Position numbers and translations under genes: made by a program. From assembly GCA_964030475.1 (NCBI GenBank), contig CAXIPT010000001.1, positions 20,598,586 to 20,662,585 on the forward strand: a stretch of DNA of 64,000 bases. Direction: 5' to 3'. This document shows, in pieces, positions 1-64,000 of this stretch; position 1 is the stretch's first letter; each line of letters starts with the position of its first letter. The notes beneath the pieces are model-generated. The model did not search any database. It worked only from the letters and a program-made list of their open reading frames with translations, and was not told where the DNA came from. This DNA is from Tethya wilhelma (lineage: Eukaryota > Porifera > Demospongiae > Tethyida > Tethyidae).

Positions 1-82
1 AAAAATTTCGTTCTTTTCGTTCCAGACAGCATGAAAACGAAAATTTTGCCCACGAAAATCTGAAATTTTTAAAACGTGGCCA
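1..82. repeat. AT-rich repeat fragment at window edge
   Basis: The stretch carries repeated words such as cgaaaattttgcccacgaaa, like the interior of the palindromic elements at 33.3 and 48.8 kb. It ends at a single N at 83. It is probably one truncated end of that family; no gene is visible in it. Confidence 0.3.
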
Positions 83-110
83 CNAACTTCCCTCTGGACT
101 CAAAAGATTC

Positions 111-111
<1 letters not shown>

Positions 112-184
<73 letters not shown>
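112..184. repeat. (GA)n microsatellite
   Basis: An almost uninterrupted GA dinucleotide run of about 70 bp. From here to 950 I see no convincing gene. A minus-strand open stretch near 445-645 follows a possible splice acceptor, but no reading phase fits well to the exon at 951-1208. Confidence 0.9.
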
Positions 185-186
<2 letters not shown>

Positions 187-950
187 AAATAATCAAATGT
201 TTATAAGGGCGCATTCTACACATACAAACACAAGTCAGTAGGTACTTGAAAGAATAAAGGGACGTGACATTGCTCTAGCTGTCACTCACGCAAACTTTAC
301 ACCGATTTGTAACACTCTCCACGAACATGCACACAACATTGTATACCCATGTTTACTATTGAAAAGTCATGTAGCCACAATGTATCCAATAACATGCAAT
401 TACTACACGTACACCAATCAATCTACTACACTTCCTTGACAGAATTAATGACAATACTCCCTATCGTAAACACCCCATAACGACATGACATACGAGGCAA
501 ACAAGACACATCCACTGGTTGCTGTATATGTATCATCTTTTGTAGCCTCATTCGATTCCCAGGCTTCCCTCCTTTGCGAATAGTTTCTTCGAAAAAATAA
601 GGAAGGAGAGAGCCTGGTATCAAATATCGGGTGCTTGAATCCCAATGATGTGGTGTCATTTGAATAATCATTTGTATGCAGTCAAACTATTTCTGGAAGT
701 TACTGCAAGCAGCTACATGATAGAATGGACAAAAACACTTGGAAAAATTATGTATGCTTTCCCCCCCCCCCTTATGCATAAGAGCTGATTTCTATCATCC
801 ACATGATCTATTTATCTATCAAGTAGTAAAGATTTCATAAAAAAAATAAGCAGTGTAGGAATGGAGAGTGCTGGAAGACATACCTATATGTCTAGCCATG
901 CAACACCTCATGTACATGCATCAACTAACTACTGTAACTATAGCACTCAC

Positions 951-1796
951 ATGTCTAGCAATGGCAGGATCAGACTTGCCCATGTGTGCCTTGGGTTTGC
1001 CCTTGTACTTGAACAGGTCTGGCTTCTGGTTGGGCGCCACTGGCTGCCTCCTCTGGATAGAGGTGGCCCTCTGCCTCGTGCTGGAGGCGTGGGATCGTAT
1101 CGGGGAGACTCGGTTGGGCGGAGATTGCATGTTGGGGTGTAGCGTTGAGCGTCCTGTGGAGAATCTGAAGTTTGGAGGCAGGGTCTTGTTTAGTTCGTCA
1201 TTGTCCGACTGTGAGTGAGTGAGAGAGAGAGAGAGAGTGAGAGAGAGAGAGAGAGGGTGAGTGAGTGTATGAGATAATAATAATAATAGTAAATAAATAA
1301 ATAAATAGCTCATAAACTTTAAAGAAAAGTTTTATGCTACAATAATAAAGATAGAACATGGACTGATTGAGTTACTACAAACACGAGGCTCTTTACACCT
1401 AGGCTGGTGTCTTGAAAACTTTACCCAAATCACACAAATAGAATCACAAAAACCCAATACACAAGTATAACAAACACAGCATGAGCACGCACACACCCAA
1501 CAGTGCTAATGTTGACATCATGTATGAGCCAGACCACCACATACTGCACACCTGTGCACACACACAGAAAGCATGTGACATTCTACTTGTTTGTGCACCC
1601 TTCAGAGCTAGTGGTGGCTCCTAGCTGTTGTTTATGCATAGCTGTATACACCACAAACACACACACTCACTCTCACTACATTGTGTACACAATACCCTTA
1701 CAAACACTCTTGTGACCCCAGTGCTACTACATTATATGTAAAAATACACAAGTGAATTGAAGGAACAAACATGTTGTGATCCAAACTGAAGTCCAC

Positions 1797-1853
<57 letters not shown>

Positions 1854-3253
1854 GCCACAAGCCACACAATAGCAGTTGTATACGGAGCTTTTACTCAATT
1901 ACACTGGAACCATACAGGACTTGTTTATCCCTAACTGTAAGGCCCATATAAAGACACGCGACCATTGTTACAAACACTGGCACAATGAACATGCATGGTG
2001 GAGTTGTGACCTCATTGCTCATGAATATCATTAATATCTCATGAATATATTTATGAACACACCCCCTTTGAAAGAGAGGCAGCATGCATGTGTGTACACA
2101 CAATGGACATTCATTATACATAGTTTACATTGAATACCATTTTTTCCCCAAATAAGTTGACTCAACAGTTTAAAGAATATTCTAGACCAAGTGCCATTTT
2201 GACAGCTAATGTGACTGGAAGATCAGATGCTGACACATGCATAATAAACTTTAATATTAGTCATGGGTCAAGTATGAATAGTAGAAGCTTTTTCAGTGAG
2301 TTAATGCTTACATTGAAAGAGGATGGGAAAAGCATCACACAATAGGAGGATGAATTTATGCCACTTGGTGCGATCACTTGAACTCTGATAAACACTAGGC
2401 CTATAGATTATTGTCAACAATATTTTTTAACAATGGCTACTCTACTGGTGGCCTCGAATTGCACAAGTCAAAAGAACTCTTTCTATAGAAACCAACGGAT
2501 TATAACAAGCGATGAATTGAAGCTCGTCTATAACTCATCAAAACTTCTCAATACTTCTTTCAAAACAGTCAATATTAAGACATCACAGATTAAGCCCATT
2601 ACGAAATTGTTCTATTGGTGAGAACCACCATACAGTGAAATGAATGGCCCACATGCACTCATAAATACAGCTCAGTTTGCACAATCTGCAGCTCCACAGG
2701 GAGGTGGCACTTTACATCATGAAAGCCGAGACTGTTGTACCGCAATTGGTGACAATCGTAGCACCGAAGAGATCTCCTAAACAACTATAGTTAAGTTTAC
2801 ACAACTTGTATAATATCATACCACTACCAATATACAGTCTTTATAGATCTAAAGTATGCTATTAATAGCCTTGTGGACTGTAAGCTAAAGCTACATGCTT
2901 TTTAAAGCTACTTTGTGCACATGTGTGTGTACGTGTGTGTGCTTGAACTCATAACAAAAACAGTGCAAAAACTCTCAACTGTGCCTGAACAAAAACACCA
3001 CACATTTTGCACACTGTCGTGAGTAGCAAACACATGCAAACAATAAATCTTCAAAGGGGGACTCTATTGCTGAGAAATGTCAACAGTGTCAATGCAAGTA
3101 TTGGAGAGTAATGAGTCAAACCAGAACCAATTGCAATACACAAGAGTCACATGGTTGGTGGGAGAAAACACAATGCTTAAAAGTAATATCAACGGTAACG
3201 ACAATTCTTTTGTGTACGTTTGAATGCTGGTGTCATGGTGCATGCGAGTGTGT

Positions 3254-3303
<50 letters not shown>

Positions 3304-3426
3304 TGAGCTGCATCCTTATAATCTCTTTACACTGTCACGTTAGTAAGTAGAGTACGAGTAATTGCTTTGTTCCCCTTTGTTAACTGCTTCATTCATCATT
3401 GTCACATGTAACCATAACAGTTATAC

Positions 3427-3465
<39 letters not shown>

Positions 3466-4262
3466 CACAGCTCACAGTGAGTCTCTCTCTTACACACAAA
3501 CTTGTTTACAGCAGAAAAATTTACCAACACATCATTATGAAGCCAATCCACAGACCCCACTAAGGCATCCTCAATCAATGTCAAAAGCCACCCAGACCAG
3601 ACAAACACCATGACCTCCACTTGTTTACACACTTAACACACACACACTGTACATTATCAAAGGAAACTATTTCTCCACTAGGACAGATAAACACACATGT
3701 ATGTGTGTGTGTGTGTATCCATGTGTATGACAATAACAACAAAATGATTGCATTTATTGCTCACTCATTAAGGGTATGCCTCAATTTTCCAAACATGTTA
3801 ATTTCACAATGGTATGGTTTTAGCCTGCAATGACTTTCTTGTAACTTAACTCCATTGAAGCTAATAATTGTGCCCAATTTAGGTTACTAAAGGGAGAATA
3901 GTAAGCTGAACTGGGTACTAAGCTAACCTGCAATACATTGTATCTGAAATTCAGTTCAATAATATTATAGGTTTACTTCAAGCTCTTTTATACACAAATT
4001 ATCTAAATTGAGTTACTCTGGCTATATACATAATATACACATATAGCAGTGTGTTATAGTTTATACACTGCATAGAGATACCATTACGCAATGCTAGCAA
4101 TCAGGGACTACAAATGAGCTTTAGATTGAGACGGTACAAGCAGGCAGAGTGTTTATGAAGAAGAGGGTCATTTTCATTGAAAAACAAGGGTGGACTATGA
4201 TAATCACAAACATGTGTATGTACACGGACAACCGTAACTAGGGGTACACAGGCAGTGGACAG

Positions 4263-4322
<60 letters not shown>

Positions 4323-4559
4323 CTTTATATTGAGATAAAAATAGACACTTATTTTTAGTACATGTACATGGACAACGGGCAATTATCTTTTCTTTTGTTT
4401 TATTCTTTTGTGTGCCAATGTAGAGCTAATTACACTGCCAGTTTTGTGTGCATGTAGTAATGCAGCCTACAGATGAAAACTTTGGTTCCTGACTAACATG
4501 AACCTTAGAGCTTCAAAAACTGGAGCTTAAAGTGATGGGGGAGGGAGGGAGGGAGAGAG

Positions 4560-4640
<81 letters not shown>

Positions 4641-5537
4641 NNNNNNNNNNNNNNNNNNNNNNNNNNNNNNNNNNNNNNNNNNNNNNNNNNNNNNNNNNNN
4701 NNNNNNNNNNNNNNNNNNNNNNNNNNNNNNNACGCACACACACACAAACACACACACACGTACACACACACACAATGAAATTAACTCCAATTCTTTTTGC
4801 AGCCAGCACTTGGACACCCAAAAACACTTGAACAACAGTGTTGTTTACAAGCAGAGCTGCTACCCAACAAAACCTCGTCACACACACACATACACATACA
4901 CACACGCAAACAACAGATGTAAAACAACATTAGGGCTGTAATTAGCTCTACAGCTGTCTGGCTGTGTTATTGAATTTCTATCTCGTGAAATCATACAAAT
5001 AGGCAAGCAAGGCTACAGTCACAGGTAAGAGGGTACCACAGCTGGGGGGGGGGGTTACTGGTTACAAAAGTCAAGATTTTTTTGTGGAAGGAAAAAAAAT
5101 GCTGGAAAATAAGTTCCATTATATGAGCTTGCTGTAACAGAAATGATCTGTCAAGCAGAAAAGCTTTTGAATTTTTTCTTTGCAGACTAAAACACCAAGC
5201 TGGAATTCACTGGGCCTGTTTTGACTAGAAATATACATTTAATAACAATCTTTTATCACTTCAGACTCTAAAAAAACATTACATTTTACCCCAACAGAGT
5301 ACAAACCAGTGAAGATGGCAGAGGAAGTACTGTACAATAGTAGAGGAATGTAAGGATAGGAAGGAGTGGAAGTGGATACCTTTTGATGACAAAGCGTAAG
5401 ACTACTTCAGTGTGGTGGTGTTTGTGAGAGACAGTCCAAAAAATGTGAACCCAGACATGCAGAGTCCAAAGTTCAGTGTCCAGCAAAAACAAGTACTCCT
5501 TAAACCCAAATGAGGCATGTATGCAGACAGTGAGCCT

Positions 5538-5580
<43 letters not shown>

Positions 5581-6632
5581 AACATATAGAGTATCAACAA
5601 GGGCATTAGAGCATTAGTACTGATGCATGTGTGTGTGTGTAACTACAGCTGATTGTATGGCGAGAGGAAGTGATCTCACTCTGTGTACAGGAAGATACTA
5701 GCTGTCAACAGAAGCATAGGACTAGACAATTTGGCTATTATAATCCAGCCTGGACTGGCCACAGTGACTGGATATATTGTAGTCTATACAGAGAGAGTTG
5801 TAATGTTGCTAGGCAATACATATTTATCCATGGAGAGAGTACAAAGGTCCACAAACTTGTTGAAATAATCCAGACTTCAACTTTTTGCAAGTAGCTATTT
5901 TGACAATCATGTGCTTAATATGTACGTATTTTTGAAGCAATGATGCACAATAAATTCTCAATACATACATGTACTGAGCAACTAGAAGAGGGTCCACCTA
6001 TATAGAAGACCAGTTGTGTAAACACACAGGTCATTGGGCAGGGCAAGCAGAGTGCAGACATTGCTACAAGTGTATGCACAATCAACCCTGCTTGCAAGTA
6101 TACACACAAACACACTATGTTATGCAACCAGTCACACAATTGCACACAACAAAATGCTCAAGCACAAAAAGAAAAAAAAAAGGAACAAAATGCTGTTAGA
6201 GTAGCACCTCCCAAAGGAATTCTGTCCACCATTTGGACAATGTCAATTAGCAGACCACAACTCGTACCGATGTTTTCATAAGAAACCGCGCTGTACAAAC
6301 GACTGTGTAGTTTTAGGTGGTACACTTGTATCAACAGGAGGTTTAGCAGCCACTCTCAATCAATGGACAAACAAGCCCGCTGCTATTTTTAGGACACACG
6401 AGAGGAAATAGAGCAAGCTATTTCTCCGCAGGGACTAGCTTTGAGAGTTAGAGAGTAGTTTCATTGAGAGTTCTTGGATTTAGCTCTGGGGTAAACATGT
6501 GGTGCAACACTAGCATTACATGCACAAACAGGAATAAAGGTACCTGTTTGTGTGTTGTGAGTGACATCTGTTCACAAAGAAGTGCAATAAACGACTAGAA
6601 ACGAAGCTTTACTAGCTGGCACATGTGTGCGT

Positions 6633-6676
<44 letters not shown>

Positions 6677-8031
6677 ACATGTATGTATATCAGGTCACAA
6701 AATCACTACACTTACTCCTTGGGACTGACAATTATGGACACTCACTAAGTGAAATCATCACACACAGTGTCATGTTAACACCTAGACAAACTTCTGGGAG
6801 GTATTAATACAATACGATATTCATAGAAAAAGTTTCATATCCTGCAAGGACAACAATCTCACAACAGCTACCTATAAACATAGAATCAGAAGTGTAGGTA
6901 GGATGAATGAATCTTCTTGCGACCAGACTACTCATAAATAATAACATGCATACTTGCTCAAAAGCACACGAACTCAAGTGAAGTTTACACTAGTGTCGAA
7001 AGCACATGCTAAAATGGGGAAACAGCCTGCATGACGTACTGCATGCCTCAAAGAGAGACTGAGGGTAGCATGATAAAGGCTGAACGTGTGACTCACACAC
7101 ACTCGCACTAACACATAGCATACAGGAAAACAACATTGTTATTCACATGCAAATCACTTACACAATATGTGTGATGTGCAACAGCAGTACCACCAACAAC
7201 AGTCGTTTCACACAGCTCAAAGAGACAATTCGACGGTCTTAAACAGGCACACACATTCACAAAACTAATCAGCCTTGAAAAAAAGCACTGTCAGTTGGTA
7301 TAGCAAACAGACACACACACACACACACATACATACACAGCTTCAAGGTCACTAACACTTCCTTTGACAGTCACAGCTATTGTATCAACATGACCCTTCT
7401 TGAACACAAGATTCTAAGAAATGACTTGACAAGACTACACTAGCTACTACTGCACAGTTTCTATGACTCAAAAACTTACAATGTTAGTCACTTTTCTTTC
7501 AGTAGAACCTTGAAACTCACTGGTAGGCTACTTTTGAGGTCAGTGTAATGGTGTTATATTCTCAGGATACACCACATAATAGCACCATAACTTATTTACA
7601 TGCCACAACAACACAGGTAGGGGGAGGCAATGCTACTAATACCCGGTGTATTATCACGCCATGTGTACCATTAAAAAGCGAAAAGAATGCATACAACTAT
7701 GTACACACTGCACATATAAAGTACACCATCATGTACAGGGCTGTATTGGATTTGGCTTGATGGTAGCTCATAGCATGCGGTCGTGGGTGAATAGAGGGGA
7801 CAAATTACGACAAAGCCAAGTGTGCACACATCCAAAGTACGTTAACTATACTCCACGAAAGAAAAACAAACACACATCGTGAGCTATTGGATTTCAAAAT
7901 GCCCACAGTATTCAAATTTCCCCATTTGAACATACCTCTGGTTCAGAGTCGGAGTTCATGTACGGCTCCCTGTGTACGTGTTGGGTCACAACCGTCCTCG
8001 GTTTTAGTCTTGAAGGTCTTTGTAGAGACAT
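951..8031 (-). CDS. Unidentified basic, disordered protein; two 5' exons, 3' end not found
   Basis: Exon 1 is 7936-8031, starting MSLQRPSRLKPRTVV and ending SDSEPE before a GTATGT donor. Exon 2 is 951-1208, entered at an acceptor ending CACAG and starting SDNDELNKTLPPNF; it ends at GTGAGT. Both exons are whole codons (32 and 86) and join in phase 0, giving a continuous acidic patch SEPESDNDEL. The protein is rich in Arg, Ser, Pro and Lys, with no domain, signal peptide or membrane segment that I recognise. The 6.7-kb intron is far longer than others in the window, so missed exons or a wrong pairing are possible. Transcription would start within about 0.4 kb of ORC1, on the opposite strand, sharing its promoter region. 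Further exons should lie left of 951, perhaps outside the window. Confidence 0.5.
1209..7935. repeat. Repeat-rich 6.7-kb intron or intergenic stretch
   Basis: No convincing exon is seen on either strand. Long dinucleotide tracts stand at about 1805-1852 (CA), 3250-3302 (TG), 3427-3465 (CA), 4263-4320 (TG), 4560-4640 (GA), 5538-5579 (CA), 6635-6674 (CA) and 7312-7330 (CA). The open frames here are mostly translations of these tracts. Confidence 0.8.
4641..4731. other. Assembly gap (91 N) inside a GA/CA tract
   Basis: A run of N lies between a GA tract ending at 4640 and a CA-rich tract starting at 4732. It is a sequencing gap in simple repeat, so its true length is unknown. Confidence 0.95.
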
Positions 8032-8360
8032 GGTTGCATATATAGATATATATATGTTGAGTGAAGATGTTTAAAATTCTACTTCCAAACTTAGAAAGAA
8101 GCCGGTTTCAAGTGAAACTTGTTTGAATTCCACGCCACAGTCTGACCAAAATTCCAACCACTTTAGATATCTCTATCTTTGAAGCAAACAACTAATTACT
8201 AGACCATACTAATAACTTCAAGTTGCAGATTGCAAACAACAAAAAACGATAAACTTCCATCAGCTGCAAGATGCACCCAAGCATGTACTTATCATACCAA
8301 GCACCTTAGGTCAATTGATGGTTATTAATAATTTATTAACAATTATCTCACTACAGTTGC

Positions 8361-8430
8361 AGGTCACGTGCAAAAGTATAAACCGCACGACCAATGAGAG
8401 CAAAGCCCGCGTACATTTGGCGGGTAAACT
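8361..8430 (+). promoter_or_regulatory. ORC1 promoter: E-box, CCAAT box, E2F-like site
   Basis: Within 70 bp there is a CACGTG E-box (8365-8370), a CCAAT box (8391-8395) and TTTGGCGGGTAAA (8416-8428), a near-consensus E2F/DP site. The E2F-like site lies about 65 bp before the ORC1 start codon. ORC1 in flies and mammals is a classic E2F target, so the site fits S-phase control. The same segment may drive the minus-strand gene starting at 8031. Confidence 0.6.
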
Positions 8431-8492
8431 AGACCACACCAGCAACTGGGCAGGTCAAGTTTGAAGTTCAGTTCACTTTACACTTGTTTCAA

Positions 8493-11400
8493 ATGTCTAC
8501 CTCAAGAACTAGGTGCTTCTCAGCCAAGAAGAGGAGGCTAGATGCTTCTCCAGAGTCACATGGACCAGGGATGTCTGTTCTGAAAGAGTGTGGAGAAGAC
8601 TCTGAATGGTGCTGGAAAGATGAACGAAAACCTCGAGATGGATGCAAGCACTTCAAGTACGTAAAGAATCCTGCAATGCAAATATTCTTGTCACTTCTTG
8701 CCAAGCCTTGAAATTTCCCAAAGCATGCCAGGGTACTCTGTTCCCTTTACTGTTGAAATTCCCAATAATTTTGACAGTAATTTTGGAGGAAGGTATTAAG
8801 TGCTTCTTGGCACACAGAGTTACAACCATAAACTTTTTTTGACACTATCCAGTGAATTTACAAACCCTACTTTTCAATTTCAGTGCCATTGTGGGAACCT
8901 CTGGGGAGATTCGCTTAGGAGACACGGTCCTAATCTACGGTGAATCGAAACAAAAATACTACGTTGCCAAAATTCTAGATTTTACGGAAAATCTCACCGA
9001 CCAACAAGCCTGTGCTGTTATAGAGTGGCTCTATTGGCCATCTGAGATGGCAGTCACCTTCAAGAAGCTCCCTAAACGCCTTCGTCCCGAGTTGCCCACC
9101 TGCTTGAACAACGAAATCTTTTTCACAAACATAAAAGATAGCGTTGATGTGTCTTCCATTGCCGGTAAGACTAGTATTGCCGTCGTAGCTGCTACAAGCA
9201 TTCCATCTCCTGGAAAGCGTTCTTCTGCTCCCTACGTAGCACGATGGTTGTACGACTCTAAAAAGAGAAAGCTTGTGCCTCTTATGAAATCGAAGAAGGA
9301 ATCGCCAACTTTGCCAAAAAGTAGTTCTTCCCCCAAAGATGGTTTGAACAAGACTGAGAAAATTTCATCTCTGCTAAGCACCAAAGGGAAGAAATCTCCT
9401 GCTAAATCTGTTCCGCAAAGTTCTGTGTCAAATTCCGAGAATTGGGAATCCCTCATTTCTAAACTGTCACCACCATCATCGAAGAAAAAGACGTACCTGG
9501 CAGATCCACTGTTGACCCCAAAGGTGAGACACACCCCTTCAAGCCACACCCCCTTTCCCTCCCAAAACGTACCCACCACACCTTCTGGTACGAGTACCAG
9601 TCCACACTACTTTGATATTTTGAGCAAGAAGAAGACACCTTGTAAAAGGACCCCACTCTCTGCTCTATGCACGCCCAAACAAAAGCACACATACAGTCTC
9701 ACCACAGCTCCTACACCCAAGAGTGCCTCTGTGCAGGAGCCTTCACTAAGGACCCTCTTGTCCACAAACAAAGAGACCACCAAACTCACCCCTTTCTCTC
9801 AAAAATCGAGCAAAAGCAAGCGTCATTCCGTGAAGAACTGTTCCTCATCTCCAACTGCTGCTACGACTACACCACAAGCATCTTTGGTTGGAAGGACTCC
9901 AGAGCTCAAAGATGAATCTTTCTCTCGCTCTTCTTCCACGACTAAGATCTCTCCTGACGCTACTGGCTGTAGGAGACAACTCAAACTAGATGCAAGTGCC
10001 GTGCTGGAGTCTGTGTCAAATGATTTTGATGATGAGGAAGATGATAGTGGAAAGTATTCTGACATGGAGGTCGAATGTGTCATGGAGCAGGGAAAAGATC
10101 AAACAGAGCCTGTTTTGTTGTCTGAAATGGTCAGTGGTAAAGATTGCTTGGAGACTGTTTCTGATTCATCGAGAACTAGAAGTGAATTCAAGTCAACAAA
10201 GGGTGGTGGTGTTGATGCTTCCAGTGAAATCGTTCATAAAAGAGCAACCACTAGTAGAACACTTCGATCAAGTAAGAAGAGCACTCTGTGTCTAGAAATA
10301 GCTGAAGATCCTCTTACATCCGTAGTGCCAAAATCAAGTGCTGCAAAGCCACCCAGAAGTGTAGCGGGTAAGAACATTAGCTGTGCAGCGTTAACTAAAG
10401 CCTTGCTTTCAGACTCTGACTCAGAGATGGAGATAGATCAGGAGGAACAGATCTCCACTGAGACCACCAGAGTGACTAGGTCACAAACCAAGATTGAGAA
10501 GAATGCCTCCATTGATGTGCAGAAAGAGATTGTTTCAGTAGCTGAAAACGAAACAATCATCGAACAGTTGGAAAATGCTCTACCTGATGACGATAGCTCT
10601 GAACGTACCACTGATACTCCACCACAGTTGACCAGAGTCACAAGATCAAACTCGAAAAGAGTTCCAATCAAAGAAAAAAGTTTGGTTGCTGAGGTTGAAA
10701 GTGAAACACCACCACCTCGTACAACAAGATCAAAGTTGAAGCATTCTTCAGCAACTCCAGATCTGAGAAAATCAAAGCTAAGCCAAAAGATAGCACCTAC
10801 TACTCTCAGCAAGTCTGCACCACCAAAGGCAAAAAGAAAGAGAAAGAGGATTGTACACCAAGTGAAACGACCAAGAGTGACCAGAACTGTCAATAGTCAT
10901 ACCATTAGTGACAAAGATGATGATGACTCACCATACGTGACCGAATCGGACCAAGAGTCTGACGATAATGTTTCCATGGACGAAGCAGAAGATGATAGCC
11001 CAAACTCTGACGATGACTTTGTTGAGATCAAAGCTCCAAAGCCAAAAAGTGTACCAAGAACTCCTTCACGAAAACGTCCCTCACCAAATTCTACTCCTTC
11101 TACGACCAAGAAACGTCGCGTCACTATTTCAGCTAGTACAGGAAAGAAGAAACAAGTTAGAAGCATCTTGAAGAAGGCAAATGCGATCAAAAGGAGAAAA
11201 TGTCTGACCCCTTGCATGCCACAGAGAAAGTTCAAGACAAAGAGCGGAGATCACTACGACATGGCAAAGGAAAGGTAGGCTACTGTTTATTTTGAGCATT
11301 TAACTTAGACGACCCCTTACCATATGTGTTTGCTCACATAGACTCCATGTATCAGCAGTGCCAGAGTCCCTACCTTGCAGGGAGAATGAGTTTGCAAGTA

Positions 11401-13266
11401 TCCTCTCCTTTGTTGAGGGAAAGCTAAGAAGCAAAACAGGAGGGTAAGATAACATAATCTGACCACATTTTTCAAGATCCATTTTGTCTACGTACCAAGT
11501 AATAATTATTGTAACACATCAGTAATAATATTGAAAAGATCATGTGTCAAGTTTGTTTGAGTCTTAGCTAATTCTTTCTACCTTTATATAATAAAGCTAT
11601 ACTCACTATCTACTATTTATATGTTGTGTTTTGTATGATTAAACAAGGACCTGTATTAAACATGCAGCTGCAATGTAAATACAACATTACTGATGCAAAA
11701 ATATACTGTAACTTTAACTATACCTACCTGCCACTAGGTGCATGTACATCTCTGGTGTCCCAGGGACTGGTAAGACAGCCACAGTGATAGAGGTGACTGG
11801 CTATCTGAGACAGGCTGCCCAAGACAAGGAGCTACCTGACTTCAAGTTTGTGGACATCAATGGCTTGAGACTCACAGACCCCCAACAGGCCTTTGTCTCC
11901 ATCCTCAAAGTAAGAGAAATTATTTTAAAAAATCAACAAGAAAAAAAACTTTTTTTCATCTTGTGTACTCATGAATTATTCATGACTGTTGCCCTTAGCA
12001 ACTGACAGGAGAGAAGGTCACACCCACTCATGCTGCTACACTACTGGACAAGTATTTCTCCTCCACCAAGAACAAGACTCCCACTGTTCTACTAGCGGAT
12101 GAGCTCGATCTGCTGTGGACTCGTAAGCAGTCAGTCCTGTATAACCTGTTTGAGTGGCCGAGTAGAGCACAAGCCAAGCTGATTGTACTAGCTGTGGCTA
12201 ACACCATGGACCTTCCAGAGAGGATAATGATGAACAAAGTCTCCAGTAGACTGGTGAGAGAGAGAGTGTGTGTATGTGTTTAATAAGATTATATAAATCA
12301 AATTCTCATTTTCTTCCTTATTTTTAGGGGCTTACTCGTCTGACCTTTCACCCCTATACCTTCCAGCAGCTTCAGGAGATTGTGACGTCAAGAATGACAG
12401 GACTGAAGGTGTTTGAGCCTGATGCCATACAACTAGCAGCAAGAAAGGTACCTCATCTCTTTCCATACATAGAGCATTAAACTATACCACATCATGACAT
12501 GCCAATGTGTCAATTTACACTTTACCCAGCCCTTGTAATTACCATCATCCTCAGGTTGCTGCTGTGTCAGGAGATGCTCGTAGAGCTCTGGACATCTCTC
12601 GGAGGGCAGCTGAGATTGCTCAGAGAGAGAGAGACCAAGGAGGGAAAAAGAGCAAGGGATCAGGACTGGTGGGAATGAACCATGTTGACAGAGCTGTCCA
12701 AGAGATGTTCTCCTCAGCCAAGATTCAGGCAATCAAGTAAGTCAAGCTAAAAGGTCATGAGTGGAGTGAGTAATTTTAGAAATCAAGAAACCACTACTAT
12801 GTCAAGTTTGTTTAGTTCACTACACTATTGTTTACCTAGATACAATGTCGTTCTCCTAATGAGTACAGTATGTAGCTACTCCTCACAACTTGTTTGTTGT
12901 TGTCTCTTGTTCTCCTGTAGACATGGTTCTCTTCATGAGAAGATGTTCCTGAGAGCCATTCTATCAGAGTTTAGAAGATCAGGACTGGAAGAGGCCACTT
13001 TCAAACACGTCTGTCAGCAGCTGCAAGTGTTGTACAGAGCAGAAGGTGTGTGTGTTGCATTCAGTATATGAGTAAAGTGGGTCACACTATGTGGCCCCCT
13101 GTGTACAGGTGTAGAGTCAGCCAATATGAGTCAGTTGAGTTGTATCTGCTCTCAGCTGGGTGGTCGTCGACTGCTCCTGGTAGAGGGAGGGAGAATGGAC
13201 ACACACAGGAGGATACGACTCAACATCAGTCAGGATGATGTCATCTTTGCTCTCAGAGAAGTGTAG
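8493..13266 (+). CDS. ORC1: Origin recognition complex subunit 1
   Basis: Nine exons: 8493-8656, 8884-11274, 11342-11443, 11738-11909, 11999-12253, 12328-12447, 12555-12736, 12921-13045 and 13109-13266. All join in phase and give about 1222 residues. ORC1 is the AAA+ ATPase of the origin recognition complex that marks nuclear replication origins and helps load MCM. The start of exon 2 encodes a BAH domain (for example [20 protein letters not shown]), the chromatin-reading module of ORC1. A long Ser/Lys-rich disordered linker with acidic patches follows. From exon 3 the match is close: [17 protein letters not shown], Walker A GVPGTGKT, Walker [12 protein letters not shown], then [12 protein letters not shown] and VSSRLGLTRL. 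The C-terminal winged helix ends [15 protein letters not shown]. The linker is long for the family (the human protein is about 861 residues). Exons 5-9 recur as partial copies downstream. Confidence 0.97.
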
Positions 13267-13479
13267 CTAAAAGAGACAGTGTTATATTTGTAGGTCTATC
13301 ATCAAAACATGTCACTCTGTGTACAGTAGTACCATTGTCTGTGTACAGGTAGCAACAGTATCAATTTTTTGTAATAATTTTACAGATTTGCCTTTAAACA
13401 GTTCACACAAAAAAATTAATATACTATTGTTTAATTGCAGCTATAATCTTATATACAGTGTACAAAGTTTATTACAAAA

Positions 13480-15696
13480 TTAAAACACTTGCACTCTCCA
13501 ATTGCTATAATCACAAACATAAACAAAACCATCACAATCAACACAAATTCCAAAAGGGTTCTCAAATTCTCCTTCTTTGCTTCCTTTCTTACCAAATGAT
13601 GCAACAAACTGACCATCTCTACTAAACACGGAGAGACAACATCCACCCCACTCAACAACATACACAAACTGACCAGCTACACACACACCAGTTGGTTCAC
13701 TCAACTGACCATAGTCTTTCTCACTGAATGAAAGTTGAAACTTTCCCTGCTTGTTGAGGAGCTTGACACGATCATTGCCCCAGTCACAAATGTACATGCT
13801 ACCATGTTCATCTTGGGTAATGTCACAAGGTTGCCACTGTTCATCTCCTTCACCTTCTGAACCAATTGTTCTGACAAATTGTAGTTTGTCTTTTGTAAAT
13901 ACTTGCAGTCGATGGTTATTTTTATCACATACTAACACTTTATCTCCTACAACAGCCACACCTCTCGGATCACTAAATTCACCATGGCCACTACCTTCTG
14001 TGCCAACAGTCTTGAGAACTTTACCATCTTTGGTACATTTAAACAGACAATGTTGAGAATTATCAGTCACATACAAGTTATCATTTTCATCAACTGAAAT
14101 ACCTCTTTTATTACTTGGCATTTTGATGTGATGTAGTTTCTTTCCTTTCTTAAATACTGAAATTTCATCCCATTTTGTCACTAGTACTTCCTCATCTGAA
14201 TTGATTGTGACTCCATATGGATGGTCCAAACCACCTATGATCCTCACTGGCTTACCAAGCTGTGTTGGTGGTATATTCACATACACAGGAAAGGGACTGC
14301 CGGCTATTGGTTGGTCGTTTACTTTGACTGTTAGTTGATGACGACCACGAACGGCTGAGGAGAATTGGATTTTGTACTTGTTCTCTTCTTTTCGTACTCC
14401 CTTCAGTTGAGAGACAGACCCATTGACAAGGGACTTCAATTCAGCAGTCACTTTCTGTGGCTTCTTGGTAGGAGCACAATTGTGTAACATTGTGTGGACT
14501 ATGACGTGTGTCTGTTGGTTGACTTCAGTACTGTTCAAACCAGGACCATCCACTTTGCACTTTGATGGATCTACTGGAAGAGTGATGATTTTTGCTTTAG
14601 TTTTACACAACTTTTTGAGATGCTCTTTAATCTCTATTTCTGCTCCCATATCCACCTCTTCAACTGGTTCAAGATCAATGGCTCCTTTATGATGTTCTTC
14701 AGCTTTCTTGTCAATTTGACTCAACATCTGTTTATGTAACGTCATCAACTCTTCATCTGTGGAATTCTCGACATTTTGTTCCACAAAGTCCATCAGGCTC
14801 TGGATTACAGCAGAGGCCATGTTGAGGCCTTTCTCTTGAGTGGAAAGGTGTGTGACCTTCTTCTCCACTGTGTCAGATGCCTCCACTAGTAGCCTGTTCT
14901 TGTGCTGCTCTAGAATTTCTTGCCATTCTTGAAACGACTGTTCAATGTTCTCAGCTACAGATGCTCCTTGAGCCATGACTTCAGATTTTGTAACCTGAAC
15001 TACTTCTGCAGCTTTACAAAGATTAGCTTGGACCTCTTTCAGTGGAGCAAGATGTTCATTCAGTTTTTTCTTTATCTCTGGAGCAGTGACCTTCACAAAA
15101 TCATACTTGTGTTTGGCATGATCGATCACAATGCAGTCTCGACAGATAAGACAGTCACAGTCAAAGCAGAATATTTTCATCTGCTCATCATGTATCACAC
15201 ATTTTGGCGGTGGGGGCTTAGAGACTAGGATTTGCTTTGCTTCACCTTTTTTCAGCTCTTCAAGGGTCACAACCTTGTGGCTGGAGAAAGCTTTCATCTT
15301 CTGGTGCGATTTAACACAGTCAGCACATATGAACTCAGTACATTGGCGACAAAAGGCTACAGACACACCTCCACTGCACTGCTCACAGGGAGCCTCTACC
15401 TTTCCATGGACTTTCTCTCTCTTTCCTTGAAGTTCTTTCAATCGGTTGATGAAGAAGGCAGTCTTCAGTTGATTGGGGTCATTTTGAGGCACTGTGGTTT
15501 CTTGCCGGCATTCTGGACATTCAAAAGGACGGTTGGGTCCAGCATAATTCACCAGTTTCTGGATACACTTCTTACAGTAGTAGTGACAGCAAGGTAGTAT
15601 CTTGGGTTCTTCAAACACACCATGACAGACGGGACAGGTGAGTTCATCTTGGAGCTCTTTTAACCCTTTATCAACAACAGGAGGAGCTTCAGCCAT
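13480..15696 (-). CDS. TRIM protein: RING, two B-boxes, coiled coil, filamin, NHL (copy 1)
   Basis: One coding exon of 738 residues. The RING finger is C3HC4 with C21, C24, C36/37, H38, C41, C44, C60 and C63. B-box 1 spans about 104-140 and B-box 2 about 166-196, then a coiled coil to about 345. A filamin/ABP280 domain (about 372-475) carries the hallmark GSPFPVYV, and NHL repeats run from RIIGGLDHPYGV to the end VQVF. This is the TRIM2/3/71-type layout: a predicted ubiquitin E3 ligase with a beta-propeller that binds targets, protein or RNA. Just before the ATG is a splice acceptor at 15712, so the leader is spliced. It lies tail to tail with ORC1, 213 bp away, and the pair was duplicated as a unit. 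Exact targets cannot be read from the sequence. Confidence 0.95.
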   Translation of the reverse strand: MAEAPPVVDKGLKELQDELTCPVCHGVFEEPKILPCCHYYCKKCIQKLVNYAGPNRPFECPECRQETTVPQNDPNQLKTAFFINRLKELQGKREKVHGKVEAPCEQCSGGVSVAFCRQCTEFICADCVKSHQKMKAFSSHKVVTLEELKKGEAKQILVSKPPPPKCVIHDEQMKIFCFDCDCLICRDCIVIDHAKHKYDFVKVTAPEIKKKLNEHLAPLKEVQANLCKAAEVVQVTKSEVMAQGASVAENIEQSFQEWQEILEQHKNRLLVEASDTVEKKVTHLSTQEKGLNMASAVIQSLMDFVEQNVENSTDEELMTLHKQMLSQIDKKAEEHHKGAIDLEPVEEVDMGAEIEIKEHLKKLCKTKAKIITLPVDPSKCKVDGPGLNSTEVNQQTHVIVHTMLHNCAPTKKPQKVTAELKSLVNGSVSQLKGVRKEENKYKIQFSSAVRGRHQLTVKVNDQPIAGSPFPVYVNIPPTQLGKPVRIIGGLDHPYGVTINSDEEVLVTKWDEISVFKKGKKLHHIKMPSNKRGISVDENDNLYVTDNSQHCLFKCTKDGKVLKTVGTEGSGHGEFSDPRGVAVVGDKVLVCDKNNHRLQVFTKDKLQFVRTIGSEGEGDEQWQPCDITQDEHGSMYICDWGNDRVKLLNKQGKFQLSFSEKDYGQLSEPTGVCVAGQFVYVVEWGGCCLSVFSRDGQFVASFGKKGSKEGEFENPFGICVDCDGFVYVCDYSNWRVQVF

Positions 15697-16040
15697 TTCT
15701 ACTAATGTAACCTAAATTGAAATATAGATATATGTCTAGTCACTTTTAATAGAACCATAATTTAGTGAGTTCACACATGTTCAGTTCAAAATAGAACTTG
15801 AAACCTATCAGGAACACATATAAAGTAAAATACAACCTAGATCTACTTCCCTTTGTCTACTCAAAATTATGCCCAGAAAAGTGTATTATAAAGTTAAACT
15901 ATGACAGATTAAAACTTACCAAGAAGAAAAATGGACCGTTGAAAAAGAGGAAAACAGAAAGTCACAGCAAAAAATGCTACCAGCAGACACGCCCATTTTT
16001 TCTACGCATGCTCAGTGTCTATCAACCCAAGTCCATGATG
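15697..16040 (-). promoter_or_regulatory. Spliced 5' leader and promoter of TRIM copy 1
   Basis: On the minus strand a leader exon from about 16.0 kb ends at 15920 before GTAAGTTTT; the acceptor lies at 15712, 15 bp before the ATG. Upstream at about 16004-16014 is ACGCATGCTCA, part of a motif that recurs at the same relative place in the other TRIM-type genes. The leader and promoter are copied at 25551-25830. Confidence 0.6.
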
Positions 16041-16360
16041 TAGCAGTAAGATTATGAGAATCTCTCTTCTTTTTGCATGAAAAAATGTCCACAAAAGGTA
16101 TATTTCTAACTATTAGTGATTTATTATTTACAATACTTATTATTAATGCATTTTTTTGCTGTCACACAATGACATGTTCACTCTTTATAACTAATGTGTG
16201 TCAGTTTCACAGTTGTACTGTATGTCATGTGGGTGCATGGCTCTACATATCCATTAATCTCTAGTGCACATACCAGAAACTAGAAAGATGGTTACAGTGA
16301 TGGTAGTCGATTCCCACTCACATCTTTCAACCATTACTATTGTTTTTCTCCTAATATGTG

Positions 16361-17066
16361 GTGGGAATGAACCATTTACAGATCTAGAGTGGTCCAAGAG
16401 ATGTTCCTAAGCCAAGATTCAGGCTATCAAGTAAGTTGAGCCATCTTAATAATGGATAAGTGGCACATACGAAGTGTATCCAAACTTTATGAATAGTTAC
16501 ACACCATCAACCCTGGTCCTGATATTTAAACAGTGAGTTAGTGGGTGTACCTCTTATGATTTGAATTTTAAGAATTTAATGGTAGTTATTCCTACTCACA
16601 TTTGTGACCACTACTATGTCAAGTTTGTTTAGCTCACTATACTATTGTTGTTCTCCTGGTAAGTACAATTTGTAGCTACTCCTCATAACTTGTTTGTTGT
16701 TGTCTCTTGTTCTCCTGTAGACATGGTTCTCTTCATGAGAAGATGTTCCTGAGAGCCATTCTATCAGAGTTTAGAAGATCAGGACTAGAAGAGGCCACTT
16801 TCAAACACGTCTGTCAGCAGCTGCGAGTGTTGTACAGAGCAGAAGGTGTGTGTGTAGCATTCAGTATATGAGTAAAGTGGGTCACACTATGTGGCCCCCT
16901 GTGTACAGGTGTAGAGTCAGCCAATGTGAGTCAGTTGAGTTGTATCTGCTCTCGGCTGGGTGGTCGTCGACTGCTCCTGGTAGAGGGAGGGAGAATGGAC
17001 ACACACAGGAGGATACGACTCAACATCAGTCAGGATGATGTCATCTTTGCTCTCAGAGATGTGTAG
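16361..17066 (+). pseudogene. Partial ORC1 copy: relic of exon 7, intact exons 8 and 9
   Basis: A decayed exon 7 (16361-16430) is followed by near-perfect copies of exon 8 (16721-16845) and exon 9 (16909-17066), with their intron sequences and the final TAG. Exons 8-9 still read as the winged-helix end of ORC1, closing in ALRDV. There is no BAH or AAA+ part, so a working ORC1 is impossible. It is the left part of a duplicated block that also holds TRIM copy 2. The high identity suggests recent duplication or gene conversion. Confidence 0.9.
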
Positions 17067-17269
17067 CTAAGAGATCGACAGTGTTATGTTTGTAAGTCTA
17101 TCATCAAAACATGTCACTCTGTACCATTGTGTGTACAGGCAGTAACAGTATCTAATTTTTATAATAATTATGATTTTGCAGATTTGACATTAACTCAGTT
17201 CACATAAAATTAATATACTATTGTTTAATTGCAGTTATGCCCTTACCATGTACAAAGTTTATTACAAAA

Positions 17270-19483
17270 TTAAAACACTTGCACTCTACCATTGCCATAA
17301 TCACAAACATAAACAAAACCATCACAATCAACACAAATTCCAAAAGGCCTACTAAATTCTCCTTCTTTGTTTCCTCTCTTACCAAATGATGTAACAAACT
17401 GACCATCTCTACTAAACACAGAGACAAAACATCCCAAGTACTCAACAACATACACAAACTGACTAGCTACACACACACCAATTGAGTACTTCAACTGATC
17501 ATTGTCTTTCTTGCTAAATGAAAGTTGAAACTCTCCCTGCTTGTTGAGGACCTTGACACGATTATTGCCAAAGTCACAAATGTACATGTTACCATGTTCA
17601 TCTTGGGCAATGTCATAAGGTGAATTAAACTGTTCATCTCCTTTACCTTTTGAACCAATTGTTCTGACAAATTCCAGGGTGTCTTTTGTAAACACTTGCA
17701 GTCGGTCGTTATCATTGTCACATACAAACACTTCATCTCCTATGACAGCCACACCACTTGGATCATTGAATTCACCATGGCTACTGCCTTTTGTGCCAAC
17801 AGTCTTGAGAACTTCACCATCTTTGGTACATTTCAATAGACAATGTTGATCCCTATTAGCTACATACATGTTATTATCTTCATCAATGGCTATACTGTTA
17901 AGATTTGGGATTTTGATCTCACGTAGTTTCTTTCCTTTCTTGAATGCAGAAATCTTATTACGTTCTGTCACAAGTACTTCCTCAGCTGAGTTGACCGTGA
18001 CTCCATATGGGTAGTTCAAACCACCTATGATCCTCACAGGCGTACCAAGCTGTGTTGGTGGTATATTCACATACAGAGGAAAGGGACTGCCGGTTATTGG
18101 TTGATCATTTACATTGATTGATAGTTTATGACGACCACGAACAGCTGAGGAGAATTGGATTTCGCATTTGTTCTCTTCTTTTCGTACTCCCTCCAGTTGA
18201 GAGACAGACCCATTGACAAGGGACTTCAATTCAGCAGTCACTTTCTGTAGCTTCTTGGTAGGAGCACCATTGTGTAATATTGTGTGGACTATGATGTGTG
18301 TCTGTTGGTTGACTTCAGCACTGTTCAAACCAGGACCATCCACTTTGCACTTTGATGGATCTACTAGCTGATACAATTCAGCATTAGTTTGACAAGTCTG
18401 GTGTATTTTCTCAGCACAGTTTATCTCTACTTTCAGATCAGCAATCTCAACTGGTTCAAGATCAATGGCTCCTTTACGCTGTTCTTCAGCTTCCTTGTCA
18501 ATTCGACTCAAGATTTGTTTATGTAACGTCATCAACTCTTCATCTGTAGAATTCTCAACATTTTGTTCCACAAAGTCCACCAGGCTCTGGATTACAGCTG
18601 AGGCCATGTTGAGGCTTTTCTCTTGAGTGGAAAGGTGTGTGACCTTCTTCTGCACTGTGTCAGATGCCTCCACTAGTAGTCTGTTCTTGTGCTGCTCTAG
18701 AATTCCAACCAATTCTTGAAACGACTGCTCAATGTTCTCAGCTACAGATACTCCTTGAGCCATGACTTCAGATTTTGTAACTTGAACTACTTCTGCAGCT
18801 TTACAAAGATTAGCTTGGACCTCTTTCAGTGGAGCAAGATGTTCATTGAGTTGTTTCTTTGTCTCTGGAGCAGTGACCTTCACAAAATCATACTTGTGTT
18901 TGGCATGATCGATCACAATGCAGTCTCGACAGATAAGACGGTCACAGTCAAAACAGAATAGCTTCATTTTTCCATCATGGATCGTACACTTTGGTGGTGG
19001 AGGTTTGGAGACTAGGATTTGCTTTGTTCCTCCTTGTTTCAGCTCTTCAAGGGTCACAACCTTGTGGCCAGTAAAGATTTTCATTCGTTGATGGGATTCA
19101 GAACATTTCTCACAAATGAACTCGGTACATTGGCGACAAAAGGCTACAGACACACCTCCACTGCACTGCTCACAGGGAGCCTCTACCTTTCCGTGAATTT
19201 TCTCTCTCTTTCCTTGAAGTTCTTTTAATCGGTTGATGAAGAAGGCAGTCTTCAGTTGATTGGGGTCATTTTGTGGCACTGTGGTTTCTTGCCGGCATTC
19301 TGGGCATTCAAAAGGACGGTTGGGTCCAGCATAATTCACCAGTTTCTGGATACACTTCTTACAGTAGTAGTGGCAGCAAGGTAGTATTTTGGGTTCTTCA
19401 AACACGCCATGACAGACAGGACAGGTGAGTTCATCTTGGAGCTCTTTCAACCCCTTATCAACAACGGGAGGAGTTTCAGCCAT
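17270..19483 (-). CDS. TRIM protein: RING, two B-boxes, coiled coil, filamin, NHL (copy 2)
   Basis: One coding exon of 737 residues, sister of the gene at 13480-15696. The first hundred residues differ at only a couple of positions, and all zinc ligands of the RING and both B-boxes are kept. B-box 1 is diverged (ICEKCSESHQRMKIFTGHK). The linker after the coiled coil (EIADLKVEINCAEKIHQ) is unlike copy 1 but like the TRIM-PARP gene at 45-47.6 kb. The filamin domain ends GSPFPLYV and the NHL propeller starts RIIGGLNYPYGVTV. The NHL part is clearly more diverged than the RING part. It is a predicted E3 ligase with altered target-binding surface. The leader is spliced: an acceptor lies about 13 bp before the ATG. 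Confidence 0.95.
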   Translation of the reverse strand: MAETPPVVDKGLKELQDELTCPVCHGVFEEPKILPCCHYYCKKCIQKLVNYAGPNRPFECPECRQETTVPQNDPNQLKTAFFINRLKELQGKREKIHGKVEAPCEQCSGGVSVAFCRQCTEFICEKCSESHQRMKIFTGHKVVTLEELKQGGTKQILVSKPPPPKCTIHDGKMKLFCFDCDRLICRDCIVIDHAKHKYDFVKVTAPETKKQLNEHLAPLKEVQANLCKAAEVVQVTKSEVMAQGVSVAENIEQSFQELVGILEQHKNRLLVEASDTVQKKVTHLSTQEKSLNMASAVIQSLVDFVEQNVENSTDEELMTLHKQILSRIDKEAEEQRKGAIDLEPVEIADLKVEINCAEKIHQTCQTNAELYQLVDPSKCKVDGPGLNSAEVNQQTHIIVHTILHNGAPTKKLQKVTAELKSLVNGSVSQLEGVRKEENKCEIQFSSAVRGRHKLSINVNDQPITGSPFPLYVNIPPTQLGTPVRIIGGLNYPYGVTVNSAEEVLVTERNKISAFKKGKKLREIKIPNLNSIAIDEDNNMYVANRDQHCLLKCTKDGEVLKTVGTKGSSHGEFNDPSGVAVIGDEVFVCDNDNDRLQVFTKDTLEFVRTIGSKGKGDEQFNSPYDIAQDEHGNMYICDFGNNRVKVLNKQGEFQLSFSKKDNDQLKYSIGVCVASQFVYVVEYLGCFVSVFSRDGQFVTSFGKRGNKEGEFSRPFGICVDCDGFVYVCDYGNGRVQVF

Positions 19484-19900
19484 TTCTGATACAATCTACA
19501 ATGAAAATTAACTGATTATAATGTAATACATCTATAGTCACATTCACTTAACACAAAGGACCCAACACATGCACAGTCTATAATGTAAAATTACAGTTTG
19601 TATTTGACAATGTTCAGCTCTATTTAGTAGCCAAAATCTCTCTCAACAGTTAGTCTCGCGGGCCAGCCTCTTTCAAGGAAAGGAGCTGGCCCGCGAAGAC
19701 TACTCAACAGTAGCTAGTCTATACCCAAAACATGGCATCTAACAATTTATGTGTTAGTTCACTCACCAGGAGAGAAATCTGAAATATATAGGGAACAGTC
19801 TATACGGCAGGAGCAAAGACAAGACAAGGTCACACAAGAAATGTTTTTAGTGACACACCCACTTTAGTGGTTATGCATCTGCGCATGCTCCAATTGAGCT
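19484..19900 (-). promoter_or_regulatory. Leader intron and promoter of TRIM copy 2
   Basis: The leader acceptor (TTTTCATTGTAG on the minus strand) is near 19497 and the donor GTGAGTGAA near 19766. The motif TGCGCATGCTCCA is at about 19880-19892. The leader exon (AGATTTCTCTCCTGGTGAG on the minus strand) is shared with the gene at 20001-21098. Confidence 0.55.
19651..19702. repeat. GC-rich hairpin
   Basis: GTCTCGCGGGCCAGCC is followed within 30 bp by GCTGGCCCGCGAAGACT, making a strong stem-loop of about 50 bp. It lies in the leader intron of TRIM copy 2. A half of similar sequence (tctagtctcgcgagg) occurs near 33650. It looks like a small foldback element. Confidence 0.6.
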
Positions 19901-20000
19901 TGTGAATATTAACAATCACCAATGTAAATTTTATGACTAGAATAGTGTTGCATAATTATGACAACTATGTCAAAGTTAATTACATAAAATATATCAGTTC

Positions 20001-21098
20001 CTAAAACACTGAAATCCTTCCCCTTCCATGCTCAGAAACATAAATGAATCCATCCTGATCAAGACAGATCCTCTTTGGCCACTGACAATCACCAAATGAA
20101 GAAACAAACTGGCTGTCTTTAGTAAACACAGACACACAAACCTTCTCAACAACGCACACAAACTGACCAGCTACACACACACCAGTTGGTTCTTCCAGCT
20201 GACCATTGCCTTTCTTGCTGAATGAAAACTGAAACTCTCCCTCCTTGTTGAGGACCTTGACTCGATTGTTGCCTTGGTCACAGACATACAGGTTTCCTAG
20301 CTCATTTTGAACAACGTCTGTAGGCTTAACAAAATAGTCATCTCCTTCACCATGACCACCGATTGCTTTAACAAACTCCAGGCCATCTTTCGTCAACACT
20401 TGCAGTCGGTGGTTATCTTTGTCACAAATGATTATATTGTCTCCAGCAAGACCCACACCGGTCGGTTCGTTGAACTCACAAGGCCCACTGCCCCGTTTTC
20501 CCCCAACACTCTTGAGCAATTCTCCCGCCTTGTTGTATTTCAGGACCCTATGCCAGACACGATCGACAACGTACATGTTGTCCTCTTCATCAATGGCTAT
20601 CCCACAGAGATGGCTCTCATCATTCTTGATCTTGATGTCGTGCAACTTCTTTTTCGTCTTCTTGTCACACCAAGTGATGGCTCTGTATTCAGTCACCACC
20701 ACTTCATTGGCAGAGTTGATGGCTACTCCATATGGGTAGAATAGATCACCTATGATAATCACTGGACTGCCGATCTTCTTGAATGGCATCTTTGCAAACA
20801 CAGGAAAGGGACTGCCGGCTATTGGTTGATCGTTTACACTTATTGCTAGTTCGTAGCGACCACGTACACGAGGGAAGACCTTGATTTTATACTTGTTTCC
20901 TTCAATTTGCTTTCCTTCCAGTTGAAATGTGGTCCCTTCTACGAATGACTTCCATTCAGCTGTCACTTTCAGTGGTTTTTCAGTAGGAGCACCATTGGGC
21001 AATACTGTGGTGACTATGACAGGTTTCTCCTCCCTGAATTCAGCCTCAGTCATACCAGGACCTTCCACTGTACACTTGGATGGATCTACCTCAGCCAT
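20001..21098 (-). CDS. RING-less filamin-NHL protein (copy 3)
   Basis: One coding exon of 365 residues starting MAEVDPSKCTVEGPGM. The first about 100 residues are a filamin domain ending GSPFPVFA, followed by NHL repeats with motifs such as GVAINSANEVVVTE and NNRVKVLNKEGEF to the end GRISVF. There is no RING, B-box or coiled coil, so it is not an E3 ligase by itself. It could bind the same kind of targets as the TRIM genes without ubiquitinating them. This is a real start, not a broken gene: a splice acceptor stands 18 bp before the ATG and the leader matches the TRIM leaders. The propeller differs from copy 4 at many sites. Confidence 0.9.
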   Translation of the reverse strand: MAEVDPSKCTVEGPGMTEAEFREEKPVIVTTVLPNGAPTEKPLKVTAEWKSFVEGTTFQLEGKQIEGNKYKIKVFPRVRGRYELAISVNDQPIAGSPFPVFAKMPFKKIGSPVIIIGDLFYPYGVAINSANEVVVTEYRAITWCDKKTKKKLHDIKIKNDESHLCGIAIDEEDNMYVVDRVWHRVLKYNKAGELLKSVGGKRGSGPCEFNEPTGVGLAGDNIIICDKDNHRLQVLTKDGLEFVKAIGGHGEGDDYFVKPTDVVQNELGNLYVCDQGNNRVKVLNKEGEFQFSFSKKGNGQLEEPTGVCVAGQFVCVVEKVCVSVFTKDSQFVSSFGDCQWPKRICLDQDGFIYVSEHGRGRISVF

Positions 21099-21681
21099 TT
21101 TTCTTTAGTCTTGTTGCTAATGAAAGAGAATAACATGTATTATAAATTTATGAGACACAGTCTGAAGTATCTTTCAGTTTACTAAGAGAAAAAATACGGC
21201 TCAAACACAACAGGAGAGGTAGTGATAATTTTAAAGGCGGGAAGTAGATCTATCTAGCTCAGTTGTGTTCTCTTTTATACGCTCAGCAGGACAGCTCTAT
21301 GCATGAGTGAGTTTATACGAGCTACCAAAATCAGCAAAATGGTATCTTATCAAGCTATGTGTTAATTCACTCACCATGAGAGAAATCTGAAGGATAGCAA
21401 ATGGTCAAAACAAACCAGCACACAGCTGAGCAGGAGCAGAGGCAAGGTCACGCCGAAGAATGCTCTAGGACGGTAATCAACGTTGACACACCCACTTTTA
21501 ATTTAATGGCTTTGTTTTGTTTTTTTTGCGCTTGCTCCAATGAATACAATATCAGACACTGGGTTTACAAAATATGACAAAATTAATGCCAATGTCAAAA
21601 TTAATAAAAGTGCATAACAAGGTAGCATCTTTTAACAAGAAATAATATGTTTTTAAGTACCCTATCAGACCTATATAACTT

Positions 21682-22785
21682 CTAAAATATTGCAATCCTA
21701 TTATTTCCATGCTCACAGACATAAATGAAACCATCTTGATCAACACAGATCCCACGTGGCCAATTGAAATTATCAAATGAAGAAACAAACTTGCCATCTT
21801 TAGTAAAAATAGACACCTTAGCCTTCTCCGTAATGTACACAAACTGACCAGCTATACATATACCATTCGGTTCTTTCAACTGACCATTGCCTCTCTTGCT
21901 GAATGAAAACTGAAGCTCTCCCTCTTTATTGAGGACCTTGACTCGATTGTTGCCATAGTCACAGACGTACAGGTTTCCTAGCTCATCTTGAGCAATGCTA
22001 TTAGGTTTAATGAAATCTTCATCTCCTTCACCACGTGAACCGATTGCTTTAACAAACTCCAACCCATCTTTCGTCAACACTTGAAGTCGGTGGTTATCTT
22101 TGTCACAAACGATAATATTGTCTCCAGCAAAACCCACACCGGTCGGTTCGTTGAACTCGCAAGGCCCACTGCCCCGTTTTTCCCCAACGCTTTTCAGCAA
22201 TTCTCCCGCCTTGTTATATTTAAGGACCCTCTGCCAGACACGATCCACCACGTACGTGTTTTCCTCTTCATCAATGGCTAGCCCACAGAGATGACTCTCA
22301 TCGTTTGTTATCTTAATGTTGTACAACTTCTTGTGTGTTTCCTTGTTGTACCAAGTGATCGCTCTGAATTCCGTCACCACCACTTGATTGGCCGAGTTGA
22401 TGGCTACTCCGTACGGATAGAATAGATCGCCTATGATCTTCTCAGGACTCCCAAGTCTCCCGAATACCATTTTTACAAACAGAGGAAAGGGACTGCCAGC
22501 TATTGGTTGATCATTTACATTGATGGTTAGTTCATGGTGACCACGAACACGAGGGAAGAGTTCAAACTTGTATTTGTTTCCTTCAATATGCTCTCCCTCC
22601 AGTTGAGATGTGGTCCCTTCGACGAGTGACTTCAATTCAGCTGTCACTTTCAGTGGTTTTTCAGTAGGAGCACCATTGGGTAGCACTGTACTGACTATGA
22701 CAGATGTCTCCTTCTTGAATTCAGCCCCAGTCATACCAGGACCATCCACTGTACACTTGGATGGATCCACAAGTACCTCAGCCAT
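21682..22785 (-). CDS. RING-less filamin-NHL protein (copy 4)
   Basis: One coding exon of about 367 residues from MAEVLVDPSKCTVDGPG. The frame is open about 20 codons further upstream, but a splice acceptor (CATTTCAG) lies inside that extension, so the MAEV start is preferred, as in copy 3. The filamin domain ends GSPFPLFV and the NHL repeats end NNRIAIF. It is the nearest relative of copy 3, in tandem and on the same strand. On the minus strand, the leader exon ends GGAAAGTAGAGC-like sequence near 22873 before a GTAAGCTGG donor. The promoter motif TTGCGCATGCTCAG lies near 22999-23011. Function as in copy 3 is inferred. Confidence 0.9.
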   Translation of the reverse strand: MAEVLVDPSKCTVDGPGMTGAEFKKETSVIVSTVLPNGAPTEKPLKVTAELKSLVEGTTSQLEGEHIEGNKYKFELFPRVRGHHELTINVNDQPIAGSPFPLFVKMVFGRLGSPEKIIGDLFYPYGVAINSANQVVVTEFRAITWYNKETHKKLYNIKITNDESHLCGLAIDEEENTYVVDRVWQRVLKYNKAGELLKSVGEKRGSGPCEFNEPTGVGFAGDNIIVCDKDNHRLQVLTKDGLEFVKAIGSRGEGDEDFIKPNSIAQDELGNLYVCDYGNNRVKVLNKEGELQFSFSKRGNGQLKEPNGICIAGQFVYITEKAKVSIFTKDGKFVSSFDNFNWPRGICVDQDGFIYVCEHGNNRIAIF

Positions 22786-22998
22786 TTTTCTTTCTTTTGC
22801 CAATCTAGTCTTTTGTAGCTGAAATGAAAGATTTGAACTTAACAATTATGTAATACTAGTGTCTCCAGCTTACCAAGAGGAAAGTAGAGCTCAAACACAG
22901 CAGGAGAGATAGTAATAAAGGCGGGATTCCAGGGAAACTGTAGCTGTGTATGCTGAGCTAGAGCAGACACACCCACTACAAGAGCAGCACGTGATCAT

Positions 22999-23412
22999 TG
23001 CGCATGCTCAGTATGCAAATTAGGATGGATGTATGCACGATCATTTCCGCTGAGAGGAAATGAGCAGACTCTTGCACCTGATGATCTAGCCTACCCTTCT
23101 CCAAACTGAGCCAGACTGGTGGCCTGCTTACACACCAGGTGACAGCAAGAGGAAGATGATCTAAGCTAGGGACGGTCCAGACAGTCTGACTGTATCAATA
23201 ATGATACCACAATGATGCACAGCTAATCTTATCTGTGCTCTAATCAATCTGTGGCATCTAACCCATCTGCACAAGGCCTGGGAACAAGGCTAGGCTAGCT
23301 ATACTCGTACTCTGCCAGAAAGAATGTGATTCAAAATTTATTTCAAACAATAATAATAAAAACTACAAATGCTATAAATAAAACTAAATGCTAATAAAAA
23401 CTAACTAATAAT
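22999..23412. other. Intergenic stretch upstream of copy 4
   Basis: After the promoter motif at 22999-23011, this AT-rich stretch shows no exon and no clear repeat. Confidence 0.5.
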
Positions 23413-24208
23413 AAAAATGAAAGCACCGCTGGTGCACAAGCCTCGGCACACTCAACTAGCTAGTGCACTTGTAAGAGAGTTAAATTATCACAAGTCATAT
23501 CTACATGTATGGTATGTGTATATGATCAAGAAAACTAATGCACCTATATTTTATATAGGCCCAAGTTATAGCCTACTCCCAACTGAGCCCACTGGTTAGC
23601 TGAATAGCTGTGCCGGGGCTCTGTGATGAACTGAGCAGCACAGGATATACTGATAGGCTGCTGAACTATACCTAGCTAGCTAGTTACTATGATGACTAAA
23701 GTGGCTGACATGCACTGGCCATGGAATCAGTGCTCAGAGCTCTGTTGTTAGATAGCACTGAATTGATGCAAAGTCAAGCTGGGTTACCTCAACCATAATC
23801 ATTGCCTAAACAGTAACCCAGCTTGCATCATAGCTAGATATTATGTATCAGTGCTTGCTAGCACCAAGCACCACTGACCAAAAGCATCAGCAGCCATGCA
23901 TCTAAGCTGCAGCTTCTAGAGCTCTAAGTTGGACATTCAACACGAATTCTAAATAACGCACACCAACCCAATAGGCGTGGTCTCGAAGCTAAGCGCTAAA
24001 AGAAGCACAAAAGCCTCAAATCTCAGCAACTACAGTGTTTTGGACAGCAAAAAATATATTTCTACAAGATCATTCAGATTTATGAACGTAAGTACCATCA
24101 GTTTTGTCGCTAGAGCTGCCTTTCTTGAGATTTCGATGGAACAAACAGACACACAAAACGACTACCGTAATCCTCTGCACGTGCTACGCACGTGCCGAGG
24201 CTTAACTA
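23413..24208. mobile_element. Non-autonomous DNA element, about 0.8 kb (copy 1)
   Basis: The ends are inverted: AAGCCTCGGCAC near 23438-23449 and GTGCCGAGGCTT near 24192-24203. A second, diverged copy of the whole stretch lies at about 36150-36905, with shared words such as ATGAACGTAAGTACC and GACTACCGTAA. No transposase frame is present, so it is probably a MITE-like element moved in trans. Confidence 0.65.
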
Positions 24209-24272
24209 CATGCTCCTATTGTACAAATCAAGCCAATACTTAGAATATTTCTATGGTAAAGGTTTCTATTAA

Positions 24273-25265
24273 TCAAAACACTTGTACTCTATGGTTCCAG
24301 TGATCACAAACATAAATGAACCCATCAAGATCAGCACACGCTCCAAAGGAATACTTCAGTTCTCCTTCTTTGTCTCCAAAGCTCCCAAAGGAAGAGACAA
24401 ACTGACCATCTCTAGTAAACACAGACACACAAAAGCTTGAATACTCTACGACATACACAAACCGACCAGACACACACACACCAGTCGGCCCATTCAAATG
24501 ACCGTTGTCTTTCTGACCGAACGAACGCTGAAACTTTCCCTGCTTGTTATAAACCTTGACATGATTATTACCAATATCTGTAATGTACATGTTGCCTAGT
24601 TTGTCGTGGGCAATGCTCTCGACCATCTGAAAGTGTTCATCTCCTTCACCACTTGAACCGATCGTCTTCACATACTCCAGTGTCTCTTTTGCATACACTT
24701 GTACTCGATTGCCAAGCTTATCGCACACGTAGACGCAATCTCCTATCACAGCCAGACCCGACATTTCACTGAATTCATAATCACCCTTTCCGTACTTCCC
24801 AATGCTCTTGATCACTTCGCCATCGACGTTTAGTTTGAAGAAACAGAATCGCACGCCATCAGTCACGTAAATGTTACCATCCTCGTCAGTTGCAATGCCA
24901 CCATAGCTTGTGGAGATTTTGTCAGTTGGGATCTTGATTTCACGCAGTTTGTTTCCTTTGGTGTCAAACACAGAAATCTTCTTTTGATCTGTCACTAGGA
25001 CTTCCTCGGCTGAGTTGATTGTGACTCCTGCTGGTCCCTTTAAACCGGTTAAAATTCTCACGGGCTTACCGAGCTGTGTTGGTGGTATATTCATGTACAC
25101 AGGAAAGGGACTGCCGGCTATTGGTTGATCATTTACATTGATTGATAGTTTATGGCGACCACGAACGGCTGAGGAGAATTGGATTTCGTACTTGTTTTCT
25201 TCTTTTGGAACTCCCTCCAGTTGAGAGACAGACCCATCGACAAGGGATTTCAATTCAGCAGTCAC
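24273..25265 (-). CDS. Filamin-NHL gene lacking its 5' end (copy 5)
   Basis: An open frame of 330 residues starting inside the filamin domain (TAELKSLVDGSVSQLEGV), with hallmark GSPFPVYM, then a full set of NHL repeats ending NHRVQVF. Similarity runs upstream of the first ATG to about 25300 (NDKPLKVTAEL), so the frame has lost its true start. The missing first part of such a gene, starting MAGVSPPSSG, is found on the same strand at 26942-27060. The block between (25551-26940) is foreign and is bounded by single N bases. The two parts may be one intact gene split by misassembly, or a real 5'-truncated copy. Confidence 0.75.
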   Translation of the reverse strand: MTAELKSLVDGSVSQLEGVPKEENKYEIQFSSAVRGRHKLSINVNDQPIAGSPFPVYMNIPPTQLGKPVRILTGLKGPAGVTINSAEEVLVTDQKKISVFDTKGNKLREIKIPTDKISTSYGGIATDEDGNIYVTDGVRFCFFKLNVDGEVIKSIGKYGKGDYEFSEMSGLAVIGDCVYVCDKLGNRVQVYAKETLEYVKTIGSSGEGDEHFQMVESIAHDKLGNMYITDIGNNHVKVYNKQGKFQRSFGQKDNGHLNGPTGVCVSGRFVYVVEYSSFCVSVFTRDGQFVSSFGSFGDKEGELKYSFGACADLDGFIYVCDHWNHRVQVF

Positions 25266-25550
25266 TTTCAGTGGTTTATCATTTCTATCTATGTGGACTG
25301 CGCTCGTGCTATTAGGCCATAAGAGTGTCAGCTAGAGTGCTATTTGCCAAGCGCATTAGTGCGAGGCATCATAAATCGGTTTGTAGTTGGGTTGGCATTA
25401 TTATAATTACTGTTTGCTTCCAATTACAAGTTATTATGACTGGTTTTACGCTCATTATCTCAGTTTTCCCCAAGAAAGAGAAAGCTCATGATCTTGGGAT
25501 TGAAGCAATGGCACAAGGAATCAACGAAAAGATCGTATATACTCTTCATN

Positions 25551-25830
25551 ATCTAGTCACTCCAGAACCACAATTTAGTGAGTCTACACATGATTTCTAC
25601 ATAGAAAATCTATCAGGAACACATAATGCATGTCAGTGTCATAAGAGTTTGGTTATAACCTAGCTCCCTTCGTCTACCAAAAATATACCTAGTAAAGTGT
25701 ATTTTGTACACAAACTATGTACGATTAGAACTTACTAACTAAGAAGAAAAATGGACGCTTGAAAAGAGGAAGATCACAGAAAAGTGCTACCAGCAGACAC
25801 GCCCATTTTTCTGCGCATGCTCAATATTGT
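25551..25830 (-). promoter_or_regulatory. Copy of the TRIM leader and promoter
   Basis: From right after an N at 25550 the sequence follows the upstream region of TRIM copy 1 (15735-16030), including the leader-intron splice signals (AACTTACTAACTAAG on the plus strand) and CTGCGCATGCTCAA at 25811-25824. No TRIM coding sequence follows directly on its downstream side. Confidence 0.65.
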
Positions 25831-25839
25831 ACGTCAACC

Positions 25840-25877
25840 CATAGATATTAGAGACTACGTAGTCTCTAATATCTATG
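25840..25877. mobile_element. 38-bp palindromic micro-transposon with 7-bp target duplication
   Basis: A perfect 38-bp palindrome begins CATAGATATTAGAGACTAC and ends with the reverse complement. It is flanked on both sides by GTCAACC (25833-25839 and 25878-25884). The paralogous TRIM copy 1 region near 16020 reads TCAACCCAAGTCCAT with no palindrome, which is the empty site. So it is an insertion with target-site duplication. The same terminal sequence bounds a 0.9-kb segment at 36911-37813. Confidence 0.8.
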
Positions 25878-26096
25878 GTCAACCAAAGGCCATGATCTGC
25901 TGGGCCATTACAATCTACATGAAACTGTTAGTAAGACGTAAGGTGCATGGTCACGGTGATAGTAGAAAGGGGGACATGTGCTACTGAAAACAATGCTCTA
26001 TCCATTCCAGTTTGTGAGAGACCCTCCAACAACAAATGTGAGTGAGTTGCTGGTGTGCACAAAATGAGAAGATGTGTTGGTGTTATTTTACTCACA

Positions 26097-26773
26097 GGAG
26101 AGAAGGCCACATCCACTCATGATGTTGCACTACTGGAAAAGTATTTCTCTTTGTTCATCATTATCCTCTCTGGAAGGTCCATGGTGTTAGCCACAGCTAG
26201 TACAATCAGTTTGGCTTGTGCTCTACTCGGCCACTCAAACAGATTATGGACTAACTGCTTACGAGTCCAGAGCAGATCAAGCTCATCAGTTAGTAGAATA
26301 GTGGGAGTCTTGACTGGTGAATGAAAGTATGTTGAATGATGTGACTTTATGAATCAAATTCATTTTTCCCCTTTCTACTAGGGACTTACTTGTCTGACCT
26401 TTCACCCCTACACCTTCCAACAGCTTCAGGAGATTGTGACGTCAAGAATGACAGGACTGAAGGTGTTTGAGCCTGATGCCATACAACTAGCAGCAAGAAA
26501 GGTACCTCATCTCTTTCCATACATAGAGCATTAAACTATACCACATCATGACATGCCAATGTGTCACTTCTGTAATTACCATCATCCTCAGGTTGCTGCT
26601 GTGTCAGGAGATACTCGTAGAGCTCTGGACATCTCTCGGAGGGCAACTGAGATTGCTCAGAGAGAGAGAGACCAAGGAGGGAAGAAGAGCAAGGGATCAG
26701 GACTGGTGGGAATGAACCATGTTGACAGAGCTGTCCAAGAGATGTTCTCCTCAGCCAAGATTCAGGCCATCAA
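26097..26773 (+). pseudogene. Partial ORC1 copy with an inverted piece of exon 5, plus exons 6 and 7
   Basis: Exon 5 begins normally (26097-26149). Then about 163 bp (26150-26312) match ORC1 exon 5 on the opposite strand, after which the normal strand resumes (ACTGGTGA). Exon 6 (26382-26501) and exon 7 (26592-26773) are intact in length and phase, for example [18 protein letters not shown]. The copy stops inside intron 7 at an N (26941). The inverted piece destroys the Walker B region, so this cannot make ORC1. Confidence 0.9.
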
Positions 26774-26941
26774 GTAAGTCGAGCTAAAAGAGTTGAGTGA
26801 GTACAACAAGATGTGATTTTAGAAATAAAATAGTAAAAAACCTACTCACATTTGTGACCACTACTATGTCAAGTTTGTTTAGCTCACTATACTATTGTTG
26901 TTCTCCTGGTAAGTACAATTTGTAGCTACTCCTCATAACTN

Positions 26942-27060
26942 GTAACATGTGTCTGTTGGTTGACTTCAGCACTGTCCAAACCAGGCCCTTCCACTTTGCA
27001 CTTTGATGGATCTGCTGGTAGAGTGATACCTGAAGAAGGAGGAGAAACTCCAGCCATGTT
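26942..27060 (-). pseudogene. 5' fragment of a filamin-NHL gene
   Basis: On the minus strand a frame starts MAGVSPPSSGITLPADPSKC and continues GPGLDSAEVNQQTHV, the first part of the filamin domain of the local family. It is cut off at the N at 26941, where ORC1 intron sequence begins abruptly. It is complementary to the 5'-less copy at 24273-25265. Confidence 0.75.
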
Positions 27061-27361
27061 TCTGTATTGGCTTGCACGCTTTGTAGAGTCCAAAGAAAAA
27101 GAGTTTATTCTGATAGACACACCCCTATTTTTCACTGAAGGTGAATTTTACGCGCATACGCGGATTTGATCAATTGATTTGCCTCCGCACTTATAGACTT
27201 GCCGACCCATACCTAATTTTGAGAAAGACTGTACAATGTTATGTAAGTAAGAATGTAAAAATTAATAATAATGTTATACTATTATGTTGTGAATCTATCT
27301 GAAGCTTTGCTTTACATAAATTTGAGTCGACCATAATCATGTTGTATGCATGCACTAGGTG

Positions 27362-28966
27362 CTATAAGTCTCTATCATCAGCATGGTAGAGTTCACTGAT
27401 GAGTCGATACACATACGAGGGAGCACTTCCACCACTGTAGAGGGAGGAGAACAAGAAACAATAAACCAACAGCAAGATGGCAAGATCTACAAGCAGTTCA
27501 AATCATAGTTCAAACTTTCAGTCAAGGCTCTAGGACTAGAAGAATCAAAAGTACTGTTTTTTGTTGCATGTCACAATCAATACAAGAAACCAACAGGTGA
27601 TTGATACAGCTGTTGATTTACACGTTCATCTTATTCAGATGCTTTGATCAACTTTGTTCAATATGAATGAAAAAATTATGAGAGTTCTCCACAAAAGCTT
27701 TACTCTGAGAAACTTTATAACTAGAAGTTTACTAAAGGTACTCGCAATCAACAGATCTATACATGACCTGGATAGATACTATACATTTTATGCACAGTAC
27801 ATTAAAATTAAATTTACAACTGACATGTTTGAGATGTAGAGTGTGATAAGGTCGGGAGGGACGTAGTCAAAGACGGGATTCTGTACGTGGACCTTCGACA
27901 CCATCTCACCGTCAGTGAAGCTGAGCACATCGTGAGGAGCTACTATCTTGTTGAAGGAATCCTGAGAAGTTTGAAAGAAATGTTACAAAAATTATCTCCC
28001 ATCTCTTAAAACTCAAACTCTGCATGATATTGCTACTATACCTGATCATAAGAACACAAATGCTGTGGTGATAGTTTAAACAATGCAGCACATACTAAAA
28101 CCTGTTGTATAAAAAGAAAAGAAACAAAAAAATGTAACTTTCCTTTTGAAATTCAACCCTTTTCTTTCAGCTTACTGGTACTGAGTGGTGTTTTGCTGCC
28201 AGTGCTAGTTGATGTGCTCCATTTAGAGCCTTTAGCCTGCCACATGTAGTATACACAGACCAGTACATTCACTAGCAGTACAGTATGCATAATAATGCTG
28301 GTGACATATTCACTCACCCTCCATCAGCCATCACTGTGTGTGTACCAATAATGACCTACAAGAAGATACAAACACCCAGGCATTATTTATAATCACAAAC
28401 TACAAGAAATTAAGTCAATTGAGACTGTACAGTATTTCTCTAGTACTGACAAACACTATTTCTATAGGTCTAGCTAACAAACGTTACCCTGAACACACAG
28501 CTGTCAATCCTAACAACTTATCATACAGTAGCAGCTGGCCTGTACCTTGTTCACTCTGGACATGATTGCAAAGACAGCGGAGTCAGTGATGAGGGTCGTC
28601 TCGATACCATCTTTGGCTAGCTTGGTGGCCAACTCCTGGCCCTGATATGAAGGTGCTGACTCAGCAACTATGACATCAAACTTGCGTTTTCGAGCAGCTG
28701 CCTATGAGGAATAATAATGGTGGGAAAACTTTAGGAGATCAAGGTGCTTGTTAGCTAGCTAGCTCAGATCAAACTGGTGATTTGCAAAGTACCTTGAGGA
28801 ATGCCTCCACCGTCTTGGAGTAGCCAGCTGTCATGATGACTTCATTTGCATGAATGTGGTCCAGAGCTTGAGATGCGATATTAGAGGCACTGGCACAGTA
28901 GATTGATATAATATGTGTATGAAAATTAAAATGATTCCTAGCACACACACACACACACACACACAN

Positions 28967-28999
<33 letters not shown>

Positions 29000-30417
29000 C
29001 CTACCTTCCTTCCAACTCATCGAGAAGTTCAATGATAGCTTCAATAACAGTTCCCTTTGATTCACAAGATTGAAGAAAGAAAGGCAGTAAAGAAGATACT
29101 AAAATAAGAATGACCAGAAGCTCATGATCACCTTCAAGTTAGGAACTGGGGTGGAGAGATCAGTTTCATCTGCTTCAGCTCCTCCTCTTAGCAGTGTCTG
29201 TGTGAAAAATATTGACTTGATCTAGAGGTGAAGTTGGAATTCTAAGAGATCTTACGTACATGAAGAGAATCTTTAGTTTCCAACTCTTCAAGCTGTCCTT
29301 TACAGCCTTATAGTCTAGCAGTAAAGTTTCGTGGTGTCAAACTTTCACAGATGTCTCTAGTCAAACATCTTTGCGGTTTAACTTTCACAGATGAGCTGTG
29401 TGAGCCCATACATATAATACATTACGGAAAATTTCGCGCAAAAAAGCTTTCACGGATGGATCGTAATCCACATAAACTGCGAAAGTTAAACCCCGCAAAA
29501 CTTTCCTGCTATATGGTATTTCCAAGTCTCCCCACCCCACCCATAGGAAATGGTCAGGTCAATTTCCAGTGGGTATATGGAGTCTAAGCCTCATGTCCAG
29601 GCCCTTCCCTTTGACCTGAGTGTAAGGTTAGTGGGGAGAGCCTAGCCTCGTGAACCAGACCCCGCGCTTAGCAATAAGCATAGCGGGGAGGGACTGGTTC
29701 ACGAGGCTAGGGAGAGCCTAGGGATGAGGTTAGATACACACTGGACATACAATGGTGTTTGACTCAACCTGCAGACAATAGTTTTACGTACCTTAGATAT
29801 TCTTCTCTCACAATGTTCAAAACTGAAGGTGAAATGATTTAGAATTAAAGAAATGAAGTACAATTCAAACACTGCACATGTATGACATACCTCTTCTTAT
29901 CATATTCTCAACTGCATTTTCTATAGTTTTAAAAGCATCATATCAGTCTACATTGCAATAATGATTATTTATTCATGCTGATATACATACCACTTGGCTG
30001 TGCCACAACCAACTTCTTTCCTTCAAGTCTCATTCGATCAACTAGCTCCCTAAAGAGAAAACAAACAGACAATACAACGCATCAATTTAGTCTCTACACA
30101 TACCCAAGCATACATACTTCTAGCGGTACACTTACTGTGGTGTGTTCCATCGTGTCTTTGAGCATATCTCTCTCATGAGAAGAACGGTCCTTCTGGCAAC
30201 ATCATATGAACTGTGGAGACGACTGCAAATGCATTTGAAACAGGTACACATCACATGGTGAGTATTTATTAGAAAACATAGTAATAAAATATTCAGAAAG
30301 GGCCTTGAACTGTGTTGTAGATTATTAAACTTGCTTTTTCTGCTTTAAATAGGTGATGAAATCGTCAACCTTTTCACTGATTTCATCTTTCGGCTGCTCC
30401 AGATGACCTTTGGACAT
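27362..30417 (-). CDS. EIF2B2: Translation initiation factor eIF2B subunit beta
   Basis: Fifteen exons: 30331-30417, 30136-30222, 29991-30049, 29891-29920, 29788-29822, 29260-29292, 29132-29197, 29005-29054, 28793-28889, 28546-28701, 28318-28355, 28176-28236, 28042-28101, 27825-27961 and 27362-27434. The product is the beta regulatory subunit of eIF2B, the GDP-GTP exchange factor for eIF2 in the cytosol. The match to animal eIF2B-beta is strong: [61 protein letters not shown] and [15 protein letters not shown], ending [11 protein letters not shown]. All exon phases from exon 2 on agree. The junction of exons 1 and 2 does not fit (phase 0 against 2), so a small exon or an odd donor is missed there. 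It is divergent from the Rh-like exon at 30634. Confidence 0.93.
28940..29000. repeat. (CA)n tract with one N, in EIF2B2 intron 8
   Basis: A CA dinucleotide run with a single N at 28966. It lies between exons 8 and 9 of EIF2B2, four bases short of the exon 8 donor. Confidence 0.9.
29316..29515. mobile_element. Palindromic MITE, AAAGTT type (in EIF2B2 intron)
   Basis: It starts near CTAGCAGTAAAGTTTCGTGG and ends near CAAAACTTTCCTGCTATA, with an inverted interior (gcggtttaactttcacagat). A better-kept relative is at 31207-31416 and half a copy at 35529-35578. Confidence 0.65.
29638..29706. repeat. Hairpin: inverted pair of about 26 bp in EIF2B2 intron 5
   Basis: AGCCTAGCCTCGTGAACCAG is followed about 30 bp later by its reverse complement (CTGGTTCACGAGGCTAGG). 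The loop carries a smaller inverted pair, CCCCGC and GCGGGG. It looks like a foldback element. Confidence 0.7.
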
Positions 30418-30633
30418 TTTGTATGTATTTGCTTGTGTTTCAGACGACCGTTACCAGATAATACTCTTTACGTAATGATTACCTAACCTTGGGCAACCGA
30501 CGTATGTGCCACACCCCCATTACACCCCCTGGCCTGAGCTGCAGGAAAGAAGAGCAGAACTTCTGAAGACCGTCGTTCTTGTGCAAATCTTATGAAATTT
30601 GAGTGAATCAGCGAGGCTAAAGGAGTTGCAATC

Positions 30634-30739
30634 ATGAGTGCCTTAACAAAGATGGAAAAGCTCATGTTTCCAGGGTTTCTCTTCGTTTTCGAGGTGGTGT
30701 TTTTGGTGCTGTTCGGTTTCTTGGTCCGCTACGACGAAG
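30634..30739 (+). CDS. Orphan first exon resembling an Rh-type ammonium transporter
   Basis: From the ATG the frame reads MSALTKMEKLMFPGFLFV and then EVVFLVLFGFLVRYDE. It is one membrane helix ending in LFG(V/F)xVRYD, the signature of the first transmembrane segment of Rh glycoprotein/ammonium channels. The exon stops at N (30740), followed by TACGTATAA. If N is G, this is a good GTACGT donor. No second exon is visible up to the opposite-strand gene at 31.6 kb, so the rest of the gene is missing or lost. It is divergent from EIF2B2 over about 215 bp. Confidence 0.5.
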
Positions 30740-30740
30740 N

Positions 30741-31206
30741 TACGTATAATAGCACTTTAATACTGCACATAATTTTTTTCCCCGGAAAAAGCAATTTTTG
30801 AGCATTTCGCTGATTTGGGGGCGATCCACCATACATAATATCACAATTGCGCAATGGGGAGTATTACAATCTGTGAAAAATTAAATCTGTAAAAACCTAT
30901 GTAAGCAAATCTGTGAAAATTTCTTTCCCTCAAAAAAAGATGCTTATACGGTATGTTTACTGTATGAAACCATGAATGGCAACTGTGGTTTCATGGTGGA
31001 ATTCTGTAGACCATAATCCACCCAGGTTAAGATAATACATTAAAATAATAAAAATATTATTGTTATCATAGTATGTATAGCATACCATAAAAATAAAAAT
31101 AATTTTTGCCTGCAGGAAAAAAATGCGAAATTTTCATGTATCGCAATCAGTACAAAAATCAGTTGAATGCATGGTGAAAATGTTCAACACGAGTTCAGCT
31201 TGGTTA
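30741..31206. other. Gene-free AT-rich stretch
   Basis: No exon is seen. Words such as aatctgtgaaaaattaaatc near 30870-30940 resemble worn pieces of the palindromic elements nearby. Confidence 0.4.
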
Positions 31207-31416
31207 TACCGTATAGTGGGAAAGTTCTGCGGTGTCAAACTTTCGCGGATGTCTCTAGTCAAACATTTTTGCGGTTTAACTTTTGCGGATGAGCTGTGCA
31301 TGCAAGCCCATATGTATAACATAAATTTCGTGGATAAAAACTTTGATTCGTGGATGGATCGTGATCCGCAAAAACCGCAAAAGTTAAACCCCGTGAAACT
31401 TTCCTGCTATACAGTA
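31207..31416. mobile_element. Palindromic MITE, AAAGTT type (best-kept copy)
   Basis: It begins GTATAGTGGGAAAGTTCTGC and ends AAACTTTCCTGCTATACAG. The two halves are imperfect inverted repeats through most of the 210 bp (tttgcggtttaacttttgcg against cgcaaaagttaaacc). There is no coding capacity of its own. Confidence 0.75.
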
Positions 31417-31619
31417 TGGAAATATTGGAAGAGTGGCACACGACTGGAAGTGGATGTCACTTGGAAAAATTTCAGGCGTGCTTTGCATGCAATACCATTT
31501 CCCTCTCAATACAAAAGCCCTGGGTGAAACCCTTCATGATGGACCATGTGTACTATAATACTAGTTTATTTATTGAAAGAGGCATAAATAAGACAATACA
31601 AATGTACAGGGAAACATAC

Positions 31620-33241
31620 CATATTTCTCAGCCAAAATGTTAGCAAGTCTGTTCCTTCCAATATTGACCAGGGCAGGAGGTAGCTTGCTCCATGTTGGCT
31701 TCTCTTGTTGGCCCCAGCGTATGAGCATCTGCAGACGACGGTCTTCAGTTGTCCTATAATCCTGATCAATAGCTAGTAAGTAGTGTGCTGGTATCTGAAG
31801 CTGAACTCCTAGGGCAAACCAGTTCACTACTTCCTTCAGTTCTACTTGAAGATCTTTCAACTCAGCCTCTTCATCTTCAGCACCTATTAAAAATTTATGA
31901 ATGCATGCATGACACGATAATACAGGCAATTAGCATAGTGACACTGTGTTATTCCAATCTGATTCACTATAGCGTAATAACTAATACAAGGCCGGCCTAG
32001 CCAGGTGGGCCATAGCCTACCCAACTTCAGACAGTCACATTCCTAGTTGGTTCTTCTGCCTGTTTCACTTTCCTCGCTTTCACTACTTCATGCTGCACAG
32101 TGGCGATAATGTTGCAATGTTGACCTTTGAACACTCACGTGACATTCAACAGTAGTGTGCGTGCACGTGCGCGTGCAGTTGGTACGGTGTGTATTGCGTT
32201 GCAGCGCTAAGTATCAGTCTCAGTGTGTTTGTGTTTGTGAAGGACAACATTTTTTGGCTCTGCACCAGAAAGCATGTAGTTTTTCAAAAATTTTCTGGGG
32301 GAGGACCCCCAGACCCCCCACTGTGACTTTATGCTCACTTCTAGGCCCACTACATCGGGTGAGCCGGCCCTGTAATAATTGATAGGCTGGAATATATTAT
32401 ATAGAGTCGAAACCAGGTGAAATGTCAAAATAACAATAATGGATGTACGAAAGGGTTGGGTTTTTGTGAGTGCTCTCTAAAATATTATAGTGAAGCATAG
32501 GCTATGTATATAGCTATGTAAGAAACTAAAATAATGGGAATTTTTATGCAGTAAACAGCACCTGTATACACTGTGCTCACCTTTGAGGTCAACAAACATA
32601 GAGCTATCAAAACTAAACATCTTGCTGTCTTGCCACCTCTTAGATATGGAGTGATAGTTGCCCAGATTCACAGGAACAATCTTTGGTTTGGAGTAGCCAG
32701 TTGTGTGTGTAGGAGACACTAGAAAGATATTAGTATCAACAGCTATAGCTTTGAATTCCACCAACAATCGTTTCTTCTTATCATCAGCAAGTTCCAATTC
32801 ACAAAGCCGGTTTGTAATAGCAGTAGCAAGACTCTTTTGCAGGGTATTCTTGTCAGTCAAGAATTGCTTCAACTGTGACTTGGAGTGGAACTTGATTGAA
32901 AACATCAACGCTGCTTGTTCGCAATACACAGAGTCCACCTGAGAGACACCATGCTTGGAAAGGATGGGAGATACTGCTTGTATTAGGTTGGTCACAGAGA
33001 GCTTTATAGAAACACTCATCTTGGACGGAATTGCTATGGTAACATTCTCATCTGTCAGGTTGACCTTCACTGGAATGTTGTTGATAGTATAAATGAGTGT
33101 CCTCAAGAGAAAGAAGTCTCTATAACATGAAGAGTGAAGGTTAAACTCAGGCTTGGACGTGGAACTTGACATCAGCGACATGCTACTACGCTCACTACAC
33201 GTGATGGGCTCTGTCTCGCTTCTTTGGAAGATATGGATCAC
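31620..33241 (-). CDS. Death-domain protein (two exons, 3' end uncertain)
   Basis: Exon 1 is 32581-33241 (start MIHIFQRSETEPITCSERSS) and exon 2 is 31620-31883, joined in phase 1 through GTGAGC and an acceptor ending TAATAG. Exon 1 encodes about 220 residues with a Ser-rich start and a mixed alpha/beta region (KVNLTDENVTIAIPSK) in which I recognise no family. Exon 2 encodes a charged helix (EEAELKDLQVELKEVV) and a death domain: LGVQLQIPAHYLLAI, MLIRWGQQEKPTWSKLPPAL, IGRNRLANILAEKY. Death domains join adaptor and receptor complexes in innate immunity and cell death. The exon may end at GTATGT (31619) with a further unseen exon, or read on 14 codons to a stop near 31570. A GCGCATGCTCA motif lies about 80 bp upstream of the start codon. 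Confidence 0.75.
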
Positions 33242-33315
33242 TTCTAAAGCCAGTTCATTACTTCCTGTCCTGCTGCTGCACGCTAGCTAAAATCCAAACG
33301 TTGCTTGACACTGTT

Positions 33316-33328
33316 TGCGCATGCTCAA
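33316..33328 (-). promoter_or_regulatory. NRF-1-like promoter motif of the death-domain gene
   Basis: TTTGCGCATGCTCAA lies about 75-90 bp before the start codon at 33241. The core GCGCATGCTCA is the same as in the promoters of the TRIM-type genes. Confidence 0.5.
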
Positions 33329-33340
33329 TGGGATACTCCT

Positions 33341-33620
33341 CGTATAGCGGGAAATTTTCGGGGGTGTAAATTTTCGTGAGAAGCATAGACCGCGCTTCAG
33401 ACGAAAATATTCGTGGTTTTAATTTTCATGATCCAACTTACAGCTGCAAACTTCTTGAAAAGACGGGCAAGAGACAGTTTTTGTTTTTGACAACATGCGT
33501 ATCGTGACCTTTGACCTCAGAAAAATTTTCGTATATAGGAGGGGAAATTTCGTGACTAGACTCAGGGGTTAGTCACGAAAATAACGAAAATTTGCACCCC
33601 ACGGAAATTTCCCGCTATGT
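33341..33620. mobile_element. Palindromic MITE, AAATTTTCG type
   Basis: The ends are CGTATAGCGGGAAATTTTCG and CGGAAATTTCCCGCTATG, inverted repeats of each other. The interior is also partly inverted (gtaaattttcgtgag against acgaaaatttgcacc). A relative lies in FARSA intron 4 at 48748-48953. Confidence 0.8.
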
Positions 33621-34329
33621 CACACGTATCAAGTTAATTGACGAGGCTTCTAGTCTCGCGAGGCGTATTTCGATCTGCTTTATTTCTCTGCTATAAACGC
33701 TATTCAGCGGTGACTTTTTTTCCCATCAACAGAAGCTGAACGTACCAGATCTGCAGTTCAAGAAAAGCATAATCTGGACAGCGTTCATAGTAGAGATATT
33801 AGCTAGCACTACGACATCAGAATTACCCCCATGTTCGTAATTGCCCCACTTTACCCCAGTTACTACGTGTCTAAGGTATGCTACTTTTATAATGAGCAAA
33901 CTGATCTCAAATCAGTGTTGTAATTTCTCCAGATCTTCAGAAGTGGATGATGGTTAAGGTTTGGTACAATCAAGTAAGGTAAGGCTTGAAGGAAAATGTT
34001 GTATAGGCCTACTGAATATCTCTAGGCAATAAAGATTAACTTTAATACAACTGTAAAATGTTCCATGTGTGCTAATTGAAGGCTGAGCCTAGTATCCTAC
34101 TCACATCTTTTGTCTACGCTACTATGATGGCCGCCATATAGTGATAGAAGAACGAAGGAGGCCAAGCTGCTGAAGACAATGCTCACTGTTCAAGCTTGTG
34201 AAGACCCCACAGCCTGGCACCACCACTACAAATGGTGACATGCAGCATATGTCAAAGTGAGTTGCTAGTAGCAACATTCGTTGTTCATGAGATTGAGTAC
34301 TCACAATGAAAAAATGTGTTGACTCACAG
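33621..34329. other. Intergenic stretch before the ORC1 copy
   Basis: No gene is seen. From about 34120 the sequence approaches the ORC1 copy; it contains a decayed piece similar to the stretch before 26090 (CAATGCTC...GTTTGTGA-like words). Confidence 0.4.
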
Positions 34330-35414
34330 GAGAGAAGGCCACACCCACTCATGCTGCTACACTACTGGACAAGTATTTCTCCTCCACCAAGAACAAGACT
34401 CCCACTGTTCTACTAGCGAATGAGCTCGATCTGCTCTGGACTCGTAAGCAGTCAGTCCTGTATAACCTGTTTGAGTGGCCAACTAGAGCACAAGCCAAGC
34501 TGATTGTACTAGCTGTGGCTAACACCATGGACCTTCCAGAGAGGATAATGATGAACAAAGTCTCTAGTAGACTGGTGAGAGAGAGAGAGAGAGTGTGTTG
34601 AATGATGTGTGAGGCTTGATAAATCAAAGTTCTCATTTTCTTCCTTTCTACTAGAGACTTACTCATCTGACCTTTCACCCCTACACCTTCCAGCAGCTTC
34701 AGGAAATTGTGACGTCAAGAATGACAGGACTAACTCTGAGGTGTTTGAGCCTGATGCCATACAACTAGCAGCAAGAAAGGTACCTCATCTCTTTCCATAC
34801 ACACACTATTACAATGTACACATGCCAATGGGTAAATTTACCCTGCCCCTGTAATTACCATCACCCCGCTCAGGTTGCTGCTGTGTCAGGAGATGCTCGT
34901 AGAGCTCTGGACAACTCTCGGAGGGCAACTGAGATTGCTCAGAGAGAGAAAGACCAAGGAGGGAAGAAGAGCAAGGAATCAGGACTGGTGGGAATGAACC
35001 ATGTTAATTGACAGAGCTGTCAAGAGATGTTCTCCTCAGCCAAGATTCAGGCCATCAAGTAAGTGGGAGCTATACAACCACAAGTGGAGGGAGTGAGTGT
35101 ACATGTTGTTGTTTTAGAAATGAGGGAAGAAAATAGTACCTGACCCTACTCACATTTGTGACCACTACTATGTCAAGTTTGTTTAGCTCACTATACTATT
35201 GTTTATCTATACAACGTTGATCTCCTAATAAGTACTCTATGTTGCTACTCCTCATAACTTGTTTGTTGTTGTCTCTTGTTCTCCTGTAGACATGGTTCTC
35301 TTCACGAGAAGATGTTCCTGAGAGCCATTCTATCAGAGTTTAGAAGATCAGGACTGGAAGAGGCCACTTTCAAACACGTCTGTCAGCAGCTGCAAGTGTT
35401 GTACAGAGCAGAAG
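34330..35414 (+). pseudogene. Partial ORC1 copy, exons 5-8, disabled
   Basis: Exon 5 (34330-34574) is full length, but Walker B reads [11 protein letters not shown], with Asp changed to Asn. Exon 6 (34655-34779) carries a 5-bp insertion after ATGACAGGACTA, which shifts the frame. Exon 7 (34874-35058) has a 4-bp insertion giving an in-frame stop (NHVN then TGA) and a 1-bp loss. Exon 8 (35290-35414) is intact. Exon 9 is absent: the sequence instead runs into a short TRIM 3' remnant near 35490. Confidence 0.92.
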
Positions 35415-35488
35415 GTGTGTGTGTTGCATTTTGCTATTATGAGTAATAATTAATTACAGATTTTACATTAACTTAGTTTACATTATAA

Positions 35489-35578
35489 AATTAATTATTC
35501 ACAATCAACACAAATTCCAAAAGAGACTCTAGACATCCGCAAACGTTTGACACCGTGAAACTTTCCCTCTATGTGGTA
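35489..35578. repeat. TRIM 3' remnant joined to half of an AAAGTT MITE
   Basis: Bases 35489-35523 match the 3' coding part of the TRIM genes (cacaatcaacacaaattccaa). From about 35529 the sequence is one terminus of the MITE (gacaccgtgaaactttccc). Confidence 0.6.
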
Positions 35579-36149
35579 GTTTAGAGGTTAGGAGCAGAGG
35601 AGGTATGACATGAGTGCGCTTTGCTTCAATGCATGGTGTATGGTTTCCCTTAAATAAGTGGAGCTGGTTTGTTTTTTTAAAGAAGCATACTGATATGGAG
35701 TTGACTTGTCACTTTTAAAATGGGCCAGCCAAGTGTGTCTGAGATGCCAAAACACAAGTGTGTATGATATATAAAACCAGTTGATCTCGATAATCAAGCA
35801 TAATTTTTATTCTCTTTCACTGATCTTCACCAGGTCTTCAAATCTTCCATTGGTCCAAGTTGCTCAGGGGGTGTCTGTTGTGGTATGGGACTCTCATTAT
35901 AATCACCATTTCAACCCTGCTTACAGCATGCATCTAAGTGCCTTACCATCCATGAGTCTTAATCATCATAATCGAGCATCAACTTGTATCGCACACACTA
36001 TTATTATAGGGATCTTGTAATTAAATTTTACAATAAAATTAATAATCTCGATCATGTATTAAATACACAATGAGCACTTATTCACTGAGGTTAATTCACA
36101 CAGAATTGCTGAAAACCTACTCACAGCTTCGAAACTTCAAGCCAGTTGA
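35579..36149. other. Intergenic stretch
   Basis: AT-rich sequence in which I see no exon with good splice sites and no clear repeat. Confidence 0.4.
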
Positions 36150-36905
36150 ATGAAAGCACCTATGGTGCATAAGCCTCGGCGCACTCATATAGCATGCAAA
36201 TGAATGACACAGTGTATCAGTAAAGGAAGACTGTTATCACTGAGTATTGAGACCCAAGTAAGCTGGCATCTTGAAACTTAATTAAGTTCCAATGACCTGC
36301 CGCAATCAAGCTGGTACATGTATGTCACGATCAAGCTGAGGAGTTGTAGCCAGCCTAACTATAATCTATAGAACACTCACTTAAGACTAAATATCCATTG
36401 AACGGTGAAACTTGTACAGTTACACTGCAGATGCTTATTTACATTCGAATGACAGATCATCAGATCATCTATAATCTGGCACTACTGATTCAGGCATCAG
36501 TGCAGCCTAAAGTTCACTCAAAACAGCACACATGTATCTAAGATCAGTAATATCATCATGATAGCTACAAAGTGCTATCTTACTTGAGTTACTTGCCTGG
36601 ACAAGCAGCCAAGATATCTAAACTGGCCCCGCACTCTTCCTGATCCTCCAAGCCTACTGCCTACTGTATTTCTAGATAACGCACACTACATGGGGTGTGA
36701 TCGATGGGTGCGGTTTCGAAGCCTAAGCGCTCAAAAAGCCTCAGATCTCAGAAACTACATTGTTTTGCAAGATTCTACACATCAAATTTCAAGATTATTT
36801 CGATTCATGAACGTAAGTACCTTCTATTGAGACTCTAGAGCTGCCGTTCTTCAGATAATTTAGTAACAGACACACACACAAAACTTGTGACGACTACCGT
36901 AACCC
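36150..36905. mobile_element. Second, diverged copy of the 0.8-kb element
   Basis: It starts GAAAGCACCTATGGTGC followed by AAGCCTCGGC and shares ordered words with 23413-24208 up to CGACTACCGTAACCCTCTGC. Its right terminus is missing, replaced at 36911 by the element bounded by CATAGATATTAGAGAC. Confidence 0.6.
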
Positions 36906-36910
36906 TCTGC

Positions 36911-37813
36911 CATAGATATTAGAGACTTGAAGTGGCAGAGTTCCTGTAGGATGTACCTGGACTGTGGCATCAGAGACTTCAGCTTAGCTTTGGTTTGCCG
37001 GGCGTAAACATGCACTTGAGTTCGTCTTTATTTTTTATTCCAAATTGGCAGGATGGGACACACACATCACCTATCTCTGGTGATAAGAACTTTGCTGTTT
37101 GACAGTACTGTATGACCTCAAACACTAATCTACTCAATCTTAGTGCTTGGTGAATAAATCATTTGAGATCTAAGTACATGTAGTGACACAGCTTTCAACT
37201 GCAAACTAAAGATTCTCACAAATAAAAACCCTGCTCAGGTTATACAACATAGCCTAATGCAAACAAAAAATCAATGTAAGCTACTGCCAAAGAACAGTGT
37301 GGACATGAGAGGTACAGAAAGTCCTACATAAAGCTATACTATACCTACATACTGAATGGCAACACTGTATCACATCCCTTTGTTTTATGTCACACAACAT
37401 TAGCCCGTTCCATAGAGCATCAAAAGCACTAGTTTATGTCATAAAAATTATTACTATTGTTCGCTTACCTTGGCAGTTAGAGGTACAGGAAGAATGATAG
37501 TTCATAGATTCCCGGCTACTTTCGTACAAATTCAGCCTGGAATGCATAATCTAGTAAGTACTTGCACTTTATTATTTCAGTACCAAGTAAGCATATTCTT
37601 ACCTGTTTCAATAGAATCTTAGCTGTAGCAAAAGCGCCGCTTCTGTTCTGGATTTTACTCCTTTCTTGGGACGGCATCAAAGATTTACAAATTGTGGCAG
37701 CTGCCCAAAAAATGCCCAAAAATGCCCAAAAGTGCAACACGCGCGGTTCGTGAAATTTACATTAGAGCATATGGGCGTTTCCAATCCCGGGTACGTAGTC
37801 TCTAATATCTATG
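36911..37813. mobile_element. 0.9-kb segment bounded by the micro-transposon termini
   Basis: The left end is CATAGATATTAGAGACT and the right end is its exact reverse complement, the same termini as the 38-bp palindrome at 25840. No target duplication is evident. Inside, on the minus strand, are exon-like pieces: 37605-37740 (MPSQERSKIQNRSGAF, donor GTAAGA), about 37472-37539 (acceptor TTCCAG, donor GTAAGCG) and an open stretch near 36915-37025 (VYARQTKAKLKSLMPQ). I cannot join them into one reading frame or name a product. Confidence 0.5.
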
Positions 37814-39231
37814 CTTGAACCATAGACTGCATAGATACTACATATAGCTGTAAATTTGTATACCTGTACACACTTCAGTGATGGTGAGTGGGCTTGGAGG
37901 AGGGGTTGCATTTTTATGTGTGCTGTCATAAGTTTTTTTTGTTATTATAAACATTTTAACCAAATAGAAAACAAAGTGTTGGCGAACGCCGATTATCATA
38001 CGTACGGTAGTACGTATAGTAGGAATGGGCCGACTGTCCCATAGACACAATACAAAATATTTATCGCCATAAAAATCTAACAACACAAAGTAGAGGCTTC
38101 AAACTTACTCAGAGGCTCTCCTTTACAGAAAATCAACTACATGGAAGGCTTAAACTTTGGCGAAACTTTTCTGATCACTCGTAGAGAGAGCGCTTGCGAG
38201 AAGCCACACTAGTGCAATTTTGTTCTCCTAACTTCCTTCTAACTGACTTACTTGAAAACGATTTCCAGAGAACCAGAAAGTGTTGAGCCAACTTTGACAC
38301 CACAGAGTAAGTTCTTTTCTTGGGTAGTACGTTCCTTTATACTCGTTTTCATCGTAAATAGGCCTGAACAAAAACTAGAACTGAAGCTTTGAAACTTAGT
38401 GTATAAATTCATGTGCTACAATGCAGCCATCTTTGTAGGTAGAGTTCAAAGGTCATTATCCAAGTGGCATTATTATGCGCATGCGCACTAGCTTCTAGCA
38501 TAATGAAGTGCATGTAGCTGAGACTCAAGCTTTTTGTAGGGACTAACCAGTCTCTGATAGTCTCCACACTGTAGTGTTGAAAAAAGTGAATGAACAAGTA
38601 GTAAAATTTTGAAAAAATAAGTAGTGTAGGAATGGGCAGTGCGGTAAAAAGTATTGGAACAAGGCAGGGTCTCAGTTTCGGCACATGACTACTTCATTTT
38701 TATGCCCAACANATAGCACAAAATATTGGCAAGAATAAATATTGGCGGAATGTCAAAAATTTCAAGATTGGCAGAATTCATTTTGGCAGTAGCGCATGCA
38801 GCAATACATGTATTCTGTATGTGCTACACAAAAATGACTATTTGGTGGATTTAATATTGGCAATCCTTACCAAAACCGCCAATCCACCAATATTAAAATC
38901 CACCAAATTTTTGTGCTATACATAAGGTATGCCAATTAAATCTCTTTCTTCAAATAAACTCACGAACTGAAATGGTAGAAAATCTAGGTTAATTTTGTGT
39001 ATACAGTAACATACCTAGTCTCCATCCCAGGCCCTTCCCTTACCTTTTTTGCAAAATTCACACAGATATGTAGCTGGAACCTAACTATGGGAGAAGCCTA
39101 ATATCCTCACTCATAGGTTATACCAATCATGCCAGCCAGGGTGTGGAGAAGGAGTTTAGATAGCACAGAAGGGTGGGTTGCTAGTCTAAGATAACAGTAC
39201 AGGTGTATGTGGTGTGTGCATGGTGGCTCAC
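37814..39231. other. Intergenic stretch with one TIR element
   Basis: No supported gene. TGCGCATGCGCA stands at 38476-38487. A TIR element lies at about 38712-38931: its ends are ATAGCACAAAAT and ATTTTTGTGCTATA, and its interior repeats words for 'ttggcgg' and 'ccaccaa' in inverted order. The N at 38712 falls on the first base of that terminus. Confidence 0.55.
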
Positions 39232-41063
39232 TTCAGGATTGACCAGTAGTGTGGGCCTCTCATGGTGCTTCAGGTGATCTGGTAGGGTGTCAGATTCCAA
39301 TACTCCATTTTCAGTATCTCCTATTCACAATAATTCAACATTCAAAACCAATAATCAATTCAATGGGTTGCTATAGCTATACATACATGGAATAATAATG
39401 TAACAACTACACCAGTGACCACAGACAAATAGATAACTTTGACAATAAAACTACATGAAAATTAAAACTCAATTTGAAATTAGAATAAAGATGGATTCAC
39501 AATATTTCCTGTTGTGTCAAGTAAAAATTATTTGCGCACAGATGTGCAGGAATGCAACGTATCAAACGCACATTTGAACATTTTTTCTAAATCTGCGTCA
39601 GCGTGTTGCATTGTGTTGCATTGCCAAACGTGACGTATTATTATACGATACAACACTGGATATTGTGAATCCACCTTAACATACAAACAACAAAAGAACA
39701 GCTGTACAAGTCTTTCCACTCACTCTTGCAGTAGAGGATCTTTCCCAGAGCTCTGAAGAGAAAGAGAGAGCTGTCCCTTCCTCCAATGGCAGTGGAGTTC
39801 ACCTCTATCCCAAACTTGTCCGTGCTGCTCTGTTTCCTTGAGAGCTTGGCTCCAGAAGGCCCACCACCTTTGGTGCTCCTCTTGCTACTAGAGGAGGAAG
39901 AAGAAGAAGATGTTCTGGAGAGGCTCTTGGGAGTTGTTATGGAGAGTAAGTCAGAAGAATCTGAAAAAAGAGAGCGAGAGAAAGAGAGAGATTACATGGC
40001 AAAGATTGTTGAAAAAACAAGCTATTTGTGCAAATGGATTTTAGACATGATGTGATGATGTGACAACCATTACCCACAAACTTTCTATGATACAATACAG
40101 CACATTTCAGAATTAATTTCAACATAAATATTTCACAGGTAAAGGGTATCAAGGAAACAAGTTAGATGTGAAGACCAATACCCACAATCACGCTTTGTAG
40201 CACTTATGAAAATTGCCTACAGTTTATTCCTTGCAAATACACAGAATAACAAAATGAGATTTCAAGAAAGAGTTCAAAATTGAACTAGAGATCATGTTGG
40301 ATAATTGATTACTTTTGTAACTTGTACAGAATGACAGAATGTACCTCTCAAACATGCAAACTGCAGAGCATTGATGGCACTCCTTATATCCCCAGCTGAG
40401 CTCTCTGCCAGGCTCTCAATGACCTCCTTGGGGGGTTGGTAAAATTTTCCCTCTCTCAACCCCTGAGTTGAAGCCTTCCTGCTCTTACTGGTGGATGATT
40501 TCTGACATTCGATGGATGAGATCTTCTGCAGTGTCTTTACCAGACTGGTGTGAGCCACTGGATTGAAACTGGAAAGAAAAAACATACAAACATACTATAA
40601 CTTACCCCATACAATGCACATACAACATGGCAAACAAAGTGTAACAAAATAAACAAATAGTCTATGTACATAATGCAAAAAATACAATTATACTACATGT
40701 AACATAACTTGGTAAGGAATAACCTAAATATTTGTACTGCACCATCAAGTTCTTTTACTTTTTGAGGTTTATCACACTTTTTGAGCATATGCCCTTCCGT
40801 CCTGGCTTACCAACCTGATGGTGTGGATATCCATCTTGCTAGCAGCTGTCTTGTTGAAGAGCCTCGTGGCAGAGGACACTCCCCTGTGGCTCTCAGAGAC
40901 TATGAACACCAGAGGATAGATCAGGGTGTGGCCTACATTGCTGAGAGGGAAATGATGGAGAGTTAGGAGTGGTCTCATTATTGCAATGGCGTTGTTTCTT
41001 TGAAACTTACTCCATTACTTGATGGAACTTGGTTGGATCGTGGAGAAAAGCATTTGGAAATTC
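39232..41063 (-). CDS. RAD17: RAD17 checkpoint clamp loader, middle exons only
   Basis: Five exons join in phase: 41011-41063, 40815-40940, 40345-40568, 39724-39960 and 39232-39320. RAD17 with RFC2-5 loads the 9-1-1 clamp at damaged DNA. The match to animal RAD17 is clear: FPNAFLHDPTKFHQVM just after Walker B, LIYPLVFIVSES, ISFNPVAHTSLVKTL, AGDIRSAINALQFAC, IGGRDSSLFLFRALGKILYC and LPDHLKHHERPTLLVNPE. Walker A and B exons are missing on the 5' side, where the sequence runs into a TG tract with an N (41118) and then an ORC1 copy. The downstream exons are also absent from this place; the 3' end of a RAD17 gene lies at 60835-63908. The poly-Ser run before KRSTKGGGPSG is a disordered insert. Confidence 0.93.
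39488..39678. mobile_element. MITE in a RAD17 intron, TIR GGATTCACAATAT
   Basis: AAGATGGATTCACAATATTT at the left is matched by the inverted ATATTGTGAATCCACCTT at the right, about 190 bp apart. It has no coding capacity and sits between exons ending at 39724 and starting at 39320. Confidence 0.7.
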
Positions 41064-41080
41064 CTAACGAAAAGATCAAG

Positions 41081-41082
<2 letters not shown>

Positions 41083-41117
<35 letters not shown>

Positions 41118-41118
41118 N
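41083..41118. repeat. (TG)n tract ending in N
   Basis: A TG run that ends in a single N at 41118, exactly where RAD17 sequence gives way to sequence leading into an ORC1 copy. Confidence 0.85.
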
Positions 41119-41260
41119 TACACCTCAGCTGAAAAGATGCTCTCTACACAAGAATGTTTAACAATTTTGCTTAACTCTGACCTTGACAAATCTCGAACAT
41201 GTACTATGGTACCATTCTCTGTCAATGTCAACACTGTGTTTGTTGTTGATCTCCATCAAT

Positions 41261-41627
41261 TGGAGGTTCTCTTCATGAGAAGATATTCCTGAGAGCCATT
41301 CTATCAGAGTTTAGAAAGTCAGGACTGGAAGAGGCCACTTTCAAACACGTCTGTCAGCAGCTGCAAGTGTTGTACAGAGCAGAAGGTGTGTGTGTAGCAT
41401 TCAGTATATGAGTAAAGTGGGTCACACTATGTGGCCCCCCATGTACAGGTGTAGAGTCAGCCAATATGAGTCAGTTGAGTTGTATCTGCTCTCGACTGGG
41501 TGGTCGTCGACTGCTCCTGGTAGAGGGAGGGAGAATGGACACACACAGGAGGATACGACTCAACATCAGTCAGGATGATGTCATCTTTGCTCTCAGATAT
41601 GTAGTCAAAGAGACAGTGTTATGTTTG
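41261..41627 (+). pseudogene. Partial ORC1 copy, exons 8 and 9, stop codon lost
   Basis: Exon 8 (41261-41385) and exon 9 (from 41449) are nearly identical to ORC1. In exon 9 a 2-bp loss just before the stop turns the end ALREV into ALRYVVKETVLCL before a later TAA. Upstream exons are absent. The TRIM relic at 41842 follows at the same distance as in the other ORC1-TRIM units. Confidence 0.88.
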
Positions 41628-41841
41628 TAAGTCATCACATGTCTCTCGATCTGTACGAGTATTATTGAAGTGCACTAACATAACAGTGTATCAAGTATAA
41701 TATCTGTACTAAAAATTATCTGTAACAATCATAGTGTCCAAAGTTTACGTATTGCAAAATTAAACACTTGCAATAACAGTAAGTTTCTAATATTTTGTGA
41801 CATATCACTCAATTCACATTTTAATGCAATTCACATTTTTA

Positions 41842-42510
41842 TTACACCAGATTAAAACACTTGCACTCTACCATTGCTATAATCACAAACATAAACAAAA
41901 CTATCACAATTAACACAAATTCCATAAGGACTACTAAAATCTCCTTCTTTGTTTCCTTTCTTACCAAATGATGTAACAAACTGACCATCTCTACTAAACA
42001 CAGAGATACAACACCCACCCCTCTCAACAACATACACAAACTGACCAGCTATTGTCTTTCTTTCTGAATGAACTCTCCCTGCTTGTTTAGGAGCTTCACA
42101 CGATCATTACCAAAGTCACAAATGTACATGTTACCATGTTCATCTTGGGCAATGTCATAAGGGTAGCTGTTCTTCTCCTTCACCATGCACATGAACCAAT
42201 TGTTCTGACAAATTCTAGTGTGTCTTTTGTAAACACTTGCAGTCGGTGGTTACCACTGTCACATACAAACACTTCATCTCCTACAACAGCCACACCTCTT
42301 GGATCATTAAATTCACCATGGCCACTGCCTCTTGTGCCAACAGTCTTGAGAACTTCACCATCTTTGGTACACTTTAAATAGACAATGTTGCCGCCAATTA
42401 GTCACATACATGAGGCCTTTCTCTTGAGTGGAAAGATGTGTGACCTTCTTCTCCACTGTGTCAGATGCCTCCACTAGTAGCCTGTTCTTGTGCTGCTCTA
42501 GAATTTCATG
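41842..42510 (-). pseudogene. TRIM relic with internal deletion and frameshifts
   Basis: On the minus strand the order is a coiled-coil piece (ILEQHKNRLLVEASDTVEKK), then directly late NHL sequence (MYVTNWRQHCLF), then the final NHL blades (DYSNGRVQVF at 41852). The filamin domain and the first blades are deleted. Several frame breaks lie between 42040 and 42360. The 5' side is cut by the foldback element at 42512. It cannot make a TRIM protein. Confidence 0.88.
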
Positions 42511-42511
42511 C

Positions 42512-42841
42512 AAAACTTTGTGATTGGGAAAAAAGGATTCTTTAATTTTTTTTACTCTTCTTCGAGAACTTCCTTCACTATATGGCTTCATGTTGTGTGA
42601 GTTTCATCTTGGGACCGCAGTGGGATGGAGAGATATTAAATCGATTATTATCTAAGGTATGGTAAAAAGCACTTTAAAGTACTTTTTTTACCATACCTTA
42701 GATTATAATCAATTTAATATCTCCCCATAACCCACTGTGGTCCCAAGACGAAACTCACACAGCTTGAAGCCATATAGTGAAGGAAGTTTTCGAAGGAAAA
42801 AAAAAAATAAAGAACCCTTTTTTCCGAATCACAAAGTTTTA
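42512..42841. mobile_element. 330-bp foldback element inserted in the TRIM relic
   Basis: An almost complete inverted repeat with arms of about 160 bp: AAAACTTTGTGATTGGG at the left and CGAATCACAAAGTTTT at the right. The centre lies near 42676 (ACTTTAAAGT). TRIM similarity stops where the left arm starts, so the relic was broken by this element or joined to it. Confidence 0.85.
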
Positions 42842-43594
42842 ATTAAACGATGGTAGCATTTAATTTTAATTAATTCAATTAGTTTAATCAAGCATATCAC
42901 TGGAAAGCACAATTCATGTACTTTCAGAATATTTTAGTCCTGCATGCATTTCAAAACTGAAGCGTATTTGAGTTACAATAGATCAAATCAGCAGATTGGT
43001 CAAAAATATGCAAAAATTTGAATTTTTTGGACACTTGTAACAGAGAAACCATATAAGTTTGTGGGCTGTAATTCTATCTCAGTAAATCAATTAAGGTAAC
43101 GTACCTGTTCACCAAGTTTCGCCAAAATCCATGAGGGTCATGCAATTTGTGTGTTGATTTGACATGGAATGACCCAATTTTATTCTCTTGCTTGTCTTTA
43201 TTATCAATGCCAACTTGATTGCGATCCTCCGGATGTGCCATACAATGTAGTTACTTTCTGCAGTAACACTGTAACTGATAACTCGATCTAGTAGTACTGC
43301 TGACTGCTATGATCCACCACTTTTGAGTTGAATTTGAATACAAGGTTTGGAGGGGGGGCNTTGGATGGGGGGGCAAAATAGGGGGGTCCAAATTCTCCGT
43401 GACAGGTCACATAGTATATAGACACTGACACATAATTTGCACATTAATTGCACACTGATGAAAATAATGTGGACTATCATTGAAAATTAATATTAGATCC
43501 ATGCACCATGTTCCTCTGCATGTAATGAACTTACTTTCAAAGTGTGCAAAGCCTGGACAACACAGACGAAGTAAACAAAGCTCAGAGGTGACAC
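42842..43594. other. Intergenic stretch
   Basis: No exon is recognised. A G-rich stretch with an N lies at 43350-43386. Confidence 0.4.
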
Positions 43595-43897
43595 AAGGGG
43601 TGGTCACAACCATACCTGCCATAGGACCGTTTGCGACCGCGGTCAAAGTGTCGGTCAACAGGTCAAGGCCCAAAAATGTGATTGGTCAAAGGGTGAAGAC
43701 GATAGTCACTGGGCTAATTTAGAGGTGTGGCATTACGAAATTGGGGACCGCCCATTTTATTGTAGTCAAGTCAAGGAGTCAAGAAGGTTTTTAGCCTATA
43801 TGGTCAAGAGGTCATGGCCAATTTTGGGTGGTCAAGATTCTTGACCGCGGTCGCAAACAGTCCTATGGCAGGTATATGGTTGTGACCACCCCTTGTG
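43595..43897. mobile_element. 303-bp TIR element with 7-bp target duplication
   Basis: The termini AAGGGGTGGTCACAACCATA and TATGGTTGTGACCACCCCTT are inverted. The similarity continues about 50 bp inward (cctgccataggaccgtttgc against gcaaacagtcctatggcagg). GTGACAC flanks it on both sides (43588-43594 and 43898-43904). It is rich in GGTCAA words. One terminus of a related copy starts near 44042. Confidence 0.85.
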
Positions 43898-43904
43898 ACA
43901 CATG

Positions 43905-43995
43905 TACAGCCTGTATGAGATACACCCACTATCAAAACTATCATGTGACATTCTTTTAATTGGAGAATAAAATCCAAGTGCATCATCTATTTTTA
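43905..43995. promoter_or_regulatory. Relic of the FARSA/TRIM-PARP promoter
   Basis: ACACCCACTATCAAAAC and TTTTAATTGGAGAATAAA, followed by CCAAGTGCATCATC, parallel ACGCCCACTATAAAAAC and GTTTAATTGGAGAGTAAATT at 47757-47850, in the same order and spacing. No coding part follows in either direction. Confidence 0.55.
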
Positions 43996-44041
43996 ATTTC
44001 TTCAGTGTCTTGGACTGGTGCTTGACTAGCCTCTTACCCAG

Positions 44042-44200
44042 CAAGGGGTGGTCACGACCATACCTGCTGTACTAACACCCACGACCGGGATCAAGATGCG
44101 ATCAAGGGGTCAAAGCAACAAAAATTGGCCCCATCAAGGGTCAAGAAAGTTTTACTGCTCACTTTCGATCCGCAACGGTCACTGAAAGGTCATTAGCTGC
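44042..44200. mobile_element. One end of a second AAGGGGTGGTCAC element
   Basis: AAGGGGTGGTCACGACCATA repeats the terminus at 43595, followed by diverged GGTCAA-rich sequence. I cannot find its opposite end. Confidence 0.55.
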
Positions 44201-44214
44201 AAACGGCAATTAAG

Positions 44215-44479
44215 GACTGTTGCCATGGCAACCAAAAATTTATGACATACTTATGGCATCAAAATATTAATTTTTAGCGGAGGAATTTTTAATAACTCGT
44301 TGCCATAGTGAGTTACGGAGCACTTTCCATTTAAGGCACGCTAAAATTATGCGTAAAATTTGGTAAAAAAATGGCAATATCTCTCCATAGCAACGACATA
44401 TAAAGAAATCCTCCACTTAAAATCAAGTTTATGATCTTCAGGTTTTGTCACAAAAATTTAGTTACCATGGCAACAGTGC
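44215..44479. mobile_element. 265-bp foldback element, TIR CACTGTTGCCATGG
   Basis: GACTGTTGCCATGGCAAC at the left and GTTACCATGGCAACAGTG at the right are inverted. The interior is inverted too (gcggaggaatttttaataac against tataaagaaatcctccac). There is no coding content. From 44480 to 44962 I see no gene. Confidence 0.75.
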
Positions 44480-44962
44480 TACTATAGCGTTTAATTAGAT
44501 GTTTTGTTAATTAATAGGTAAATTTGAAAGTTGGTTAAAACCTTTAATATTCATGTTGTGGTTTCACAACTTTATCAAAATGTTAAGTAAGGGCTATACT
44601 TTACATTAATTTATTAACATTCACCATACAATAATGTGTGGTTGAAAAATAAGATACATAACATTGTGAAATTTTAATGAGTTTCACTGGTGACCCGGGC
44701 CTTAATGGCGCGGAGGATGCATGGGAGGAGTTTGGAACATGAATTATAAGTTCAGCTTATAGTATCTGTGCAACTCAATAAATCGACTACAAAATTAATG
44801 ACTCGTGCACTATAATTGGATTGAAGCATATAAATTATATGACACTGTGTGTATAAATTTTTGTGTGAGCAAAGTAGGGAAATCAAGCCCTACGTATATA
44901 ATACAACAATGTCCAATAATCATACACAATAATTGTAGGCCTAGCTTGGCAACATAACTCCA

Positions 44963-47575
44963 CTATGTTAAAGTAACTAAATATTCAGGGTAAGCACTAG
45001 CATCATGAAAAACCACATATATAAGTGGATTTATTACGTTGTCAACAACAGAATCATACTTTGTATTAGGGTACTTGGGATTCTCTGGAGTATCTATCAT
45101 AGTGGAATTGGCAACAGTATATTCTCCCGTAAGTACTCGTGCCAGATAGATGTACTTCATTCCATTAGTATCACGGGGTGAGTACAGGTCTCGAGCTGCA
45201 TAGCTGGCGTCTCTTGCAAAATAAACCCCAGCACCAAATGCACTAGCTATAATTATAAAATTAAAAAAAGAGACAGAAAAATATAATATAATTATAGTAG
45301 GGTAGTTGACTAGAGTACAAATAATAATTGTAGTACTGGTTATATAGTGCTTACAATGTAATTATAGCTATATACCTCTTCTTCCAGAAGAGCTCCGATT
45401 GAAGCCATGGTTGTTGATATTTTGGTATTTTGTATTTGATGGTCCATGAAACAACATTTTTTCTGAATACATGGCAGTACCAACTGTGTATCTCTTGTCA
45501 ATTTGGGATTTTTTTGCAGCATACTGTAAATACAATCCTGGATTTTGAACTCTCTGTATCCTAACGATCATAACAGAGTCTGTTGATGATGTGTAACCTG
45601 TACCTGTAGGGTTTCCTTTTGTTGGAGTTTGCTGCTCAGTGATTATCAAAGTCTTTGAAAGCATGTGTACAACATAGGAATATTCGCTACTGCCTGGGTT
45701 AAGATCCACAACATGTAAGCAAGCTTCTTTGCCAGTGGAAAGATCCACAGGCATTTTATCCCAGGTTTTTGGAAATTGATCTGAATAAATTGAATACTAT
45801 TTCCATAAAGTTACATAAACCCCCAAAAAGTATATATGTGTTAATACTTTTATGTTTATCTAATGTGGATGGAAACAGTTTGCTAATAATTATAATGTTT
45901 AAGTTTTTTTTCTGTGTTGGTTTAACATTGAACCACAAAAATTAATAATAATATAACAGAAAAGTGCATGTAATATCAAATTGACAATATTATTGATCTT
46001 ACCTATATATAGATTCCTCTCTTTCTGGTCAAACACAGAAATCTTGTTACGTTCAGTCACTAGTACTTCCTCAGCTGAGTTGACTGTGACTCCATATGGT
46101 TTATCTAAACCCCCTATGATCCTCACAGGCTTACCAAGCTGTGTTGGTGGTATATTCACGTACACAGGAAAGGGACTGCTGGCTATTGGTTGATCGTTTA
46201 CAAAAACTGATAGTTGATGACGACCACGAATGGCTGAGGAGAATTGGATTTCATACTTGTTCTTTTCTTTTCGTACTCCCTCCAGTTGAGAGACAGACCC
46301 ATTGACAAGGGACTTCAATTCAGCAGTCACTTTCTGTGGCTTCTTGGTAGGAGCACCATTGTGTAACATTGTGTGGACTATGACGTGTGTCTGTTGGTTG
46401 ACTTCAGCACTGTCCAAACCAGGACCATCCACTTTGCACTTTGATGGATCTGGTAGGTGATATAATTCAGCATTAGTTTGACAAGCCTGGTGTATTTTCT
46501 TAGCACAGTTTATCACTGCTTTCAGATCAGCAATCTCAACTGGTTCAAGATCAATGGCTCCTTTACAATGTTCTTCAGCCTCCTTGTTGATTCGACTCAA
46601 TATCTGTTTATGTAACGTCATCAACTCTTCATCAGTGGAATTCTCCAAATTTTGCTCCACAAAGTCCACCAGGCTCTGGATTACAGCAGAGGCCATGTTG
46701 AGGCCTTTCTCTTGAGTGGAAAGATGTGTGACCTTCTTCTCCACTGTGTCAGATGCCTCCACTAGTAGCCTGTTCTTGTGCTGCTCTAGAATTCCAACCA
46801 ATTCTTGAAATGACTGTTCAATGTTCTCAGCTACAGATGCTCCTTGAGCCATGACTTCAGATTTTGTAACTTGAACTACTTCTGCAGCTTTACAAAGATT
46901 AGCTTGGACCTCTTTCAGTGGAGCAAGATGTTCATTGAGTTGTTTCTTTGTCTCTGGAGCAGTGACCTTCACAAAATCATACTTGTGTTTGGCATGATCG
47001 ATCACAATGCAGTCTCGACAGATAAGACAGTCACAGTCAAAACAGAATATCTTCATCTGCTCATCATGGATCGTACACTTTGGTGGTGGAGGCTTGGAGA
47101 CTAGTATTTGCTTGGCTCCTCCTTTTTTCAGCTCTTCGAGGGTCACAACCTTGTGGCTAGAGAAAGCTTTCATCTTCTGGTGTGATCTAACACAGTCAGC
47201 ACAAATGAACTCAGTACATTGGCGACAAAAGGCTACAGACACACCTCCACTGCACTGCTCACAGGGAGCCTCTACCTTTCCATGTGCCTTTTCCATCTTT
47301 CCTTCAACTTCTTTCAATCGGTTGATGAAAAAGGCAGTTGTCAGTTGATTGGGGTCATTATTAGGCACCGTTGTTGGCAGTCTACATTCTGGGCATTCAA
47401 AAGGACGGTTTGCACGTCTAGCGAAATCAATGAGACCTTGGATACAGTTCTTACAGTAGTAGTGACAGCAAGGGAGGATTTTGGGCTCTTCAAACACGTC
47501 ATGACAAACAGGACAGGTGACTTCTTTTTTCAAATCCTTCAACCCTTTATTAGTAACAGGAGGAGCTTCAGCCAT
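44963..47575 (-). CDS. TRIM-filamin-PARP fusion (RING E3 with ADP-ribosyltransferase domain)
   Basis: Three exons join in phase: 46003-47575, 45376-45780 and 44963-45246; 753 residues. Exon 1 encodes RING, two B-boxes, coiled coil, filamin (GLDSAEVNQQTHVIVH) and one NHL blade (RIIGGLDKPYGVTV), close to TRIM copies 1 and 2. It ends at G|GTAAGATC in phase 1. Exons 2-3 encode a complete PARP catalytic domain of the PARP10/14/15 type: QFPKTWDKM start, IVRIQRVQNPGLYLQY, MLFHGPSN with His about 636, FGAGVYFARDASYAARDLYS with Tyr about 668, KYIYLARVLTGEY, YDSVVDNVINPLIYVVFHD and YPEYLVTL just before the stop. The third triad position is hydrophobic (Val about 750 by my alignment), not Glu, so mono-ADP-ribosylation is predicted. 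It is divergent from FARSA. Splicing is inferred from consensus sites and phase only. Confidence 0.88.
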
Positions 47576-47848
47576 GACAACAAACCAGGATCAGGTTAAA
47601 CTGCAAAAAGGTAGATACATGAAACATGAAGATGTGCACACTAACAATAAATATTAGATCTATGCATCGTATTCTTTGCATGAAAAAACTTACAAGAATT
47701 CAAATTAGTCTACAAAAGCTTGAACAAAACTGGAAAACATCAACTTGAGAGCAGATACGCCCACTATAAAAACAAATTACCTAATCAGGTGATATCCCTA
47801 TTCGTTTAATTGGAGAGTAAATTCCACGTGGACCATCATCATAATATT
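47576..47848. promoter_or_regulatory. Divergent promoter of TRIM-PARP and FARSA
   Basis: Only 273 bp separate the two start codons. On the minus strand a leader exon ends near 47692 at GTAAGTTTT, and the acceptor CTTTTTGCAG lies about 25 bp before the TRIM-PARP ATG. So the shared promoter core is limited to about 47700-47848. It holds ACGCCCACTATAAAAAC and TTTAATTGGAGAG, both repeated in the relic at 43.9 kb. Confidence 0.6.
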
Positions 47849-50800
47849 ATGGCTACCAAGAGTGATCAAGATTTGGGAGATCAGCTGCTAAAGATCTTAG
47901 CTGAGCGAGACTCAGTGGACTCCTATGAGCTCTCTGAAGAGCTTCAGAAGGAGCACCAGTTAATAGTGGGCGCTATTAAGAGCTTACAAAGTCTTGGAAA
48001 TGTGAGTCAAAGACATTGGTCTAGTTGTGATGTGATTGTTTTGCTATTTGTTCTCTCCAAGGTGATCAGCACGGAGCAGAGGCAGTTTGATAAGTGGGTG
48101 TTGACATCAGAAGGTGAAGAGATTGTTGATAAGGGCAGCCATGAAGCTAGACTGTACCAGGCTGTTGACAGGGAGAATGGAACACTCCAAGCTGACCTTA
48201 TGGTGAGAGAGAGAGAGAAGTTGTGGTCAGCTCATCCTTTGCTGTTCTAACTTGTACTCCATGCAGTCTATCTCTCTATGATGTTGCATGACTAACTGGA
48301 GCAGCTAAATAGAAGCACACCCTCATATTATAGCAGATGGTCTCATTATATGACTGATCTGTGTCGGAATGGGGGGACACCCTATTCATTAGCGGTCCAT
48401 TATGAACACATCTTCATGATCTTCTTCGTCTTATATCTTTACTTGCAGAAGAACATTCCTAATGCAAAGATTGGTTTCAGCAAGGCCATGTCAGCTGGTT
48501 GGCTCAGAATTGACAAACAAGCACCAGGTGGACCTAGAGCTTTTAGAAAGGTGAGGTTCATGTATACAGTCCTCCAGCTAAAGTAAGTTTCTTTCTGTCC
48601 ATACTAGGTTCAATCAATAGAAGATAAGGTCCAAAAGGGTCTTCAGATTCTCTCCTCTCAAGGCGTAAATGGTGTTTCAGAGGATCAACTTAAAGACTTC
48701 AGAAAGAGAAAACTGATCAGCAATGTGTAAGAAAGATAATTAGAGTACCGTATAGCAGGAAATTTTCGTGGCAGAAAATTTTTTGCAAATTTTGCGATTT
48801 GGCAGCTTTCCGCGAAAATTTTCCCCCACGAAATTTGTAAAGTATGTGGTCCTCATGTAATGTTGAGATGCAATCCACGAAAATTTTCCCCGTGAATTTC
48901 TATTCAAGACGAAAACTCAAAAATTTTCCCCCACAAAAATTTCCCCTATATGGTACCGGTATTAGCATATGTATATTGAATTAGTGTTGATATTGCCATG
49001 GCAACTACAGAGTGATCAAGAGTTTTGTGGTGACTAGAGGATCAGATTTCTCCACGGAGGTTTCCAAACAAGATGTGGACCTCACTCCAGAGATGATCCA
49101 GAGGTAGGGGAATGACAACAAGTGAACACATTGATACACCCACAGCACTCCTTAGGCTTGAATGTGACCACTGAGTTATGTATGTGGTATGGTTTCTATG
49201 GTATCCAATGTATGTACATTGTATAGGAAGTAAATTGTTGAGGTATATATCCAACATTTAGTCCCAGCATTCTACAAATTGACTACAATACTTTGCATTT
49301 TTTTTATACATTTGTATGTAGCTAATGTTAATTTACATACTAATGTTTTTGCAGTGGTTCGTGGAAGAATAAGACATTTAAGGCATACAACTTTGATGCA
49401 CTAGGGGTTCCCCCCACTAGGGGGCATTTCCATCCTTTGATGAAAGTACGATCAGAGATCAGACAGATCTTTCTTGAAATGGGGTAAGTTTATTGCATAC
49501 CTTACCATATAAATTTATTTTTCTGTTTGTTGGTCTACAGTTTCTCTGAGATGCCCACCAATAACTTCATTGAGAGTTCTTTCTGGAACTTTGATGCTCT
49601 CTTCCAGCCTCAGCAACACCCAGCCAGAGACCAACACGACACCTTCTTCCTCAAAGGTACACCTGGTGTTCATTGTCTTGGTAGATAGTGCCCTTTTGTC
49701 GCCTCCCTGGTTGTGTGTTTGGTGCCAGGTGGTCTAGAGGAGGGCAGAGAGTATCTCCTTCACCAGCTAGAGTGCTAGCTCTGTACAATGGCAGTGCAGC
49801 AGCCTGTGGTGTAGGAACATATTGTGTTAAAACTTGAGATATTTTTGAAACAATCATGACAACTTTTGTTTGTTTTTCATAACCTTCATCACTCTCTCCA
49901 GACCCACAATGCTCCTACCAGTTTCCAATGGACTATCTTGAAAGAGTGAAAAAGACTCATGAAAGTGGAGGGTATGGTTCCACTGGGTAAGTTATCCTGG
50001 ATTCCCAGTATCTTTGAAAATGTTTATACAATATCTATTCTCTTATCAAAGGTACCAGTATGACTGGAAGATAGAAGAGGCTCAGAAGAACATCCTTCGT
50101 ACTCACACCACTGCCGTGAGTGCTAGAATGCTCTACAAGTTGGCCCAGCAAGAGACGTTCACGCCAGTCAAGTATTTCTCCATCGACCGTGTGTTTCGTA
50201 ACGAATCACTGGATGCCACACATCTTGCTGAGTTCCACCAGATTGAAGGAGTGGTGGCTGATTTCAATCTCACCCTGGGAGACCTCATGGGAGTGCTCAA
50301 TGAGTTCTTCATGAAGATGGGTGAGAGGAGGGTTGTTGTTGTTGTTGTTGTTGTTTGTTTGTTTGTTTGTTTGTTTGTACCCAAACATTCTCGTCTAGTA
50401 ACCATCTTTTGTGTCTATAGGCATTGGAAAGTTACGCTTCAAGCCAGCCTACAATCCCTACACTGAACCAAGTATGGAGGTGTTCAGCTATCATGATGGT
50501 AAGGATGTAATATTATTGCTTATAGAGGTGTGCTTCTTTTAGAATCCACAAATCAGTTATCTCTGATACTCTCCAGGTCTTCAGAAGTGGGTTGAGGTTG
50601 GTAACTCGGGTGTGTTTCGTCCTGAGATGTTACTACCCATGGGTCTTCCTGAGGATGTGTCTGTCATTGCATGGGGACTCTCACTAGAGAGGTACATTGT
50701 TGTTTTCCTCCGAAGTAGAAATGTTGGGTCATACAGTAGGTGTGCTTGAAGGCTAAAGTCCACCTGGTTTGAGAATGCCACCGGAAGTGAAATAGTGAGA

Positions 50801-51241
50801 TTCATGCAATACTTTTCTTATGGGATAAAATAGCTAACTTTTGACTGGTAAGGTGTAGGAAGCTGGAAAAGCACTCAAAAGAACAGGGAGAACGAGCTCT
50901 TTCCAATGGCGTTTGAAATTTTGAAATTGGTTGGATTATTTAGAAAGTTATTTAATTTTTTCTACCAGCATTTTCAAACCAGGTGGACTTTAGTTAATAG
51001 GATTTTTTTTAACCCTTTGTGAGCATATGTGTCCATATGGCTATGCAAGGTAACAGTGCAGACATATGTATTACTATAAGCAGTACTAGAAGCTTTAGCT
51101 ACATGTATTGCATATGTATATGTACGCTCCTACAGGCCCACGATGATTAAGTATGGCATAAAGAACATCCGAGAGCTGGTAGGTCACAAGGTCAACCTGG
51201 AGATGGTGCATAACAACCCTCTGTGTAGACTGGATAGTTAA
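47849..51241 (+). CDS. FARSA: Phenylalanyl-tRNA synthetase alpha subunit, cytosolic
   Basis: Twelve exons: 47849-48001, 48062-48202, 48449-48550, 48608-48726, 49011-49103, 49355-49483, 49541-49656, 49902-49986, 50052-50320, 50421-50498, 50577-50691 and 51136-51241. All junctions agree in phase; the product is 501 residues (human about 508). With the beta subunit it charges tRNA-Phe in the cytosol. The N-terminal winged-helix part ([20 protein letters not shown]) binds tRNA. The class II catalytic core is plain: [20 protein letters not shown] exon 6, [73 protein letters not shown] and [13 protein letters not shown], ending [13 protein letters not shown]. Introns carry two MITEs. It looks intact. 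Confidence 0.97.
48748..48953. mobile_element. Palindromic MITE, AAATTTTCG type, in FARSA intron 4
   Basis: It starts CCGTATAGCAGGAAATTTTC and ends AAAAATTTCCCCTATATGG, with an inverted interior (ttttcccccacgaaatttg and ccacgaaaattttccccg). It is a relative of 33341-33620. Confidence 0.75.
50755..50991. mobile_element. MITE, TIR AAAGTCCACCTGGTTTGA, in FARSA intron 11
   Basis: The termini AAAGTCCACCTGGTTTGAGA and TTCAAACCAGGTGGACTTT are inverted, and TA stands at both flanks, as for Tc1/mariner-type elements. A sister copy in a RAD17 intron (62708-62950) matches over the whole length. Confidence 0.85.
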
Positions 51242-51367
51242 TTCAGCAATTTTTATTAGACTCAATGTATACATATATTGATCTTGTAATGATTATAGTA
51301 GCCTGGAGTTTATAGGAATCATCAATGTTTGATTTTGTCTACAGATCGATTCTCTAAAAAGCTTGCG

Positions 51368-51379
51368 TGCGCATGCGCA
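51368..51379. promoter_or_regulatory. Perfect NRF-1-type palindrome TGCGCATGCGCA
   Basis: The 12-bp palindrome matches the NRF-1 (alpha-Pal) consensus. It lies about 135 bp before the receptor start codon at 51515 and about 130 bp after the FARSA stop codon. Confidence 0.6.
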
Positions 51380-51514
51380 TTGCTTGCTTCGCGCGCAGAT
51401 TACGCGCTATATATATATAGCTCCTTGCTCACGTGACTTCAATGCGATCCATGGTCCATCTGGCGGAAGCATACTGCAGTTCAGTTTTTGAGCAGTGTCC
51501 AACTAATTTCAGCA

Positions 51515-53820
51515 ATGAATGAAGCAGCTGAGACCACCATTGCAAGGAAAACTAATGGTTCTATAATTCTGCACAGATCGGCTTCATGTAGGCACTGTTT
51601 GGCACGTGCAGTGACTACTATTGCACTATGCGCGTTAACTGTGACGGTGTGGTGTATTTTGATGACTCCAGCCCTCCTCTATTACACGGTATGTACTCTT
51701 AATTGCTTGTAAATGTGTTGAACATGGATACATGACAAGCTAACAAGGCATGTAATGTTGGAATTCATTTCATAAATGCATGGAGGTGTGTTTTTCAGGT
51801 AGCTATATAGACATGACAGTGAATCTACGGTCATGTTGTATAATGCATGATAGTATTCTACAATACTGTATAGGAGCTTCTGTGCCTGTGGTCCACATGC
51901 ATATTATATACAAGTGCAAATAATGTTCAGTCTGAAGTTTAATTCATTGTCTTGTGAAGAATGTGACAGCTATTGTGTCCCAGTTTGTCTAGAGCTCATT
52001 CAGTGTCCGGTAGTATGTTTCAGTTGACTTCATTGGAAGCAAATAACTTCATGCCATAGTATTACAAACTTCATATCAAAGTAAACAGTGTCTATTAGTT
52101 ATCAGGCTAGTCTATATATAGCTAGTGTTGATATAATAACATTACTATTGTGAAGCAAAACAGTCAGTATTTACGAAGTATTTGTTTTGACATTCAAGCA
52201 ACATTGATTCAAACATCAGGGACTTGATCACATAAGCTTCAATGAAAGGAAATCAAGACTTGGGCCCTCCTCCGGATCCTGTGAATCACAGTAGGCCCCA
52301 CAATGGGTGCTGTTCCACCGATAGATGCTGTAAATGTGCCAGCGTCTGTTTCAATGTGGCCATCATGTGTGCAGTGATTGCTACAGTGTGGTGTGTCATG
52401 TTTATTCCCGTCATAGTATTTTACACTGTAGGTCACTATAAATTCTATAATGAGATTCTTATAGGTAGCTACACTGATTAGAGAACATCCCTGTTGGTGT
52501 TTCGATCTCTATTTCTTTGTTCATTCCATTGTAGACTGGAGGGCAAAACACAACAGAGGGCATGCAGACCATGATTCCAAGCAGTGTTTCCTGCCTTGAT
52601 GATGATAATGAAAGTGAGCTATTTCAGCATGAAGCTAGACTGTAATTAAATTTTGTAATATTTCATAAACATGCTCATCACCCATGTATACTGACTTCCA
52701 AAAGCAGATCAACCATGCAGATGTACACATACATGATTGTATGTCATTGTATGAACAAAGGTTTAAGAACAGTTGTCTTATGTATGTATTATGATTGTAT
52801 ACATAACAAGAAAAAAAATGTACAAGGAAAATAATCATTAGTATATAGGGAGGCTGTAAGCTACACTTGGAAAGTTTTGTTCGTATAGTTACCAGGAAAC
52901 AAAACAAAAGTTTGGACTATTGTCCTTTGTAGAGAGAGCTTTCAAAGACACTCCTGCAACGATCATGGCATCATGCCTACATATACACATCAAATTTATT
53001 GGCCTACATACACATCAAATTTATTGGTTGCTGCATCACAAATCAGGACCTAGATATATAATACAATGCATAATAATATACAGTCAATGTGCTTTGTATT
53101 TGTCGCATTATTATACAGATGCCACCTTTAGTGGTCATAGAGTGTCGTCAAGCAGTGTTGAAGTCAACTGTAGTCTCCATTTCTTCTACAACAAAGCCAG
53201 CAATGAGTGCACACCTCACTGTGGGTGGTGGAGCTCTTACTCTTGGACTGCTCTGATGGCAAGCAATGCTGTGGTTGGACTCTCAACGAGTTTGGGGATA
53301 CTCTCCACGATTTTTATCTTGACGTTTTCGTGTGCAAAAAGGAGGAGTGTGTAAGCAACTCAGTGTTAATGTAATGTCGGGTGTATGTAGGTTATCTCTG
53401 CATGATTATGACTGTATATGCTATAATTATATTGATTCTGCATGCATGTATGTATGTCATATTTTTGCTGAACAATTTGGCGCTGTAATAGTAGGAAACC
53501 AAAAATTGTTTGCTAGACAATGTCGAATTTGTTCCACAGAGAAACTGATATTTTCAAAAAAAATCTTGTTTTCTAATATCACACTCACACTCACTCGATT
53601 AAGTTTCATTGTAACCTCAACAGATACGAGTTTCCTACTGTGATGATTGTTTATCAAGATCTTACTATCACTCTACTCGGCGTGTTGGTGCTAATTGGTT
53701 TCATTGACAGAGAGGTGATGTTCTGTCCATCAACTGACCTCCGCATGGTGTTCGAAACACAGAGAACGACACTGTTCTGTTCTATAACAGGTACAATGCA
53801 TTAATACACATGTACACACA

Positions 53821-53872
<52 letters not shown>

Positions 53873-55316
53873 ACATAAATGCACACACAGGATCTGTACT
53901 TCAAATCTGACTTGAATATACAGCTTAATTATTGGCCATAATTTTGGGGTAGTGGGCTAATATAAGGGGTATCTATAATAATAATAACATTATTTAAATA
54001 TGTTTGAGAACTAATGTATTCATAAAACAATCAAAAAGCATCATTGATTCACAACATTAACATACTATCACTCCCACACAATTCAACATGTAGGCAGTGT
54101 ATCTTACCTTGCTCTACTGGCCATCACAGTGTGGAGTCTGGTCCAGGTCGTATGGATATGGCTTGCCCTCTACTTCCCTCAACAAGCAAAACTCCTTCGC
54201 AACAGAAAGCTCTACAGACACTCATTTCACATCATCGTACTGTTAGTTGGTCTCCTCTCTCCCGTCATCCCCATAGCTGTCACGTTTGGAACGGGAGGCT
54301 TCAGTCCGATTGGGACTAGATTTCCTCCCATTCTCTGTCTCGCTGCTAATAGGAGTGCCATCATTGGTTCACTTGTTATTCCTCTTTGTGTCCTTCTAGC
54401 GATAATAGTCACCCTTCTGGCACTTGTGGTGCGATTTCTACTCAAGGTGTGTGTGTGTGTATGAGAGAGAGAGAAAAAGAGAGATTGTGTGTGTGTTTAT
54501 GTATGCGCACACACACAAACACAGAAACACAAACACAAACACAAATATATACAGAAACACACAAATACAAACAATGTCATACAAACACACACAATATCAT
54601 ACAAACAAGCACGTGTGTGACACTGTGTGTGTGTGTGTGCCACACAACATTATGTTTATTTGTCGGTGTGTGACTGAAACATATTGGTAGAAATCCTTAT
54701 GCATAATAGTAATTGCTTCAATCAAATAATAATACAATGTCATGCATACACAGACAACTATCATCACTATCTTACTCTCTAATAGTTTACCTATTATTGT
54801 GGTCAGGTCAATATGTATAGTGGTACTCCAATGTGGTCAGGTCAATAGTGGTACTCCAAATTGTTATCAGCCAACCTATATTCTCTACTCCATCACATGC
54901 AGCGCTCCAAATATGCTTCTTGTCACTGGAGGACAGAAAGTGCCAAGAACTCAATGGGAATGGTTCCAACAGTCAAAGTAATGATTGTTTGTTGTTACTA
55001 CATCTTTCTGGGATTTGGAGCCTCCCTCGCCTACACTCTCTCCTCGAGAAATTTACCAGAACTGACGAGTGAACTTTTTAACTACCTTGACTGTGAGAAG
55101 TGTAACAGTGGACTCACAGCGGTCTCTTTGAATGGCACAAGTGAACAGTTGTCATTGTTACAGTGTGATAGAGGAGGCTTTGAAGAGTACACTAATCCTG
55201 TTTTGGAGACCATAGGGTTTAGCCTGTTGGGTATTTACCCTGTGTTTACATTGGTGTACATAGTCCAGTGTTCAGACACCAGTAGCAAGAGCTGTTGTAC
55301 AGCTGCTGTAAAATGA
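51515..55316 (+). CDS. Seven-pass receptor-like membrane protein with alternative first exons
   Basis: Exons: 51515-51688 (first exon a), or 52242-52427 (first exon b), then 52535-52613, 53119-53350, 53624-53790, 54094-54446 and 54903-55316. All phases agree, giving about 472 residues with exon a. The N-terminal membrane segment is ALTVTVWCILMTPALLYY. A Cys-containing outer loop follows (SVEVNCSLHFFYNKASNEC, HCGWW). Seven more hydrophobic segments come after: ALMASNAVVGLSTSLGI, TITLLGVLVLIGFI, YLALLAITVWSLVQVVWIWL, FHIIVLLVGLLSPVIPIA, IIGSLVIPLCVLLAIIVTLL, KVMIVCCYYIFLGFGASLAY and ETIGFSLLGIYPVFTLVYIV. The FCSITGSVSYLALLAITVW stretch recalls TM3 of frizzled and other family-B-like GPCRs. The exact family and the ligand are unknown. 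The signal-anchor plus 7TM layout is inferred from hydrophobicity. Confidence 0.8.
52242..52427 (+). CDS. Alternative first exon b of the receptor gene
   Basis: It starts MKGNQDLGPPPDPVNHSR and ends in a membrane segment with VWCVMFIPVIVFYT before GTAGGT. Exon a ends with VWCILMTPALLYYT before GTATGT. Both are whole codons (62 and 58), both have their own ATG and both fit exon 2 in phase 0. They are paralogous, with different cytosolic heads: exon b is Pro/Cys-rich (CCSTDRCCKC). Confidence 0.75.
53821..53861. repeat. (CT)n tract in a receptor intron
   Basis: A run of CT dinucleotides flanked by CA repeats, about 30 bp after the exon ending at 53790. The next intron also holds TG/CA-rich sequence at 54447-54640. 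Confidence 0.85.
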
Positions 55317-55398
55317 TCATTACTAAAATGTGTTTGATTTTTAACCATGGATACTACTGTGATGTTATCGTGTATTTTCCGTCTGGGTCGTCAAATTG

Positions 55399-55410
55399 TG
55401 CGCATGCGCA
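55399..55410. promoter_or_regulatory. Perfect NRF-1-type palindrome TGCGCATGCGCA
   Basis: The same 12-bp palindrome as at 51368 and 38476. It lies about 80 bp after the receptor stop codon and about 410 bp before the CUTC start, so it may mark the CUTC promoter with an untranslated leader in between. Confidence 0.5.
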
Positions 55411-55816
55411 GTAGTATGCAACTTGCGCGCAAACAAACGTCACCCATTTTATTAACCCATTCATTGCTGTATTTACCAGATACGTCCATTTCCATATTTT
55501 TTTCACTGACCCATGCATGGACCCTGATTTGCAGCAGATCTGCACTGAGATGAGAGGAGCAACTGACTGACTAGCTGCATTGAGGAGCTGTCAAGTGAGG
55601 AACATATATACAAATATTGAATCATCACCTAAGTGATTGTGATTACAGATCAAGAATCAACATAATATTTCCCATCGCATAGGCTGTCCAAGTGTGGTCA
55701 AGATCCAAGTTTATTACAGGCTGATTCTTTTCATGCAGGGTGACCCAGCAGCAGCAGCAGTGTGTGTGGGCTAGCTGTATGAATCCACCTTTATCCTTAC
55801 AACGAAGGAATAAAAA

Positions 55817-56557
55817 ATGGAAGTGTGTATTGATTCTGTTGAGTCAGCACTCAATGCCCAGAAGGGAGGAGCATCAAGAGTGGAACTGTGTGGCAACTTA
55901 GTCGAGGGTGGGACCACACCCACTGCAGGAATGCTCCAAATGATCAAACAGAAGGTCACTCTCCCAGTGTTTGTAATGCTCCGCTCCAGAGGTGGAGATT
56001 TCCTCTACACTGAAGATGAGTTCAATGTCATGAAAAAAGATTTGGAAATTCTAAAGGAACACGGTGCCGATGGATTTGTCTTTGGAGCTCTGACAGCCAA
56101 TGGTGATGTGGATGCTGAAAAAACTAAAACTGTAGTCGAAATGACTCACCCTTTACCTGTTACTTTTCACAGAGCATTTGATATGACCAGAGATCCAATG
56201 GAGTCGTTAGAGACGCTGATAAACCTCGGTGTTACTAGGATCCTTACCAGCGGTCAGGACAGCACCGCCCTCGAAGGTCTCCCAACGATAAAGAAACTCG
56301 TGGAAGAAGCAAGGGAGAGGATCATTGTAGTTCCAGGTGGTGGGATAACGGAGAGAAATCTGGAGAGGATATTGAAGGGAAGTGGTGCAAAGGAGTTTCA
56401 CTGTTCGGCCAGGACATCTTGTCAGTCTAAGATGGAGTATAGAAACACGTCTATTGCAATGGGTGCAAGTTTTGGACCACCTGAGTTCAGTGTCAAGGTT
56501 GCTGATTGTAGTAGAGTTGAGAGCCTGGTTTCGCTGGCTACAGGAGTTTGGAAATGA
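55817..56557 (+). CDS. CUTC: Copper homeostasis protein CutC
   Basis: A single exon of 246 residues, the usual length for CutC. The family is a TIM-barrel protein linked to copper handling, with Cu(I) binding reported for the human protein; its exact reaction is not settled. The sequence shows MEVCIDSVESALNAQKGGA, RVELCGNLVEGGTTPTAGM, VFVMLRSRGGDFLYTEDE, GADGFVFGALTANGDVD, PVTFHRAFDMTRDP, GVTRILTSGQ, VVPGGGITERNLERIL and KEFHCSARTSC, all typical. Being intronless is unusual here and could point to a retrocopy or simply a compact gene. It is intact, starting 500 bp after the receptor gene. Confidence 0.95.
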   Translation: MEVCIDSVESALNAQKGGASRVELCGNLVEGGTTPTAGMLQMIKQKVTLPVFVMLRSRGGDFLYTEDEFNVMKKDLEILKEHGADGFVFGALTANGDVDAEKTKTVVEMTHPLPVTFHRAFDMTRDPMESLETLINLGVTRILTSGQDSTALEGLPTIKKLVEEARERIIVVPGGGITERNLERILKGSGAKEFHCSARTSCQSKMEYRNTSIAMGASFGPPEFSVKVADCSRVESLVSLATGVWK

Positions 56558-58666
56558 TCACAGGTTCAAGTTTATAATTATTTGTTTGTGTTTTTGTGAC
56601 AAAGTTATGTGGTTTAAAGTTCTGTGTTTTGTGACAAGTTATGTGGTTAGTTTGTTGTTTTGTATTATTGAAATCTCATATCATTGGCTGTGTTAATTCT
56701 CATGTACAAGTGTAGATATCTTTGTTGTACGTGTTCTATAATCAATGGTATACACTTATGCATTGTTCTTTGAATTGACTTATAGCAAATGGCAATACAA
56801 GTAGATAGATGAGCTTTATTTAGAAACATATATCCCCCTGATGCATGTGTTAAGATTTTGGCATTTGAGCAGCAACAAGGGTGTTTGTGTATGTATGTTA
56901 ATGTATGCAAGTGCAGACCACACCCTTGTAAATATAATTATAAGGTAATTAAAGGGGCATACTCTCTAATGAGGTAACTGTTAACCTTGAGACAATGAGT
57001 TTACAAAACTTCAATCATAATGATGCAGTGTGCAATGACTGTTACTAGCTAATCAAACATTCACCTATAATTGGCTAATAGCATGGTGTCACTATGGAGG
57101 CATGACATAAGTCAATCACCATACAATGTATTACGATTGGTGGATTAAGTAACCATGACAGTGATTTTAAATATTAAGGGTAACTAGGCTCTTCCCAACC
57201 ATATGTTGGGTCCAAATTTGGAATACCTGTGGTAGATACACCTCATGGTGTGTTTAGGAGGAGTTGGATCCTGTCCAGACTCATTATGAGTTACACACAT
57301 ACTTTGAAAATTCGTACACATTGTAATTATGAATGCATGCACAATTACCTAAATATGTATCTGTGTACACCAAAAAAGAACATGATTATGACATGCATGT
57401 AGCCTATAAGTATACACAACAAAATGAAAGTGTTTAACCATACATGCAGTACTTGAACAGTCACTTTCATCCATGAGTTATAGCTAGCAACACATCATAT
57501 GGAGCTCACAAGCTCAATCAATAATATATAGTTACTGTATACTTCTTTACACAATCCAGCCCAGCCTGGTGATCTACATCGACAATGTTATATATTCCAA
57601 GAAAGAGACCAACTTTACAATGGACTCCAAGACCAGTAACACATAGGTTTATTGATTACATGCATACAGTGCCATGTGTAATCCTGACAAATTGTGACAA
57701 CCTCAAGGTTCAGTCAAATGCACATCCCCTATATAGTGAAACTCAACAGATTCAACAAAAGAATATACGTAAAATTAAGAGCCAACATGTAAAAACAATT
57801 CTTTAGCTAACTAAAGCACTTGGCCAGAGAAATGTGCCAAATTCCCATGTGTCTGTACAGCAAACCTCATCACAGCTTTGCAGTTGTAGTACATAATGTA
57901 GTCATGCAAGCTAGGTCAGTAGGAGTGAATGGGGTGTCCATTAAATCTTAAAATCACTTAAGGCCATTCTTGGGATTCCACTGAACCAAAGGGTGCACAT
58001 GAAAAGATCCATTAAGAGGCTTTGTGAGAAGAAATGTGTCTCATGTTGAGAGTGAATCACTGTGACAAAAATCTCTATTATTATAAATAGGATGCATTGT
58101 TCAGTGGAACAATATGATCCTCAAATATAATAAGCCAATTATAATATTAGTATTATTATAGCTTGGTTGCAATTGCTCTTGGCTATTAGATACATGGAAT
58201 TACTTATAGTACGGGCTTTAGCCTACAGCATTGCCTGTATTATATACAGTATTCCAAGTTTCCAACCCTTATGCACTACACAAAGATACTTAGACTAGTT
58301 AACTAAAGTCATACATATGTACACAAATCACATAACATACACCAATAAACAAAATTAATTTGCTATAATAATAATATATTCTAAAGTTTGGGCATAAATT
58401 TTTAAAAAGATTCATAACGATCATCATTAATAATAGAACAATCATGCAGTGATAAAGATCTTTTTGACTTTTGTGTGATTAGAAAGTTCTTTGTTAAAAA
58501 GTGACTATTAGTTAGCTCTTTGAAAGTGAATGTACCTAAGGAAGATTTAAAATTAACAATCGTAATTCAATTTGTGAGCAGCTATTACGAGTTATTATAG
58601 ACTATTATAGTATATTAAATTAAAGCTGTGCAAATTTCTGGTTGGAGGAGAGCTTAGAAAGACGGC

Positions 58667-58706
<40 letters not shown>

Positions 58707-58716
58707 TGCTGCTCAC
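56558..58716. other. Gene-free AT-rich stretch with a CA tract
   Basis: About 2.1 kb with no exon that I can support on either strand and no clear transposon. A (CA)n tract is at 58671-58703, just before the 3' end of the next gene. Confidence 0.55.
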
Positions 58717-60453
58717 CTAATCCTCTCCTTCGTCGCTACCTACTTTCTCCGGCTCCTCTGAGCTCTGCTTCTCAGAGCTGTCTCCCTTCTTGTCTTCGTC
58801 TGAACTGTCTTCCTTCTTCTTGTCTTCATCTGAACTGTCTTCCTTCTTCTTGTCTTCGTCTGAACTGCTACTGGAAGAAGAGCTGGAGCTGCTAGAAGTG
58901 GAACTCTTCCGACTTCGTTCCCAAATCTCTTCCACGTCTTTTTTGGTAGAATCTACAATTTCATCGTCATGTTTGTTCTCCTCTTGTTCGACTACTTTAA
59001 TAGCTGCAGCTACGATGGCCGATTCTTCTGCCGTGAGTTCTTCGGCTGGTGGTGGTGATGGTGATGGTTGCTTCTCCTCTTCCTTGGGTTGCTCTTCTTC
59101 TTCTCCTGGTGCTGAAGGTTCATCGGTTTCTTGCGGTTCAGATTCAACAACTGGTTCATCAACTTGTTCAACAACTTCTTGTACGATGTCATCCGAAGGT
59201 TTTGTGTCACTTTCTTCTACTTTTTCCTCTTCTTTTTCCGTATCTTGGTGTTCTTCAGTCTCTTCTGCATCGTCAGTTTCCTTTGCTAGACCACCATCAT
59301 CTTCTTCACCCTCTTTTGGTGAACTCCCCTCTTCTTGCTCTGATACGACAGGAGCTGGTGGTTCTGTTTGAACGACAGATGTGTCTTCGACTTTGACTTC
59401 TTCTTGTGAAACTTCCGCCTCTTCTTGCACATCTTGTTCTTTTTCTTGTGTCTTCTCTTCAGTAACTGGTTCGACTGCTTCCGCTTCTTCAGGTTGGGGT
59501 TCCTCAACCACTATTGGTTCTGGTTCTGGCTCTTTGTGCTCTTCAGGCTCTGGAACAGCAGGTTCCTCCTCAACTTGCTTTACTGGTGGTTCTACGACTG
59601 GCTCACTGACTGGTTCAACCTCTTCAACAGCCTGTTCAACAACCTCGGTATCGGCAGGCTTTTCTTCTGGTGGGTGTGATTCCTCTGATTCTTTTGGTTC
59701 TTCTGGTTGCTGCTGTTCACCATCGTGATCATCTCCTCCTTCTTGCGGTGTAGGCTCAGGCTCAACTATCGCAGGTACGACATCTTTTGTCTTTGATTCT
59801 TCTTCAGTTTTTTCTGCCGGTGCGGCTTCTGGCTCTTCGGGTCTTGGTGATGAATGTTTGACGTCCGTTTCTGCTAATCTGAGTGCTTGATCGAGTTCTG
59901 CAGTCGCTGCAGTTACTTCTAAATCGGTGGCACTTTCAGATGCTGGTCCATCAGTAGTATCTTCAGTGGTTTTAGCTGCTGGTTCTTCTTGATCGGAGGT
60001 TTTTGTTTCTGTATTATCATCCTCCTTTGTTGAAACATCTTCTTGCTTGGACTCTGTAGGAGGAGGTTGGGATTGGGATGTCTCCTCCACTGTTTTGCTT
60101 TCTACAGCTGTTCCTGGCGACTCTGCATTCACCTCTTTGGCTTCTGTTTCACTAGTTTCGGCTTTCGGTTCATCTTTGCTGTCCGAAGGTTGTTCCGATT
60201 TTGTTGCGTCTGCTTCAGTTACCGCTGTATCGTCTCTAGCAGGAGAATCTGATACGTTTCCATTCACGTTTGTTGACAGTTCTACAGTTACAGTTGCTTC
60301 ACCGACAGCATTTTCTTCAGATTTTTTAGCAGCAGCAGCAGCAGCATCGTCTGCTCGCGGCTCTGCCTCCGTTTCAGCGGCTGCATTCTCGGCGGGCTTC
60401 TTTTTCGGTGTGTCGGGGCTTTCACCGCTGATACAGTGGCAAACATTACCCAT
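58717..60453 (-). CDS. Acidic disordered protein with predicted N-terminal lipid anchor
   Basis: A single open frame. I choose the start at MGNVCHCISGESPD (578 residues); the frame is open 9 codons further upstream (MFFFFVGAR). Gly2 followed by NVCHC is a good N-myristoylation site with Cys5 and Cys7 for palmitoylation. The rest is almost wholly Glu, Ser, Pro, Ala, Thr, Val and Lys, with no hydrophobic core, so it should be disordered and very acidic. Near the C-terminus a 10-residue unit DSSDEDKKKE is repeated three times after a run of Ser. The layout recalls MARCKS/BASP1/GAP43-type membrane-attached acidic proteins, but I see no effector domain and claim no orthology. Low complexity gives spurious frames on the other strand. 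Confidence 0.8.
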   Translation of the reverse strand: MGNVCHCISGESPDTPKKKPAENAAAETEAEPRADDAAAAAAKKSEENAVGEATVTVELSTNVNGNVSDSPARDDTAVTEADATKSEQPSDSKDEPKAETSETEAKEVNAESPGTAVESKTVEETSQSQPPPTESKQEDVSTKEDDNTETKTSDQEEPAAKTTEDTTDGPASESATDLEVTAATAELDQALRLAETDVKHSSPRPEEPEAAPAEKTEEESKTKDVVPAIVEPEPTPQEGGDDHDGEQQQPEEPKESEESHPPEEKPADTEVVEQAVEEVEPVSEPVVEPPVKQVEEEPAVPEPEEHKEPEPEPIVVEEPQPEEAEAVEPVTEEKTQEKEQDVQEEAEVSQEEVKVEDTSVVQTEPPAPVVSEQEEGSSPKEGEEDDGGLAKETDDAEETEEHQDTEKEEEKVEESDTKPSDDIVQEVVEQVDEPVVESEPQETDEPSAPGEEEEQPKEEEKQPSPSPPPAEELTAEESAIVAAAIKVVEQEENKHDDEIVDSTKKDVEEIWERSRKSSTSSSSSSSSSSSSDEDKKKEDSSDEDKKKEDSSDEDKKGDSSEKQSSEEPEKVGSDEGED

Positions 60454-60834
60454 TCTCGCGCCAACAAAAAAGAAAAACAATATATCTCTTTGATACGTAT
60501 TTAAGCTTCAAGATCAGTATGAATGCACTGTCACAACTTGCGCATTCCAGCGACTTTGGGTGTGGTATTCAACCGCGTACAATTTCAGTTGCGCGCGTAC
60601 TTTTCATCGAGCAAGTCCACCCGTACCCACGCGCGAAAATTATAATTATTGCCTTGTTACGTAATTACAACAAAGAATGTTAATTATTATTTTTGATAAC
60701 AAAAAATCAATGATTATTGTGGTGTGGGGATTGAATAAATGAAGTGATTAATCAAAAGACAGGTAAGTGATTAAGTGAACAAAGTAGGTAGTAGATTGAC
60801 TGTACAAGAAGTATTATAATTTTTTATTTGGGGG
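60454..60834. other. Promoter side of the acidic gene and intergenic stretch
   Basis: Short CG-containing words (gcgcgcgtac, cacgcgcgaaaatt) cluster at 60540-60640, probably the promoter of the acidic gene. No gene is seen. Confidence 0.4.
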
Positions 60835-61345
60835 CTACCAAATTATGTCATCATCAAAATCTTCAATTTCGTCGTCACTAATATTGCTAGGCCCTCCAGC
60901 TGACAATCTAAAGTCTTGGGAGAGACTCTGAGAGCCTCCAACACTTGAGCCTTGAGACTGAGAATAGAGGGCATCAGCTGCACACACATACATAGAGCAC
61001 AATGTCATAATGCATACAATTTATCCCTCAACTTTTTGATCTGACACAAAAATAAATGCAAGAATGTGCATAATAAATTACAAACTAACATGTGCTTTTA
61101 ACTTTCCACTGTCCCAATAGTATATCTCAATCGAGACGCAGGGCTGGCAATAATGCTCTGCTTCTCTATTGCTAACATTAAAACTCCATTTTGAATACCT
61201 GGTGTTTGTGAGCTTATAGTAGAAGATGTCCGAGGGGTTGTCAATGGTGATGCTCTGGGTCTCGTTCTAGCTATGGCCTCGATGTCTTGTGTTTGCTGTG
61301 ATTCCTCAAAGTCTTTCTCTCCTAGAGTTTCAGCATATGACCTTC

Positions 61346-61405
<60 letters not shown>

Positions 61406-63908
61406 NGTAGCTAAATTTATGACATAATTATGGGTTAGCTACATCAGAGTCAATTGTACATCTTCCTCCCCTCTCTTTCCTCATTCAATCCCTGCCAGCA
61501 TTGTGTGTCAAGCACAATCAAATAAAAATTCAAGCATGTTTACATCTGAAAGGACTACAGCCAATGAATGCACATTCTCATTCAAGACAACCTGCCAAAT
61601 TCAATTCATACTCACAGTGTCACACCAACACAAACACAGCAACTGCATTCCATTATTGGAAAGAAAGGGAAACATACTCAATATGAACTAGCTACAATAG
61701 AATAACCATAAAATAGTGGGATTTTTACTCTCTCACACACATACACAATGCTCTTCACAATGAACCACCCAATTATAGAGGTACATAGCTATATCAGGGG
61801 ATGACTTGTTATAGTAGGGGGTGTTTAGGTGTGTACCTTTGATATGTAGATTTGAAGTGAGTGATGGTCTGTAGCAGCTGCACTTGATCTTAAAAGGTGT
61901 GTGTGAGAGAGAGAAAGGTAAGAATCTTACACTGGCCTTTCAATATTTGGAGCACACACACATGTACACACACACACACAATCCTTTTTGCGTTCACAAC
62001 AATGTACTATCACTCTAATTGACTGTAGCTAGTAGCACTAACAATGGAGAGGGGCGGGCTATAATTGGACACCAGGAGCTAAAGTTTACAACCGACCCAA
62101 GTGGGTATGACTATATCTATGGTGTTGTGCATGTGTAGTAAACAAGGCCTTCCCACAACAAAACTTTTAGACACATGCAAGTCATATGTATGTCCCTAAA
62201 CTAAATTTAGAGAAATTCCCAGTATCATCCAACTGGCTAGTAAAACCAGGCTTTTCTACTATAGAATATTGACACAAGTCACACTTAATTCCAGCATTTT
62301 TTTTTTTCACCTGTCGACCCAATATACCTACATACCTGTGTTTCTCAGTGGTGTGTTGACAACAGCTAGGTAGGGTAATATCTCGGTCTGGAGCTCCAGG
62401 GGCGTCCACAGATGAGCTTGAAGGTATAAAAAAGCAGGAAGGAGAAAAGTAAATGTTTGTAAACTGCTACAATACCAGTGATGTGCTATTGCTACATTTT
62501 GTACCAACCATAAGGTGAGGCTCCTAGATGGAGAAAGAGACACCGTGCCATTCGACAGTTCTCAGAATACTATAGTAACAGAAAACAAAAGATGAAGAAT
62601 CATGAAAAAAATCACAGCACAATAAGAAACAAATATCATGAATCTACACAGCTAGGTTACATGCAGAGGAGGTTCATTGTTAGAGTAGCAAAGAAGTACG
62701 ATACATTAAAGTCCATCTGGTTTGAGAATGCCGCCGGAAGTGAAATAATGAGATTCAGACGATACTTAAAAAACTCTTATGGGAAAAAAAGCTAACTTTT
62801 GACTGGTAAGGCGTAGGAAGCTGGAAAAGCAATCAAAAGAATGAGAAGGAGCACTTTCCAACAGTACTTGAATTTTGAAATCAGTTGGATATAATTATTT
62901 AGAAAATTATTCAATGTTTACTAGAGGTATTCTTAAACCAGATGGACTTTAGTACGAGTTGTTTTTTGGATTAAAAAGTGGAGAATAAAACTGCCTTCAA
63001 ACTGAGAGCCATCAAGTTATCAATCCTCCTTTGTAAGTTATCAATCCTCTTTACGATACACTATCCAAAAGCTCCAGTAAATGTATACGTGAACATTATA
63101 CTGTACATACACATGTGATACGTCAGCCATTCCCACCGCAATTAGTACTGTGATTGTTCAAGTACAAGTAAACAACATTGTATTCACATAGTTTTGCTCT
63201 TGTTGTCCTGTCGTCGTGGCATTCCACATTCCACAACAAACACACACACACAACATGATGACTGTGAGAGGAATAGCTGTGTGTAACTAGTGCTAGAGAA
63301 CGAAGCAGAGCTGCACAATCCTCACTGACCAGGCTCAATCTAGATTTTACTTACTTAGTGCTAACAGTTACATATGTACACTATCCACATCTCAAAGCAC
63401 AGCAGACATTGAGAGAACTGGCATCGAATTGTTGGCAACCTGTTTCCTAGTGTATCTTAAATCAGTCGATATACATTTAACCATGTTGTCAATCTAGTCA
63501 CTTAAAGTTTCATTTGAGTCCTGGAAGTAGAATTTCTTTGATGCGGTCACAGTATTTTGGAAAAATGCAGAGATTTTGATATCACCCAATTTCAATATTT
63601 AAATTCAAGCATCATTAATATTTTGCGTCTATTCTGTTGGTGCCTAACCGCCCTTTATAGTTTATGGTCATGTTATAGCATCACAAGAAAGCGAAGGCTC
63701 TAACGAACAATAGATTTTAGTCGATCTATAGTCACAAAAAAAACAACAAAAAAAAACAACAGAAGAGCACACACACCTGTTTATTGACAGAGTTCCACTG
63801 AGGTTTGTGCAGCGGTCTCCACTTCCCTCCTGCCGTGCTCCTATTGGAGTGCATCAGACCCCTACAGGCCACACTGCTGCTGTAGGTGGCCAGGGACACA
63901 CGGACATC
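60835..63908 (-). CDS. RAD17: RAD17 checkpoint clamp loader, 3' exons (gene runs off the right edge)
   Basis: Six exons join in phase: 63777-63908, 62509-62569, 62336-62416, 61837-61888, 61199-61341 and 60835-60977. The match to the C-terminal part of RAD17 is clear: TYSSSVACRGLMHSNR, GGKWRPLHKPQWNSVNKQ, YSENCRMARCLFLHLG, TPLELQTEILPYLAVVNTPL and DQVQLLQTITHFK. The end (SNISDDEIEDFDDDIIW) is acidic, like the acidic tail that helps bind 9-1-1 in human RAD17. Upstream exons should lie right of 64 kb. The middle exons of RAD17 lie at 39232-41063 instead, and none of the parts overlap. About 50 residues between the two pieces are missing from the window. Confidence 0.92.
61349..61405. repeat. (GA)n tract in a RAD17 intron, ending in N
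   Basis: A GA run directly upstream (in gene sense) of the exon ending at 61341; it reads as a CT-rich polypyrimidine tract for the acceptor. A single N stands at 61406. Confidence 0.9.
62708..62950. mobile_element. MITE, TIR AAAGTCCATCTGGTTTGA, in a RAD17 intron
   Basis: The full-length relative of 50755-50991. The termini AAAGTCCATCTGGTTTGAGA and TAAACCAGATGGACTTT are inverted, with TA at both flanks. Shared interior: GCTAACTTTTGACTGGTAAG and GTAGGAAGCTGGAAAAGC. Confidence 0.85.
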
Positions 63909-63978
63909 CTACAGCAGAGTAGAGGGTGTGACCAATGATAAGAAGAACACATGTAGAGGGTACTCAGCAAGGCTTTAT

Positions 63979-64000
63979 CCCCCCCCCCCCCCCCCCCCCC
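63979..64000. repeat. Poly-C at the window edge
   Basis: A run of 22 C at the end of the window. It may be a real homopolymer or a low-quality contig end. Confidence 0.7.

Follow-up and report, generated by a model that had tools for sequence, protein, structure and literature searches.

Organization of the Locus

The window, a stretch of 64,000 nucleotides of Tethya wilhelma DNA (C1:20598586-20662585), was analyzed together with searches of the 124.6-Mb assembly to which it belongs. A TRIM-PARP gene candidate made up of three exons lies on its minus strand (Table 1). Joining the exons gave a coding sequence of 2262 nt that specifies 753 amino acids followed by a stop codon, with no internal stops. 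Both introns are of the GT-AG type and in phase 1, and the phase agreement across the three exons is exact. The three-exon anatomy put forward in a first-pass annotation was thus borne out with respect to exon borders and intron phase.

Table 1. Features of the TRIM-PARP locus (positions in the window)
Feature	Position	Strand	Evidence
Exon 1, TRIM head (RING, B-box 1, B-box 2, putative coiled-coil region, filamin, NHL stump)	46003..47575	-	75-87% identity to seven intact paralogues
Exon 1 ends	ATG at 47575; donor (G, then GTAAGATC) after 46003	-	
RING finger, residues 21-64	47384..47515	-	Pfam zf-C3HC4 and zf-RING_UBOX above cutoff
B-box 1, residues 105-143	47147..47263	-	Pfam ANCHR-like_BBOX above cutoff; zf-B_box in two stretches
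B-box 2, residues 164-200	46976..47086	-	Pfam zf-B_box
Filamin repeat, residues 375-469	46169..46453	-	Pfam Filamin 53.2 bits
NHL blade 1 stump	46003..46150	-	Alignment with paralogues; Pfam makes no call
Intron 1, GTAAGATC...TTTATTCAG, 222 bp, phase 1	45781..46002	-	
Exon 2, N-terminal ART part; catalytic His codon 45448-45446	45376..45780	-	
Intron 2, GTATATAG...TTATAG, 129 bp, phase 1	45247..45375	-	Same place in five PARP paralogues
Exon 3, C-terminal ART part (Tyr and Ile of H-Y-I) and stop codon	44963..45246	-	
Gap, 273 bp, to divergent plus-strand gene with PheRS_DBD1 domain (FARSA-like)	47576..47848	.	

The PheRS_DBD1 domain of the divergent neighbor was called by Pfam. The gap between the two genes may act as a shared promoter, and an active promoter region is plausible for the TRIM-PARP gene because its 5' end lies so close to this neighbor. 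Two dispersed repeats (44201-44721 and 44041-44203), present in dozens of genomic copies of 73-96% identity, follow ~240 bp past the PARP stop codon. A minus-strand frame of 596 aa at 58720-60507, of low complexity and with much Ser, Asp, Glu, and Lys, had no Pfam match at 0.001.

Domain Content of the Predicted Protein

Analysis of the spliced protein with Pfam identified a RING finger (zf-RING_UBOX, 29.4 bits, cutoff 25.2; zf-C3HC4, 27.7 bits, cutoff 21), two stretches of zf-B_box (48.6 bits, cutoff 24.1), a filamin repeat (53.2 bits, cutoff 26.9), and a PARP domain (78.3 bits, cutoff 26.7). Residues 206-370, a putative coiled-coil region after the B-boxes, align with the TRIM paralogues of the array described below, whose mutual identity is 0.84 there. 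The ADP-ribosyltransferase (ART) domain matched the human PARP14 and PARP15 chains (solved domains) at ~1e-41 over residues 57-229 of 229 aa. These matches confirmed the PARP10/14/15-like domain previously assigned to exons 2 and 3.

Pfam returned no NHL match for the spliced protein, whereas the intact paralogues in the window scored 75-82 bits. The earlier view that most of the NHL propeller has been lost holds. Of the content ascribed to the TRIM exon, RING, two B-boxes, and filamin were recovered by Pfam; the single NHL blade described earlier amounts to a stump, recognizable by paralogue alignment only. Neither Macro nor WWE was called by Pfam in the spliced protein, and the Pfam families listed, with E values of at most 0.01, included no DTC domain beside the RING. 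Thus, the predicted protein has the RING, B-boxes, and filamin of a TRIM protein without a C-terminal NHL propeller, and the PARP10/14/15-type ART and H-Y-hydrophobic triad of a clade-3 PARP14-like protein without macro or WWE domains.

The TRIM Half Belongs to a Tandem Array

A genome search with the exon 1 protein, in which 82 of 222 candidates were scored, revealed seven further near-full-length paralogues. They match from residue 1 to at least residue 518 of 524, and all seven reside on the same contig as the TRIM-PARP gene, two of them inside the window (13483-15711 and 17273-19495). Each is a single open frame of 729-778 aa that runs on through the NHL region, which was called by Pfam in both in-window paralogues and recognized by eye in the other five. 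We take this TRIM-filamin-NHL layout to be TRIM45/TRIM2/3-like. None of the seven contains an intron at the break point of the TRIM-PARP gene, and DNA similarity to them stops 4-33 nt before the exon 1 donor. For five array paralogues, segments between the RING and the beginning of the propeller had mean identities of 0.81-0.88. The value dropped to 0.50 for NHL blade 1 and was 0.75 for the remainder. Judged by these values, the TRIM-PARP joint is located where the array varies most, in NHL blade 1. The hypervariability of this blade among L052-L056 looks as if it arose by diversifying selection or frequent recombination.

When exon 1 was divided into 150-nt bins, the best match (91-99% identity) shifted from one paralogue to another. 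This mosaic points to gene conversion that takes in the fusion gene. The dS value to the nearest TRIM paralogue was 0.17. Private changes in exon 1 numbered seven nonsynonymous and five synonymous, compared with 7/5, 9/7, 15/12, 6/7, and 12/15 in five intact paralogues; the TRIM exon shows no excess of private nonsynonymous changes.

The array also contains broken members with stops (e.g. C1:20803809-20804663). Three minus-strand frames in the window (20004-21104, 21685-22845, and 24276-25331) are headless, i.e. filamin-NHL frames that lack RING and B-boxes; the first of the three was examined with Pfam, which called Filamin and NHL. In the 657-aa frame of L069 (C1:20585253-20589020), filamin-NHL follows a different N terminus that is charged and coiled-coil-like, suggesting that head swapping may occur in the array besides tail swapping.

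The PARP Half and Its Relatives

The PARP half has its nearest relatives on C4, with five loci at 6.02-6.09 Mb, and on C3, with a single locus at 6.30 Mb. Identity in exon 3 was 64-68% for the C4 loci and 54% for the C3 locus, and the corresponding values for exon 2 were 41-44 and 37%. The ART of these relatives occupies the last two exons, with intron places and phase as in the window gene. A phase-1 intron was present at the place of intron 2 in all five PARP loci examined. The acceptor just before the PARP exon matched in the loci examined, and a phase-1 donor was readable in three of them (L043, L038, and L044). A macro-type stretch was seen upstream in three of four C4 loci and in the C3 locus, whereas none was seen within ~1.5 kb of L040. 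Macro was called by Pfam in L043 and L044, the two loci tested, and visual inspection placed it in L042 and L038 as well. WWE was not called by Pfam in L043 or L044, where a WWE-like stretch was apparent by eye only. From this shared layout, exons 2 and 3 of the window gene correspond to the two final exons of a gene of the macro-PARP14-like kind. As both introns match introns of such genes on C4 and C3, they were supplied by the PARP side.

A search for a recent donor gene was unsuccessful, the relatives on C4 being the closest found. The best exon 3 match in the protein database, P0132, was 67% identical to the window gene and 79-82% identical to the C4 genes. Its greater proximity to the latter suggests that the window PARP belongs to a lineage that is old or evolves fast and has no known close relative. 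Two C4 stretches in opposite orientation (6024599-6025346 and 6054049-6054796) gave identical match scores and residues, a pattern that a recent segmental duplication in inverted orientation, or a collapsed repeat, might leave.

One Gene or Two

Among the 60 PARP and 150 B-box matches listed, the window locus alone has both within 25 kb, and the next closest B-box/PARP pair among them is located on C7 at a distance of ~27 kb. The co-occurrence of TRIM and PARP in the window is, on sequence grounds, more than chance because both homologies are strong, intron positions and phase are shared with PARP paralogues, and the adjacency is the sole one among the matches listed. A 246-bp stretch around the joint and intron 1 matched the genome once. 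Intron 1 was also sought elsewhere to trace its source, and no second copy was found.

The possibility raised in the first-pass annotation that exon 1 might instead splice to NHL exons was pursued downstream. DNA matches of ten TRIM loci to 43000-46002 comprised no NHL continuation for exon 1 and consisted of repeat-like matches only (~43458-43981). Among minus-strand frames of 250 aa or more, the next of NHL type is the one at 24276-25331, ~20 kb away. The hexamers AATAAA and ATTAAA are absent from intron 1 and occur within 150 nt of the stop in five of seven intact paralogues. This argument carries little weight, since 222 nt of A+T-rich sequence often contain no hexamer by chance. Under neutral drift of 0.085-0.17 substitutions/site, 10% to 2% of simulations, which modeled substitutions only, left the ART frame without a stop; the clock of this test (dS 0.17) is blurred by gene conversion among the paralogues. 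With regard to the splice donor, four of the seven paralogues (L053, L056, L057, and L058) read GTGAGATCAAAAT where the window reads GTAAGATCAATAAT, given a 6-nt shift made by eye; the MAFFT alignment does not contain the shift that pairs the two. Our guess is that the donor may have come from TRIM coding sequence. The indirect arguments for one gene, namely phase, intron 1, poly(A) signals, absence of NHL, exon 1 changes, and an open ART, are each modest.

The locus could also consist of two neighbors, a truncated TRIM gene and a solo PARP gene or dead PARP fragment with its own start. In line with this reading, the exon 1 frame reads on into intron 1 to a stop just above 45899, the genome has several other frames of ~200-260 aa that match PARP, broken members with stops occur in the TRIM array, and the ART is altered at conserved positions. 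However, only 222 bp separate the exons, their phases agree exactly, and the ART frame is undecayed. Furthermore, the first Met of the PARP frame comes after the conserved Trp of the domain, so that a solo protein would start within the homologous region. We regard two neighbors as unlikely. Far less probable still is an assembly chimera that brought in the PARP exons from elsewhere. Sequence exchange among tandem paralogues favors misassembly, but the joint lies in the 246-bp stretch that matches the genome once, within a contig of 27.4 Mb, and the matches listed include no second copy of the window PARP, the next being 68% identical in exon 3. A real spliced fusion of the three exons, as predicted here, is what we consider probable.

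Catalytic Residues of the ART Domain

The window ART has the triad H-Y-I at the aligned places. This is the motif of PARP6, -7, -8, -10, -11, and -12 (PMC9189837). Comparison with 21 relatives revealed several exchanges nearby. The residue after His-Gly is Pro (Thr in 20 of 21 relatives), the nicotinamide Ser is replaced by Ala (Ser in 19 of 21), an otherwise invariant Gly (21 of 21) is also Ala, and the D-loop aromatic residue is Ser (judged by eye, 19 of 21 have Tyr or Phe). Four further changes are milder. The nicotinamide site is named as Gly, Ala, Ser, and Tyr in the excerpt of PMC8002165; the window ART keeps three of these four residues, the fourth being the Ser to Ala exchange. Catalysis is doubtful because of Pro after His-Gly, the two exchanges to Ala, and Ser in the D-loop. 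These exchanges are compatible with possibly weak or altered ART activity, and a pseudo-ART is a serious alternative.

In the latter case, the fusion would be real and spliced, and its ART, catalytically dead or nearly so, would have a binding or regulatory role like that of the inactive PARP9 and PARP13. The changes at the Thr after His-Gly, the nicotinamide Ser, the D-loop aromatic residue, and the Gly speak for this reading. On the other hand, H-Y-I is intact, whereas PARP9 (Q-Y-T) and PARP13 (Y-Y-V) lack the His according to the excerpt of PMC9189837, and Ala replaces the same Ser in PARP16, listed as a mono-ART in the excerpt of PMC8002165. The reading also overlaps with our preferred explanation, whose first claim is the fusion itself. 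A dead ART appears somewhat unlikely to us; that both the E3 and the ART are active is conceivable, and we propose it tentatively.

Proposed Origin and Function

The first-pass annotation had envisaged that exon shuffling brought the PARP exons into a phase-1 intron of the TRIM gene. Such an insertion into a pre-existing TRIM intron was ruled out, as all seven intact paralogues are intronless there, and the phase-1 intron is that of the PARP family. Because the seven paralogues read through in one exon, recombination at the variable NHL joint is indicated rather than intron insertion. With moderate confidence, we propose a chimeric gene in which a TRIM head from the tandem array and a PARP tail together would specify the 753-aa fusion. 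The head of one TRIM-filamin-NHL array member would have been joined, inside hypervariable NHL blade 1, to a PARP gene of the macro-PARP14-like kind, which would have contributed its penultimate intron and last two exons. A single transcript from the TRIM promoter would then be spliced to encode a RING/B-box/coiled-coil/filamin/ART protein. Such a protein would be a self-assembling TRIM E3 whose recognition propeller is replaced by a mono-ADP-ribosyltransferase module. The module may target substrates, itself, or ubiquitin, and immunity is a plausible setting.

A more far-reaching proposal is that of a dual-signal enzyme, the TRIM scaffold self-assembling, ubiquitinating a target, and in cis ADP-ribosylating the same target or the ubiquitin just attached, with the propeller swapped for a PARP effector at the hypervariable joint. 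This appears improbable to us in its entirety. If it were true, one chain would perform a task for which vertebrates use a PARP and an E3 as separate partners. Should the spliced product exist, a catalytic ART would join the known C-terminal modules of TRIM proteins, a compact natural system would be at hand for combining ubiquitin and ADP-ribose marks on one target, and a TRIM array with shared head and variable tail would prove able to acquire a new effector by recombination.

Comparison with Other Proteins and Known Systems

No TRIM-PARP fusion was recognized in the open-access literature searched, in line with the first-pass annotation, to which no described TRIM with a C-terminal PARP domain was known. 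Nor was the combination of RING, zf-B_box, Filamin, and PARP, for which it had proposed a search, recognized among the protein-database matches listed. One search for the fusion or an orthologue gave nine proteins, none with a RING or B-box match listed by Pfam. Another scored the 7999 candidates sharing most words and produced 1937 matches, and no PARP domain was present among the 120 listed. An orthologue was not seen among 107 matches of the exon 3 protein search, all of which were short pieces. Proteins of sequenced kin appear to have been called exon by exon, so that a fusion could be missed. A 512-aa TRIM protein without NHL, P0035, was rejected as evidence for a fusion because it ends differently. 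The 787-aa protein P0008 has CCCH-like fingers and a RING/IBR-like cysteine-rich region (IBR_1 23.1 bits, below the cutoff of 27), followed by a C-terminal PARP. It resembles the window gene in having PARP after a RING/IBR-like region, lacks B-box and filamin, and is possibly a second kind of E3-PARP fusion.

Within the genome, the array paralogues are like the window gene in RING, B-boxes, putative coiled-coil region, and filamin (75-87%), whereas they continue in the same exon into an NHL propeller and the window gene has a stump plus ART instead. The macro-PARP14-like genes on C4 and C3 share with it the ART exon layout and the places and phase of introns, but have a macro domain upstream (save L040, with none seen within ~1.5 kb) where the window gene has a TRIM head. 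The C-terminal modules of TRIM proteins enumerated in the excerpt of PMC7578260 are COS, FN3, PRY/SPRY, PHD, bromodomain, filamin, NHL, MATH, ARF, and TM, a list from which PARP is absent. Animal macro/PARP and TRIM domains are each fused to TRADD-N, not to each other, in the fusions covered by the excerpt of PMC8195603.

The excerpt of PMC4245714 describes clade-3 PARPs of Dictyostelium with an N-terminal U-box, as well as UBCc domains carried by homologues of PARP6/8 in fungi, a moss, and a green alga. In the Dictyostelium proteins, an E3-type domain is joined to a clade-3 PARP within a single chain, as it would be in the product of the window gene. The Dictyostelium proteins have a U-box in place of RING, B-boxes, and filamin, and an independent origin is likely. 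The combination of E3 and ART in one chain is thus known in principle, and its TRIM version is so far one gene in one genome. In PARP9-DTX3L, a RING E3 is likewise coupled with a PARP-family ART. That system, as presented in the excerpt of PMC13224862, is composed of two proteins, DTX3L with a DTC domain and PARP9 with an inactive ART, whereas the window gene would encode one predicted chain, with no DTC match.
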